Of a stretch of 64,000 bases of DNA, positions 1 through 64,000 are shown piece by piece. This stretch comes from Chloroflexi bacterium HGW-Chloroflexi-2. Lineage in GTDB: Bacteria > Chloroflexota > Anaerolineae > Anaerolineales > Anaerolineaceae. Under the pieces are notes generated by a model. That model had not been told where the DNA came from. It saw only the letters and a list, made by a program, of their open reading frames with translations, and searched no databases. Every line of letters starts with the position of its first letter. The first letter of the stretch is position 1. Location: assembly GCA_002840735.1 (NCBI GenBank), contig PHBY01000001.1, positions 186,001 through 250,000 of the forward strand. Reading direction: 5' to 3'. The translations under genes and the position numbers were made by a program.

Positions 1-245
1 ACAGTGGTATCCTGGTTAAGTCTCTCCTGAATTTGCGAAGATTTTTCGATTGGGAGGGCTTCAAAAGCAGCACCACTATGCGATGCAACTTTAGCTACCT
101 GATAACGTGTATCTATAATCGGTTTAAAAACCTGTACTTTTTGACGTGCAATTTCTGCTCTTCTCAGTCTGCGAATCAATTCCTCGGTCTTCCCACAGAA
201 CATTGAACCGCAAATTACTTCGAGAGATCCGGTGTGATGCTTCAT
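1..245 (-). CDS. tdk: Thymidine kinase (partial, C-terminus off window)
   Basis: Reverse translation [42 protein letters not shown]; type II TK P-loop [11 protein letters not shown]. Confidence 0.9.
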
Positions 246-293
246 GATTACCTCGCATTTAAAAATGGCATATACCTATTTTATCTAAGAAAT

Positions 294-320
294 AAAAAAG
301 CAGCCTAGAACAGGCTGCTT
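294..320 (-). terminator. Rho-independent terminator after rpmE
   Basis: Stem aagcagcct/aggctgctt followed by T-run on minus strand. Confidence 0.85.
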
Positions 321-340
321 GATGTAAACCAAAATCTTAA

Positions 341-805
341 TTACTTGGTTGTTTCTGGAACTTCATAACCAAGTGAGCGTAATCGTTTCTTCAGATCGAT
401 TAATGATTTTCGACCAAAGCCATCGACTGCCAATAATGCTTCGTCACCTTTTTGTAGTAAATCAAAAATCTGACCAACATTGGTTAACTCTGCTTTAAGT
501 AAAGCATCGGTTGCACGATTTCCCAATTCCAATTCAGCAACGGGTCGATCCAAAGATGTTTTGGATTCTTCGCGTTCTTTTTTGGTTTCGATGTACTCCT
601 GGCGAGCTTGTAATCGTTTGTAGAAGCGATCAACCTGACCTTCAATATCGATAATTCGTTGCTGCTGTCCGGTAAAAAATGGATGACATGCAGAACAAAC
701 TTCGGTTCTGATTTCTTTGCGAGTAGAACCAGTTTTCCAGGTGTTTCCACAGGCACAGGTTACTACTGCATCCGGATAATATTTCGGATGAATTTCTTTT
801 TTCAT
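341..805 (-). CDS. rpmE: 50S ribosomal protein L31 with C-terminal RNAP alpha-CTD-like helix-hairpin domain
   Basis: N-term [28 protein letters not shown]...[10 protein letters not shown] is L31; C-term [65 protein letters not shown] resembles alpha-CTD. Confidence 0.92.
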
Positions 806-871
806 TGTCTTTGACCTTCCTGAAATATGCTACTTCCGTTTCTTCTTGTGCGAAAAAACGGGTAACAAAAT

Positions 872-1138
872 TTAAAGCTGAGCTTCAGCGGGTAGAACAT
901 TTACACGCTTGCGGCCATCCGGTAGAGACTCAAAAACAACGACACCTTCAATCGTTGCAAATAATGTATCATCACTACCACGACCAACATTTTGTCCGGG
1001 TTTGATGCGTGTTCCACGCTGCCGCACAAGTATGTTTCCAGAAATTACTTTCTGACCAGCATATTTTTTAACACCAAGTCGTTGTGCATTACTATCACGA
1101 CCATTGCGACTTGATCCGCCACCTTTTTTATGTGCCAT
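872..1138 (-). CDS. rpmA: 50S ribosomal protein L27
   Basis: [29 protein letters not shown]. Confidence 0.97.
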
Positions 1139-1143
1139 AATAT

Positions 1144-1461
1144 CTACTCCAACTCAATCGAATTAACCATCAAACGGGTATATTGTTGGCGATGGCCGGT
1201 CTTTACCCGAATGCGTTTCTTGGGTCGATACTTAAAGACAACAATCTTTGGACCCTTGACATGGGAAACTACTGTTGTTTTTACTTTTGCCCCATTCAAT
1301 TCTGGAGCACCGACCTTTACCTCATCACCATCAACAAACAGTAAAACCTGTTCTATATCAACCTGTTCGCCGACTTCTACGGGCAAGAGATCCACTTCTA
1401 TTGCGGTCCCTTCGACGGCCTTGTATTGTTTGCCGCCACTTTCGACAATTGCGTACTTCAT
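1144..1461 (-). CDS. rplU: 50S ribosomal protein L21
   Basis: [18 protein letters not shown]...[14 protein letters not shown]. Confidence 0.97.
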
Positions 1462-1540
1462 TTATCTCTCTCCATCTTCACTTCACCATGGATCCCGCGA
1501 ACGTATGACGCCGAAATATGGGGAAGCTGGATTTACATTT

Positions 1541-1566
1541 ATTTACCCCAGCTTTTGCTGGGGTTA
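1541..1566 (-). other. Hairpin in the rplU leader (possible L21 leader element)
   Basis: accccagc-aaaa-gctggggt inverted repeat downstream of the rplU promoter and ~80 nt upstream of the start codon; no strong T-run. Confidence 0.5.
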
Positions 1567-1575
1567 GCGTCAGAT

Positions 1576-1604
1576 ATTATACAGGCATCATGAAAAGCTG
1601 TCAA
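1576..1604 (-). promoter_or_regulatory. Consensus sigma70-type promoter of rplU operon
   Basis: Minus strand TTGACA-N17-TATAAT (tgtcaa 1599-1604; attata 1576-1581). Confidence 0.85.
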
Positions 1605-1605
1605 C

Positions 1606-1677
1606 GTTTACGTTTCTACTGTTTACGTTTCTACAAGGGGAAATTTCTACTTTGCCTTGACTCGTTTACATTTCTAC
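1606..1677 (-). repeat. Four-copy direct repeat GTAGAAA(C/T)GTAAAC upstream of rplU promoter
   Basis: Minus-strand copies begin at 1677, 1650 (degenerate), 1634 and 1619; last copy abuts the -35. Confidence 0.7.
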
Positions 1678-1697
1678 GATGACCAATCTCATTCATT

Positions 1698-3602
1698 CTA
1701 TTTACGAGTCGGACGTAATTTACGAAAATCTCCATCACGAATTGTAGTTCCTTTTGCATCCAGGTGTTCCAGAAAGGCTAAAGCATATTTTCTGGATGTT
1801 TGAAACTTATCTCTGAATTCAGCTACGGTCAGAGAGCCAGAGAGTTCAATCTTTTCAATAACCCAATTTTCCATTTTTTGGTAATTTTCACTTAAGAAAG
1901 CCACATCATTTCCGACTGAAATGAGCATATTTTCAGCCTGTAAATAATTCATGATTTCCTCACCATATAACTCATTGCTCTCTTTTATACTGGGTGTTGA
2001 AAAAGGTGAATCCGAAAATGCTTTGATTATAGAAAGTTTAGCTTTTACCTGAGAAGGGTTAAGATTGGGAGCATAATCCTTCAAGCGGATAAAATTTCCA
2101 TGTAACTCGACAAAATTAATCTCCTGAAATATATTTAGAACGGCGATGAACACAGCTTGCTCCAATTTCAGCTTACTTTTTAGCTCCTCCTTAGGTATGC
2201 CAGCTCGTAAGTTGAACTGGTTATGATAATTCTCCAACAGCAGGGTAGTTTTATTTTTCTTGTCATTAAACCAGATCGACGAACAAATCAATATATTTGG
2301 TTTTTGAAATACATCCCCATTTTCCAATTGAAAAATCTGTTTTTCTTCTACGAGATTTTTCCAGAAATCTTTGATTACAGATGACTCTAATTTTGCTTTT
2401 TTACTAACAGTTTCAAAAGAACCGAACCCAACATCCTGAATTGCCTGCAGAAAAATTTCATCCGGGGTACCTTCTAAATATGCAACAAGTTGTTTAATCA
2501 CTTCCTGTGAATATCTTTTATGCCTTCGGGGAGGGTTAGGATTAACAATCATTCCTCCTCCAATGGTTTCTCCGGGAGACGGAATACGGATGATAAATCG
2601 ATCACCTCGAACACCAACAATTGGTATTACTGGTTCAATTTGCACCCATCCATTTTCTCCTGGTTTGATCTCATCTTTTCCCAAAACGCGAATTCGGGAT
2701 AATACCTCTGAAGCACCAATAAATAACTTTACAGTCTGATTATGTTTTATTGAGAAGTTTGAAGAAGATAGTATTCTTAAACTTGCATCAAATCGTTGTG
2801 TGGGCTGATATTTGTTCACACTTGCCAGAACCTGGCCACGTTGAATCTCATCAACATTGATTCCTGAGAGGTTAACCGCTGTTCTACTTCCCGGAGAAGC
2901 AATTTTTTCATTCTTTTTGTGTGTTTGCAATCCTCGGATCCGAACTTTGTTCCCGTTTGGTAATAATTCTACTTCCTGACCAACTTGCAAACTCCCATCT
3001 AAAAGTGTTCCTGTCACGATTGTTCCAAAACCTGTGATTGAGAAAACCCTATCAATTGGAAGTCTTGCTCGTCCAAAGTCAGGTTTTGGATCAACTGTCG
3101 CTAATAATTCTTGTAATGTATGAATTAATTGGTCAATTCCTGCTTTTGTGTGTGCTGAAACTCGTATTAAATTTGCATTTTCAAGAATTGTGTTTTTTGT
3201 TGCATCTCGAATATCCATTTCCACCAGATCAAGCCAGTCAGGATCATCAATCAAATCAATTTTTGTCAGAACGATAATCCCGTTTTTCACCTGCAATAAA
3301 TCCAAAATTGCCAGGTGTTCTTTTGTCTGTGGCATCACCCCTTCATCAGCAGCTATGACGAACAGGGCTGCGTCAATTCCCCCTACACCAGACAGCATGT
3401 TCTCTATAAAATCTCGATGACCTGGAACATCAACAATTCCTAATTCTTCTCCATTGGGTAATGTAAGCCAGGCAAATCCCAGATCAATTGTCATTTGCCG
3501 TAATTTTTCTTCCTTGAGACGATCTGGATGCATACCGGTAAGGGCACTAATTAATGTCGATTTCCCATGGTCAACATGGCCTGCAGTCCCAATGACATAC
3601 AT
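1698..3602 (-). CDS. selB: Selenocysteine-specific translation elongation factor SelB
   Basis: MYVIGTAGHVDHGKSTLISALTGMHPDRLKEEKLRQMTIDLGFAW; GTPase plus C-terminal winged helices. Confidence 0.95.
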   Translation of the reverse strand: MYVIGTAGHVDHGKSTLISALTGMHPDRLKEEKLRQMTIDLGFAWLTLPNGEELGIVDVPGHRDFIENMLSGVGGIDAALFVIAADEGVMPQTKEHLAILDLLQVKNGIIVLTKIDLIDDPDWLDLVEMDIRDATKNTILENANLIRVSAHTKAGIDQLIHTLQELLATVDPKPDFGRARLPIDRVFSITGFGTIVTGTLLDGSLQVGQEVELLPNGNKVRIRGLQTHKKNEKIASPGSRTAVNLSGINVDEIQRGQVLASVNKYQPTQRFDASLRILSSSNFSIKHNQTVKLFIGASEVLSRIRVLGKDEIKPGENGWVQIEPVIPIVGVRGDRFIIRIPSPGETIGGGMIVNPNPPRRHKRYSQEVIKQLVAYLEGTPDEIFLQAIQDVGFGSFETVSKKAKLESSVIKDFWKNLVEEKQIFQLENGDVFQKPNILICSSIWFNDKKNKTTLLLENYHNQFNLRAGIPKEELKSKLKLEQAVFIAVLNIFQEINFVELHGNFIRLKDYAPNLNPSQVKAKLSIIKAFSDSPFSTPSIKESNELYGEEIMNYLQAENMLISVGNDVAFLSENYQKMENWVIEKIELSGSLTVAEFRDKFQTSRKYALAFLEHLDAKGTTIRDGDFRKLRPTRK

Positions 3603-3605
3603 TAC

Positions 3606-4787
3606 TTATGATCTCTTCGTGTCAAAATTATCAGTAAAATCTGCATTTACCTCTTTGATAAATTTAAATAAAGATTGCAATGATCTCTCATTCGATTGTA
3701 CAATGAGATTGGTTAGGTCATTTAGCTCTTGAGAAATCTCTTCTAATTGCAATAACCTGTTTTCAAATTTTTCAAAGATACGATTGGTTTCCTGATATTG
3801 TTCATCTTGAGAGATCATATAATTTGACCAACGTTTTTGATCATCGGCCTTGAATGAAATCCAATCCTGTCGCATGCGATCTTCTACCAGACGTTGCATT
3901 TCGGTAATTTCATTTATTCGTCGTTCAAATTTCTGCGTTATCTCTTCAAAAGCAGCTTGCGAATGTCGTATTGCCCTCTGTGTTGCATCCAAAGTTTGCA
4001 ATTGTTCATCGAGATTAATAGCCTGGTTACTGATCACCTCAAATCGTGATTGCCATTCTTTCCAGACCCGATCTCGTTCTACCTGTAACATATTATTTTT
4101 TTCAATAAAAGCTACCTGGGATTGTTTCCGTTCAGTTTCAGAACTTAATATTTCATTTTGACGCATTTCTATTTTTCGTAAATTTTCAGTCGCTAAATCG
4201 ATTTTCCCTCTTTGCTCTTCAATCCTTTTGCGGGTTGAAGAAATTTCACCCTGTAAATCAAGGATCCTTTTTGAATCCTGACGAACATTTTCCTCTAGAA
4301 TCTTATGGGAACGGTGGTATTCATCATCAGATCGTTTAATCTCTAAAATCTTTTTATCAAATTCACCGATTAACTTGATTAACCGGTGTTCTTCTTCTTC
4401 ACGTGCTTTAATGTCTTTTTTCATTTCTGGCAAAACTTCCATAGCTTTGCGAACATTAGCGATTGAGGCATTCAATGATTCCTGATCAGCTAACCTGATT
4501 TTTTCAATTTCTCTATCTTTTTCAATTCTTTGTTTTTCAATGCTTTCAACCGCTCTGGTATATTCAACCCGAATTTGGGAAATTGCAGCATCAATTGTTT
4601 CAAACCTGGATGAGATTGTTTTTAATCGATTTAACTCGTTTGAAATTTCACGGATTTCTTGAAGAAGCGAAGTATTGTTTCCTTCAACTTTTCGTAATCG
4701 ATCATCTAAAGACGCAATGATTAACTTATCTTTTCTGCGTTCTTCGTCTAACCATTCTACACGCTTGAGTAATTGTTCAAAATCCAT
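3606..4787 (-). CDS. Coiled-coil protein of unknown function, adjacent to selB
   Basis: Long charged heptad-like sequence; stop 4 nt from selB start. Confidence 0.7.
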   Translation of the reverse strand: MDFEQLLKRVEWLDEERRKDKLIIASLDDRLRKVEGNNTSLLQEIREISNELNRLKTISSRFETIDAAISQIRVEYTRAVESIEKQRIEKDREIEKIRLADQESLNASIANVRKAMEVLPEMKKDIKAREEEEHRLIKLIGEFDKKILEIKRSDDEYHRSHKILEENVRQDSKRILDLQGEISSTRKRIEEQRGKIDLATENLRKIEMRQNEILSSETERKQSQVAFIEKNNMLQVERDRVWKEWQSRFEVISNQAINLDEQLQTLDATQRAIRHSQAAFEEITQKFERRINEITEMQRLVEDRMRQDWISFKADDQKRWSNYMISQDEQYQETNRIFEKFENRLLQLEEISQELNDLTNLIVQSNERSLQSLFKFIKEVNADFTDNFDTKRS

Positions 4788-4828
4788 CTATTTGCTCCAT
4801 AAGGATCTTCTGGCTTTGTATTGCAAAA

Positions 4829-4864
4829 ATTATACCATTCAGAAAAATTGTTTACGTTTTCTAT
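4829..4864 (-). promoter_or_regulatory. Extended -10 promoter (TGGTATAAT) with upstream ATAGAAAACGTAAAC motif
   Basis: Minus strand; attata at 4829-4834, motif at 4850-4864 at the -35 position. Confidence 0.5.
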
Positions 4865-6258
4865 TTCAAATTAGCAAAGGCAGATAATATTTCCAAAAAT
4901 GGATTCAAGACTACACTCGGGAAAATTCCCATGATGATTAATAAAACTATACCAATTGAAAAATATATCTTTTGTAATAATGATTCGGATTCGATTTCGT
5001 TTTCATTATGACGGGTAGAGAAGATGATTGCCAAAAACCTGAATCCAGCAACAAATAATCCAAAAAGGCCAATGGATACAAAAATTAATGGAGTAATTGT
5101 TAGCTGACTCAATCCAATTAATATGGGTAATTTTGTTGGGAAGCCAGGTAATAATGGAAGACCGGAAAAAGTGAACCATCCAACGAGAAATCCAAGCACG
5201 GCAAATGTAGATTGATAATACACACCGTGAAATGAATCAAAATCTATATTTAATTCTTTATTTTTCCATATCGAAATCGCTAATGTACAGATCGCAATTC
5301 CAATAATTCTTGGAATCATTATTAATATGTAGGATTGCCACCCAATAACCTGGTTCAAACTTATAGCTAATAAAGAAAATCCGATTTCGACCATTACCGC
5401 ATATCCGACTAATCTTGTTAATTCACGTTGAAATGCAGCAAAAAGCCCTCCTAAAACAATCATTACAATACCTAAAATCTGGCATATTGTTAAAAGTAGT
5501 GTCTCTTCTCTCAGCCAGCTAAAAGTATTAAAAAAATCCAGGAAAAAAATGAATATAGTTGTAGGAATCATACTGAAAATGAATCCAGCAGAATATGGAT
5601 GACCGTCTCTGGCCAATAATGGTACCCAGGTGTGAAATGGAAAAATAGCCAGCCACAAACCTAAGCCAATGGCTAACAAAACTCCTGCTTGATAATAAGC
5701 AGCCTGACTATCCACACTGGTTGGTGCGACTTCGAATCCCCAACCAGCGAATAAAATAAATGGAACTGCTAGTGTTTGAAATACCAGATATCTAATAATA
5801 CCCTGCTTGACTGGTTGACCTCGCTGGAAAAATATTGGGATACTGATGAGAACTGCAATTTCTATAATTAAGGCTGCATATAAAAAAGGTTGTACAGACA
5901 ATGCAGCAACGAACAGAGTAATTATTACGAGTACATTAGGAACAAAGAAACTATTGGTCCCGGAAATTCTGGAGCCGAAAATCCAAAATGCGCACATTGA
6001 ATACAAAAGTGCAACAATCAAGCGTTCACTATCTGTTATAACAAAATTTCTTCCAAGTATCGTAAATGTAGATGAGATTTCCAATGATATGGGACCAAGA
6101 GGAAATACACTTTCTATTTTAAAAGTTAATGCTAATAAAGCTAAAAACGCACTGATTCCACCACCGATTATTAAAGTTAATAACCGATTTCCCCTTATGA
6201 TGAAGAGCATTAAAGAAAAAATCAATGGTATGCCAATCCAGATTAATGGGGCGCTCAA
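4861..6258 (-). CDS. Complex I/Mrp-like proton-translocating membrane subunit (NuoM/N-like)
   Basis: Multi-TM; FPFHTWVPLLARDGHPYSAGFIFSMIP motif. Confidence 0.8.
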   Translation of the reverse strand: MSAPLIWIGIPLIFSLMLFIIRGNRLLTLIIGGGISAFLALLALTFKIESVFPLGPISLEISSTFTILGRNFVITDSERLIVALLYSMCAFWIFGSRISGTNSFFVPNVLVIITLFVAALSVQPFLYAALIIEIAVLISIPIFFQRGQPVKQGIIRYLVFQTLAVPFILFAGWGFEVAPTSVDSQAAYYQAGVLLAIGLGLWLAIFPFHTWVPLLARDGHPYSAGFIFSMIPTTIFIFFLDFFNTFSWLREETLLLTICQILGIVMIVLGGLFAAFQRELTRLVGYAVMVEIGFSLLAISLNQVIGWQSYILIMIPRIIGIAICTLAISIWKNKELNIDFDSFHGVYYQSTFAVLGFLVGWFTFSGLPLLPGFPTKLPILIGLSQLTITPLIFVSIGLFGLFVAGFRFLAIIFSTRHNENEIESESLLQKIYFSIGIVLLIIMGIFPSVVLNPFLEILSAFANLK

Positions 6259-6833
6259 ACGATTTCTCCTTCTTCTTGTTGAATAAAAAGGACTCCAACC
6301 AAAGCGATACCTAATGTAATAATAACCAGAAATCCTGCCACTAAAACTGATTGTTCTACTCCAGCATAAAGAACCTCAAAGCCGGAGAAAGCTGTTAAAA
6401 GTCCAAATATAATTCGTACCGGTCTGGTGGACATCCCGATTTGCAGAATGCCCATAATGATAAGAAGCACGCCTCCCCATAACAGTGAATCAGGTATTGG
6501 TAATTTTATTTTTAAACTTTGCATTATGGAAAAACTAAAAATCCAGATAATCATGACGATAACAAATTTAAATCTTTGTTCTACTTTATTGTCTTCAACC
6601 AATAATTCGGAATCTTCCTTAACTGCTGAGCCAAGGATCGCACCAGCCATCCAGCCAGCGATTAATTTAATGACTGCCAGGCCTGTCGGCCAGACTTGCA
6701 GGACCATCCAAAAGACCGACACATATATAGCAGCCATTGCGAGGATATTCCAACGCCATTTTTTTTTAATGAACAGAATTAAAGAAGACAATCCTGCTAA
6801 TAAAACCGGGAGAATATCAATGAGGGAATTCAT
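6255..6833 (-). CDS. Small membrane protein of the complex I-like cassette
   Basis: Hydrophobic, six or so TMs, translationally coupled to neighbours. Confidence 0.55.
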   Translation of the reverse strand: MNSLIDILPVLLAGLSSLILFIKKKWRWNILAMAAIYVSVFWMVLQVWPTGLAVIKLIAGWMAGAILGSAVKEDSELLVEDNKVEQRFKFVIVMIIWIFSFSIMQSLKIKLPIPDSLLWGGVLLIIMGILQIGMSTRPVRIIFGLLTAFSGFEVLYAGVEQSVLVAGFLVIITLGIALVGVLFIQQEEGEIV

Positions 6834-6834
6834 T

Positions 6835-8427
6835 TTAAGTTAAATCTCCTGAGATAATCAGGGTAATCAGCATCACGAGAAATACAATGACCCATAGGAT
6901 ACCCCCCTGACCTTCAAGGATATTCGTAAACACATTAACAATACGTTGGAACAATCCAAGAAAAGACCAAATAAGATCATAAACCCATCGAAAACTTAAG
7001 AATTTGATAATATAATTTCCGATTGGTTTAAAGATTCTTTGCAAAAATTCTGTATATTCTGAATCTCTTAAAAATTTTCGAATCGAAAAAAGAATGATCA
7101 GAGGTAAGACAAACGCAACGATACTTGCAAACAATATTCCTGATGTATACCAATTTAGGTCACTGATAAGGAAAATCAACCATTGCGATAGGATTAATAT
7201 GAATAATCCCAATGGATAGGTTAACCAAATCCATTTTTCTTTTTGAGATAACAAAATATCAGCAATGGTTGCATGACGAAGATAACCAAGAATGATGATA
7301 GAGACTGAAAGAATTAATAAAATATTTCGGATAATTCCACCAGAGGTAATTAGCCCTTGCCAACCAATCGCTGATGGTGTGAAAGGCAAACCCGTGATAC
7401 CAATAACAGCAAGTAAAGGAATAACAGTTAATTTTCTACCTCTTGCAGAAAACAAAAATAAAACAGACCCACTTAAAATTAAAGCTAAAGTCCAGGCAAG
7501 GGTAGCTATTTGATTGTCATTAATGGAAGAATAAATTGCCAGGCCAGCCATTGTCACAATCCAATAAGGGCGTCCCTCCAATTCAGATGACGATCCATAC
7601 CACATAATAGCTCCAAATAATATACCCACAACCGTCAAAGTAAGTAAGATGCTCTGAACTCTTTCATCAAAGGTGCCCATCGGTAACCGCAATAGCACAA
7701 CCATTGAGGTTACAACACTTACCATCCTTATCGAATTACCCAAACCACGTCGAATCGGTGAGCCACTCACAAATGGCAAGTTGAATGGAATAACGCCTAA
7801 TCTCAAACCTACCGCAATTAATATGATAAAACCTATGGAATTTGCTTCCTGACCAATTCTTAGTGGAGTACCCTGTTCATAACTGATTAATAAACCAAAA
7901 ACAAAAATGGACAAACCTAGAATTTTTACAGCGAACGAAACAACGATTTCATTAATTTTTTGGTCAGAAATCACATTACGAATAAGAATTATAAATTCGA
8001 TTATATCGACCAATGCCCAAACTAAAAGAATTGTAATTATGCTACTGCTTAATACCGCCAGAAATCCAACAGTATAAACGAGATATAAACCTGACCAAAT
8101 CACTGGAGAAGGAATCTCATCCAATCGAGAAGAATCAGTAATTATTACAGCAGTCTGTACAGCACACAAAGCAAGCAATAATGGCCATGATACTGAATCT
8201 AATTGAAGGGTGATCCCCCGTTGAGAGATTTCACCAATAGGAAACCAATCTGGAAATTTAATTTGCAACGGGTAAAGCCACCGTAAACCTAAGATAATCC
8301 CCCAATTCGTGAGAGATAATATTGATGCGATAAGCCATACACGACCGATATTCGCTTTAATTCTCGTTAGTACCAGAATAAGTACTGCTGCAAATAAATT
8401 AAAACCAATGGGTATAAGGGTTATCAT
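6835..8427 (-). CDS. Divergent NuoL/M-like membrane subunit
   Basis: Multi-TM; VIPFNLPFVSGSPIRRGLGNSIRM at the place of PFHxWLPxA. Confidence 0.65.
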   Translation of the reverse strand: MITLIPIGFNLFAAVLILVLTRIKANIGRVWLIASILSLTNWGIILGLRWLYPLQIKFPDWFPIGEISQRGITLQLDSVSWPLLLALCAVQTAVIITDSSRLDEIPSPVIWSGLYLVYTVGFLAVLSSSIITILLVWALVDIIEFIILIRNVISDQKINEIVVSFAVKILGLSIFVFGLLISYEQGTPLRIGQEANSIGFIILIAVGLRLGVIPFNLPFVSGSPIRRGLGNSIRMVSVVTSMVVLLRLPMGTFDERVQSILLTLTVVGILFGAIMWYGSSSELEGRPYWIVTMAGLAIYSSINDNQIATLAWTLALILSGSVLFLFSARGRKLTVIPLLAVIGITGLPFTPSAIGWQGLITSGGIIRNILLILSVSIIILGYLRHATIADILLSQKEKWIWLTYPLGLFILILSQWLIFLISDLNWYTSGILFASIVAFVLPLIILFSIRKFLRDSEYTEFLQRIFKPIGNYIIKFLSFRWVYDLIWSFLGLFQRIVNVFTNILEGQGGILWVIVFLVMLITLIISGDLT

Positions 8428-8436
8428 ACGATAAAA

Positions 8437-9858
8437 TCAAATAACCCTGTTAAATGGTTTACGTCGCATGAATTTCCCATTTCCCGCTTTTCCTAACCAC
8501 TTTCTACCATCCACCAGACAATTTCCTCTTAAGAAAACTTTTTCAGGAAAACCTTCTAACTCCCATCCCTCATAGAGATTGTAATCTGTGCGCTGGTGAG
8601 ACCATTCGCGTCCATATGTTATTTTCATCTGCGGGTTCCAGATCACTATATCAGCGTCACTACCTGGTTGAATTACTCCTTTTTGTGGGTAGAGACCAAA
8701 AATTTTGGCAGGATTGGTGGACGTAAGGGCAACAAATTGATGCGCTGTGATACGGCCCTTTACCACACCTTCTGTCCAGAATATGGGCAATCGATCACCT
8801 ACTCCAGGCAAACCGTTTGGAATTTTGGTAAAGTCATCTTTCCCTAATTCCTTGCCAGGTATCATTACTTCCTTTCCTTCATAAAGAATAGGTTGTGTTC
8901 CATCAAAGAAAAATGGGCAATGGTCTGTTCCCAACACCTGGATCGTTCCGTCCATAATCCCCTGCCACAACCGTTCATTATCTTCCTCAAAACGCATAGG
9001 AGGAGAACAAATCCATTTGGCTCCATCTGCCTGCTTTAGGTTTTCGACTGTAAAAAACAAGTATTGGGGACATGTCTCTCCCATAACCTGAATTCCTAAA
9101 TCCCGTCCATAAGCTAATTGATCAACCTCCCCCCCGGCGTTCATATGAACAATATATAAAGGCGCATCCGTGTGAGCAGAAAGTGAAATTCCTCTGGAGA
9201 CAGCCTCTACAGCACCCCAGGCAGGCCTTGTATGCGCATGCCATTCAGGGGTTGTATAACCGGCTGTTAATGCTTCCTGAACAAGGATTTCTATGATGTC
9301 ACCGTTTTCTGCGTGAAGCATGGTTAAAAATCCATGTTTTTTTGCTATGCGCATTACTTTAAAAATATCAGCATCCTGCAACCTCAAAGTGGAGTTATAA
9401 GCCGTAAATACTTTTAATGAGGTTACCCCTATATCAATGAGCGCAGGAATCTGTTCAGCAACCTCTGAATTGAATATGGAAATATTCATATGAAAACCAT
9501 AATCAATTGCTGCTTTCGGTTCAGATTTTTTTAACCAATCTGAAATATCTTTTTTCAGATCATTTCCAGTTTGAGGAACAAAATCGAGAACAGTTGTTGT
9601 GCCACCAAATGCTGCTGCTTTATGTCCGGTGTAATGATCATCCGAAGAAACCGTATTAAACATGGGAAGATCAAAATGAGTGTGCGCATCAATTCCACCA
9701 GGAAGAATTAATTTCTCATGAGCGTCTACAATTTGATCAATACCTGTGGTTGATAAATTTATTCCTATTTGGACAATTTTTTCACCATCTATTAGAATAT
9801 CTGCTTTGCATTCATCAGATGCAGAAATTATTGTTCCACCCCGAATAATTGTTTTCAT
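8437..9858 (-). CDS. hydA: Dihydropyrimidinase/hydantoinase family amidohydrolase
   Basis: LILPGGIDAHTHFDLPMFNTVSSDDHYTGHKAAAFGGTTTVLDFV...VLGTDHCPFFF. Confidence 0.9.
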   Translation of the reverse strand: MKTIIRGGTIISASDECKADILIDGEKIVQIGINLSTTGIDQIVDAHEKLILPGGIDAHTHFDLPMFNTVSSDDHYTGHKAAAFGGTTTVLDFVPQTGNDLKKDISDWLKKSEPKAAIDYGFHMNISIFNSEVAEQIPALIDIGVTSLKVFTAYNSTLRLQDADIFKVMRIAKKHGFLTMLHAENGDIIEILVQEALTAGYTTPEWHAHTRPAWGAVEAVSRGISLSAHTDAPLYIVHMNAGGEVDQLAYGRDLGIQVMGETCPQYLFFTVENLKQADGAKWICSPPMRFEEDNERLWQGIMDGTIQVLGTDHCPFFFDGTQPILYEGKEVMIPGKELGKDDFTKIPNGLPGVGDRLPIFWTEGVVKGRITAHQFVALTSTNPAKIFGLYPQKGVIQPGSDADIVIWNPQMKITYGREWSHQRTDYNLYEGWELEGFPEKVFLRGNCLVDGRKWLGKAGNGKFMRRKPFNRVI

Positions 9859-9888
9859 TACTTCCTCATCTTATTTCGGTACCCAAAT

Positions 9889-10455
9889 TTATTTATCTTC
9901 TTTGATTTTATCCCATTCCAGAAGTATCTTCAAAAAATCGATTTCTAAATTTTTAATATTATCTTCAGGTTGATTATAATCACCGTTTTTTTCAGCTCTT
10001 TCCTTCAGAGATTTCCATAAGATTTCCCGTTCTTCACCCTCAACCACCAGATCACGGACTGAGGATGCATTTTTCATCAGAAATCCTGTTGTGTACAAAA
10101 ACGTGATTCTTCGCCAGCGGTCCGCATGGATAGGATTTTCGAGTGGAATTAAATCTCCAATCTGAATCTTGAAATACTCCTCATTAGCACGTGGATGATC
10201 TTTTTGATCTCGAAATAATTGTGAGCGGGTTGTTAATTCGTGTCCTTTGACCGGGGATATATACTTGATTTGCCAACGATTATTTTCGTCAAATGCAGCT
10301 GTCTGGTAAAAAGCAATATAATCGACTGCAATAACCTTGGGAGCACTTTTGAGTGGAATACGATACCATCCCAATAAACGTGCTAACTCAAGGTCTTTTG
10401 GATTCGGCACGATAGCAACAAGAACAAGATCTGTGTCTGAGGGAAGAGAATTCAT
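9889..10455 (-). CDS. Hypothetical protein (weak resemblance to EVE/PUA-like proteins)
   Basis: Intact 188-aa ORF with coding context; LARLLGWYRIPL...VIAVDYIAFYQ. Confidence 0.55.
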   Translation of the reverse strand: MNSLPSDTDLVLVAIVPNPKDLELARLLGWYRIPLKSAPKVIAVDYIAFYQTAAFDENNRWQIKYISPVKGHELTTRSQLFRDQKDHPRANEEYFKIQIGDLIPLENPIHADRWRRITFLYTTGFLMKNASSVRDLVVEGEEREILWKSLKERAEKNGDYNQPEDNIKNLEIDFLKILLEWDKIKEDK

Positions 10456-10483
10456 TTATGTCCTGTTCACTAAATTTATTTTA

Positions 10484-10525
10484 CAAAAAGGGTTCTATGA
10501 ATTTGCGCCATAGAACCCCGTTTTT
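10484..10525 (-). terminator. Rho-independent terminator after the fold-II PLP enzyme
   Basis: Stem gggttctatg/catagaaccc with T-run on minus strand. Confidence 0.85.
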
Positions 10526-10541
10526 AGACAATTATTGATAA

Positions 10542-12020
10542 CTAATTGTATTTTTTCAACAAACCAACACGATCATTGAATTCGGAAATATATTCATCAA
10601 TTTCTTCCAATTGAGATTGGAAGCCAGTCCAATAATCTTTGTCATACCACTGGTCCATAATTTCATTGTATGTCTTACCTTGTTGTTCAACCCAGGTATA
10701 ATATTTGAGATTGTGAACACGTTTCCGATCCTGATACGTTAATTCCACCAAATTATCTGTTGATTCTCCCATTAGTGCAGATGCATATACTTCAGCAGCA
10801 TCATGACTGGTAAATTCGCCAAATTGTTCTCGATACTCGACAATTCTCGAGTCGTATAATTCTACTGAATCTGTTAATACTGCGAGCACAATATCATCCT
10901 CTGTCAGTTCATAATATTTTGCAAATTTGATGGCAGTCAGCATGTTTGCAATTCCAGAATGACCAAAGAGATGCAGGTTCTGGATGATTTGTTCAGGTAC
11001 ACCTTTCTTGGCTAAATATTGCTTTCCTTCAGGCTCATTAAACAATCGTACAATTTTTACAACCGAATTATCATCTATGGCGGTCACCATATCGGTATTC
11101 TTCACATTATGAATCCAGGGAACGTGTTTATCACCAATTCCTTCGATCCGATGTGCGCCAAAACCATTATTCAATAATGTCGGACATTGTAATGCTTCGG
11201 AAGCAACAATTTTCGATGTTGGGAATAATTGCTTCAAGTAATCTCCAACACCAATTGTGCCGGCTGAGCCAGTAGTGGCGCAGAATCCAGCAAAATTACT
11301 GTTAGGTTTCATTTCTGCTTTAAGAATTTCTTCCATGGCATGGCCAGTGATGCTATAATGCCACAAATAGTTGCCGAACTCATCGAATTGGTTGAAAATA
11401 ACCAATGGCTCACCAGATTCCCTCAGTTCCCAGCATTTATCAAAGATTTCTTTTACATTTGATTCACTACCAGGGGTTGCAATCACCTGTGTGGCTACAT
11501 TCTTAAGCCAATCAAATCTTTCCTGGCTCATCTCTTCCGGAAGGATAGCAATCGATTCACAAGCTAACAATTTGGAGTCGTATGCTCCACCACGGCAATA
11601 ATTTCCGGTGGAAGGCCAAACTGCTTTATGGACGGTCGGATCAAATTGACCGGTGACCAATCTGGGAACCAGACAACCATAGGCAGCACCCACCTTATGA
11701 GCACCGGTTGGGAACCATTTTCCAACCAAAACAATAATTCTGGCTTTAACACCGGTGAGAGAAGATGGCAATTCCACATAATTTACACCACCAAATTTCC
11801 CCCCAAAATCTTTCGGTTCATTTTTCCAGGTGATTCGGAAAAGATTTCTGGGATGAATATCCCATAATCCTATATTGGCTAATTCTTCTTTAATCTTCTC
11901 TGGAACTAACGCTGGATTTCTTTGTTGTGCAAGAGTAGGGAGAATGATGTTTCTTTCTCGTGCTCGTTGAACAGAGCGATTTCTTGCTTCTTCGTTTATT
12001 GAAAAATCTATTTTTGCCAT
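10542..12020 (-). CDS. Fold-type II PLP-dependent enzyme (tryptophan synthase beta/cysteine synthase superfamily), function uncertain
   Basis: PTGAHKVGAAYGCLVP (PLP lysine region) and GFCATTGSAGTIGVGDYLKQLFP (phosphate binding). Confidence 0.75.
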   Translation of the reverse strand: MAKIDFSINEEARNRSVQRARERNIILPTLAQQRNPALVPEKIKEELANIGLWDIHPRNLFRITWKNEPKDFGGKFGGVNYVELPSSLTGVKARIIVLVGKWFPTGAHKVGAAYGCLVPRLVTGQFDPTVHKAVWPSTGNYCRGGAYDSKLLACESIAILPEEMSQERFDWLKNVATQVIATPGSESNVKEIFDKCWELRESGEPLVIFNQFDEFGNYLWHYSITGHAMEEILKAEMKPNSNFAGFCATTGSAGTIGVGDYLKQLFPTSKIVASEALQCPTLLNNGFGAHRIEGIGDKHVPWIHNVKNTDMVTAIDDNSVVKIVRLFNEPEGKQYLAKKGVPEQIIQNLHLFGHSGIANMLTAIKFAKYYELTEDDIVLAVLTDSVELYDSRIVEYREQFGEFTSHDAAEVYASALMGESTDNLVELTYQDRKRVHNLKYYTWVEQQGKTYNEIMDQWYDKDYWTGFQSQLEEIDEYISEFNDRVGLLKKYN

Positions 12021-12029
12021 ATTATCTTC

Positions 12030-12983
12030 CTATTCCTTTGAATATTTAATATCAGAAGGTGCTTCACTAACAATATAGAGTGGTCGCCCTTTAACCTCAT
12101 CGTATATACGTCCAATATATTCACCTAAAATCCCTAAGGAAACTAATTGGACACCCCCCAAAAATAAGACCGCAATTAATGTGGTAGCTTGCCCGGTGAA
12201 TTGTTGTGATCCAAGAATTCTCAACAAGATTACAACCGGAATTGCAATCAGACTGACGCCAGCGGAGATAAATCCCATATAAGTGGCAATTTGCAATGGA
12301 ACGTACGAAAAACCGGTGATGGCAGTTAATGCCAACTTCATCATTTTCTTAAATGGATACTTTGTCTCACCCGCTAAACGAGCTGCTCGCTTATAAGTCA
12401 CACCTACCTGTTTAAACCCTACCCAGGCTGACATTCCTCGCAGAAAACGGTGATGTTCTCGCATCGAATTCATCACACTGACAACTTTTCGATCCATCAA
12501 TCGAAAATCGCCAGTGTCCAGAGGAATTTTAACATCCGTGATTCTAAAAATCAGTCGGTAGAATACGGAAGCAGTCACCTTTTTAAAGAATGTCTCACCT
12601 TCCCGGTCTGATCTGACCGCATACACTACTTCATAACCTTCCTGCCATTTCTCAATCAACTGAAGAATCACCTCTGGGGGATCCTGTAAATCAGAATCTA
12701 TAATGACAACTGCCTGCCCGCGACTATAATCCAAACCAGCTGTAACGGCGATCTGGTGTCCAAAGTTTCTGGCGAAGATTACCGGTCTGATTCTCCCATC
12801 GTTTTTAGCAATTTCCCGAATCAGATTGGTTGAACCATCGGTTGATCCATCATCCACAAGAATCAATTCCCAGGATTGTCCAGATTTATTCATTACTTCT
12901 TTGATACGATCGTAAAGAATGGGCAAATTTTCTAATTCATTATAAATCGGGGCAATAATTGTAAAAATTGGCGAATTATCCAT
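12030..12983 (-). CDS. Family 2 glycosyltransferase, dolichol/undecaprenyl-phosphate type, with C-terminal TMs
   Basis: [21 protein letters not shown]...[12 protein letters not shown]...[14 protein letters not shown]. Confidence 0.9.
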
Positions 12984-12985
12984 TG

Positions 12986-14242
12986 TTATTCTCTGTTATT
13001 TTGAAGGTATTTTTTCAAAGATTGCATCGTTGGTTCTATTATGGGCGCTTCCTTGACCGCCATCATTGCAGCTCTTATGTCTTTAAGACCAGATCCTGTA
13101 TTAATTACCAGAACTGGATCTTCTGGTTTGATCATACCTGATTGAATTGCATTTACCAAGCCCGCATATGCTGTTGCTCCAGCGGGTTCTGAAAAAATTC
13201 CAACTTTTCCAAGCTCTGATATTGCCTTTAAAATTTGTTGGTCACTCACGAGTAGATACGAACCTTTGGTTTGTGATGCTGCTCTCACCGCACGGATACC
13301 ATCTCGAGGTAAATCAACAGAAATACTGTCTGCAATCGTATCCGCTTTTACCGGAATAATTTCTTCAGATTTTCTGTGAAATGCATTGGCAATTGCAGCA
13401 GAGCCTTCTGATTGCACGCCAAAGATTCTTGGCATATGATCCAACCAACCTAATGAAATCAAATCCTTAAATCCTTTGTGAATGCCAGAAATAATATTTC
13501 CATCCCCCACACTGACAAAGATTGATAATGGTTGGTTATCCATGGCTTTCTTGACAATAATTTCTTCCCAGATTTCAAATGCAGCAGTCTTTTTCCCCTC
13601 AATAGTGAATGGATTGTATCCTGTATTTCGACAATACCAACCGAATTCATTTGCTGCTTCTACCGATAAATCAAACGCGGAATCATAATTGCCATCTACC
13701 AAAATGACTTCAGCCTGGTAGATGAGTAATTGTGCAATTTTTGCAGGTGGAGCAGTTTTTGGAGCAAAAATAATGGCTCTTTGCTCAACTGCAGCAGCCA
13801 ATCCTGCCAGCGCAGCCCCTGCATTTCCTGTTGAGGCAGTAACAACAACATTAGACCCAATCTCTTTGGCTCTGGCGATCACTACAGCACTGGCTCGATC
13901 CTTGAATGAAGCGGTGGGGTTTTTTCCTTCGTCTTTTATCCATAAATTTTTAAGGTTTAACTCTCTTTTCAACTGATTTGGCGAATAGACAGGGGTTCCA
14001 CCAGTCATCCGAAATGGAGTACCTTCAAACCCAGGATCAGAGACTGGTAATAATGGCAAATATCGCCAGAGATAATTTTCTTCTCTGGAGGTAATGTCAC
14101 TAGCTTCATATTTTCTCTTAATTGAGGAAATGTCCAGGACAATGTCCAGATTACCACCATCTTTTGGACAGGTATAAAGTTCTTGTGTACAGGCATATTC
14201 TGTTCCACAAATGGAACAAGCGTATCCCAGAAATTTATTCAT
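12986..14242 (-). CDS. thrC: Threonine synthase
   Basis: N-term zinc ribbon [58 protein letters not shown]. Confidence 0.85.
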
Positions 14243-14328
14243 AGTCTACCTGAATTCTAATAACACTAATGTTCTCAACGAATAGTACTATTATAACGTG
14301 AATGTATTATTAAGGCTCCATTTGTGTA

Positions 14329-14343
14329 AATTGTCTGACAATT
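14329..14343. promoter_or_regulatory. Palindromic operator candidate upstream of thrC
   Basis: AATTGTCTGACAATT, perfect palindrome. Confidence 0.55.
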
Positions 14344-14399
14344 AAAAGGTTGGTTATCCACTGAATTTCTACAAGATCACCAGAGTGAATCCAAAATAG

Positions 14400-15398
14400 T
14401 TATTGGCGTTCAAAAGGTGTTCCCAAAGCACCAGGTTGGCGAGATTGCATCGATCGCAGTATTTTTACTGCCCGTAGACGTACTTTGTCAGGCAACGAGG
14501 CTATCAATCTCTCCATCCATTCAGTATTACCCATATTCACGAACAACAAAGCAAGAATCATTAAAGGAAATGGCGCAACCTGAAGCACTTGTGAGGGAAT
14601 TGATGTCATGTACGGTTGTAAAACCAAACCTAACCATTGTAAAAAGGCAAACAAATATGCTCCAAACGCTGCCCTGATCGGATTCCAACCGCCGAAGATT
14701 GTAATTGCTAACACAATCCATCCGATTCCATCCAGTCCGGTGATCGTTCCTTTCCAGCCTGGTTTTACGCTTAATGTATATAGGGGACCGGCTAATCCAA
14801 CGAGTGCTCCACCAACAATTGTATAAAAATATCGCATTTTTTGGACGTTTGCACCTCTAACATAAGCTGCAGCTGGTTTCTCTCCAATTCCTTGCAGCAT
14901 TAATCCAGGGCGTGTCTTAAAAATCCAGAACCAGGCAACGCCAATCATAATAATACTTATATACGTCATCAATGACTGTTGGAATAATAATCTTCCTAAA
15001 ATTGGGATATCTTTTAAAAATGGGATCGAGGTTGATAGCATAATTGGACCCTGGGAACCCATAATGGGGTTACCCAGGAAATATGCTAAATCACGACAGG
15101 TGATTGCAAGAATGAAACCGACAGCTACTTGAGATTGTTTCAGGGTAATGCTGCTGAAAGCAACGATCGTTGCTACCAAAGCACCTACTACCATTCCAGC
15201 CAGGAAACCAAAAAATAAACTATCAGTCTCTACTGCCACCCAAAAACCAATCATTGCGGATAAGAGTATTACACCATTAAGGGATAAATTAATTACACCT
15301 GCTCGCTCAGTGAGGGTCTCTCCAATGACAGCAATTACAATAGGAGCGCCAGAAGCGATTACACCTGCTAATCCGAAAAGAATAATATCGTTTCCCAT
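14400..15398 (-). CDS. BMP-family (nucleoside) ABC transporter permease
   Basis: ERAGVINLSLNGVILLSAMIGFW; Bpd_transp_2-type membrane protein. Confidence 0.88.
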   Translation of the reverse strand: MGNDIILFGLAGVIASGAPIVIAVIGETLTERAGVINLSLNGVILLSAMIGFWVAVETDSLFFGFLAGMVVGALVATIVAFSSITLKQSQVAVGFILAITCRDLAYFLGNPIMGSQGPIMLSTSIPFLKDIPILGRLLFQQSLMTYISIIMIGVAWFWIFKTRPGLMLQGIGEKPAAAYVRGANVQKMRYFYTIVGGALVGLAGPLYTLSVKPGWKGTITGLDGIGWIVLAITIFGGWNPIRAAFGAYLFAFLQWLGLVLQPYMTSIPSQVLQVAPFPLMILALLFVNMGNTEWMERLIASLPDKVRLRAVKILRSMQSRQPGALGTPFERQ

Positions 15399-15406
15399 AG
15401 CTACTT

Positions 15407-16450
15407 CTATTTCCTTCCTAAGAATTTTTGTTTTACGCCTTGAGAAATCATCACAAACAGAACTAAGCTTCCTTGCAAAACTCCGGTCAATGACGAATCC
15501 AGCTTGAGAACAATTGGTAATTGAATACCACCTATATTAAGAGCTGCAAAGAAAAGCGCGATGGGAGCTAACCAAATTGCTTGATAATTTATTAACATGG
15601 CGATCATTAAGCCCATAAACCCATAACCACTTGAAATTGATGGAATCAATCGGTGATAAACGGCTGTAACTTGGATTGCCCCAGCCAATCCAGCAAATAA
15701 TCCACAAATGATGAAAGATAACATCATGTGTTGCCAGGTTGGGATACCCATCCGAAATGCGGATTTCATCCCCTTTCCAACAGCTTTTAACCGTAAACCG
15801 AAATGTGTACCCTGAAGCATAAAGTAAATAATGACCAATCCTATGATTGCAAAAGCGATTGACCAGATACTTACACGAAAATTTTGGAAAGTTGGCAACC
15901 AGAATTGTTCAGGGAATGGCTCAGTTCCACTCATCGATGCTACCCCGGGACGACTCCAGGCACCAAAAATAAGTCCAATGTTTAAGGCTGTAGCAATAAA
16001 ATTTAACCCCAAACCACCAAATATTTCATTGACCCCGCCAAATGTCTTCAAGACACCAGCCAAACCTGCCCAAATAGCTCCACCGATCATCCCAGCCAGG
16101 ATTGAAATCGTGATGACCAATACCGGGGATAAGGAGGTTTCCAAAAATAATCTCATAACGCCGGTTGTAAAAATCGCACCTACTGTTATTTGTCCCTCAA
16201 TACCGATATTCCACATACCCGTAGTAAATGTAGACAACAACCCACATGTTACTAATAGTAAAGGGACCCAAACTACAAGAACACTGGAAATGCGAGTGGC
16301 ATTTCCTGTCGCACCTTCCCAAATTAGTCGAAATGCTTCCAGAGGTTGTGATTTTACCAATATCAAAATAATGGATACAAACAACAATGAAAATACCAGA
16401 CCACCCAATTGAAATAATAATGAAATGCTACGGGTTCGTGATTTATTCAT
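15407..16450 (-). CDS. BMP-family ABC transporter permease
   Basis: TGMWNIGIEGQITVGAIFTTG; multi-TM. Confidence 0.88.
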   Translation of the reverse strand: MNKSRTRSISLLFQLGGLVFSLLFVSIILILVKSQPLEAFRLIWEGATGNATRISSVLVVWVPLLLVTCGLLSTFTTGMWNIGIEGQITVGAIFTTGVMRLFLETSLSPVLVITISILAGMIGGAIWAGLAGVLKTFGGVNEIFGGLGLNFIATALNIGLIFGAWSRPGVASMSGTEPFPEQFWLPTFQNFRVSIWSIAFAIIGLVIIYFMLQGTHFGLRLKAVGKGMKSAFRMGIPTWQHMMLSFIICGLFAGLAGAIQVTAVYHRLIPSISSGYGFMGLMIAMLINYQAIWLAPIALFFAALNIGGIQLPIVLKLDSSLTGVLQGSLVLFVMISQGVKQKFLGRK

Positions 16451-17943
16451 AATTTTTCCTTTGTGTCAAATACCTGTTTCCAACCTTTTCCACCAATTAA
16501 TTGACCCAACTGGTCAAGTGTGGTTGTGGAAGCATCCATAGGTGGTGAAACATGACCACTGAAGAACACTAGAATACGATCGCTATATTGCAAAATCTCC
16601 TCTAAATCGCCTGAAATGAAGAAGATTGATGTCCCTTGCTGACATCTTTCTTTTAATTTTCCCCACATATAGATGGCTGATTCTATATCCAAACCACGCG
16701 TAGGATGTTCTAATAAAATGATGGATAACGAATTCTTAAGTAAGGATAGAGCAGCCCTTTGTTGATTCCCACCGGATAATGATTCAACATTTAAATCCGG
16801 GCGTCCAATAATGTGATACTCATCAATCATTTTTTCAGCTTTTTCTTTGAAGTAATCTTTGTCGATAAATAATCCCTTTTTTTCATCCCCAGCGATTGTG
16901 AAATGCTCCGCCAGGGTTAAACCAGGAACGAGGCCTTCTTCCAATCTGGAAGCTGGTAAAAAAGATACTCCATTTTCCATATATTCGAGGTAATTCTTAT
17001 GGGAAAGATCTTTCTCTTTGACAATTACCTTTCCTGAAATCGGCCTTATTAAACCTACACATGCCCTTAGCAGGATATCCTGACCGCTTCCTTCCATACC
17101 TGCAAGACCGATCACTTCACCGGCACGTAATTGGAAATTTACATTTTCAATTCTTAATGGGTATTGTTCTACATATAAATCTTTTAATTCTAGAACGACT
17201 TTCTCTTGTGATAAATTATTCCGTTCTCCCAATGTTATGACTTTTCCAAACATCATCTCAACTAATTCATCCGAATCAAATGGTGCTGGAACCTCACCAA
17301 CCAAAATACCTTTTCTTAATATTGCTACCCTTGAACAGAGCGCTTCGACATCTTCCAACTTGTGAGAGACAAAAATGATCGTTTTTCCTTGTTCAGCTAG
17401 AATTTTAAGAGCAGCAAATAACTTTTCTTTTTGAAGTGAGCTGATACCAGTAGTTGGCTCATCCAATATTAAAGCATTAGCTCCCATCCATAATAATCTG
17501 AGGATTTCTAATTGTTGCCTTTCACCAACAGTCAAAGTATCAACATAAGCTTCCGGATCCAACGAAAAACCAAATTTTTTCTGTAATTCTTCAAAATCCT
17601 TCATCGTGGATTTATAAGATGGAACAAGACCACCTTTTTGACCAACTATAAAATTTTCAATCAATCGCATTGGAGGGAAATCCAAAGGATCTTGATGCAA
17701 CATGCCTATCCCATAATTAATCGCATCTGCTGGAGAATCAATTGTAACCACTTTATCATCCAATAAAATTTCTCCAGAATCTGGTTGAATAAATCCAGAT
17801 AATACTTTCATCAATGTGCTTTTTCCTGCACCATTTTCACCTAATATTCCGAAAATTGATCCACTTTTTATTGAAAGGTTAATATCAACATTGGCATGAA
17901 CTGGCCCAAAATGCTTATTAATATTTTTAAATTCTACGTTCAT
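16447..17943 (-). CDS. BMP-family ABC transporter ATPase (two nucleotide-binding domains)
   Basis: GENGAGKSTLMKVLSG; LTVGERQQLEILRLLW; SLSGGNQQRAALSLL; start assigned to MNVEFKNINKHFG. Confidence 0.93.
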   Translation of the reverse strand: MNVEFKNINKHFGPVHANVDINLSIKSGSIFGILGENGAGKSTLMKVLSGFIQPDSGEILLDDKVVTIDSPADAINYGIGMLHQDPLDFPPMRLIENFIVGQKGGLVPSYKSTMKDFEELQKKFGFSLDPEAYVDTLTVGERQQLEILRLLWMGANALILDEPTTGISSLQKEKLFAALKILAEQGKTIIFVSHKLEDVEALCSRVAILRKGILVGEVPAPFDSDELVEMMFGKVITLGERNNLSQEKVVLELKDLYVEQYPLRIENVNFQLRAGEVIGLAGMEGSGQDILLRACVGLIRPISGKVIVKEKDLSHKNYLEYMENGVSFLPASRLEEGLVPGLTLAEHFTIAGDEKKGLFIDKDYFKEKAEKMIDEYHIIGRPDLNVESLSGGNQQRAALSLLKNSLSIILLEHPTRGLDIESAIYMWGKLKERCQQGTSIFFISGDLEEILQYSDRILVFFSGHVSPPMDASTTTLDQLGQLIGGKGWKQVFDTKEKL

Positions 17944-17964
17944 TTTTTCCCTTTTAATTTTTAA

Positions 17965-17995
17965 AAAAGGGGAAGACATTACGTCTTCCCCTTTT
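17965..17995 (-). terminator. Intra-operonic terminator/attenuator between binding protein and ATPase genes
   Basis: aaaaggggaagac-attac-gtcttcccctttt perfect stem, T-run on minus strand. Confidence 0.8.
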
Positions 17996-18009
17996 CTTCT
18001 TCAGGTAAT

Positions 18010-19296
18010 TTATTCTGAACGGCCTTCCATACCTTCCAATAATTGAGGAAGATACCAAATTTCTACATCAGCTGCTGCTTGTCCTTCAGCCAGGAATTCG
18101 GTTCCATCCTGATAATTCAATGGCCCAGACCAAAGGTTCAATCCACCTGCTAATTCAGCGATGAATTGATCAAGTAAAGGTTTTGCATCTGCTGACATTG
18201 CTGGTCCACTTAAATAACCAACTGCAGACTTGTCATGATCATTGATGTCTTCCCAACTGGGAGGCATCCACTCAAATGCTGATTTCCATGTTCCTTCCAT
18301 CGCGCTGATTACATAGCGAGCATAAGAAGGTCCCCAATTAAAGTAAGGTACACCCAGACAAACATCTGGAGCTTCATCACAAGCACCGACAAAATCATAC
18401 GGGATTGCAAAAACTTGCTTACCTTCACTGGTGGCTTTTCTGGCTTCTACGAGACCTTCGGTTGTATCAATACCAGAAATGATGACATCAGCCCCAGAAT
18501 TGATGAATTCATTGGCAACCTGAGTTGGATCTTCGGTAAATCCGGGGATATTGAACCAGAATCCAATCCAGGTAACACGGAAGCTAAGGTCAGCCGGATC
18601 TTTTTCCAGGTAGTTTTCCCAACAATAGCGAGCACCCAGGTAGGCGGATGAAGCCAAACGGCGTGTTTCTTCATTAATCAATGGCCCAAGATAACCAATG
18701 GATCCAGTTTGAGTATGTAAAGCAGCATCACATCCAGCAATCATTTTCCCGTATTCCATACCACCCATCAGATTAGCCATATTCGCCAAAGCTTGATAAT
18801 TTTCGCCTTCAGTCCATACAGTATCGCCTGAGGCATGGATAACGAAAATATCAGGATGGTTTTTCGTAAATTCAACTGCATCATCTTTCATATCATCCGA
18901 GTTGAAAACAACCAGTTTGGCTCCTTGTTGAATCAATTCTTCGCCTAATTGAGCTGCGGTTGTTCCGGGACGATCGGCAGTATTAACCTTATCCAGATAA
19001 ATCATTTTGGTGCCAGGAACATTAGCGACTACATACTCGCCAGCTTCATAATGCGCCTGACTATAACCTTTGTCGTTGTACGGTCCGACCAATAATAAGC
19101 CAAAAATGAACTCTTCTGCAGGTGCAGCGGGTTCTTCTGCAGGTGCAGCGGGTTCTTCTACAGGAGCAACTGGTTCTTCTACTGGTGCAGCGGGCTCTTG
19201 AGGAGCAACGGGTTCAGCAGCTGGTTGACAGGCTGATAAAACCAGCGCCATCACCATTAATAAAGCAATTACGGTCCAAGCAAACTTCTTTTTCAT
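18010..19296 (-). CDS. BMP-family substrate-binding lipoprotein
   Basis: MKKKFAWTVIALLMVMALVLSACQ lipobox; Ala/Pro/Glu linker then BMP-type domain. Confidence 0.9.
   Translation of the reverse strand: MKKKFAWTVIALLMVMALVLSACQPAAEPVAPQEPAAPVEEPVAPVEEPAAPAEEPAAPAEEFIFGLLLVGPYNDKGYSQAHYEAGEYVVANVPGTKMIYLDKVNTADRPGTTAAQLGEELIQQGAKLVVFNSDDMKDDAVEFTKNHPDIFVIHASGDTVWTEGENYQALANMANLMGGMEYGKMIAGCDAALHTQTGSIGYLGPLINEETRRLASSAYLGARYCWENYLEKDPADLSFRVTWIGFWFNIPGFTEDPTQVANEFINSGADVIISGIDTTEGLVEARKATSEGKQVFAIPYDFVGACDEAPDVCLGVPYFNWGPSYARYVISAMEGTWKSAFEWMPPSWEDINDHDKSAVGYLSGPAMSADAKPLLDQFIAELAGGLNLWSGPLNYQDGTEFLAEGQAAADVEIWYLPQLLEGMEGRSE
19111..19215 (-). repeat. 21-bp tandem repeats encoding Glu/Pro/Ala linker
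   Basis: ttcttctgcaggtgcagcggg repeated with drift; protein PAAPAEEPAAPAEE. Confidence 0.8.
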
Positions 19297-19536
19297 TTTT
19301 TTCTCCTTCAAATCACAAATTTTTCATTTGGTTTACGACATAGATAAAAAAATTGAATATGCTGAAATTAACCACCTCCTCTCGATAAAAAACAATTAAA
19401 AGTTGATATTACAAGTAGAAAATTTAATGTTCTGGAAAGTTAAGATGAAATTTTTAATACCATTAATAATGGTGATTGAATTATTTTACATGATTCTAAA
19501 AGGAATGAAATATTTATTAATCAAAAAAATGTTTAT

Positions 19537-19561
19537 GGGATTCCCAGGTAAAGGGAATCCC
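19537..19561 (-). terminator. Rho-independent terminator after arcC
   Basis: gggattccc-aggtaaa-gggaatccc, then T-rich on minus strand. Confidence 0.8.
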
Positions 19562-19573
19562 TGTTTGAACGAA

Positions 19574-20521
19574 TTATTCTCTGGTAATCCAGGTACCAGT
19601 TAAACCTTGCAATGCTCTACCAATATTCTCAGGATTGGTGATTAAAGCCTTCTTCCCACCATTTTCAAGGAATTTGATAATTGCTTCAATTTTTGGTAAC
19701 ATACTACCTTTGGCAAAATGGCCATCTGCAGCATATTGTTTTGCTTCTTCCAGGGTTAATTTTTCCAGCCACTTTTGATCTGGCTTGTTGAAATTGATGG
19801 CTACTTTCTCAACCGCGGTACTGATGACAAACAAATCAGCGCCAATCATTGTTGCCAATAACGATGAGCCAAAGTCCTTGTCAATCACTGCTTCCACACC
19901 TTCAATATCTCCATTCGGTTCACGCACAACCGGGATTCCACCACCACCCACGCCGACAACGATGATGCCAGCGTCAATTAATGCTTTGATGGCATCTTTT
20001 TCGAGAATATCAATGGGTTTGGGTGATGCAACGACTCGTCGCCAACCGCGACCAGCATCTTCAACCACTACCCAACCATCTTCGGAAGCACGTCGTTTGG
20101 CTTCTTCTTCACCCATGAATGAGCCAATAGGTTTGGTCGGATGTTGGAAAGCATCATCATTTCTATCAACAACTGTTTGAGTCACGACCGCAGCTACTTG
20201 TTTATCCATTTTGCGGTTTTTGAATTCATTGGTTAATGCTCTGGCGAACATATAACCAATCGCACCCTGAGAATCAGCACCACAATAATCCAATGGTACT
20301 TCATGTAACTCATGTGCTGAAAGTTCTGATCTTCTGAGAATGAAACCAACCTGTGGTCCATTACCGTGTGTGACAACAACGTTCCAACCCTGTGCGATCA
20401 TTTCAGCAATATGGTGCATCGATTCTGCCCCAGCTTCATATTGATCCGGAACTGTTTTGTGGTTATTGTCTTTAATTAACGAATTTCCACCAACTGCTAC
20501 TACTGCTACGCCTTTACTCAT
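19574..20521 (-). CDS. arcC: Carbamate kinase
   Basis: VAVGGNSLI...VVTHGNGPQVGFILRRSEL...GVGGGGIPVV. Confidence 0.95.
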   Translation of the reverse strand: MSKGVAVVAVGGNSLIKDNNHKTVPDQYEAGAESMHHIAEMIAQGWNVVVTHGNGPQVGFILRRSELSAHELHEVPLDYCGADSQGAIGYMFARALTNEFKNRKMDKQVAAVVTQTVVDRNDDAFQHPTKPIGSFMGEEEAKRRASEDGWVVVEDAGRGWRRVVASPKPIDILEKDAIKALIDAGIIVVGVGGGGIPVVREPNGDIEGVEAVIDKDFGSSLLATMIGADLFVISTAVEKVAINFNKPDQKWLEKLTLEEAKQYAADGHFAKGSMLPKIEAIIKFLENGGKKALITNPENIGRALQGLTGTWITRE

Positions 20522-20545
20522 AAAACTTCCTCCAATAATATATTT

Positions 20546-21529
20546 TTATTGACCCATGGTTAAAGCATAGACAGCACTACATATATGCATTTTATTTTCC
20601 GCTTCATCAAAAATAACGGATTGTGGACCATCCATCACACCATCTGTTACTTCAACACCACGGTCTGCCGGTAAAGGATGCATAAAGATCGCGTCTTCTT
20701 TGGCCAGAGCCATTTTTCTCTCATCAGTTATCCAATGTTTGTATTTGTTAATTATAACACCAGCTTCGGTCGCATCCGTTGTGACCATCCAGGGACCCCA
20801 TGATTTTGGATAAATCACATCAGCGTCCTTGAATGCAGCTTCCATATCATCCACAACTTCAAAACCTGCCCCGGCTTTTCTAGCTTCTTCTTTAGCACGT
20901 TCAACTGTTTCATCAGAAAGTTTGAATTCAGGTGGATGAGCGAGAACTAAATCGACACCGAAGCGTGGGAATTGTAATGCCATTGAATTGGGTATGGACA
21001 ATGGTTTCTGATATGACTCAGCATAGGCCCAGGACATAACAACTTTCTTGCGCTTCAAATTCCTGCCTTTTTTCTCCATGATCGTCATTAAATCTGCCAG
21101 AATTTGGAAAGGATGATAATACTCGCATTGCATATTGAACACCGGTGCCGGAGATGCTTCTGCAACCAAATTCATATATCGATTTCCAATGCCCCAATCC
21201 ACATGCCGGATTGCAATACCATCATAAATACGACCCATAATCTGCCCTATTTCTCTTTCGGTATCGCCATGAGATATCTGTGTGGTACGACTTTCAATGA
21301 ATGCGGGATGACCACCCAAATGAGCAAATGCTGATTCGAACGCCGAGCGTGTGCGTGTACTGCTATAGAAGAATAGCAATGCCAATGATTTATCGCGTAA
21401 ATACGGGGTTGGTTGACGCATGGCACGTTTCATTTTTAAATCCCACGCCACATCTAAAATTGTATCAATCTCTTCTTTTGAAAAATCTAGATCGGTAATG
21501 AAGTCACGTCCTTGTAAACTTGTTTGCAT
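20546..21529 (-). CDS. Ornithine carbamoyltransferase-family protein, YgeW-like
   Basis: FFYSSTRTRSAFESAFAHLGG; MSWAYAESYQKPLSIPNS; FKDADVIYPKSWGPW; HPLPADRGVEV. Confidence 0.85.
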   Translation of the reverse strand: MQTSLQGRDFITDLDFSKEEIDTILDVAWDLKMKRAMRQPTPYLRDKSLALLFFYSSTRTRSAFESAFAHLGGHPAFIESRTTQISHGDTEREIGQIMGRIYDGIAIRHVDWGIGNRYMNLVAEASPAPVFNMQCEYYHPFQILADLMTIMEKKGRNLKRKKVVMSWAYAESYQKPLSIPNSMALQFPRFGVDLVLAHPPEFKLSDETVERAKEEARKAGAGFEVVDDMEAAFKDADVIYPKSWGPWMVTTDATEAGVIINKYKHWITDERKMALAKEDAIFMHPLPADRGVEVTDGVMDGPQSVIFDEAENKMHICSAVYALTMGQ

Positions 21530-21581
21530 TTTTTACCTCCAAAAATATGATTAATTTATTAATTTCAAGGTGAGCTTGGGA

Positions 21582-22802
21582 TTATTTATTTAATTGTAAA
21601 GTTACCAAGGATGGTATCAAAGCATAAAATACTGTTGACCGCACCATATCATCCAATGAAACAGAATCGTTGATCGTATGAGCTGTCTCCTCATCACCTG
21701 GGCCAAATCCAATACTGGGAATGCCTGCTTTTCCTGCCCAATAGATGCCATTCGTACTGAAATTCCATTTTCCAGCTGGCGCCTCATCCAGACCCATCAA
21801 ATTGCGAACTTCGAGACCTGCCTGTACCAATGGATGATCTTCATCAATTGCCCAGGCTGGGAAATACTTGTCTACCGGGAAAACGAATCCAGTGTAAGAA
21901 GGTTCGTCATAAAATAATTCTTCAACTGTGATTCTGTCTTTGAAATCTTCAGGGATCAAAGCTTCCACTTGAGCAATTGCCTGTTCCTTTGTTTCTCCAA
22001 ATGTCATTCGTCGGTCAATGTAGATAATCGCTTCGTTAGGAACTGCATTAATGCTGGGTGTTTGAACTACCATGTCACTGACTGTAATTTTTCCATGACC
22101 CAGGAATTCATGATCACCTAACTCTGGTTCCAGGTCGCGGATACCGGCGATGACAGGAATTAAAGCATAAATGGCATTGTCTCCCAGATGATTACTGGCT
22201 GCGTGGGCACTTCTGCCTTTCGCAGTCACCTTCATTTCTATGCGTCCTTTATGACCTCGGTAAACATTCATTTTTGTTGGTTCGCCAATGACTACAAAAT
22301 CCGGGCGAATTTTTGGATCAACCTCAACGAAGGAATTAGGGGCAATTCCATCGCACCATTCTTCCATGTTTCCAAAATAATAAGCAGTCCAGCCATCTAA
22401 AAGTCCGAGCTTGTTGGCGATCGATAAACCATAGACCATTCCAGGTGTACTGTTCTTCTCATCGCAGGCACCACGACCGTAAAAAATCCCATTTTCAATT
22501 TTTCCAATAAAAGGATCATGTGTCCATTCTTCCGGATCACCAATACCTACTGTATCGATGTGTGAGTCAAACACCATGACTTTACTTCCAGAACCAATTT
22601 TCCCCATGATATTACCCATCACATCAAATCTTACTTCATCAAAGCCTAATTTTTTCATTTCTTCAGCAATTCTTTCGCCAACAGGACCGATTTTGGAATC
22701 CATACTGGGAATAGCGACAATTTCGCGAAAGAAATTAATAATATCAGGGCGTGATGCTTCAACGTTTTCGATAACTTCTTTTACTTTATCTCTACTGACC
22801 AT
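21582..22802 (-). CDS. ygeY: M20-family hydrolase, YgeY-like (selenium metabolism hydrolase family)
   Basis: VMVFDSHIDTVGIGDPEEWTHDPF; GRGACDEKNSTPGMVYGL; start assigned to MVSRDKVKE. Confidence 0.8.
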   Translation of the reverse strand: MVSRDKVKEVIENVEASRPDIINFFREIVAIPSMDSKIGPVGERIAEEMKKLGFDEVRFDVMGNIMGKIGSGSKVMVFDSHIDTVGIGDPEEWTHDPFIGKIENGIFYGRGACDEKNSTPGMVYGLSIANKLGLLDGWTAYYFGNMEEWCDGIAPNSFVEVDPKIRPDFVVIGEPTKMNVYRGHKGRIEMKVTAKGRSAHAASNHLGDNAIYALIPVIAGIRDLEPELGDHEFLGHGKITVSDMVVQTPSINAVPNEAIIYIDRRMTFGETKEQAIAQVEALIPEDFKDRITVEELFYDEPSYTGFVFPVDKYFPAWAIDEDHPLVQAGLEVRNLMGLDEAPAGKWNFSTNGIYWAGKAGIPSIGFGPGDEETAHTINDSVSLDDMVRSTVFYALIPSLVTLQLNK

Positions 22803-22835
22803 CGTAGATCTCTCCATTCTAATTTTTTTTATCAA

Positions 22836-23588
22836 TTATTTTAATTCACCTACACGCCTCACAACCTGGAAGCGAAAATAACCTGGCAAAAAGTAACTGT
22901 AAGAATAATCTATAATTTTTCCTTCTGTTGAATATAAATAAGCTGTAAATAGCAATAAAACATCACCTCTTTGAATTTGTAAAGCCCGTGCAATATTTGA
23001 AGATGCCGCCTCAGCTTGAATGATTGTTTTTGAAACGGATAAATCTATTTTTTCACTTTCTATTAATCGATCAAGGACTGATCCGGTAAATCCAGCTGAA
23101 AGATCGGCATTCGTGAAAATTGATTCTGGTAGTACATCCACTAAATATGCCACTGGACGATTTTCGGCATTAATGACGCGTGAAATTTTGATTAATGGTG
23201 TATTTTCCTCAACATTAAGATTTTTTGCGTAATAATCATTCGCATTAATCTGGGTAATAACCAAATCCCCCATTTTTACATCCAGACCAATTTTTTCAGC
23301 CAGGGTTTCAATACTTTCCAAAACTTCGAGACCCGTTTCAATAACCTGAATGGGACCAACCACAAAGGTACCTACTCCCTGACGCCTGCGAATGATTCCC
23401 TGACCTTCGAATGTTCGCATTGCTTCTCTTAATGTAGCTCTTGAAACACCTAACATTTTTGCTAACAAGGGTTCAGATGGTAATTTTTCACCGTGGGGTA
23501 TGGTAGAAATTACATTTGCGAGTTCATTTTGTAAACGCTGAAATGATGTTAGTGAATTTTTTTCGTGCGTTTCCTGTATATGTGCCAT
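22836..23588 (-). CDS. GntR-family transcriptional regulator with UTRA-like ligand domain
   Basis: KLPSEPLLAKMLGVSRATLREAMRTFEGQGIIRRRQGVGTFV. Confidence 0.9.
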   Translation of the reverse strand: MAHIQETHEKNSLTSFQRLQNELANVISTIPHGEKLPSEPLLAKMLGVSRATLREAMRTFEGQGIIRRRQGVGTFVVGPIQVIETGLEVLESIETLAEKIGLDVKMGDLVITQINANDYYAKNLNVEENTPLIKISRVINAENRPVAYLVDVLPESIFTNADLSAGFTGSVLDRLIESEKIDLSVSKTIIQAEAASSNIARALQIQRGDVLLLFTAYLYSTEGKIIDYSYSYFLPGYFRFQVVRRVGELK

Positions 23589-23601
23589 TCAACAACTCCT
23601 T

Positions 23602-25392
23602 TTAATCTTCAATAATTACTGGTATGAATTGGAATTTGTTTACATCTACCAGACCTTTATCTGATAATCTCACTTCAGGAATTACAACCAGACCTAATAA
23701 GCTTAATTGCATATTTGGATTATTTAACACACAACCACATGCCTCGAAACCTCTTAAAACCGAAGATGCTTGATTAGAGACAATTTTGGCGTTTTGATTG
23801 GACATTAAACCCGCAATGGGTAAAGAAACTTCACCAATTATTTCACCATCTTTGAATACAACCTGTCCTCCACCAATTTCAGCTAACCGATTGACTGCCA
23901 AAGCCATTTGTTCTTCATCAGTTCCAGTAACAATTAATTGGTGCGAATCATGTGCTACGGTTGTTGCAATCGCGCATTTCCCCTTGAACCCAAAACCAGA
24001 AACAAATCCATTGGAAACCGAACCTGATCTGGTGTGACGCTCGACAACTGCTATTTTTGCGACATCCTGATTCGGATCAAGCGTAATCAGTTCATCCTTT
24101 ATGGGTAGTAACATTTTTAAATGTTTTGTCGGTGCCTGGTTTTCAATCACACCGATTACATTGACATGAGTAGAACCCTTTTTATTTGTTTTAATTTGGA
24201 ATACTTCAGGAGAAATTGGTGTCTCAATATTAACAGATTGTATTGCCCAATCTGGATATTCAATTTCAGGGAATTCGATCATATTTTCACCATTTTTGGC
24301 AACAATCATGCCTTTTGCTAAAACCAGTTCTGGGTGAAAATCATTAAGGTCAGGGACAAGGAGAATGTCAGCATATCTTCCAGGAGCAATTTGACCAATT
24401 TCTGTTTCCAGACCAAAATAAGTTGCCGTGTTGATGGTTGCCATCTGGATTGCCAGCATTGGATCAACACCCTGTTCGATTGTGTGTCGTAATACCCGAT
24501 CCATATGTCCATCTTCAACCAGAGTAGCTGAGTGAGAATCATCCGTGCATAAAATGAAGTTTCGAGGATCCAGACCGTGTTTAGTAATGGCTTTTACCTG
24601 TTCTTCGACATCATGCCAGGCTGAACCATAACGCATCATCACTTTCATGCCCTGTCTTGCTCTGGTGATCGCATCAACCGTTCGGGTGCCTTCATGGTCA
24701 TCCTGCGCACCTCCAGCAACATATCCGGAAAAAGGTAACCCCAAATCCGGAGAGGCATAATGACCGCCGATTACTTTGTCTGCTAATCTGGTTATTTCCA
24801 TCTCTGCATGTAATTTTTCATCATTATTACTCACACCCGGAAAATTCATCATCTCGCCCAACCCAATAATTCCATCCCAATTCATCGCTTCAGCAACATC
24901 ATCAGGAGAAATGGAGGCGCCCGGGGTCTCAAACCCTGGTGCGGATGGAACGCATGAAGGGACCTGTACAAATACGTGGTTGGGCTGCATCAATGCTTCA
25001 TCCACCATCAACCGAACACCTTTGAGTCCAAAGACGTTTGCAATTTCATGAGGATCTACCATCATAGTGGTGGTGCCTTTGGGAAGAACAGCACGCACAA
25101 ATTCTGTTACAGTTAACATCCCCGATTCTACATGCATATGCCCATCGATTAATCCAGGGACAATGAATTTCGATTCTGCATCAATAACTTTTGTAATGTC
25201 TCCAATACAATGGTCTGCACTCTCCCCCACATAAGCTATTCGCTGACCAGAGATAGCAACATCAATGTTGTTAATAATTTCCCCGGTTTGAACACATACC
25301 CACCTCCCATTTTTAATCACGAGTGAAGCAGGTTGTCTTCCCATTGCAACATCAACAAGTTTCTTGCTATCCTTTTGCTTGAATGGATCCAT
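23602..25392 (-). CDS. ade: Adenine deaminase
   Basis: FIVPGLIDGHMHVESGMLTVTEFVRAVLPKGTTTMMVDPHEIANVFG. Confidence 0.93.
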   Translation of the reverse strand: MDPFKQKDSKKLVDVAMGRQPASLVIKNGRWVCVQTGEIINNIDVAISGQRIAYVGESADHCIGDITKVIDAESKFIVPGLIDGHMHVESGMLTVTEFVRAVLPKGTTTMMVDPHEIANVFGLKGVRLMVDEALMQPNHVFVQVPSCVPSAPGFETPGASISPDDVAEAMNWDGIIGLGEMMNFPGVSNNDEKLHAEMEITRLADKVIGGHYASPDLGLPFSGYVAGGAQDDHEGTRTVDAITRARQGMKVMMRYGSAWHDVEEQVKAITKHGLDPRNFILCTDDSHSATLVEDGHMDRVLRHTIEQGVDPMLAIQMATINTATYFGLETEIGQIAPGRYADILLVPDLNDFHPELVLAKGMIVAKNGENMIEFPEIEYPDWAIQSVNIETPISPEVFQIKTNKKGSTHVNVIGVIENQAPTKHLKMLLPIKDELITLDPNQDVAKIAVVERHTRSGSVSNGFVSGFGFKGKCAIATTVAHDSHQLIVTGTDEEQMALAVNRLAEIGGGQVVFKDGEIIGEVSLPIAGLMSNQNAKIVSNQASSVLRGFEACGCVLNNPNMQLSLLGLVVIPEVRLSDKGLVDVNKFQFIPVIIED

Positions 25393-25411
25393 AAATAACC
25401 TTTCTTTTTGA

Positions 25412-26803
25412 TTACACAGATAATAATCTGGATGCGGCTTTGTTATGAGCAGAAATCAAGTTTGGTAAATCAATATTTACTAATTGTTGATCTTTCACTA
25501 CAATTTTTCCATGAACAACATTAAGATCAACATTTCCGGGTTGGCAGAACACGATTGCCGCGATCGGATCATGTAAAGCACCGGCATATTCCAGGCGGTT
25601 CAGATTAATCGCAACGAAATCTGCACAATTACCCACCTCAAGTGTGCCAATATCCTTGCGACCCAGGACGGCTGCTCCACCTTTTGTCGCTAATTCTAAA
25701 GACTGACGAGCTGTGAACAACTTTTCAGCCCCATCACTGGACAGTGAAGCACCCATCAATCCTGCTCGTAATCTGGCTAATAACATTGTCTGGCGAGCTT
25801 CAGCCAACAAATGAGAACCGTCATTACTTGCTGAACCATCAACGCCCAGCCCAACTTTTACACCAGCCATCAAATAATCCAGGATCGGAGCCGCTCCAGA
25901 TCCAAGTCGCATATTAGAGCTGGGACAATGTGCAACCCCACAACCTTCGTGGGCATACACCTGGATTTCTTCCTGATTGATATGAACTGAATGGGCAAAC
26001 CAGACATCATTTCCAACCCAATTCAGTGATTGCATATATCCCAAAGGTCTGTAACCAAATTTCTCGAGACAGAAGACTTCTTCATCCTGGGTTTCTGCTA
26101 GGTGTGTGTGCAATTGCACACCATATTCTCTGGCTAATTTTGCAGATTGGATCATCAACTCGCCTGTTACACTAAAAGGTGAGCAGGGAGCTAACACGAT
26201 TTGAACCATTGATCCTGGTTTGGAATCATGATATCTCTGAATAAGTCTTTGAGAATCTTTTAAAATAAATTCTTCAGTATCCACAACAGTATCCGGAGGC
26301 AAACCACCTTTACTCTCACCCAAACTCATAGAACCACGTGATGCGTGCAGCCGTAATCCTACTTCGGATGCAGCATCGATTTCATCATCGAGTTTTGATC
26401 CGTTTGGAAAAAGATATAAATGATCTGATGCGGTAGTACAGCCTGAGAGTGCTAATTCGGATAGAGCGATCTGCGTGGAAATACGAATGTCATCAGGGGT
26501 CATTTTGGCCCAGATTGGATAGAGTGTCTTTAACCAATTAAATAAATTCACATCCTGAGCTGCAGGTACAGCTCTTGTCAGTGTTTGATAAAAATGATGG
26601 TGCGTGTTGATCAAACCTGGTAGAACGATATGTCCGGTCAAATCCAACACTTCATCTGCAGTTTCTGGTAAATCTTCCGTAGAACCAATCTGCTCGATGA
26701 ATCCATTGCGAGCAAAAAGGCCACCATCACGAATCTCGCGGCGGTGGCCATCCATAGTCACAAGCAAAGTTGCATTCTTTATTAAGATGGTTTCATTTTT
26801 CAT
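25412..26803 (-). CDS. Amidohydrolase, 8-oxoguanine deaminase/SsnA-like
   Basis: LPGLINTHHHFYQTLTRA; HTHLAETQDEE; GLGVDGSASND; start assigned to MKNETILIKNATLL. Confidence 0.8.
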   Translation of the reverse strand: MKNETILIKNATLLVTMDGHRREIRDGGLFARNGFIEQIGSTEDLPETADEVLDLTGHIVLPGLINTHHHFYQTLTRAVPAAQDVNLFNWLKTLYPIWAKMTPDDIRISTQIALSELALSGCTTASDHLYLFPNGSKLDDEIDAASEVGLRLHASRGSMSLGESKGGLPPDTVVDTEEFILKDSQRLIQRYHDSKPGSMVQIVLAPCSPFSVTGELMIQSAKLAREYGVQLHTHLAETQDEEVFCLEKFGYRPLGYMQSLNWVGNDVWFAHSVHINQEEIQVYAHEGCGVAHCPSSNMRLGSGAAPILDYLMAGVKVGLGVDGSASNDGSHLLAEARQTMLLARLRAGLMGASLSSDGAEKLFTARQSLELATKGGAAVLGRKDIGTLEVGNCADFVAINLNRLEYAGALHDPIAAIVFCQPGNVDLNVVHGKIVVKDQQLVNIDLPNLISAHNKAASRLLSV

Positions 26804-26829
26804 TTTCTGAATTCTTTTTTCTCTTGTAT

Positions 26830-26840
26830 TTGTTAGACAA
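26830..26840. promoter_or_regulatory. Operator candidate (downstream copy)
   Basis: TTGTTAGACAA, one mismatch from TTGTCnGACAA. Confidence 0.5.
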
Positions 26841-26856
26841 CTACACAACCATCCAG

Positions 26857-26885
26857 AGTTTAGCAAGAATTCAAATAAAAGTCAA
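26857..26885 (-). promoter_or_regulatory. Promoter of deaminase operon
   Basis: Minus strand TTGACT-N17-TAAACT. Confidence 0.6.
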
Positions 26886-26896
26886 TTGTCAGACAA
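26886..26896. promoter_or_regulatory. Operator candidate abutting -35
   Basis: TTGTCAGACAA perfect palindrome. Confidence 0.6.
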
Positions 26897-26906
26897 CATC
26901 AATTTT

Positions 26907-27788
26907 TTATTTTAAATCAGCAATTTCGGCAGCCCTTAATGTATTTTTCATCAGCATGGCAATTGTCATTGGTCCAACACCACCGGGTACTGGGGTAATC
27001 ACACCAGCGACCTCTGAAACTTCATCATAAGCTACATCACCGACCAATTTATAACCTCGTTTTGCAGTCGGATCATCAACTCGATTCACACCAACATCAA
27101 TGACAACTGCGCCTGGTTTTACCCAATCTTTCTTTACCATTTCAGCTCGTCCGACTGCGGCTACCAAAATATCAGCCTGACGGACAACACTCGGTAAATC
27201 TTTGGTTCTTGAGTGGCAAATCGTTACTGTTGCATTTGCTCTTACCAATAACAAAGCCACTGGCATACCAACAATGTTGGACCGTCCAAGAACGACTGCA
27301 TTTTGACCTTCAATCTTTGCAACAACTTGTTCAATCAGATACATTGTTCCGGCTGGAGTACAAGGGATGAAAAGCGGATCACGACCTTTCTGAGCTAATC
27401 TGCCAATATTTAATGGATGAAAACCATCCACATCTTTCTCAATACTGATCATATTCAGTACACGTTCTTCATCCAAACCGGAAGGCAACGGTAGTTGAAC
27501 GAGAATACCATGAACAGTTGGATCATCATTCAATTGCTTTACCAGGTCTTCAACTTCCTGTTGTGTAGCATCCGCTGGTAAAACATGACCAAATGAATTA
27601 ATTCCAGCTTCCTGACAGGCTTTGTGTTTTGATCGCACGTATACCTGTGAAGCAGGATTTTCTCCAACTAAAACAGTTGCCAATCCAGGTACCATTTTTC
27701 CATCAGCAACCCGTTTCTCAACTTGTTCTTTTACTTCCAATCTTACATTTTCCGCGATTGTTTTTCCATCCAATATAGTTGCAGTCAT
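26907..27788 (-). CDS. folD: Methylenetetrahydrofolate dehydrogenase/cyclohydrolase
   Basis: MTATILDGKTIAENVRLEV; VDGFHPLNIGRL; TPGG motif as TPVPGGVGPMT. Confidence 0.95.
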   Translation of the reverse strand: MTATILDGKTIAENVRLEVKEQVEKRVADGKMVPGLATVLVGENPASQVYVRSKHKACQEAGINSFGHVLPADATQQEVEDLVKQLNDDPTVHGILVQLPLPSGLDEERVLNMISIEKDVDGFHPLNIGRLAQKGRDPLFIPCTPAGTMYLIEQVVAKIEGQNAVVLGRSNIVGMPVALLLVRANATVTICHSRTKDLPSVVRQADILVAAVGRAEMVKKDWVKPGAVVIDVGVNRVDDPTAKRGYKLVGDVAYDEVSEVAGVITPVPGGVGPMTIAMLMKNTLRAAEIADLK

Positions 27789-27855
27789 TCGATTAACCTC
27801 CAAAAAGTTTTTTCCATCTGTAAATTGTATGATCTCAACAAGTCGGGGCAATTAG

Positions 27856-27892
27856 GTGTTTTTGGCGTGCAGCCGCACGTCAAAAAACACCC
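27856..27892. repeat. Long near-perfect inverted repeat
   Basis: ggtgtttttggcgtgc-agcc-gcacgtcaaaaaacacc. Confidence 0.7.
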
Positions 27893-27950
27893 TGGCCATT
27901 AATTATTGAAATGATAGTGTAAATTATACATAGGAAATATTAAATTAAAC

Positions 27951-27978
27951 AATCCAACCTGATATTTTTGGTTGGATT
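27951..27978 (-). terminator. Rho-independent terminator after uvrA
   Basis: aatccaacc/ggttggatt stem. Confidence 0.75.
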
Positions 27979-28006
27979 GGTAAACTTGAAATTTCAAGAA
28001 TTTTAA

Positions 28007-30919
28007 TTAATCGCAACATGGAACTGGTTTTCCGTCAGGATGATGTTCCCGTAGATATTTTTCAAGGAACATCCCTGTGTAAGAATCGCTGATTTGGCAA
28101 ATCTCCTCTGGCGTCCCACTGGCCAGTAACAAACCACCTCGATCCCCACCTTCAGGACCCAAATCAATGATATGGTCAGCAATTTTGATGATATCGAGAT
28201 TATGTTCAATGATCAATACCGTATTTCCAGCATCGACCAGCCGTTGGAGAACTTCAATCAATTTATGCACATCAGCTGCATGTAAACCGACAGATGGTTC
28301 GTCCAATACGTACATTGTTTTGCCTGTCGATTTTCTGGAGAGTTCTTTGGCCAATTTCACCCGTTGCGCTTCACCCCCGGATAAAGTTGGAGCAGGCTGA
28401 CCAATTCTTACATAACCGAGCCCCACATCGATTAATGTTTGTAATTTATTCACAATCGATGGAAATGCTGCAAATAACTCCAGCCCTCCCTCTACGGTTG
28501 TATCCAGGACATCTGCAATACTTTTACCTTTGAATTTCACCTGTAAAGTCTCTCTGTTGAAGCGTTGTCCATGACAGACATCACAGGGAACATAGACATC
28601 AGGCAGGAATTGCATTTCAATCCTTAATTGTCCCTGACCCTGACAGGCCTCACAACGACCACCATGAACATTGAATGAGAAGCGACCAATCTTGTATCCA
28701 CGCATCTTGCTTTCCGGTAACTCTGCGAATAATTGCCGGACTTCATCAAATAAACTGGTATAAGTTCCAGGATTGGATCGAGGGGTTCTACCGATTGGTG
28801 ATTGATCTATATTAATAATTTTATCGATAAATTCTATGCCTTCAATTCTGTCATACGAACCAGGTTGCGTACGGGCACCCATTATTTCTTTCGCGAGTGC
28901 TTGATAAAGAATATCAACCATTAAAGTTGACTTTCCTGATCCTGACACGCCGGTGATGCAAACCAACTTACCTAATGGAATTTGTACATCCAGATTTTTA
29001 AGATTATTTTCTCGAGCTCCACGAACTGTGATCATTTTTCCATTGCCCTTACGGCGAAACGAAGGTAATGGAACCTGCTTTTTCCCTGACAAATAAGCAC
29101 CCGTAATCGATTTCTTAGATTTTATAATATCTTTTATCGTACCTTCAGCAACAATCTCACCACCATGTTCCCCTGCACCAGGGCCAAGGTCAACAATCCA
29201 ATCCGCAGTGCGAATCGTATCGTCGTCATGTTCCACGACTAACACGGTATTTCCTAAGTCTCTCAGACTCTCAAGGGTATTCAACAAGCGACTGTTATCT
29301 CTGGGATGTAATCCGATGGAAGGTTCGTCCAAAACGTATAAGACCCCCATAAGTCTTGAGCCTATTTGTGTCGCCAGTCGAATTCGTTGCGCTTCACCAC
29401 CGGAAAGTGTGACTGCTGATCTTCCTAATGTCAGGTAATCCAAACCCACATCTACCAGAAAGCCTAAACGAGATTGAATTTCTTTTAAAATTCTGGATGA
29501 AATAATCTGGTCTTTATTTGAAAGTGGAGATTGATCCCCGGATAAATGATTCACCCAATCCAATAATTTCAAAATATGCCAATCTGTTACTTCCAAAATG
29601 TTTTTATTATCAATGGTGATTGCCAACGCTTCTTTTCTTAATCGCGCTCCCTTGCAGGTTGGGCAAGGGCGATCTCCCATCCAACTGCCAATTTTCTCAC
29701 GAATGTAATTGGAATTCGTTTCTTTGAATCTTCTCTGCAGGTTATTAATAATGCCTTCGAAAGGAGCCTGGTAACTGACCGAACGTTCGTTTTTACCGAC
29801 CATATTTATGGTGAACAAATCACCATTGGTTCCATATAAAATAAGTTGCAACTGTTCTGGGGTATAAGATTTAACTGGAACATTTAATTTAATTCCATAA
29901 GCATCAGCCATTGCTTTCAACATAGCCCAATAGTAACCACCTTGATCTTTGGGTTTGGACCATTCCAAAGCAATGATTGCTCCTTGTTCAAGCGTAAGAT
30001 TTTTATCCGGAATCAGTAAATCTGGATCGATCTCCATTTTCGTTCCCAAACCCTGGCAATCCTGACAGGCTCCATGAGGCGTATTAAATGAAAAAGTTCG
30101 TGGTTCTATTTCCGGTATGGTGCTGCCGTGTACCGGACAGGCTAACTGTTCAGAATAATGATGATCTATAGTAGGATCTGTTGTCATATCCTGTATCGTA
30201 ATATGTCCTTCACCAACTTTGAGAGCAGTTTCCACCGAATCGGTCAATCGGGTTAACGCTGATTGTTTGTCTTCCTCAGATTCATAATTTCCTATAACCA
30301 ATCGATCAACAACTGCTTCAATCGTATGAATCTTATAACGATCCATTTTGATATCATCATCCAGATTATAGACAATACCATCCACCCTCACCCGAACGAA
30401 TCCTGCTTTCTGAATTTCATCAAAAACTGCCTGGTATGTTCCTTTGCGACCACGAACAATGGGTGCCAGAATGATCAATCTTGATCCTTCTGGTAACCTC
30501 AAAATTGCATCCACGATTTCCTGGGCACTTTGACGGGAAACCTCTCGCCCACAAACATAGCAATGTGGAACACCTACACGCGCAAACAACAATCTTAAGT
30601 AATCATATGTTTCTGTTACGGTTCCAACCGTGGATCTTGGATTCCGTGAGGTAGCTTTTTGATCGATTGATACAGCCGGCGATAATCCTTCGATTGCATC
30701 TACATCGGGTTTATCCATCTGTCCTAAAAATTGACGTGCATAGGCTGATAAAGACTCCACGTATCTTCTCTGCCCTTCAGCAAAAATCGTGTCAAAAGCT
30801 AATGAACTTTTTCCTGAACCAGATAAACCAGTGATGACAACTAATTTATCTCTAGGGATTTCAACAGTAATATTTTTTAAATTGTGCTCGCGGGCACCTA
30901 CAACACGTATTGAATTCAT
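28007..30919 (-). CDS. uvrA: Excinuclease ABC subunit A
   Basis: [72 protein letters not shown]; start assigned to MNSIRV. Confidence 0.97.
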
Positions 30920-31162
30920 AAAAAACCTGACCTGACCAGTATTATTGCTATTATTATAGCACAAATGTTTTATTTTAATTGTTTTTACAGCCAACTAATA
31001 ATTATATCAATCATTCAGTAATCTCATTGATAGTGTAAATAGATGGATCCTGCAAAATGAGTTTTACTCCAAACTTAAATTTTTTTCTCATCGAATTTCA
31101 TTGATGATCGATAGGAATCACTTGTATAATCATTTTTATTTGCTGACATAAGGATGTGAATC

Positions 31163-32464
31163 ATGGATGAAATTGCACACAAACGCGCAATACGGGCCTG
31201 GACCATGTATGATTGGGCGAATTCTACATTTGCCACCACAATTGCAGCTGCTGTTTTACCGGTTTATTACTCAACAGTAGCATCAAAAAATCTTCAACCC
31301 CACGAAGCCACTTCGAACTGGGCTTTCACAACCACGATTGCGTTGGTTTTAGTAGCGCTTTTAGGTCCGATTCTGGGGGCAATGGCTGATTTTTCCGGTG
31401 CTAAAAAACGCTTTATGAGCATTTTTGTTGTTGTCGGTGTGACAGGAACAGCGCTTCTCTATCTGGTAAAGAGTGGGGATTGGTTCATGGCATCCGTATT
31501 TTATATTATTGGGTCCATTGGATTCGCTGGTGCGAATGTTTTCTATGACTCGCTTCTCCCGCATATTGCCCATGAAGATGAAATCGATCAGGTTTCCTCA
31601 CGTGGGTATGCTATGGGATACGCAGGCGGTGGAATTTTACTGGCGGTCAATCTGGTTATGATCATGTTTTCTCCAGATCATCTGACAGAATTAATGACCC
31701 GTTTATCCTTTTTGACTGTATCTATTTGGTGGTTGGTTTTCACCATCCCGCTTTGGAGAAATGTGAAAGAACCTCCACGCCGTATTTTGGCTTCAGAAAA
31801 AGGGTTTAATCCTGTCAAAGCCAGTTTCAGTCGATTGTCTAATACATTCAAAGAAATTAAAAAATATAAAGAATTAACCAAGTTTATCGTCGCATTCTGG
31901 TTGTACAACAATGGTATCGGAACGATTATTTTCATGGCAACCATTTATGGTACCGAACTGGGTTTTTCATCAACGACAACGATTGGCACCCTGTTAATGG
32001 TTCAATTTGTAGCAATTCCTTTCGCATTTCTATTTGGCTGGTTAGCAAAAAAGATTGGAACCAAACGGTCGATTCTCCTCAGTTTATTGATTTATACATT
32101 AATTGCGATCGGAGGATATTTCTTGTATAAAGAGATACATTTCTGGTTATTAGGTTTTGCTGTGGCAACAGTTCAGGGAGGCAGCCAGGCGCTCAGCCGT
32201 TCATTATTTGGACGAATGATGCCAAAATCAAAATCTGCAGAGTTCTACAGCTTTTTCAGTGTCAGCGAGAAAATTGCGGGCACTGTCGGTCCATTATTGT
32301 TTGGCGTGGTCAGCCGCCTGATGGGCGGAAGTCGTTTAAGCATTGTTTCTTTGATTATCTTTTTCTCCCTTGGCGGATTGTTATTATGGCAAGTGAAAGA
32401 AAAAGATGGTATTGCGATTGCAGATGCAGAAGAGAAAATTCTGGTCGCGAATGATGTTATGTAA
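31163..32464 (+). CDS. MFS transporter, UMF1 family
   Basis: AWTMYDWANSTFATTIAAAVLPVYY; multi-TM. Confidence 0.85.
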   Translation: MDEIAHKRAIRAWTMYDWANSTFATTIAAAVLPVYYSTVASKNLQPHEATSNWAFTTTIALVLVALLGPILGAMADFSGAKKRFMSIFVVVGVTGTALLYLVKSGDWFMASVFYIIGSIGFAGANVFYDSLLPHIAHEDEIDQVSSRGYAMGYAGGGILLAVNLVMIMFSPDHLTELMTRLSFLTVSIWWLVFTIPLWRNVKEPPRRILASEKGFNPVKASFSRLSNTFKEIKKYKELTKFIVAFWLYNNGIGTIIFMATIYGTELGFSSTTTIGTLLMVQFVAIPFAFLFGWLAKKIGTKRSILLSLLIYTLIAIGGYFLYKEIHFWLLGFAVATVQGGSQALSRSLFGRMMPKSKSAEFYSFFSVSEKIAGTVGPLLFGVVSRLMGGSRLSIVSLIIFFSLGGLLLWQVKEKDGIAIADAEEKILVANDVM

Positions 32465-32471
32465 AATCTCG

Positions 32472-32506
32472 TCGATGGGAGTTTTTCTCCCATCGAACCT
32501 TTTTTA
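32472..32506 (+). terminator. Rho-independent terminator after MFS gene
   Basis: tcgatgggag-ttttt-ctcccatcga then T-run. Confidence 0.85.
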
Positions 32507-32914
32507 TAAAACTTCGTACAATTCCACCAATACTCCGTTGGTGCTTTTTGGATGGACAAATGCCATCTTTCTGCCAGGCAATTCCAAAGCTATCTCATTA
32601 ATTAATCGTACCCCGTTTTCTTTCAACTGATTGAGCATTTCATCAATATTATCCACTTCAAAACATAGATGATGCATTCCCCCACCTCGTTCCTCAAGAA
32701 ATTTTGCCACACCCGTATCCGGGCTGGTAGGTTTTACCAACTCAACTTCACTATCTCCAACAGGAATAAAAACAACTTCAGATTTTTGACTGGGAACATC
32801 CTCAATATGATCAACCTGAAGTCCCATTGCGTCCCGCCAGAATTTTAGAGATTCCTCCACATCCTTAACGGCTATTGCAATATGATTGATTTTTTTGATT
32901 TTTGCCATTTTCAA
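32504..32914 (-). CDS. mce: Methylmalonyl-CoA epimerase
   Basis: KINHIAIAVKDVEESLKFWRDAMGL; GGGMHHLCFEVDNI. Confidence 0.93.
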   Translation of the reverse strand: MKMAKIKKINHIAIAVKDVEESLKFWRDAMGLQVDHIEDVPSQKSEVVFIPVGDSEVELVKPTSPDTGVAKFLEERGGGMHHLCFEVDNIDEMLNQLKENGVRLINEIALELPGRKMAFVHPKSTNGVLVELYEVL

Positions 32915-32919
32915 CCTTT

Positions 32920-34569
32920 CTAGATCCAGGTAGGTGGTTGATATTCACCCCATGTTTTTCTTAAGACGCCACAAATTTCCCCCAGGGTTAATTGGTTTTC
33001 CACACATTCAATAATGAGGGGCATCAAATTGTTGTTACCTAGCGATTCTTTTTCGAGTTGAGTTAACAATTCACTCACCTTTGCCTGATCGCGGGAAGAT
33101 TTTAGTTTTGTAAGTTTTGCAATCTGGTTTCTTTCTATTGTGGGATCAACAGATAATCGCTCTAATTCAATCTTCTCATTCACTTCAAAAGCGTTCACAC
33201 CAACGACAAGGTTTTCATTGTTCTCAATAGATTTTTGATATTGATAAGCTGCTTCTTGAATTTCATTCTGTAAATACCCAAGTTCAATTGCCTTTAAAGC
33301 ACCCCCCAAATCATCAATTCTTTCTATGTATTTCTTTGCCTGAGATTCGATTTCATCTGTCAAATACTCGATCAGATAAGAACCAGCCAAAGGATCAATC
33401 GAATCTGCCACACCGGATTCGTATCCAATTACCTGTTGCGTTCTTAATGCAACCCTGACAGACTTTTCTGTAGGTAACCAAAGTGCTTCATCCATACTAT
33501 TGGTATGCAAGGATTGAGTTCCCCCCATGACAGCTGCTAAGGCTTGAATGGCCACCCGCACCACGTTATTTTCAGGCTGCTGGGCAGTTAAAGTAGAACC
33601 TCCTGTTTGCGTATGAAATCTCAACATCCACGATCTTGGGTCTTTTGCCGCAAATCTTTCTTTCATAATCCTTGCCCAGAGACGCCTGGCAGCTCTGAAT
33701 TTTGCAACTTCCTCCAAAAATTGATTGTGAGCTGCAAAGAAGAAAGATAATTGTTGCGAAAATTCATCAATTTCCAGACCTGATTGCAAAGCAGATTCAA
33801 CATAAGCAATAGCATTCGCTAAAGTAAATGCTACTTCCTGGACAGCTGTTGATCCAGCTTCCCGAATATGATAACCCGAAATACTGATGGTGTTCCAACG
33901 TGGAATATTTTCCTTGCAGTACTTAAATATGTCAGTAATTAATCGCATAGATGGTTGAGGTGGGTAAATATATGTTCCTCTGGCAATGAACTCTTTAAGA
34001 ATATCATTCTGGATCGTACCGCGCAGGCGTTTTGGATCAACACCCTGTTTTTTAGCAACTGCAATGTACATTGCCAATAATACAGATGCTGGCGCGTTAA
34101 TTGTCATACTGGTAGATACACGATCTAAAGGAATCTCACGAAATAAAACCTCCATATCATCTATCGATGAAATGGAAACGCCAACTTTTCCCACCTCCCC
34201 GGTTGCGATCGGGTCATCCGCATCATAACCAATTTGTGTTGGTAAATCGAAAGCGACCGATAAACCTGTTTGACCCTGTGCAAGCAAATATCGGTAGCGC
34301 TCATTGGACTCTTCAGCCGTCGCAAAACCTGCATATTGCCTCATCGTCCACAAACGACCTCGATACATCGTTGGTTGTACACCGCGAGTAAAGGGAAATT
34401 CACCAGGAAATCCTATTTGTTCCAAATAATCCGCATCATTTGGCAAGGCTACATTCGGTACTGGAATATTAGAGGTTGTAAAAAATTTTTCTTTTCTTTC
34501 AGGATATTTATTTGTAATAGGATGAAGAACATCCTGCTCCCATTGTTTTTTTCTCGCCTCTAAGTTCAT
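32920..34569 (-). CDS. Methylmalonyl-CoA mutase large-domain subunit (no B12-binding domain)
   Basis: [59 protein letters not shown]; ends before any DxHxxG. Confidence 0.92.
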
Positions 34570-34689
34570 AAATACCTCTTGAAAATTTTTAATGTATAAT
34601 CAGTATACTTGATGTTAAATTTATTGTTGAGTGATATTTTGTCCACGAAATCTCGACATAAATCCTTGTAACAAAGAAGCATTCTCATT

Positions 34690-35895
34690 ATGACACCATT
34701 TCTGCAGATAATCTTCATTATAGCGATCTTATTACTTGCAGCCAAAACTGCTGGATATATCAGTACCAGATTCGGTCAACCATCCGTACTAGGAGAATTA
34801 TTGATAGGCGTTATCCTTGGCCCTTCTCTATTAGGTATATTCAATCTTTCATTCCTGGACTATGAAGAATTACCTCATTTTATCGATGATTTTGCGGAAA
34901 TCGGTGTTCTTTTTTTGATGTTCCTTGCCGGACTGGAATTACATTTATCTGACTTGGCAAAAAATAAAGATGCATCCGCTTTTGCGGGTACACTTGGCGT
35001 TTTAGTTCCTGTATTACTTGGTTTTCTGGTTGGTAAATTTTTTCAAATGGAAACTGACCAGTCAATGTTTCTTGGATTAACACTCGGTGCCACCAGCGTC
35101 AGTATTAGCGCTCAAACGTTGATTGAATTAAAAGTTTTACGAAGCAGAGTCGGCTTTGGGTTATTAGGTGCAGCTGTATTTGATGATATGTTGGTTATTC
35201 TTTTATTATCAGGTTTCATCGCTCTGCATCTGGGTGGCTCATCTTTAGAGATCATTATTGTTTTGGTCAAAATGATTGTGTTCCTCAGCTTATCTCTGGC
35301 TTTTGGATATTGGATTTTGCCAAAAATTTCACGAAAAGTTCAAACCCTTCCGATAACACAGGGGACAATTACATTTGCAGTCATTATTATGCTGGTGTAT
35401 GGTATATCTGCTGAATTGTTAGGTGGAATGGCAGCTATCACTGGTTCATTCATCGCAGGACTGATGTATGCTCGCACAAAAGAAAAAAATGAAATTGAAA
35501 GGGGTTTAAGATCCTTATCATATGGTCTCTTTGTACCTATTTTCTTCACCAATATTGGTTTACATGTCGATGTTAGAGGAATGAGTATCTCAGCTCTCTG
35601 GGTTCTTGTTATGATTACGATTGTTGCAATATTAGGAAAAATATTGGGTGCAGGTTTAGGGGCCAAATTAGGCAAATTCAGCTGGTTAGAATCATTACAA
35701 TTAGGCATCGGGATGATCAGTCGTGGTGAAGTTGGTCTCATTGTCGCTACAGTAGGATTACAGGAGAATTTGCTTACTTCTGATTTGTATTCGTCCATCG
35801 TCGGAATGGTTCTTATCACTACATTAATCACCCCACCATTGTTACGAGCGTCATTTGCAAAATCTATCAACATAGACAAATCAACACAATCTTAA
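34690..35895 (+). CDS. CPA2-family cation:proton antiporter
   Basis: FGQPSVLGELLIGVILGPSLLG; SRGEVGLIVATVGL; multi-TM. Confidence 0.9.
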   Translation: MTPFLQIIFIIAILLLAAKTAGYISTRFGQPSVLGELLIGVILGPSLLGIFNLSFLDYEELPHFIDDFAEIGVLFLMFLAGLELHLSDLAKNKDASAFAGTLGVLVPVLLGFLVGKFFQMETDQSMFLGLTLGATSVSISAQTLIELKVLRSRVGFGLLGAAVFDDMLVILLLSGFIALHLGGSSLEIIIVLVKMIVFLSLSLAFGYWILPKISRKVQTLPITQGTITFAVIIMLVYGISAELLGGMAAITGSFIAGLMYARTKEKNEIERGLRSLSYGLFVPIFFTNIGLHVDVRGMSISALWVLVMITIVAILGKILGAGLGAKLGKFSWLESLQLGIGMISRGEVGLIVATVGLQENLLTSDLYSSIVGMVLITTLITPPLLRASFAKSINIDKSTQS

Positions 35896-35904
35896 GGAGA
35901 AAAT

Positions 35905-36279
35905 ATGTACTTTATTCTTTTTGTACTCCATGACTTATCCAATATGAAAGATTTATTACATGCCTGGGAAGAAGCTGGTGTTAAAGGAGCAACAGTTCTA
36001 TTTAGTACCGGTTTGGGAAGAATTCACCAAAATTTTGGTTTAATGGAAGACTTTCCACTATTTCCTACCATGAGTGAAATCCTTGATCGGGTAGAAAATA
36101 TGGATCTCAATCGAACATTGTTTTCAGTCGTGGAATCCGATGAAATTGTTAAAAATGTTTTGCATCATACCCAAAAAGTGGTGGGGGATCTTAATGAACC
36201 AAATACCGGTATTCTGATTGTCCTTCCTGTTGCTCAAGTCTATGGATTGAAACAGTACAATCCTGAATTTGTGGATTAG
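35905..36279 (+). CDS. Small PII-like/CutA-like fold protein, possible antiporter regulator
   Basis: MYFILFVLHDLSNMKDLLHAWEEAGVKGATVLFSTGLGR; 9 nt downstream of antiporter. Confidence 0.55.
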   Translation: MYFILFVLHDLSNMKDLLHAWEEAGVKGATVLFSTGLGRIHQNFGLMEDFPLFPTMSEILDRVENMDLNRTLFSVVESDEIVKNVLHHTQKVVGDLNEPNTGILIVLPVAQVYGLKQYNPEFVD

Positions 36280-36325
36280 ATCAATTTCTTTGTTAATGTC
36301 AATTTCAACCATTCCAAATGTCGAT

Positions 36326-36354
36326 TTGACACGAAATCAACCCTCTGATAGAAT
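36326..36354 (+). promoter_or_regulatory. rplI promoter
   Basis: TTGACA-N17-TAGAAT. Confidence 0.75.
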
Positions 36355-36413
36355 TCTGACGCCTCAAGCGTTGTACCCTTCGCTTGAAATCAAATTTAGA
36401 AAGGGCTAGAAAA

Positions 36414-36929
36414 ATGAAAGTATTGTTGTTAAAGGACGTTTATAAATTAGGTCGTGCCGGTGATATTAAAAAGGTTGCAGCTGGATATGGTCGCAACTTC
36501 CTCATCCCACAAGGATTTGCTGTCATCGCAACCCAAGGTGCATTGAAACAGGTTGATCAGATCCGTAAGCGAGCTGCAGAACGTCGGGCAGTGTTGAACA
36601 ACGAATTAGGTGGCATTGCTGCTATGTTGGAAAAACTGACCATTAGTTTTCCAAGCAAAGCTGGAGAGACTGGTAAATTATACGGTTCAATTACCCACCA
36701 GATGGTCGCTGATGCAATCAATAAAAAATTAGGAACCACGATTGATCGTCGACAAATTGAAGTCCAACCTATTCGAAATTTGGGTGAGCATTTCGCAAGG
36801 ATTCGTTTGACTGTTGATCTTGTTCCAGAAATCAAAATTATTGTTCATCGTGAAGGCGAAACTGTAACAGTTGATGAGCCTAAAGAAGAAGTTGCTGAAG
36901 TAGCCCCCGAAGAACCAACTGAAGAATAA
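36414..36929 (+). CDS. rplI: 50S ribosomal protein L9
   Basis: MKVLLLKDVYKLGRAGDIKKVAAGYGRNFLIPQGFAV. Confidence 0.96.
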   Translation: MKVLLLKDVYKLGRAGDIKKVAAGYGRNFLIPQGFAVIATQGALKQVDQIRKRAAERRAVLNNELGGIAAMLEKLTISFPSKAGETGKLYGSITHQMVADAINKKLGTTIDRRQIEVQPIRNLGEHFARIRLTVDLVPEIKIIVHREGETVTVDEPKEEVAEVAPEEPTEE

Positions 36930-36953
36930 TTATTTCAATAATCGAAAGAATAA

Positions 36954-36997
36954 GACCGGCATCTCATCACCCTTATTGACATGCCGGTCGTTTATTA
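36954..36997 (+). terminator. Rho-independent terminator after rplI
   Basis: gaccggcat...atgccggtc then T-rich. Confidence 0.75.
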
Positions 36998-37007
36998 AAC
37001 TATAACT

Positions 37008-38471
37008 ATGACAATCACGTTAGGAGAATTTCTTCAAAAAGCCCGGGAAGAAAAAGGGCTAAACCTGGCTGAAGTGGCTTACCAAACAAAAATTCGTGAG
37101 CACTATCTTTTGGCGCTGGAAAACAACCAGATCGAAAAAATGCCATCCAAAATGCAGGGAAAAGGTTATCTGCGAATTTATGCTCAATACCTTGAACTCG
37201 ATGAAAAAATGATCCTGACAGCCTGGGAGCATCCAGAAAAACTTATAATTGAACAAAAAGTGCATAAGACAATTGAAGAAGAATCACTTGATCCAAAAGT
37301 TTCTGAAAAAATCCAGGAAGAAAAAACAGCAGCAGAAGCCGAAGAAGAAGAAGAAGAAGAAGAAGAAGAAGAGATCGTTCTGCATGAGGAATTCTCCTCA
37401 GTAGAGGAAAAAATTTATCATGGGAGTAAACCTACTCCCAAAGAAATAGACAATAATGAAAAAGAGTTTAAACCTCTTTCTCAACAAATCTTCATATCCA
37501 TCGGTGGAAAATTAAATGCCCAACGACAGCACTTAAACTTATCTATTGAAGATATCGAGCAATTTACCAATATTCGCCCTTATTACCTTGAAGCCTTAGA
37601 AAAGGGATCGATCGAGAAATTACCTTCCATTCCACAAGCTAGAGGTATGCTTAATAATTACGCAGCTTTCCTGAATCTTGATGTTGATAAGATTATGATC
37701 GAATTTGCAGAAGGTTTACAAACCCGCCGTAATGAAAGTTATGCCCCTCATAAAATTGGATTGGATAATCAGTTAGCATACCAGTCACCAGAAGTAAAAA
37801 AAGTTAGTTGGTTGAAATTTTTTACAGCTGATTTATTACTAACTTCGGGTTTGATCATTGCATTATTTATTTTCATTCTTTGGGGTGCAGCAAATATCAG
37901 TGGATTTCAGGATAAAAATGAAATTGTTGAACCACCTTCCATTTCTGATATTCTATTGGAGAGCATACCTGAAACTCAAGAAACTGAGCCTTCGACAGAA
38001 GTAATCCTCGAGCCAAACGCGACCCTTATCTCGAATGGCAGTGAAGAAATTTCTGAAGAGGTGAGAGAGACTGAGATTGGACCACAACTTTCAGGTTTAC
38101 CTGTTCAGGTATACATCATCGCTCGACAGAGAGCATATCTCAAAGTGGATGTAGATGGCGAAACTGTGTTCACAGGTCGAACTGTTCCAGGAAATGCTTA
38201 TGAATATTCGGGTTCATCATCTGTAGAAATTTTAACCGGAAATGCTGCAGCATTAGAAATATTCTATAACCTGGTGCCGGTTGGCATAATTGGAGACATT
38301 GGAGAAGTTAAATCCCTCGTATTTACCTCCACTACTGGAATCATTACTCCAACACCATTATTCAGCCCAACACCAACAATAACATTGCAACCAAGCCCAA
38401 CATTGCAACCAAGCGCTACACCAACCTATACCCCAACAATTACCCCAACGGTGACCCCATTAATACCATGA
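37008..38471 (+). CDS. RodZ-like membrane protein with two HTH_25-type domains and Pro/Thr tail
   Basis: LGEFLQKAREEKGLNLAEVAYQTKIREHYLLALE and LNAQRQHLNLSIEDIEQFTNIRPYYLEALE; single TM; TPTPT tail. Confidence 0.8.
   Translation: MTITLGEFLQKAREEKGLNLAEVAYQTKIREHYLLALENNQIEKMPSKMQGKGYLRIYAQYLELDEKMILTAWEHPEKLIIEQKVHKTIEEESLDPKVSEKIQEEKTAAEAEEEEEEEEEEEIVLHEEFSSVEEKIYHGSKPTPKEIDNNEKEFKPLSQQIFISIGGKLNAQRQHLNLSIEDIEQFTNIRPYYLEALEKGSIEKLPSIPQARGMLNNYAAFLNLDVDKIMIEFAEGLQTRRNESYAPHKIGLDNQLAYQSPEVKKVSWLKFFTADLLLTSGLIIALFIFILWGAANISGFQDKNEIVEPPSISDILLESIPETQETEPSTEVILEPNATLISNGSEEISEEVRETEIGPQLSGLPVQVYIIARQRAYLKVDVDGETVFTGRTVPGNAYEYSGSSSVEILTGNAAALEIFYNLVPVGIIGDIGEVKSLVFTSTTGIITPTPLFSPTPTITLQPSPTLQPSATPTYTPTITPTVTPLIP
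37341..37370 (+). repeat. (GAA)10 microsatellite in RodZ-like gene
   Basis: Ten uninterrupted gaa units encoding poly-Glu. Confidence 0.95.
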
Positions 38472-39802
38472 AACCTTTAAAAAAAGAAACTTTTTACTTA
38501 TTATCGCTAGGTTGTGCTAAAAACCTGGTCGACTCCGATTCAATCTCTCATCTATTAACCCAGGGAGGTCTCAGGGGAGTAGAAAAACCGGAACAAGCAG
38601 AAGTTTTGATAGTCAACACATGCGGTTTTATCAAACCTGCCAGTGATGAATCGATTACCGAATTAAGAAATCTGGCAAAACGAAAAAAGAAAGGCCAGAT
38701 ATTGATTGCCGCTGGATGTCTCACGCAACGTTATCGCGAGATGGTTGCTGAGCAGGTACCAGGACTGGATGGCATTATCGGAACCAGACGCTGGATGGAT
38801 ATATTAGATCTGATACAGGAATTGCGAACAAATCCTAACACAGCCCATTACCATATACCGGATGCACCTACTATGGGAACGGATGAACGTGGAATCCTGA
38901 GGGCTGCTATCCAGGGGAGTAATGCATACCTGAAAATCGCTGATGGATGCAGAAGAGCCTGTGCTTATTGTGCCATTCCTTTGATTAAAGGTACTCAAGT
39001 TAGCCGTCCGATGGAAACCATCGTCCTGGAAGCTCAACAATTAGCCTCTCTGGGAATTAAGGAATTAATTTTAATTGCGCAGGATACAACTGATTACGGA
39101 TCCGATTTAGGTTTCAAAGATGGACTGGCAAAACTCCTCGAGGAAATTACAGACCAGGTCCCTCAAATTCAATGGATTCGAATGTTATATGCATTCCCAG
39201 GTGTGGTGACTGACAATCTTATCGAAGTTATGAAAAGCAGAAAACAAATCTTGCCATACATTGACATCCCTTTACAGCATGCTGACACAAGAATTCTTAA
39301 AAGTATGCGCAGACCTTCAAATATGCAATCCGTGAAAGAAACCATTGCAAAACTAAGATCAGCATTGCCCGATATAGCTATACGTACAACGTTTATTGTT
39401 GGATATCCAGGTGAATCGGAAGAGGAATTCCAGACATTATTAGATTTTATGCAGGAAATTCAATTTGACCATGTGGGTGCTTTCACATATTTTCAGGAAA
39501 AAGGTACCTTTGCAGAAAAATTAGGAGATCCAGTTCCGGAAAATGTAAAACAAAAAAGATTGGAAAGATTGATGTCCTTACAACAGGATATATCACTTCA
39601 AAAAAACCAAACCTGGGTTGGAAAGTCAATTTCTATGCTAGTGGAAGGCTATAACGATGGAATTTCCATTGGTAGATCATTCCGTGATGCCCCTGAAATT
39701 GATGGTATGGTTTTCGTTGAAGGAAATTTGCCAATTGGTGAAATCGTTGAAGTAAAAGTAACCGATGCACTGGTGCACGACCTGATTGCAAAGCCAATCT
39801 GA
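38468..39802 (+). CDS. rimO: Ribosomal protein S12 methylthiotransferase
   Basis: LGCAKNLVDSDSI; IADGCRRACAYCAIPLIKG; GYPGESEEEFQTLLDF. Confidence 0.93.
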   Translation: MKPLKKETFYLLSLGCAKNLVDSDSISHLLTQGGLRGVEKPEQAEVLIVNTCGFIKPASDESITELRNLAKRKKKGQILIAAGCLTQRYREMVAEQVPGLDGIIGTRRWMDILDLIQELRTNPNTAHYHIPDAPTMGTDERGILRAAIQGSNAYLKIADGCRRACAYCAIPLIKGTQVSRPMETIVLEAQQLASLGIKELILIAQDTTDYGSDLGFKDGLAKLLEEITDQVPQIQWIRMLYAFPGVVTDNLIEVMKSRKQILPYIDIPLQHADTRILKSMRRPSNMQSVKETIAKLRSALPDIAIRTTFIVGYPGESEEEFQTLLDFMQEIQFDHVGAFTYFQEKGTFAEKLGDPVPENVKQKRLERLMSLQQDISLQKNQTWVGKSISMLVEGYNDGISIGRSFRDAPEIDGMVFVEGNLPIGEIVEVKVTDALVHDLIAKPI

Positions 39803-39871
39803 AACCCCTCTTTTTATTACAAAAAACCTGGATCAAACTATGACCACGTTTTTGATTTCAGTTAATTAATA

Positions 39872-40393
39872 CTAGGAGACGGATCTTGCCCAGGCAGTAA
39901 AAATCAAAACGAATATGGCCAGAATTGAATTTGTCCAAAGAATTAATCTTTCCTGATTTCGATAACGTAATAATTTTAAAGAATCGATATCTTTTCCAAG
40001 CTTCTGTTTTAATGCTATGCGTTTCAATCCTGGTAATACAAACCAGGTCAAATATCCCATAGCGATAACCATAAAAATGATGAAAATATGTTTGATAAAT
40101 AATGCCACTGCCCAATCATTTTCAATCGAAAGGAACCCCTGGTATGATGGATGAGCGCTCATCTGAAACATACCCGTCCCCACCAGGATAAACAGACAAA
40201 ACCAACCCAAAGGATTCAGGTAATTCTGTAAGCTGGATAATAATTTTTCTTTCTCCTCACCGGTAATCTTTTTCTGAATGAAAGGAAGAACCACAAAAGT
40301 TATTGAAATTAATCCACCCAACCAGATCACGGTGGCGATCATGTGGATCCAGTAAGAAAAAGAAAGCACCCAGATTGGCATTGATTCTGTCAT
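39872..40393 (-). CDS. CopD-like membrane protein
   Basis: YWIHMIATVIWLGGLISITFVVLPFI; four TMs. Confidence 0.7.
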   Translation of the reverse strand: MTESMPIWVLSFSYWIHMIATVIWLGGLISITFVVLPFIQKKITGEEKEKLLSSLQNYLNPLGWFCLFILVGTGMFQMSAHPSYQGFLSIENDWAVALFIKHIFIIFMVIAMGYLTWFVLPGLKRIALKQKLGKDIDSLKLLRYRNQERLILWTNSILAIFVLIFTAWARSVS

Positions 40394-40400
40394 CTTTACC

Positions 40401-41501
40401 TTAAGGAGAAGGTGTTACACCTGAACCTGGATTACCTTCGGTCTCTTCAGTAGGAACTGGTGTCTCCTCAGTGGGTTGAGGTGTTTCAGGTGTTGTTGAC
40501 AAAGTTGGTGTTGGCGTTTGCGTGACGGGTGGTGCTTCTGTTTCTTCTGGTTCTTTGGACTTTTCGCAAGCTTCAAAAATTGCTGTGGCTGCTGGCGAAA
40601 CACTTTCGTCCACAAAAAGCATAAATGCAAGCTCATATTTTTCTTGCGCCAGACAATATTCTTCCTGTAATGCCAGTGCATCACCCCATTTAATTAATCC
40701 GACTCGATATCTTTCCTGAGCTGTCATCCCGGAGCTATCGTGCAAATTCGGGAAGGATGGGTAAATCTGGGCAAAAATAGCAACAACCTGTGACCAATCT
40801 ATTCCCCAATAACTGGCTCCAGTCAGGTAATATCTTGCCCAGGTCCGGTATCCATCTGCATCATTATCCAGCGGAGCGAAACGTTCACTCAGGGCAAGGT
40901 CATACATTCCGGGTTCAAGACTTCCCTCCTGGAGAATTCTTCTGACACCACGATTTCGTAATGCAATGTAATACATTCCATCCGCTTCAACCGGGTTAAA
41001 TTGCAAATTCTTATCACGCAATAAGTCGAGAGTATAAATGGCTTGATCCCAGTCTTCTGCCAGAATAAATTGCCAGGCTTGATCAAACAATTCCTGTTCA
41101 CCGCGGAAATCAGGTGTTGGTGTAAGTGTAGGAATCGGAACTGGTGTTGGCGTATTGACAATCAATTGAGCGATCAGAACTTCTGTTAATTTCTCCTGGG
41201 CGCCAGGATAATCCGGTTTTATTCGAATCACATATTCAAACCGCTTTCTGGCATTTTCATAGCGTCCTTCTTCCAATTCCCGAACACCTAATTCGAACTG
41301 AGTCTTAACAACTTCGAATTCAACATTATCCCTTTGCTGGGTGCGTAACAGTTGACCTTGCTGGGATCCAAAATACCAACCGGCTCCACTGCCTATTATC
41401 AGAAGTAAAACCCCAATCAGGATGAACATGAGCCTTTTTTGTTTTGGTTTCTTTTCTTTAATTTGAATTGGTTGATTTTCTTGATTTTCTGTTTTATTCA
41501 T
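40401..41501 (-). CDS. Membrane-anchored TPR-like protein with TPTP linker and tail
   Basis: Single N-terminal TM; GRYENARKRFEYVIRIKPDYPGAQEKL. Confidence 0.65.
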   Translation of the reverse strand: MNKTENQENQPIQIKEKKPKQKRLMFILIGVLLLIIGSGAGWYFGSQQGQLLRTQQRDNVEFEVVKTQFELGVRELEEGRYENARKRFEYVIRIKPDYPGAQEKLTEVLIAQLIVNTPTPVPIPTLTPTPDFRGEQELFDQAWQFILAEDWDQAIYTLDLLRDKNLQFNPVEADGMYYIALRNRGVRRILQEGSLEPGMYDLALSERFAPLDNDADGYRTWARYYLTGASYWGIDWSQVVAIFAQIYPSFPNLHDSSGMTAQERYRVGLIKWGDALALQEEYCLAQEKYELAFMLFVDESVSPAATAIFEACEKSKEPEETEAPPVTQTPTPTLSTTPETPQPTEETPVPTEETEGNPGSGVTPSP

Positions 41502-41516
41502 AGCGGCAATTATACC

Positions 41517-42326
41517 TTAACCTAAAGCCACATCCAGGATCATCATAACGGTAAACCCCACTAATAATCCGATGGTCGCCAGGTCACCATTATCACTCGC
41601 CTGAGATTCCGGAATCAATTCTTCAACAACCACAAAGATCATGGCTCCTGCAGCAAAAGCTAATGCATAAGGTAGAATAGGCTGCATAACGATGACAGCT
41701 AAAGCACCTAAAACACCGGCAATCGGCTCGACCAAACCAGATGCCTGACCATAAAAGAAACTCTTTGATCTGGACATTCCTTCTCTTCTTAATGGGGCAG
41801 AGACAGCCAGACCTTCTGGAAAATTTTGTAAACCAATACCTACAGCTAATGCAATAGCGCCGGGAATGAGAGATTCTCCCAAACCCACTGCAGCTGCGCC
41901 AAAAGCCACACCAACCGCTAACCCCTCTGGAATGTTATGCAGTGTTATCGCAAAAACCAATAGAACACTTCGTTGCCATGTAGTTTTAACACCTTCAGCT
42001 TCTTCAATAGGAGACTCTAAATGTAAGTGGGGTAAAAGTTTATCAACCCCAAACAGAAAGGCTCCGCCAGCCAAAAAGCCAACCGCTGCAGGGAACCATC
42101 CAATCTGGCCATTGTTTTCCGCCATTTCAATAGATGGTGCCAGCAATGACCAGAAACTGGCAGCAATCATGACTCCGCCAGCAAACCCTAACATCATATC
42201 CAGTAATTTGCGATTGATGGTTTTTACTAGGAAAACACCACCAGCGCCAAGCGCTGTCATTGCATAAGTAAACAATGTGGCAATAAATGCCTGTAAAATT
42301 GGATTAAAAGATAAAAAATTACTCAT
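41517..42326 (-). CDS. ZIP-family metal transporter
   Basis: [35 protein letters not shown]; start assigned to MSNFLSF. Confidence 0.92.
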
Positions 42327-42351
42327 TTCATCACCATAGATCAGATTATGT

Positions 42352-42380
42352 TTGACGTGCTTTAATACGCTCACTATAAT
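42352..42380 (+). promoter_or_regulatory. Promoter of Fur-family gene
   Basis: TTGACG-N17-TATAAT. Confidence 0.7.
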
Positions 42381-42417
42381 AAAACTTAACAAAATTTGCG
42401 AACAAAGGACAAATTCT

Positions 42418-42861
42418 GTGAAAGATCAAAAAAAGCAAAACTGGTTAACTCAATTACAAGATCAAGGATACCGTATTACGGATCCAATGAAAGTAATTGT
42501 AGATATTTTATCGAAAAGTGATCATTTACTCAACCCTACAGAGGTTTATTTTCAGGCGAAAAATATTAACCCTAAGATTGGCCTCGTAACTGTTTATCGA
42601 ACTATTGAAAAAATGGAACAATCTGGATTGATAGATCGTGTTCACATGCCTGACGGTTGTCAATCTTTTTTTCAATCCAGTGATGGGCATCAGCACTTAT
42701 TGATATGCACACATTGCGGTCGAGCAGAATATTTCGAAGGAGAAGATCTCAATCAATTCTTCCAAAAAATAGGCGAACGATTTGGGTATCATGTAAGAGA
42801 CCATTGGCTGCAACTCTTTGGGCTCTGTGCTAAATGTAAAAAAATAGAATTAGAATCTTAA
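42418..42861 (+). CDS. Fur/Zur-family metalloregulator
   Basis: [45 protein letters not shown] start assigned by fit to family. Confidence 0.88.
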
Positions 42862-42879
42862 AGGATAACTATCCGATCC

Positions 42880-43557
42880 ATGAAAAACTTAGGAAAATTA
42901 TTCATTGTCTCCACCCCGATTGGGAATTGGGACGACATAACAATACGCGCTTTGAATATATTAAAAGATGTGGATCTCCTGGTTTGTGAGGAATTTAAAG
43001 TGGGAAGCACCCTCTTGAAAAAACTTTCTCTTCCATCCATAGAATTAATCGATCTAAATGAACACAATGAAAATGAGCGGGTTGGTACAGTGATTCAAAA
43101 GCTGTTCGAAGGCGCAAATGTCGCTTTAATCTCGGATTGTGGCACCCCGGTTTTTGCAGACCCTGGTCATGTATTAATCAATCAAGCGACTCAAATGGGT
43201 ATTGAAGTGGTACCCATTCCTGGAGCTTCTTCGTTAATGGCTGCGCTGTCGGTATTAGATTTCAAACTCGATCGTTTCTATTTTGCTGGATTCTTACCAA
43301 GAGAAAAAGACCATCGTAAGGCCGTGCTTAATTCCTTAAGATCGATGGATGTACCCATTATCTTGATGGACACCCCTTACCGTTTACAGAAACTATTAGA
43401 GGAAGTCAGTCAAACATTTGGAAAAAATCGCAGAATTACCCTGGGAATTAACATCACAATGGAGAATGAAAAATTCCTGCGAGGTACAGTAGCTGAAATC
43501 ATTAAACAATTGAACCAGAAAAAAGCTGAATTTATTCTGGTAGTGCATGCAAAATAA
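42880..43557 (+). CDS. rsmI: 16S rRNA (cytidine-2'-O)-methyltransferase
   Basis: LFIVSTPIGNWDDITIRALNILKDVDLLVCEEFKVG; ALISDCGTPVFADPG. Confidence 0.9.
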   Translation: MKNLGKLFIVSTPIGNWDDITIRALNILKDVDLLVCEEFKVGSTLLKKLSLPSIELIDLNEHNENERVGTVIQKLFEGANVALISDCGTPVFADPGHVLINQATQMGIEVVPIPGASSLMAALSVLDFKLDRFYFAGFLPREKDHRKAVLNSLRSMDVPIILMDTPYRLQKLLEEVSQTFGKNRRITLGINITMENEKFLRGTVAEIIKQLNQKKAEFILVVHAK

Positions 43558-43581
43558 AAACCACCAAAACAGGTGGTTTTT
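43556..43581. terminator. Bidirectional hairpin between rsmI and tRNA-Glu
   Basis: aaaaaccacc-aaaaca-ggtggttttt. Confidence 0.8.
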
Positions 43582-43585
43582 GAGG

Positions 43586-43658
43586 TGCCCCCAGGGAGAT
43601 TCGAACTCCCGTTTTAGCCTTGAAAGGGCTGCGTCCTGGTCCCCTAGACGATGGGGGC
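43586..43658 (-). tRNA. tRNA-Glu(TTC)
   Basis: GCCCCCATCGTCTAGGGGACCAGGACGCAGCCCTTTCAAGGCTAAAACGGGAGTTCGAATCTCCCTGGGGGCA cloverleaf, anticodon TTC. Confidence 0.95.
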
Positions 43659-43749
43659 ATTGAATGAACGAGATTTTATCAGATCGGACTTTGTTGGTCA
43701 AGGGAAAATCAATAACTCATCCCTTAATTGTTTCGCTAATTTATGCCCA

Positions 43750-44439
43750 TTAAGAAAATAACAAACCACTCTGTTTTTTCTCCTCTATACACTCAGGTGT
43801 GTCATTGAAAGGCGAATTGACAGCTTTACCCACCATATACGATTTCATTTTTTCTGTTGGATAAGGTTGCATCATTTCAATTAATTCTATTTGCGGGCGA
43901 TCTTCCAACCAGTTAAACATTTGATTTTTATCGTAGATAACGGGCATCCGATCGTGAACAGGTTTAAGAATTTCATTTGCCTCACAGGTAATAATCGCTG
44001 TACTCCACAACTCACTTCCATCCGGCGCATGCCAGATCTCCCAAATCCCGGCTAATGCAAATGGTTTCTTACCCTCTAAATGGAAATAATAAGGCTGTGA
44101 AGGTGCTCCTTTCATTTTTGCTTTTTTCCACTCATAAAAACCATCAGCTAGAATCAAACATCTGCGTCGTGCAAACGCATTTCTAAATGAAGGCTTTTCC
44201 ATGATTGTTTCTGATCTGGCGTTGATTAAGCGATTCCCGATTTCAATATCTTTTGCCCATCCTGGAACCAGTCCCCAACGCAGAAATTCAATTTTTTTGG
44301 TTTCAGCACTTAGTATGGAAGCAATCGGTTGTGTCGGGGCAATATTATAGCGAGGTTGCCATTCCAATTGTGACTCTGGTAATCCCAATTCCAATTGTAG
44401 TTCTTTGGATTTATATGAAAGAGTGAATCGTCCACACAT
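43750..44439 (-). CDS. SOS response-associated peptidase (SRAP/HMCES family)
   Basis: MCGRFTLSYKSKEL; RCLILADGFYEWKK; HDRMPVI. Confidence 0.93.
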   Translation of the reverse strand: MCGRFTLSYKSKELQLELGLPESQLEWQPRYNIAPTQPIASILSAETKKIEFLRWGLVPGWAKDIEIGNRLINARSETIMEKPSFRNAFARRRCLILADGFYEWKKAKMKGAPSQPYYFHLEGKKPFALAGIWEIWHAPDGSELWSTAIITCEANEILKPVHDRMPVIYDKNQMFNWLEDRPQIELIEMMQPYPTEKMKSYMVGKAVNSPFNDTPECIEEKKQSGLLFS

Positions 44440-44598
44440 TTTTTATCCTGAATAAAAATTTTCTACTTGATGTGTATCTGGTTTACCATTTATGGTCTGA
44501 GCTTTATTGGTGGTTTCTATATAAAAAACTTCACCTGCACAGGATCATTGATGATGATACTTGTTATAATACTATTATCTCATAAAGCAGAGGGTGCT

Positions 44599-46146
44599 AT
44601 GACAAGTCCATTAGTTGAATGTATACCTAATTTTTCTGAAGCTCGCCGGACTGATGTAGTCCAACAGATCATTGAATCAATTGTTTCAGTTCCAGGCGTA
44701 CATGTTTTGGATCATCATTCTGATTTTGATCACAATCGTACCGTTGTTACATACATTGGTGATCCAAAGTCAGTTGAAGAAGCAGCTTATCTGGCTATTG
44801 CAACTGCATCTAAATTAATAGATCTGGATCAACACACCGGAGAACATCCACGGCTTGGTGCAACCGACGTCGTTCCTTTTGTACCCATCAGTGATGTCAC
44901 CATGCAGGAATGTATTGAAATGGCAGTCCGGTTAGGAAAAAAAGTTGGCGATGAATTAAATATTCCGGTGTTCTTGTATGAAGAAGCAGCTTCCATTCCG
45001 GAAAAACAGAATCTTGAAAATATTCGCTCCGGTCAATATGAAAAGATGAAAACTGAGATTGGTAAAACACCGGTAAAAACACCAGATTTTGGACCTTCTA
45101 AAGTAGACAAAGCAGGTGCAACGGTCATTGGTGCCAGACAGCCCTTAATTGCATTCAATATTTACCTGACCTCGAATGACGTCAGTATTGCCCAAAAAAT
45201 CGCGCGAGCTGTACGTCACTCCTCCGGTGGATTGAGATATGTTAAAGGGATGGGGGTTCTGGTGGAAGGTAGAGCACAGGTTTCCATGAACCTCACAAAC
45301 TTCAAGAAAACACCAGTTGCCAGAGTGGTCGAATTTGTTCGAAGGGAAGCTGAACGCTACGGTGTAGCTATCCATCACTCTGAACTGGTAGGTCTGATCC
45401 CACAGGATGCATTATCCGATGCAGCCCAATGGTATATTCAACTAGATGACTTTAAAAATGAACAAATTCTTGAACAACGTCTTTTTCAGGTAATGCGCGA
45501 ATCAACCATGAAATCCCAGGAGGAAAAACCAGATTTCCTGGATCAGCTGGCAGCAGCAACACCTACACCAGGCGGTGGCGCAGCGGCGGCGCATACTGCC
45601 GCTGAAGGTGCTGCTCTGGTGGCAATGGTAGCTAGATTAACGATTGGAAAAAAGAAATATCTGGATGTTCAGGAAAGAATGTATGAGTTGATTGATCAGT
45701 CGGAAGAATTACGGAAACAATTAGTACAGGCTGGCGAAAACGATTCAGCTGCTTTCGAAAAAGTCTTACAAGCTTTTCGCTTACCCAAAAACACAGATGA
45801 AGAATTCCAAAAACGGGAACAAGAAATTCAAAAAGCAACCATCCTTGCAGCAGAGGTTCCTTTAGATGTTGCCTCAATGGCATTGGAAGTAATGAAACTG
45901 GCACTAGAAGCAGCCCAAACTGGAAACCTCAATGCCATTTCCGATGCCGCATCCGGTTTATTTTTTGCTAAATCAGCTCTCACGAGCGCATCATTGAACG
46001 TAAGAACGAACACATTGGGTATCTCGAATCAATCAATCAATCAAAAATTGTTAGAGAATGTTCAGGAACTTGAAAACCAGAGCAATTCACTAGAAAAGGT
46101 TACATGGCAATTATTAAAAGAGCGCGGTGGGTTTCCCATTCCCTGA
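44599..46146 (+). CDS. ftcD: Bifunctional glutamate formimidoyltransferase/formimidoyl-THF cyclodeaminase
   Basis: VECIPNFSEARR; DHDRTVVT-like HNRTVVTYIG; TPTPGGGAAAAHTAAEGAALVAMVARLTIGKKKY; start assigned to MTSPLVEC. Confidence 0.9.
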   Translation: MTSPLVECIPNFSEARRTDVVQQIIESIVSVPGVHVLDHHSDFDHNRTVVTYIGDPKSVEEAAYLAIATASKLIDLDQHTGEHPRLGATDVVPFVPISDVTMQECIEMAVRLGKKVGDELNIPVFLYEEAASIPEKQNLENIRSGQYEKMKTEIGKTPVKTPDFGPSKVDKAGATVIGARQPLIAFNIYLTSNDVSIAQKIARAVRHSSGGLRYVKGMGVLVEGRAQVSMNLTNFKKTPVARVVEFVRREAERYGVAIHHSELVGLIPQDALSDAAQWYIQLDDFKNEQILEQRLFQVMRESTMKSQEEKPDFLDQLAAATPTPGGGAAAAHTAAEGAALVAMVARLTIGKKKYLDVQERMYELIDQSEELRKQLVQAGENDSAAFEKVLQAFRLPKNTDEEFQKREQEIQKATILAAEVPLDVASMALEVMKLALEAAQTGNLNAISDAASGLFFAKSALTSASLNVRTNTLGISNQSINQKLLENVQELENQSNSLEKVTWQLLKERGGFPIP

Positions 46147-47162
46147 TAATAATTTTTTCGTTTTTTATATTATTGGCTAATACCGGATGTGAACCATGGC
46201 TATCAATTTTTGGTGTTTATGTAATACCATCATCAGCTCAAACAATGACTTCGGTATCGGTTTTGAGTGATCGTTCTCATCAATCTACACCAAATCCTAC
46301 TTCTACATCGATTGTGGTGAAATCAACCCAAAACCAACTAGTTGAAACCCCGATTGCCACTCCTGAATTGCAACCAATTAATGAAAAACTGTTTATTACT
46401 TCATTTGATTTTCCTATACCTGAGGATGCTTCACGTTTGATTGAGACAAGTTATCGATTCGGATCAACCCAGTTTGGTGAAAGAATACCTCACGATGGTG
46501 TAGAAATATTGAACCCTGAGGGAACACCCGTTCTGGCAGTTGCAGATGGTGAGGTTTATTTCAGTGGGAATGATCGCACTTATAAAAGAGGGCGTTTCAC
46601 GAATTTTTATGGCAATATCATCATCATTAAACATGATTTGCCACATTATTCAGTTCCAGTCTATAGTTTTTATGCTCATCTTTCTGAAATCATCGTTAAT
46701 GAAGGGGAGATCGTCACGCGTGGACAAGAAATCGGTTCAGTTGGTGCGACTGGCAAAGCATTTAGCAATCATTTACATTTTGAGGTACGCATAGGGGATG
46801 TGCTTTTACAAAATGCTCGTAATCCTGAATTATTTTTGCCATTAATACCAACGGAAGATTACCCTAAAGTAGGTATTTTAATCGGTTCATTGATCAGCCA
46901 GCAAGGAAACCCAATCCCTGGGGTGACGGTAGTCGTTCAAAGAATGGAGAATGACATTCTGGTACCAGGAACTTCCATATACGTTGAAACCTACGCTAAA
47001 ACCATTTTTAGTGAACAAAATTGGGGGGAGAATTTTGTGATCAGTAATTTGCCTGAAGGGGAATATCGGGTAAGCGCATTTGCGTATCAATATTTCGTGG
47101 AGAAGTTTATTTCAATAAAAGGCAACGAATTTACAACCGTTACCTTACAACCGGAGAATTAA
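46104..47162 (+). CDS. M23-family metallopeptidase-like lipoprotein
   Basis: [38 protein letters not shown]; lipobox-like LLANTGC. Confidence 0.82.
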
Positions 47163-47163
47163 T

Positions 47164-47611
47164 GTGGGATTGAAACCAGATCATTGGATTCGTAAAATGG
47201 CATTGGAACATGGGATGATTGAACCTTTTATTGATCGTCAGGTTCGCGAAGGTGTCATATCATATTGTCGATTTCAAGGGCGAGGTCTGTATCATCCCGC
47301 CGAATTCCTTTGCCCTGGCAAGAACAGTTGAATATTTCCGAATTCCTCGTGGTGTAATGACCATTTGTGTTGGCAAAAGCACTTACGCTCGTTGTGGAAT
47401 TATTGTGAATGTGACACCTTTTGAGCCAGAATGGGAAGGTTTCGTTACACTCGAAATCTCAAATACAACGCCATTACCTGCAAAAATTTATGCAAATGAA
47501 GGTCTTGCTCAGGTCATCTTTTTAGAAGGTGACGAACCTTGTGAAATTTCATATGCAGATAAAAAAGGGAAATATCAGCACCAACAAAGAATTCTATTGC
47601 CAAAAGTCTAG
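47164..47611 (+). pseudogene. dcd: dCTP deaminase with internal deletion and frameshift
   Basis: [34 protein letters not shown] (frame of 47164) then [68 protein letters not shown] (frame of 47219); central segment absent. Confidence 0.85.
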
Positions 47612-47618
47612 AAATATC

Positions 47619-49118
47619 TTATTCAGGAAACGGCCATGCAATCTGATTGTTGGGGTTGAACCCGTTATAAATTGTCTGGGAAATTCTGGCAAATAATGGA
47701 TTGGCAATATCAAATAGAAGCTGATTGGGGCTATATGTAAAGACAGTCAGAATAAAATTTTCCTCGGGTCCATAGACTATCCCTACATCACTGAACGAAT
47801 GCACCAGTCCATCTCTTTCCTGGCTCCATCCATGTTTATGCGCAATCTTTAAGCCTTCAGGTAATCCTGCTTCCATTAACGCTCCCATTTTATTGGCAGC
47901 CAATGTTTCAATAATTAAATTACATTCTGCTTGAGTGATTTTCCCTTGCGTTTCACGAATCAACGTTGCAGATGAATTAATCGAACAGTCATAAATCATT
48001 GACAGTAATTTTCCAATATCTTCAGGGGTTGTTTGATTGTAAACATCGGGATCAATAAATGCATCGCTGCGTTGATTCGCAATTGTTTCGTATAAGTTCA
48101 ATAACGGCGCGCCAAGGTAGAAATACCCAGCAATAAAGGAATTCTCCATACCGAGTGACTGAATATCACTTGTTACCAGTAAAGGCCCTCTAATGGCGTC
48201 AATCTGTTCCATAAGTCGATCTGCAGGATCGTTCTCTGAATACACAATCATAGATTCAATCCAACCCTGCCTCATTTCGCTTAAAGGAATATCCTCACGC
48301 CAATAAGTTGATATCATGATTGGAATTTTCATCGTGCTTGCTGCTGTAAATGCTACACCAGGTTCTTTCTCCTCCCCAAACCAATTCAAAATCTGGATCT
48401 TCTGATGATCGCTCATGCGTTCAGCATAGATTTCAACAACACCAGAAAAATCTTCATTCCTCAGGATCGATCTTACCTGTTCCTTTATTTGTTCGATGGT
48501 TGGGACTGTCGCAGGAATTGATATCAACTCCAACTGGATTGTATTTTTGTTAATTTGTGTGATCTCTTGTTTTATTCGATTTACCAATTCGCCCTGATCA
48601 AAAGAAATCCCTGATAACCCTGGTTCAAATCTAGTCGTTCCTGAAATAGGTTTGGATGGGATTGGTTCCAATGTTACAAAAGGTTTGATTTGTTCATTAA
48701 TTGTTGAGAGTAATACATCTTCATTCAGCGTAAATAATAAATCTTTGCTCGTTTGATCAATGGATGATTTATGCCAGATAAATGACCAAAAAGATGAAAA
48801 CTGGTCTTCGTATCCACAATTGAGTACTGACACCATTTCATCATAATCGATATCAAGCCCGATCTGTTCATTTGAAAAGTAAAATGATGTATTTCCAGAT
48901 TGAATTTCAATAGGTTTTTCAAAGACGGATTTTAATTTTATTCTGGCTTGCTCGTGATCCAATCCACCAACATCAACGGATGCTATCGATGAACCAGTAG
49001 GAAACACACAAATCTGTTGGTTTGATTTTTGGAATGAATAAATGGTAATCATCATACTGATGACGAGAAAACCAATCCCGAACATCCTCGAAATGATAAT
49101 TAATTTCGGTCTTTTCAA
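47619..49118 (-). CDS. Serine hydrolase (class A beta-lactamase-like) with N-terminal YoaR/VanW-type domain
   Basis: FTAASTMKIPIMIS (SxxK); YSENDPADRLM; N-terminal TM. Confidence 0.75.
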   Translation of the reverse strand: MKRPKLIIISRMFGIGFLVISMMITIYSFQKSNQQICVFPTGSSIASVDVGGLDHEQARIKLKSVFEKPIEIQSGNTSFYFSNEQIGLDIDYDEMVSVLNCGYEDQFSSFWSFIWHKSSIDQTSKDLLFTLNEDVLLSTINEQIKPFVTLEPIPSKPISGTTRFEPGLSGISFDQGELVNRIKQEITQINKNTIQLELISIPATVPTIEQIKEQVRSILRNEDFSGVVEIYAERMSDHQKIQILNWFGEEKEPGVAFTAASTMKIPIMISTYWREDIPLSEMRQGWIESMIVYSENDPADRLMEQIDAIRGPLLVTSDIQSLGMENSFIAGYFYLGAPLLNLYETIANQRSDAFIDPDVYNQTTPEDIGKLLSMIYDCSINSSATLIRETQGKITQAECNLIIETLAANKMGALMEAGLPEGLKIAHKHGWSQERDGLVHSFSDVGIVYGPEENFILTVFTYSPNQLLFDIANPLFARISQTIYNGFNPNNQIAWPFPE

Positions 49119-49263
49119 TGCAATTTCTCCATAAGCATTGATAATAATTGAAAAACAGGATTTTTTCTAGAATTTTATATGAATTCAGGCAAACACCTGT
49201 AAAATGGCATACAATAAGCGCAAGGTAGTAGAATGAAATTATGGATCAAGACCTGGAGAAATA

Positions 49264-51627
49264 ATGCCACTTGTTGAAATTCAAAATAACTTTTTTAATT
49301 TTTCCTGTAATCCAGATACGGGTACGATCAATCTTGATTCGAAGAGAATCGGTCTACCTTCGATTCAAAACGCTTCATTACGTATACAGATCATTAAAGA
49401 AGGAATTAAACACAATCTAATAACAAAATCCTGGAATCCATATCAATTGATGAAGACAACCACAGATTCACTCCACGGGAAATTACACCAATTAGAATTT
49501 TCCATTTTTATTGAAGAATTGTCTCAGATTGTAAGACTAACTTTTGCATTAAGTGAAGAACTGCCTGTTTTTTTATGGAATGCTGTTTTAGAAAATCAAT
49601 CTTCTTCGCCTATTTTTGTTAATTTTATTGAATTATTAAATATTGGTGACTCTGCCCATGATCTGGATAGTAAATTGGTTCGTGCAAATGAAACAATCAA
49701 AGCAAATTTCACTTTTCACGCCAATGGATGGCAGTCCTGGTCCCATTCTGGCACTTATCGGGACGACCAGGTACAACATCACACTCGATTAAGGTTTTTC
49801 CAGGATGTCATGGCTCAGAACCCCGGCACTCCCGTATTCCGCAAAACAGGTCATTTTAGTGGTGATTTTTTTGGTGTTTTAGCCGATAGAAATTCCCGCA
49901 GTGCTTACCTTTTTGGCTTTTTATCACAAAAAAAACAATTTGGTTCTATAGAAGCTAATATTTCTGCAAAAACAAAAATCAGATTGTGGGCAAATGGCGA
50001 TAGGACAAATCTCGTATCCGGGCAAAATTTCTCAACTGATTGGGCAATCATGTTTCCTTTTTATTTTGACCAACCAGACCCTTTAGCAATTTTTTACGAA
50101 GCGGTTAGTCGGGAAAATCAGGTTCAAATCACGAATAAAATCCCGGCTGGTTGGTGTTCCTGGTATCACTTCTATCAGAATATTAATGAAGACAAGATTA
50201 TTCGGAATCTGAATACCATCAATGAATTAAAAGCAGAAATGCCACTCTCATTGATTCAAATTGATGATGGCTATCAGAAAGAAATAGGTGATTGGTATTC
50301 ATTCCGAAAAGGATTTCCACATGGCGTAGCGCCCATCGCAGAAAAGATCACAGGCTCAGGTCATATCCCTGGATTATGGATGGCACCCTTCATTTTGCAT
50401 CCCAACAGTGATTTTGCCATTGACCACCCGGAAATGATATTAAGGAAAAAAAGCGGAAGACCCGTTAATGCAGGATTTGTTTGGAATGTTTTCACCCAGG
50501 CGATCGATTTAACTGTACCAGGTGCGATCGATGTTGTAAAAGAAATGATTGAAACCGCGGTTCATAAATGGGGTTTCTCTTACCTAAAACTAGATTTTCT
50601 ATATGCTGGTGCATTGAAAGGAAACCGATTTGATAATTCCCAAACCAGAGCACAAATCCTTCGCAAAGCAATGCAGGAAATCCGTTTGAGTGCCGGAGAG
50701 GATACATTTTTATTGGCATGTGGTGCTCCTTTGGGATCAGTCGTTGGTCTGGTACAGGCTAATCGAATAGGTGCAGATGTAAGTGGAAGTTGGTACCCAC
50801 AATTTAATGGAATTTCAATGTTTTTCAAAAAAGAACCTAATATGCCCTCTGCCAAAAATGCGATCCAAAATATTATTACCAGAGCTGAACAACATAATCG
50901 TTGGTGGATAAATGATCCGGATTGTTTACTGGTACGCCCAGAAATTGATTTGACCATCAACGAAATTCAATCCTTAGCGTCTTTGATCGCAATAACTGGT
51001 GGATCTTTATTAGTCTCAGATGATCTCCCAAAACTTCCAATGGAACGACGAAGAATCATTGAAGTCCTTTTACCAATCATCGGAAAACGAGCCAATGTAA
51101 TGGATTGGCTGGATACCACCACACCACATAACTTGCGATTGGACCTTAATAACGTATCTGGTGATTGGAATATATTGGCACGATTTAATTGGAAAGATGA
51201 ACCTCGCGAAACATATTTAAGTTTTCCAGACTTTGGTCTACCGCAATTGAGTTATTGGGTTTATTCATTCTGGGAAAATAAAATTCAGTTAATCAAGGCT
51301 GGCGAACCTGTTCATTTTCCATCACTTCCAACCCATGGTGTGGCGTTATTAGGTGTCAGACCGGTTCTTTCGAGTAATCAATATTTAGGGAGTAATTTAC
51401 ACATTTCAATGGGTTTGGAAGTAAGCTGTATGGAAAAAACTTCCGAAGGCATTGAACTGGATTTAGACCTACCCAGAAAAGCACACGGCGAAATATTTGT
51501 TAAATTGCTGGAAACACCTGAAAAAATCTTCCTTAATGGAGAGCAAATTCCTTTTGAAGAAGAATCAAATTCGGTATATAAAATTCCAGTTTCCTTTGAA
51601 AGCCATGCAACCATTCTAATTCAATAA
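49264..51627 (+). CDS. Alpha-galactosidase, GH36-like
   Basis: WCSWYHFYQNINEDKI; LIQIDDGYQKEIGDW; YLKLDFLYAGAL. Confidence 0.88.
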   Translation: MPLVEIQNNFFNFSCNPDTGTINLDSKRIGLPSIQNASLRIQIIKEGIKHNLITKSWNPYQLMKTTTDSLHGKLHQLEFSIFIEELSQIVRLTFALSEELPVFLWNAVLENQSSSPIFVNFIELLNIGDSAHDLDSKLVRANETIKANFTFHANGWQSWSHSGTYRDDQVQHHTRLRFFQDVMAQNPGTPVFRKTGHFSGDFFGVLADRNSRSAYLFGFLSQKKQFGSIEANISAKTKIRLWANGDRTNLVSGQNFSTDWAIMFPFYFDQPDPLAIFYEAVSRENQVQITNKIPAGWCSWYHFYQNINEDKIIRNLNTINELKAEMPLSLIQIDDGYQKEIGDWYSFRKGFPHGVAPIAEKITGSGHIPGLWMAPFILHPNSDFAIDHPEMILRKKSGRPVNAGFVWNVFTQAIDLTVPGAIDVVKEMIETAVHKWGFSYLKLDFLYAGALKGNRFDNSQTRAQILRKAMQEIRLSAGEDTFLLACGAPLGSVVGLVQANRIGADVSGSWYPQFNGISMFFKKEPNMPSAKNAIQNIITRAEQHNRWWINDPDCLLVRPEIDLTINEIQSLASLIAITGGSLLVSDDLPKLPMERRRIIEVLLPIIGKRANVMDWLDTTTPHNLRLDLNNVSGDWNILARFNWKDEPRETYLSFPDFGLPQLSYWVYSFWENKIQLIKAGEPVHFPSLPTHGVALLGVRPVLSSNQYLGSNLHISMGLEVSCMEKTSEGIELDLDLPRKAHGEIFVKLLETPEKIFLNGEQIPFEEESNSVYKIPVSFESHATILIQ

Positions 51628-51629
51628 AA

Positions 51630-51650
51630 AGAAGCCCCTTGCGGGGCTTG
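51630..51650. terminator. Terminator hairpin between convergent genes
   Basis: aagcccc-ttgc-ggggctt, T-run on minus side. Confidence 0.8.
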
Positions 51651-51655
51651 ATTTG

Positions 51656-52621
51656 TTATTCAGAAATTTTACTTTTTTCTAGTTTCCGGCGTTTACTTCT
51701 TCTTACCAAAGCACGAACCAATAAGAACATCAGGTAGAAAGGTAACAGAATGATAACCAGAATCGGGATGATCAACAATATCAGCCAGATTGCTCCATCA
51801 ACGATCGACTGCAAAGCATTTACCAATGATTGAAGTGCTTTGCTGACTGTTACTGAAGGTTTCCAGCCTGCCACAGTAATTGGATTCACGGCTTCATGAG
51901 CCTGGATTCTGACACTGATAGAGGATAAAGCAGCGGATTCTTCGTAGTACTTGATTTGACCTTTGGTAAGTTCAATTTGCTCGCGATAATAGGTCAACTG
52001 GTTGAAGACATTGAGTACATCTTCTGTTTTGTAGGCTTCATCCAAAATCAATTTTAATTGCGCTTCTGCATCTTCCAGATTCTTGAGACGGGAGTTTAGA
52101 TCAGTATATTCTTTGGTGACATCCTGTCCAGAAACATTCTCACTCAAAAGATCAAGTTCTTTGTCATTCAATAAGGTTTTTATTTCGTCCAATGCTTGAT
52201 TTAGAAGCGCAGCTGGTACACGAATTGAAATGTTTGCTTCAGGAATCTCAATCCCTTTGTAATTGCTGGTTTTCCAGGAATTGGAACTCACAATATATCC
52301 ACCCATTCGCTCTGCCATCCGGCCAATTGTATTCATCGCTTCTAAAGGTTCATCTACCACGATGGATAAGTCAGCATTTCGAATAACAATTCTTTCAATA
52401 CTGTTTGTTTGCATTCCACTTGCTGTAACTGCTTCATCGTATGCCATTTCCTTACCATATTCTTCAGCATACTGTGGTTCCATTGGAGCGGGCATCTCTA
52501 CTGGCATCACTGCCTGCGCAAAATTGCCATCCATGGCATAGTTTTCTGTTGACTTTGCCGATGTACAACCAGTCAATACCAGACTTAAAACTAATAACCC
52601 TGCGAAAATCTTCAGTTTCAT
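51656..52621 (-). CDS. DUF4349-like lipoprotein
   Basis: LLVLSLVLTGCTSAKS lipobox; RIVIRNADLSIVVDEPLEAMNTI; C-terminal TM. Confidence 0.75.
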   Translation of the reverse strand: MKLKIFAGLLVLSLVLTGCTSAKSTENYAMDGNFAQAVMPVEMPAPMEPQYAEEYGKEMAYDEAVTASGMQTNSIERIVIRNADLSIVVDEPLEAMNTIGRMAERMGGYIVSSNSWKTSNYKGIEIPEANISIRVPAALLNQALDEIKTLLNDKELDLLSENVSGQDVTKEYTDLNSRLKNLEDAEAQLKLILDEAYKTEDVLNVFNQLTYYREQIELTKGQIKYYEESAALSSISVRIQAHEAVNPITVAGWKPSVTVSKALQSLVNALQSIVDGAIWLILLIIPILVIILLPFYLMFLLVRALVRRSKRRKLEKSKISE

Positions 52622-52704
52622 TCTTCCTCCTCTTCGTTAGTCCCAAATTCCAAGATATTTATATGACGAAAATGAATAGGAAATTGTTCCGTTTATGGAA
52701 TGTT

Positions 52705-53433
52705 CTACCAACCACCAGCCAACCTTTGGGCATTTTTACCAGGCAACTTGAGATCATTGATTTTTTGCTGAGTAGCTTCAAAGGAATAATCCACTCTAAA
52801 AACTTCCCAACTCATCAATTCATCATCAAATATACCAAAGGACGCTCTGGGATCATTGTCCCGTGGTTGACCAACAGATCCAGGGTTCAGGATCATTCGT
52901 GCCTTCATTTTATACATATTGCCATTCACGTTGCTATTCCAGTCCATTTTTTCTCGGAAAGAATCCCATCGACATATTAATCCCTGGTGAGAATGTCCAA
53001 CAAAACAATAGTCTTCTATAAAATGATCAAAATTTGCGCGGGCAACAAAGGGATCGAGGATGTACTCCCAAACCGGATATCTTGGACTACCATGAACTAA
53101 AAGACAACTTGGTAAATTGATTTTTTCAGGCAAATTCTTTAAATATGATAAATTTTCGATTGATATATGTGCTCTTTGCCAATCTATGGAGGTCCTGGCT
53201 TCTTGATTAAATAAGCGCACATCCATATCTCCCAATATGGCAGCATCATGATTTCCAAGAACACATGATAAGTTGGGTAATGTCTTTATTAAATTTATAC
53301 AGTCATTTGGATCTGGACCATAACCAACAATGTCACCCAGACACCATACAGCATCAAATTTCCCCGATTTTTCCAAAACACTCATCAAAGCTTCTAAATT
53401 GGCATGGATATCTGAGATAACTAAATTTTTCAT
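52705..53433 (-). CDS. Calcineurin-like metallophosphoesterase
   Basis: VISDIHANLEALMSVL; CLGDIVGYGPDPN; VLGNHDAAI; FVGHSHQGLI. Confidence 0.9.
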   Translation of the reverse strand: MKNLVISDIHANLEALMSVLEKSGKFDAVWCLGDIVGYGPDPNDCINLIKTLPNLSCVLGNHDAAILGDMDVRLFNQEARTSIDWQRAHISIENLSYLKNLPEKINLPSCLLVHGSPRYPVWEYILDPFVARANFDHFIEDYCFVGHSHQGLICRWDSFREKMDWNSNVNGNMYKMKARMILNPGSVGQPRDNDPRASFGIFDDELMSWEVFRVDYSFEATQQKINDLKLPGKNAQRLAGGW

Positions 53434-53544
53434 TTGGAATTCATTTCTTAACCTGGTGTTCTTGAGGATGAATTATTATTCTTGACTTCTGGTTGATTAT
53501 AAATCAAACCACAAAACTTCATTTGAAATTTGAGCAAATTCTCC

Positions 53545-54753
53545 TTACTTGTTTATTATCTTCGAAAGCACATCCTGAATCCGCTCCATGATCAAAAAAC
53601 CAATCGAGGATTTTACAACATCATCAATAATTTCAACTTCCCCACCGGTGTATAGAATAGTAAGTCGATTTAAAATCGTTTCGAAATTTTCATCGAAATT
53701 CGTTACATGATCTGCGACAATGAAATCCAAATTTTTTGAAGTTAATTTAATGTTCGCATTTTCGAGAAGATTTTGACTTTCAGAAGCAAACCCAATGGTT
53801 ACTTTTGGACAATTACAATTAGATTTCTGTTGAGCCACATGCCAGAGAATATCATCCGTTGGCACCAATTCTATTTTTACTAAATCATCATCTTTTTTAA
53901 GTTTATGAGGGGAATAATGAAGGGGCTTAAAATCAGCAACTTCTGCCGTCATGACAAGCGCATCTGCATCCATTACTTCTCTTAAAACTGCTTCTTTCAT
54001 TTCTTGTGCATTTTCAACTTTCACAACTTCTGTTCCATACGGTACAGGTTTATTGTGTATAGTCGTAATGAGAATAGTTTTTGCACCAGCATCCAAAGCA
54101 GCTTGCGCAATCGACCATCCTTGTAAGCCCGTTGATCTGTTGGTAATCACTCTGACCGGATCAATTGATTCGCGGGTTGCGCCAACGGTAACCACGATTT
54201 TTTTCCCTTGCAAGGGTCCATTTTTTGATAAAAATAACCTGGTGAACTTGATAATTTCATCCACATTAATTATCTTGTCTCTCGATTTGGTGTCTGGTTG
54301 CATTAATATTTGTATTCCTCGAGATCTTAATTTCTCAAGATTTTCAACCGTTGCGATATTTTCAGAAATCATCAGATCCAAATCTGGTACCAGAATAATT
54401 GGACATTTAACCGACATAGCTGTGTAGACCAGAATATTATCGCTGATACCATTGGCTATTTTGGATATTGTATTTCCACTGGCTGGTGCAATGATCAATA
54501 AGTCGGCTTCGTAGTGTTTTTCGTGAAAGAATTGTTTTTGGTTAATTTGCCACCACTCTTCATCGGTGTATACATGCCTTCCTGTAATAACTTGAAAAAT
54601 CAAAGGTGAAATGAGCTTTTTCGCGCTATAAGTCATAAACACGTCAACGATGGCTCCCAGTTCAACCAATTTCGTGGCTAAAGTGGCAGCCTGATATGCT
54701 CCAAGAGAACCTGTTACGCCTAACAAAATTCTTTTACCAGTCATTACATTCAT
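53545..54753 (-). CDS. coaBC: Phosphopantothenoylcysteine decarboxylase/phosphopantothenate-cysteine ligase
   Basis: ILLGVTGSLGAYQAATLATKL; LIIAPASGNTISKIANGISDN; VTVGATRESIDPVRVITNRSTG. Confidence 0.93.
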   Translation of the reverse strand: MNVMTGKRILLGVTGSLGAYQAATLATKLVELGAIVDVFMTYSAKKLISPLIFQVITGRHVYTDEEWWQINQKQFFHEKHYEADLLIIAPASGNTISKIANGISDNILVYTAMSVKCPIILVPDLDLMISENIATVENLEKLRSRGIQILMQPDTKSRDKIINVDEIIKFTRLFLSKNGPLQGKKIVVTVGATRESIDPVRVITNRSTGLQGWSIAQAALDAGAKTILITTIHNKPVPYGTEVVKVENAQEMKEAVLREVMDADALVMTAEVADFKPLHYSPHKLKKDDDLVKIELVPTDDILWHVAQQKSNCNCPKVTIGFASESQNLLENANIKLTSKNLDFIVADHVTNFDENFETILNRLTILYTGGEVEIIDDVVKSSIGFLIMERIQDVLSKIINK

Positions 54754-54785
54754 TTTTTCTCCATATCAGAGGCAAGTGGATTGGA

Positions 54786-56663
54786 TTATGGTTGAGTTTT
54801 TTTCTTTACTGTCTCAATGATCTCTGCAACATAGTCAAATCGATTAAAAGCTGGCATTAAGTACACACCTTGCAATTCAGCTTTCATCGCTTCAATTAAT
54901 TCTACAGCTATTTTTATTCCTTCTTCGGCAGACTTATCACCTGCTTTTCTCATTCGAATTTTAATTTCTTCAGGTATGATGATCCCTGGAACTTCGTTAT
55001 GTAGAAAAGCCGCATGGCGATCAGTGGCAAGGGGTAATATTCCAACCAGGATTTTTAAATTCGGATCTCCAGCTTGCTCACGAAACCATCTCAATTGTTC
55101 CAATGCAGATTTAGCATCGAAAATCGGTTGTGTTAATGCAAAATCAGATCCGGCTTTCCTTTTCCTTAAGTGGTTCTTCAGTTCAATTTCAGGGCTTGGA
55201 GAATTGAGATTGAGTGCACTTCCAACAAAAAATGAAGTTGGTTGTCCAATTTCTGAACCGGCATGGTCAATACCAATGTTGAAGGATTCCTTAATTAACT
55301 TAATTAAACCAGATGGGACAAGATCATAATTATCCATTGCCTCCGGATAATCACCAATCGCCGTAGGATCTCCCATCACAACAAAAACATTCCGGATACC
55401 CAACGCATGCGCTGCCAGTAAATCACCCTGCACACGCAATAAGTTTCTTCCTCGCGTGGGAAAATGTAAAACAGTCTCGACACCTACATAGCGTTGAATC
55501 AGACTGCAAACCGCCCAGGGACTCATTCTCATCCTTGCCATCGGACTATCTGCTACATTAATGACATCTGCGCCAGAATCGGCTAATAAACTAGCGCCAG
55601 CCAGTAATTTCTTTGTGCTCAAGCCTCTGGGAGGGTCCATTTCGACGGCAAACACAAATTGATTTGCATCAATTTTTTGGGAAAGCTCTGACTTAGGTGC
55701 TTCTTTTTCAGCTTCACGCTCTATTTGCATTTCAGGTATTTCAAGTCCGAAAGCGATATCAGATGATTTAGTATCCTGAATGATCCGCGAAATTGCCTGA
55801 ATGTGCTTTGGTGTGGTTCCACAACAACCGCCGAGAATTTTCGCACCAGCTTGCCAGAAGGAGATTGCATAATCACCAAAATATTCAGGACCGGCAGGGT
55901 ACATGATCCTTCCATCTTGTTGTTCAGGCCATCCAGCATTCGGCATCACCGAGTAGACACCATTTGGTACAGCAGTCTTCATTTTTTTTAGAATTCTCAA
56001 TAATTGCAAAGGACCGCCAGAACAATTAATCCCGATGACATCCGCACCACTGTTATAAATACTTGTCGCTACTTTTTCAGGTGTATCTCCCAACAAGGTG
56101 CGATCGTCACGGGTAAATGTCATGGATGCAATGATCGGAATATCAGGATTAATTTCCTTCGATGCCAGAATTGCTTCCCTCACCTCATAAAAATCAGTCA
56201 TTGTCTCAATTATGATGACATCAACACCAGCATCGATAAGTGCCTGAATCTGTTCTTTAAAGGCAATTCGTGCATCCTCCAGTTGTACACGGCCAAACGG
56301 TGCCAGGCGAACACCTAATGGTCCAACATCCCCGGCAATAATGATATCTCGAAAACTGGCCATCGCTACTCGGCGAACCAATTCCACGCCTGCCTGGTTA
56401 ATTTCTGCAACCTTATGTTCAAGCCCGAATTGCGATAATTTATAGTGATTCGCTCCAAAGGTATTGGTTTGAATCATCGTTGAACCCGCTTCTATGTAAG
56501 CATGATGAACATCTGCCACCTGAGCAGGATGAGTGATATTTAAATGATCAAAACATTCATCAAATCTGATTCCACGTTGATGAAGAACGGTTCCCATCGC
56601 GCCATCGGATATGATAGGCTTTTCCTGGGCGAGACCTTTAATAAATTTAATTCGTTCACTCAT
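54786..56663 (-). CDS. Bifunctional homocysteine S-methyltransferase/methylenetetrahydrofolate reductase
   Basis: ISDGAMGTVLHQRGI; ILGGCCGTTPKHI; VAVEMDPPRGLSTKK; VVMGDPTAIGDYP. Confidence 0.92.
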   Translation of the reverse strand: MSERIKFIKGLAQEKPIISDGAMGTVLHQRGIRFDECFDHLNITHPAQVADVHHAYIEAGSTMIQTNTFGANHYKLSQFGLEHKVAEINQAGVELVRRVAMASFRDIIIAGDVGPLGVRLAPFGRVQLEDARIAFKEQIQALIDAGVDVIIIETMTDFYEVREAILASKEINPDIPIIASMTFTRDDRTLLGDTPEKVATSIYNSGADVIGINCSGGPLQLLRILKKMKTAVPNGVYSVMPNAGWPEQQDGRIMYPAGPEYFGDYAISFWQAGAKILGGCCGTTPKHIQAISRIIQDTKSSDIAFGLEIPEMQIEREAEKEAPKSELSQKIDANQFVFAVEMDPPRGLSTKKLLAGASLLADSGADVINVADSPMARMRMSPWAVCSLIQRYVGVETVLHFPTRGRNLLRVQGDLLAAHALGIRNVFVVMGDPTAIGDYPEAMDNYDLVPSGLIKLIKESFNIGIDHAGSEIGQPTSFFVGSALNLNSPSPEIELKNHLRKRKAGSDFALTQPIFDAKSALEQLRWFREQAGDPNLKILVGILPLATDRHAAFLHNEVPGIIIPEEIKIRMRKAGDKSAEEGIKIAVELIEAMKAELQGVYLMPAFNRFDYVAEIIETVKKKTQP

Positions 56664-59600
56664 TTTTTCGATTCTTTCATCAGTTGATCCACACGGCTGG
56701 TTCCAATATTGAAATATTTTGCCAGCGGATGATGCAGGATAATTGCGGCTGTAGATTGTTCTGGCACCAATTGGAAGGCTGATGTGAGATGCATTTTCAG
56801 TTCTTGCTCAACCGGCAATAATCTGAACACTTTTTCATGATCGTTTAAATCCGGAATTGATGCATATCCCCAGGAATAGCGTTTGCCCTGTTCCTTCTTC
56901 AGCCCCAACTCTCTACGAATATGGTTGTGTAGATAATCTGCTGTTGCTTCAGCGGTTTGCACTGCCAATCCATGAGTGAAATAAGCTTCCGTGTAATTAC
57001 CACTTGCCTGTAATTTTTCAAATCGTTCTGTAGCTTTGTCTCCAACTGTAACAACCTGTAATGCTACTACATCCATTCTGCCACTTTCAACTGGGGCAAA
57101 GTAATCTGCCAGACTAAGGTTTTCTCCATCCGATTGCCTCGGGAAATTAAATACCTCAAGAACTTTCGGCTCAGAATTATTGAGAGTATTTTGGTCATAG
57201 ACGAGCAAATCATTGCCTGAGGACTGGACAGGGAAATATCCATAAACTGCTTTAGGATTGAGCCATTCATTATGTTTGGCGTCTTTTTTCATTTTAGCTA
57301 ATCTGGCTTCAAAATCAATCTTCAATTTTTTCCACTCATCACCGTGGGTATTTTTAGCACCCCAGGATAACCGAAATAGTTCATTAAGTGATAAATGCTC
57401 AAAAACTGCTTCTAACGGCATGGATTGAACAACCTTCGGACCCCAGGCTGGTACAGATGGAATTTGTTCGGATATTTGAATTTTGGATCGTTTCATTACC
57501 TGAGTTAAATTCTCATTTCCTCCCTCTAAAATTCTTCCCAATTCCATATCAGATTCTTTGATCATTTTTTCCATAAGGTTATCGAATTCTGATGAATTCA
57601 TAATTTGATCCATTGTGGATAAACCTTCGAAGGCATCCTTACAATAAAACACACCACCTTGATAGTATTCGTTTGAGTCTGTCATCAGGATGCGTCGTCC
57701 AAACCTTCGATTTATGGCTGCTCCGCCAATCAGGACAGGAATTTTAGCATTTCTTCGTTGTAACTCATTCACAATCAGTGGCATTTGTTTGCTGGTACTT
57801 ACCAACAAGGCACTTAACCCGATCGCATTGGCCTTGGATTCAAACGCTTTCGAGATAATTGTCTCTGCAGGAACCTGTTTTCCTAAGTCAATAACATCAT
57901 ATCCATTGTTTGTCAGAATCGTCTTGACCAGGTTTTTTCCAATATCATGAACATCTCCGTAAACCGTTGCCAGAACCATCAAACCTTTGCTCACCCCTTC
58001 TTTTTTCTCCAGATAATTTTCCAGATGTGCAACTGATTTTTTCATCACTTCAGCGGATTGAAGTACAAAAGGCAGTATCAATTCACCAGTGCCAAACTTA
58101 TCTCCCACATCTTTCATGGCTGGCAGTAAGACATTATTCAGAATTTCCACTGCTCTGTCAGAGGATGAAATGTCTCCGCGACTTTCAATCAATGCGTCGA
58201 TATCTTTTTCAACACCTTCTTTTTTCCGATGAACAATGCTCCAATGCAATCGTTCTTCTGGAGTCATTGACTTTAGTAATACGTCCTGTTTTGAATCCTT
58301 TTCACCTGACTTAGCGTTATTTTTTTCGTAATAACCGATTAAATCCTGTAATGCGGTTTCATTTCGATAAAAAATGAGATCTTCAGCCAATTTCCTTTCT
58401 TCTTCAGAAATCTCCAGATAGGGTGTGATGTGAACAGGATTGACGATCGCCATGTCGAGGCCAGCCTGTACGGAGTGATATAGCATAACACTATTCAAAA
58501 CTGCCCTGGCTGCGGGTGATAAACCGAAGGAAACATTGCTTACGCCTAAAGAAGTAAGCACACCCGGTATATTTTCTTTGATGAGCCGAATACCTTCAAT
58601 TGTTTCTTGAGCGGATAAATTGAATTCAGGGTCACCGGTTGCCAGTGTAAAAGTTAAAGCATCGATCACCAAATCTGAAGGTGACAATCCATGTTCATTT
58701 ACTGCTACATCCACCAACCGTTTGGAAATTTCTAATTTTCTTTGCGCAGTTTTAGCCATGCCGGCTTCGTCAATGGTTAATACCAAAACAGCTGCATTAT
58801 ATTTTTTTGCCAATTGAAATACTTCATCTGCTTTTTCTCGTCCCGATTCAAAGTGCGTTGAATTAATCATGCAGCGACCTGGTGCGGTTTGCAGTGCCAT
58901 TTCCATCACATCTAACTCGGTGGAATCGATGACTAACGGGACTTTAATATTCGGTGCAATTTTTTTTATGACCCTGCGAATAGTTTCAACTTCATCGGCT
59001 CTTTCGGTTAATGCAACACAGATATCAAGGCCGTGTGCACCACCATCCACCTGTTGCTGTGCAATTCCCAGTACACGCTCGTAATCCTGATCCAATATTA
59101 TTTTTTTAAATATTTTACTGCCTTGCGTATTGAGTCTTTCGCCAATCAAAAATGGAGGAGGTTCTTGCTGCATGTTCATAACCTGAATAGCCGAAGCTAA
59201 TTGAGCGCGTTGAATGATCGGACGGGGTGGATGCTTCTTCCCACCCACTTTCTCAACCAGCTCTTTCAGATGGAGTGGAGTTGTTCCACAACAACCTCCC
59301 ACAACACTGATCTGATACTTTTCAATAAATTCACTCAAGGAATCGGCAAATTCGATGGGCGATAATGGGTAAACCGCTTCCCCGTCCACATTCAGGGGTA
59401 AACCTGCATTTGGAATGCACGATACCGGCAAATTGGAATTTTCACCCAAAAAGGAAATGGGTTCACGCATGTGCTCAGGTCCGGTGGAACAGTTCAATCC
59501 AATAATGTCGATCGGCAGGTCCTCCAGGATAGCCAGCGCAGCTGCGATGTCTGTCCCCAATAACATTCGCCCGGTGGTATCCAATGTTACCTGTGCCTGA

Positions 59601-60196
59601 ATAGGCAAATAAATACCTGTTTCTTCAAAAGCCTGCTGAATACCAAGAATACATGCCTTTACTTCGAGTATGTCCTGTGATGTCTCAATCAATAAAACAT
59701 CCACTCCACCTGCAATTAATCCTTTAGCTTGTTCCTGAAAAACTGCAACCAATTCACCAAATTGGATATTCGATAATTCCGGATCCTCCATGCTGGGTAA
59801 TTTTCCGGATGGGCCGATCGATCCGGCAACAAAACGCTTATGGAGAGTGCTTTTGGAGAACTCATCAGCAAGATTCTTGGCTAATTCTGCTGCTTTTTTG
59901 TTAATTTCAACAACACGATCCTGGAGCCCATACTCAGCCAGCGTAATCCGGTTCGATCGGAATGTGTCTGTTTCCAACACATCGACTCCAACTTCCAGAA
60001 ATGATCTGTGAACTTTCTCCACAGCTTCAGGATGACTGATGACAAGAAAGTCATTGCATCCAAAATATATCTCACCACCAAAATCTTTTGCTGTCAGATC
60101 CAATTTTTGTAGACTGGTGCCCATTGCCCCGTCATAAATTAACACTCGTTCTTTTACAGCATCCAGAAATGATCGATTGGTGTATTTTCTCTGCAT
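56660..60196 (-). CDS. metH: Cobalamin-dependent methionine synthase
   Basis: IYDGAMGTSLQ; VVGGCCGTTPLHL; GDVHDIGKNLVKTIL; C-terminal activation domain with RYSWGYASIPDL. Confidence 0.96.
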   Translation of the reverse strand: MQRKYTNRSFLDAVKERVLIYDGAMGTSLQKLDLTAKDFGGEIYFGCNDFLVISHPEAVEKVHRSFLEVGVDVLETDTFRSNRITLAEYGLQDRVVEINKKAAELAKNLADEFSKSTLHKRFVAGSIGPSGKLPSMEDPELSNIQFGELVAVFQEQAKGLIAGGVDVLLIETSQDILEVKACILGIQQAFEETGIYLPIQAQVTLDTTGRMLLGTDIAAALAILEDLPIDIIGLNCSTGPEHMREPISFLGENSNLPVSCIPNAGLPLNVDGEAVYPLSPIEFADSLSEFIEKYQISVVGGCCGTTPLHLKELVEKVGGKKHPPRPIIQRAQLASAIQVMNMQQEPPPFLIGERLNTQGSKIFKKIILDQDYERVLGIAQQQVDGGAHGLDICVALTERADEVETIRRVIKKIAPNIKVPLVIDSTELDVMEMALQTAPGRCMINSTHFESGREKADEVFQLAKKYNAAVLVLTIDEAGMAKTAQRKLEISKRLVDVAVNEHGLSPSDLVIDALTFTLATGDPEFNLSAQETIEGIRLIKENIPGVLTSLGVSNVSFGLSPAARAVLNSVMLYHSVQAGLDMAIVNPVHITPYLEISEEERKLAEDLIFYRNETALQDLIGYYEKNNAKSGEKDSKQDVLLKSMTPEERLHWSIVHRKKEGVEKDIDALIESRGDISSSDRAVEILNNVLLPAMKDVGDKFGTGELILPFVLQSAEVMKKSVAHLENYLEKKEGVSKGLMVLATVYGDVHDIGKNLVKTILTNNGYDVIDLGKQVPAETIISKAFESKANAIGLSALLVSTSKQMPLIVNELQRRNAKIPVLIGGAAINRRFGRRILMTDSNEYYQGGVFYCKDAFEGLSTMDQIMNSSEFDNLMEKMIKESDMELGRILEGGNENLTQVMKRSKIQISEQIPSVPAWGPKVVQSMPLEAVFEHLSLNELFRLSWGAKNTHGDEWKKLKIDFEARLAKMKKDAKHNEWLNPKAVYGYFPVQSSGNDLLVYDQNTLNNSEPKVLEVFNFPRQSDGENLSLADYFAPVESGRMDVVALQVVTVGDKATERFEKLQASGNYTEAYFTHGLAVQTAEATADYLHNHIRRELGLKKEQGKRYSWGYASIPDLNDHEKVFRLLPVEQELKMHLTSAFQLVPEQSTAAIILHHPLAKYFNIGTSRVDQLMKESKK

Positions 60197-60223
60197 AAAT
60201 TCTCCACTAAATATCCAAATTTA

Positions 60224-60363
60224 CAAAAAAACCTCTCATGAAGAGAGGTCAATTTTTGATTGATCTCATCTTCCAGAGCTACCTTGCTCTGCCGGAATTG
60301 GCACCTGAAATTCCAGGTTGCCGAGGTTTCTTTGGGCCGGTCCCTCAACCTCTCTTGATGAGT
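60224..60363 (-). ncRNA. SAM-I (S-box) riboswitch with terminator expression platform
   Basis: CTCATCAAGAGAGGTTGAGGGACCGGCCCAAAGAAACCTCGGCAACC...GGTGCCAATTCC...GGAAGATGAGA then ACCTCTCTTCATGAGAGGTTTTTTT. Confidence 0.96.
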
Positions 60364-60376
60364 AGCACGTGGTTAA

Positions 60377-60405
60377 ATCCTACCACAAAAGAGATTCAAG
60401 GTCAA
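60377..60405 (-). promoter_or_regulatory. Promoter of riboswitch-metH transcript
   Basis: TTGACC-N17-TAGGAT on minus strand. Confidence 0.65.
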
Positions 60406-60464
60406 AAAATGGTGTATGCTTTTAAAGTATTAATCGATTAATATTCGGATATAATTTACACGAG

Positions 60465-60881
60465 GTGAGCAGTTTGAAATCAAATCTCAAAGATCTGCCT
60501 TCTATACTATTTACATCCATCTTCATAGCAACAATTGGCTGGGTTGGTCTTTTCTTTTTATTACAATACACGCAACCTTTCTTAGGTCCTCGATGGTTAT
60601 TTTTCTTTTTATTAACGATGGGTGGTAGTGGTACCGCATTACCAGTGGTCTATTTCTTAAATATTCGCTTTCCCCATGATCCACCAGCCAACACGTCAGT
60701 AATTATCCGGCAGGCAGTTTGGTTTGCAATTTTTATCGACATGTTAGCCTGGTTGCAATTAGGTCGTGTGTTAAATTCAATTTTGACTGTGGTGATTGCT
60801 ATAGGAATTATCGTCATTGAAAAACTTATTCGGTTAGTCGAACGCAGCCGTTGGCAACCCTCACACGAACAAAATGAATGA
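60465..60881 (+). CDS. Hypothetical membrane protein
   Basis: Four hydrophobic segments; overlaps selA start. Confidence 0.65.
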   Translation: MSSLKSNLKDLPSILFTSIFIATIGWVGLFFLLQYTQPFLGPRWLFFFLLTMGGSGTALPVVYFLNIRFPHDPPANTSVIIRQAVWFAIFIDMLAWLQLGRVLNSILTVVIAIGIIVIEKLIRLVERSRWQPSHEQNE

Positions 60882-62241
60882 GTTACGTAACTTACCATCC
60901 GTCGAAAAAATAATTCAGTATTCTGAGTCTGAAGAATGGATCAGCAAATTCGGTCGTGATCAGACATTACGAGCTATTCGAGAAACGTTAGATTTTTTTA
61001 GATCAGAAATTAAATCTGGTAAATATGCGCCTGATCACTTAGAAATATCAAACCAGATTCAAGAGATCCTATCCAATCGTTTTTCTCCAACTTTAATACC
61101 GGTTATTAATGCTACTGGAGTAGTCTTACATACTAATCTTGGTAGAGCGCCTTTGAGTCACGAAACCATGCGAGCGATGCAATCCATTGGATCAGAATAC
61201 AGCACTCTTGAATTCAATTTATCAACGGGAAAACGTGGATCCCGCTCAGTTCACGCTGAAGAAATCCTTAAGCAACTGACCGGTGCAGAAGCAGCCATTG
61301 TTGTCAATAATAATGCTGCTGCGGTATTGCTGGTATTGAGTGCGCTGGCAAAAAGAAAAAATGTGATCATCGCCCGCTCACAATTAATAGAAATTGGGGG
61401 TGGTTTTCGTATCCCGGATGTAATGAAACAATCCGGAGCAAAGTTGAAAGAAGTAGGAACGACCAATCGGGTTAGAGTTTCCGACTATGAACAAGCTTTA
61501 CAGGAATCATCTGCGCTGGTCATGCGGGCACATCACTCCAATTTTAAGATAATGGGGTTCACCCAGGAACCGAATCTGCGGGAAATTGTAGAAATTTCGC
61601 ATCAATTTGGGATTCCGGTCATGGATGATCTCGGTTCAGGGACATTTTTAGATACATCCGAATTTGGACTCTCCCACGAACCGACGATATCTGATTCGGT
61701 CCAGGCGGATGCGGACATTATTTCTTTTTCAGGAGATAAATTATTAGGTGGTCCCCAGGCAGGTATTATCATTGGAAAAAGTGTGTTTATCCAAAAAATC
61801 AAAAATCATCCGCTCGCCAGAGCCATTCGACCGGATAAAATCTGTCTGGCAGGGTTAACCGCAACGCTTACACATTATTTAAGAAATGAAGCCGTAGAAA
61901 AAATTCCTGTCTGGCAAATGATTTCACGTACTTCTTCGTCCCTGGAAACTCAGGCTAAATTCTGGCAGCAAAAATTAAAATTCGGGGAAGTATTGCCATC
62001 ATTATCCACAATCGGTGGTGGCAGTCTACCCGAGGAGACGCTTCCAACTTTCGTTTTGGCTGTTCTGCTCCCAAAACCAGATTTGGTTATGAAGAAGTTA
62101 CGCTCTCTTGATCATCCCATTATTGCCCGACTCGAAGATAATAAAATCCTGTTCGACCCCAGAACAGTATTACCAGAACAGGAGACTGCATTTATCTTTG
62201 GGCTACAAAAAATCTTTGATGAACTTAAAAAGGATAGATAA
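60874..62241 (+). CDS. selA: L-seryl-tRNA(Sec) selenium transferase
   Basis: VINATGVVLHTNLGRAPLS; DADIISFSGDKLLGGPQAGIIIG. Confidence 0.95.
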   Translation: MNELRNLPSVEKIIQYSESEEWISKFGRDQTLRAIRETLDFFRSEIKSGKYAPDHLEISNQIQEILSNRFSPTLIPVINATGVVLHTNLGRAPLSHETMRAMQSIGSEYSTLEFNLSTGKRGSRSVHAEEILKQLTGAEAAIVVNNNAAAVLLVLSALAKRKNVIIARSQLIEIGGGFRIPDVMKQSGAKLKEVGTTNRVRVSDYEQALQESSALVMRAHHSNFKIMGFTQEPNLREIVEISHQFGIPVMDDLGSGTFLDTSEFGLSHEPTISDSVQADADIISFSGDKLLGGPQAGIIIGKSVFIQKIKNHPLARAIRPDKICLAGLTATLTHYLRNEAVEKIPVWQMISRTSSSLETQAKFWQQKLKFGEVLPSLSTIGGGSLPEETLPTFVLAVLLPKPDLVMKKLRSLDHPIIARLEDNKILFDPRTVLPEQETAFIFGLQKIFDELKKDR

Positions 62242-63477
62242 ATGAAAAATGATATTGATCAATTAATGAAAGAAAACGGCATTGATGCATTATTAATTGT
62301 CGGGCCTGCTCAACACAATCCAGCGATGTTTTATCTGACAGGTGGTGGTCACATAACCAATGCAGACTTGATCAAAAAAGTAGGTGAAACCCCCGTGATT
62401 TTCCATGGTTCGATGGAACGTGAAGAAGCGGCAAGAACTGGCTTAATAACCTGCAGTTATGATCAGTTTTCGTTCTCCGATTATTTAAAGAAAACCAATA
62501 ATCATCAGATCGATGCCCATGCACTTCGATACCGGGATCTCTTTTCAAGAGCAGGTGTTGAAAAGGGGAAAATTGCATTATATGGATCGACAGAAATCGG
62601 AGCGAAATTTTCAGTACTGCAACGTTTTCAACAACTATTTCCTGAATTTGAAATAACCGGGCTGGTACCAGATTCGATTCTCTTAAAAGCGATGATGATT
62701 AAAGATGCCGATGAGATTAATCGGATCAGGAAAATGGGCGTGATTACGACTAACGTAGTTGGAAAAGTAGCCGATTTTCTTAGCAATCAAAGAGTAGAAA
62801 ATGAAACGTTGATTGGCGAAGATAATTCGCCGGTAACCATTGGCTTGGTGAAATCAAAAATCAACTTTTGGCTGGCAGAAGCCGGGGCTGAAAATCCCGA
62901 ACAGACTATTTTTGCCATTGGACGGGATGCTGGTGTACCTCACAGTCAGGGAAATGACTCGGATGTAATTCAATTGGGTAAGACGATTGTTTTCGATATC
63001 TTCCCCTGTGAAAATGGTGGTGGATATTATTATGATTTTACCCGCACCTGGTGCGTTGGCTATGCGCCTGAGGAAGTCCAGAAATTATATGATCAGGTTA
63101 AATCCGTGTATGATAAAGTCGTTTTAGAATTAGCTGAAAACACTCCCTTTAAACAATACCAACGCAGGACGTGCGAATTATTCGAAGAACTGGGACATCC
63201 GACTGTTCTCTCAAACTCCTCCACATTGGAAGGTTACGTGCATAGTCTCGGTCATGGTTTGGGATTACACGTACATGAAATGCCATTCTCAGGATTAACA
63301 GCAAGTGAAGAAGAAACGCTCGCGAGAGGTTCTGTTTTTACAATTGAGCCTGGATTGTATTATCCGGACAGAGGTATGGGCGTAAGGTTAGAAGATACAT
63401 ATTATGTCTCTGAAAGCGGTACAATAGAAAAGATGGTTGATTTCCCCATGGATTTGGTCATCCCCATCAAACAATGA
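62242..63477 (+). CDS. M24-family aminopeptidase (Xaa-Pro peptidase)
   Basis: VFDIFPCENGGGYYYDFTRTWCVG; HSLGHGLGLHVHE; FTIEPGLYYP. Confidence 0.9.
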   Translation: MKNDIDQLMKENGIDALLIVGPAQHNPAMFYLTGGGHITNADLIKKVGETPVIFHGSMEREEAARTGLITCSYDQFSFSDYLKKTNNHQIDAHALRYRDLFSRAGVEKGKIALYGSTEIGAKFSVLQRFQQLFPEFEITGLVPDSILLKAMMIKDADEINRIRKMGVITTNVVGKVADFLSNQRVENETLIGEDNSPVTIGLVKSKINFWLAEAGAENPEQTIFAIGRDAGVPHSQGNDSDVIQLGKTIVFDIFPCENGGGYYYDFTRTWCVGYAPEEVQKLYDQVKSVYDKVVLELAENTPFKQYQRRTCELFEELGHPTVLSNSSTLEGYVHSLGHGLGLHVHEMPFSGLTASEEETLARGSVFTIEPGLYYPDRGMGVRLEDTYYVSESGTIEKMVDFPMDLVIPIKQ

Positions 63478-63531
63478 TTTTTTTCTTAGCCCTATGGATG
63501 ATTTTTTTCTAAATAAATTGGTGGTTTTTTT

Positions 63532-64000
63532 ATGAGTGATCCAAAAATGATTTACCCGGCAGCCAGAATCCTGGCAATTGAAACATCCTGTGATGAGACC
63601 GCAGCTGCTGTTCTTGAAAACGGTCGAGTTTTATTATCCTCGGTTGTTGCATCGCAAATTGATCTTCATCAACAATATGGTGGCGTGTTTCCTGAAGTTG
63701 CTTCACGTCAACACATCATCACAATATACGATGTTGTTGAGCAAGCACTTCAGCAGGCTTACCTGAGTCTGGATAATATTGATGCGATTGCCGTGACAAG
63801 AGGTCCAGGCTTGGCAGGTTCATTGGTTGTGGGGATGAATATGGCAAAAGGAATTGCCCTGGGAAAAAATTTACCTTTGATCGGGGTTAACCACCTGGAG
63901 GGTCACATTTATTCATCCTGGGTTTACTCATCTGAGATCCCCAAACCACCACCTGTTCCAGAATTCCCATTAATTGCGTTATTAGTTTCTGGTGGTCATA
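63532..64000 (+). CDS. tsaD: tRNA N6-adenosine threonylcarbamoyltransferase (partial)
   Basis: [38 protein letters not shown]. Confidence 0.95.

Follow-up and report, generated by a model that had tools for sequence, protein, structure and literature searches.

What binds the palindromes that flank the predicted promoter of an operon for purine breakdown, and is it the GntR-family protein encoded in that operon? Regulation of urate-metabolism genes in gut bacteria has been called poorly understood (PMC12507026). We examined this locus of an Anaerolineae bacterium in a window (the whole stretch of DNA that was analysed) of 64,000 nt, and in related genomes.

Palindromes at the promoter of the deaminase operon

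We found that the arrangement proposed in the first-pass annotation, a pair of palindromes around a TTGACT-N17-TAAACT promoter, is correct to the base on the minus strand. Read on that strand, the order is TTGTCTGACAA, TTGACT, 17 nt, TAAACT, 16 nt and TTGTCTAACAA:

26886-26896, minus strand: predicted operator 1, TTGTCTGACAA, a perfect palindrome around a central base; the conserved copy, touching the -35 box
26880-26885, minus strand: -35 box TTGACT; TTGAC is kept in orthologues
26857-26862, minus strand: -10 box TAAACT with extended TG; kept in orthologues
26830-26840, minus strand: predicted operator 2, TTGTCTAACAA, which departs from a perfect palindrome at one base and lies just downstream of the predicted start site; not always present in relatives

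The perfect palindrome (26896-26886) adjoins TTGACT (26885-26880) as claimed, and the one-mismatch copy past the start is present at 26840-26830. From centre to centre (26891 and 26835) the distance is 56 bp, which was the same on recheck. We preferred ATG at 26803 as the deaminase start over the TTG at 26866 of the ORF list. Because the start codon is likely this ATG (26803-26801) and the folD stop is at 26907, both palindromes would lie between folD and the deaminase gene. The promoter is near consensus, with an extended -10, and the centre of operator 1 is at approximately -41 relative to the predicted transcription start.

The genes downstream, together with those of a second purine operon, are as follows:

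25412-26803, minus strand: 8-oxoguanine deaminase-type gene, first gene of the operon (NF006055, 668.9 bits, cut-off 532)
23602-25392, minus strand: adenine deaminase (TIGR01178, above cut-off)
22836-23588, minus strand: GntR-family regulator with a UTRA domain, third gene of the operon; the proposed operator binder
21582-22835, minus strand: YgeY-type hydrolase (TIGR03526, above cut-off)
20546-21529, minus strand: ornithine/aspartate-type carbamoyltransferase
19574-20521, minus strand: carbamate kinase (from sequence and context)
14400-19311, minus strand: purine/nucleoside-type ABC transporter, comprising a BMP lipoprotein, an ATPase and two permeases (from sequence and context)
14331-14341, minus strand: third perfect site, TTGTCAGACAA, touching a -35-like TTTACA, upstream of the second purine operon
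12986-14242, minus strand: threonine-synthase-like PLP enzyme, first gene of the second operon
10542-12020, minus strand: CysK-like PLP enzyme, 492 aa
8437-9858, minus strand: D-hydantoinase/dihydropyrimidinase-type enzyme (TIGR02033, above cut-off)

The ABC transporter genes (14400-19311) probably belong to the same transcription unit as the deaminase operon, or to a following one. In the second operon, the 492-aa CysK-like enzyme may stand in for diaminopropionate ammonia-lyase. A 188-aa protein without a family match is encoded at 9889-10455, beside this enzyme and the hydantoinase. The perfect copy at 14331-14341 was absent from the first-pass annotation; four relatives have the site at the equivalent position upstream of the orthologous gene.

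Conservation of the palindrome in relatives

We found that the palindrome is strongly conserved upstream of the deaminase gene. Phylogenetic footprinting of this region had been named beforehand as a test that could refute the proposal. TTGTCWGACAA was present in all 31 deaminase upstream regions (24 exact, 7 with one mismatch), whereas only 3 of 620 shuffled upstream regions reached one mismatch or fewer. In most of these regions the site runs straight into TTGAC, with a TAMACT-like -10 downstream. Cultured relatives with the site include Longilinea arvoryzae, Bellilinea caldifistulae and Levilinea saccharolytica.

The fused operator and promoter were also scanned for in one genome per species (84,980 species). 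The scan gave 110 stretches with 111 matches, 97 of them directly upstream of this deaminase; the pattern was derived from relatives, whose recovery is therefore expected, and the informative part is that the matches point to one group and one gene. Most of the remaining matches were at a contig edge, or upstream of adenine deaminase or gntR. By their titles, the 110 stretches are from Chloroflexota, mostly Anaerolineae, bar one record named UBP9. The palindrome recurs in roughly a hundred related species, ahead of this gene and of further purine genes.

The motif follows the co-encoded gntR

Relatives of the GntR protein were present in 45 of 61 genomes. The density of exact sites was 1.11 per Mb where a close orthologue was encoded and 0.38 per Mb where none was (Mann-Whitney p = 4e-5; the control was not significant, and since the genomes are related, p is a rough guide). 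In genomes lacking such an orthologue, 13 deaminase genes had no site nearby. One of these 13 genes is in a genome that encodes a divergent GntR relative (42% identity, altered recognition helix), and that genome has no exact site at all. Two further deaminase genes from genomes of this kind, lacking a close orthologue, do carry the site. In both of these cases the contig ends, either within gntR (65.6% identity over the HTH) or ahead of it.

The operator is thus conserved upstream of the operon that holds gntR, and in several relatives a site is directly upstream of gntR itself or of a gntR-led operon. These positions support the earlier suggestion of autoregulation. In one genus, the wing Gln of GntR is replaced by Pro and the operator, just past the -10, reads TTGTATGACAA (L069, L072); this paired change is a single event and is suggestive only.

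Based on conservation and on the way the motif follows gntR across genomes, we suggest, as had been proposed, that the co-encoded GntR/UTRA regulator very probably binds at TTGTCWGACAA. The conserved operator system is real, and the sequence comparisons indicate that this protein is very probably its purine-catabolism regulator. We consider it probable that the motif is the operator through which the GntR/UTRA protein acts as a local Anaerolineae purine-catabolism regulator of several operons. Some findings stand against this: some sites in relatives occur before genes with no obvious part in purine catabolism, or inside genes, and UTRA proteins mostly read GT-N4-AC.

Repression or activation

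We infer GntR binding, repression and a ligand, as follows. A GntR dimer on operator 1 would sit against the -35 box; roughly half of the promoters would have another dimer just past the -10. The likeliest reading is that these dimers would block RNA polymerase, and that a purine or downstream metabolite would bind the UTRA domain and release GntR. GntR would also regulate itself, its gene being third in the operon. Its further targets would be the second purine operon, a purine/nucleoside-type ABC transporter, a locus with AllH and cyclase genes, and an operon of cofC and an F420 reductase (see below).

GntR is likely a repressor, a role favoured by the near-consensus promoter and by the sites past the -10. 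We put it no more firmly because the conserved site is at approximately -41, and class II activators also bind near -41. GntR might therefore activate, or both activate and repress, from this site. Operator 1 abuts the -35 box in nearly all relatives, and there are promoters with the upstream copy alone within -60 to +80 (48/111) or with another copy upstream, which speaks for activation. However, a near-consensus promoter with an extended -10 should need no activator. In addition, a site past the -10 is placed to block, whether it is the second site of a promoter or, as at the cofC promoter and in some relatives, the only one. We regard activation as unlikely, and a blocking repressor as the better account.

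The GntR protein and the spacing of its proposed operator

The spacing of the operator raises the question of whether a different protein binds it. Operators of UTRA (HutC) proteins are mostly GT-N4-AC, and those of the FadR type are GT-N3-AC (PMC4494728). The first-pass annotation had matched the palindrome to a GT-N3-AC core of GntR operators. The spacing is as described; however, it is that of the FadR subfamily, whereas this GntR carries UTRA, the HutC domain. GT-N4-AC did not occur within 26285-26994; this spacing is usual for the HutC subfamily and, since published exceptions exist, is not strictly defining.

The protein has an N-terminal GntR winged HTH (PF00392, 53.1 bits, cut-off 27), which places it in the GntR superfamily, and a C-terminal UTRA domain (PF07702, 80.7 bits, cut-off 23.8), as in the HutC subfamily. 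UTRA was the sole C-terminal domain matched, and the FCD/FadR C-terminal domain of the FadR subfamily was not found. The full-length sequence and modelled fold are HutC-type (structure model pLDDT 77; fold matches to YvoA and DasR), and members of this subfamily (YvoA/NagR, DasR, PhnF, HutC) are the closest full-length solved relatives by both measures. The protein differs from them in the spacing of its predicted operator (3 nt, where 4 is usual) and in its HTH, which is closer to PdhR. With the FadR subfamily (PdhR, LldR, FadR) it shares the GT-N3-AC operator and the best HTH match (PdhR, 1e-10), but not the effector domain.

The HTH is highly conserved. In GntR proteins, an Arg at position 28 of the HTH goes with a preference for G at position 6 of the site (PMC4494728). 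Here position 28 is Pro and site position 6 is T (alignment to FadR by eye), in agreement with that rule. YvoA reads RVR where this GntR family reads RVI, with an invariant Ile139. Judging from these residues, the ligand may be something other than a sugar phosphate.

We considered whether the motif is instead bound by another regulator, for instance a GntR of the FadR subfamily whose gene is elsewhere, with the co-encoded GntR being in the operon by coincidence. The 3-nt spacing, being FadR-type (PMC4494728), would fit such a protein. But the motif goes with this gntR from genome to genome, the HTH of the co-encoded protein is itself most like PdhR, and one genus shows a paired change of its wing residue and the operator. 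Moreover, this genome has nine more GntR genes, none of them on a contig that bears any of the other sites, so that a different GntR has no linked candidate gene here. We therefore find a separate binder quite improbable and retain the co-encoded GntR as the predicted one.

The second site and looping

The first-pass annotation had suggested that two operators might loop the DNA. GntR proteins are dimeric, and two dimers on two sites that flank the promoter 56 bp apart could form a repression loop around it. We found that the second site is optional: it was absent within -60 to +80 in 48 of 111 promoters. Where a second copy is downstream, it begins 4-16 bp past the -10 (once 28), with centre spacings of 44-45 bp (27 cases), 48, 50-56 and, once, 68 bp. 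Upstream second copies are 14-29 bp ahead of the first site (once 55). An apparent clustering of spacings by helical phase vanished once distinct spacings were counted, and a DNA loop of about five turns is stiff. The suggestion of looping thus did not hold up. A fixed loop is very unlikely, and an optional second site at variable spacing fits separate blocking sites better.

Motif counts in this genome alone are near control and uninformative: there were 8 matches with up to one mismatch in the 64,000-nt window (3.35 expected), and the whole genome holds 4 exact copies of TTGTCWGACAA, compared to 3 for the reversed control. These counts are all that would favour chance matches, a reading that position and conservation over many species exclude almost completely.

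Other sites and the proposed regulon

We found further sites elsewhere in this genome. At C5:4630-4683 (L086), three palindromes within 54 bp are upstream of a permease-permease-BMP-ATPase operon, the second BMP-type ABC transporter operon of this genome. At C26:71105 (L087:8065-11239), a site lies between the genes for AllH (oxamate carbamoyltransferase subunit) and a cyclase-family protein, a pair that flanks a site in congeners as well. At C11:260707-260717 (L358:3182-3192), a one-mismatch site is 4 bp past a TATAAT and precedes cofC, which is followed by a gene for a luciferase-family, putative F420-dependent reductase. In congeners, too, cofC with an F420-type reductase carries the operator.

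In relatives, genes behind sites include those for BMP proteins, DHOD/Fer4 proteins, diaminopropionate ammonia-lyase, a second adenine deaminase, a xanthine-dehydrogenase-type subunit, formate-THF ligase, glutamate dehydrogenase, CofC and PurL. This coherent set of purine genes supports the purine role originally proposed, and a local, autoregulated purine-catabolism regulon is the best reading of the sequence data. Some sites in relatives, upstream of H+-pyrophosphatase, TerC and PurL, are not obviously purine-catabolic. In the loci examined, 25 of 122 exact sites fall inside ORFs (crude ORF caller), so some exact sites are probably chance.

The genes resemble published reductive urate-degradation clusters (PMC12507026) in having a YgeY-type hydrolase, a carbamoyltransferase, carbamate kinase and hydantoinase. 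They differ in the deaminase, which here is 8-oxoguanine deaminase-type and scores well below the SsnA cut-off. The same paper noted a putative F420-dependent reductase in Chloroflexota, and a text search of it found no GntR or repressor named (PMC12507026). An operator upstream of cofC and a luciferase-family reductase fits the proposal of an F420-dependent reductase made there. Our literature search, in a collection with few subscription journals, found no described Anaerolineae purine regulator or UTRA purine regulator. We see roughly an even chance that UTRA GntRs reading GT-N3-AC form an undescribed orthologous group that acts throughout Anaerolineae as the main regulator when purines and urate are broken down anaerobically, with F420-dependent reduction and its cofactor gene cofC among the processes controlled.

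For a large environmental group whose members are mostly uncultured, the results provide a concrete candidate operator, and a candidate regulator, of anaerobic purine catabolism. Searches with the operator can lead to further genes of the pathway; the operator already marks cofC and the luciferase-family reductase genes, which are of the kind suspected of yanthine reduction. It is also a natural case in which to ask what links the spacing of GntR operators to the types of HTH and effector domain. In congeners, exact sites upstream of PurL and H+-pyrophosphatase (L150, L168, L152, L177) reflect either a wider regulon or chance.
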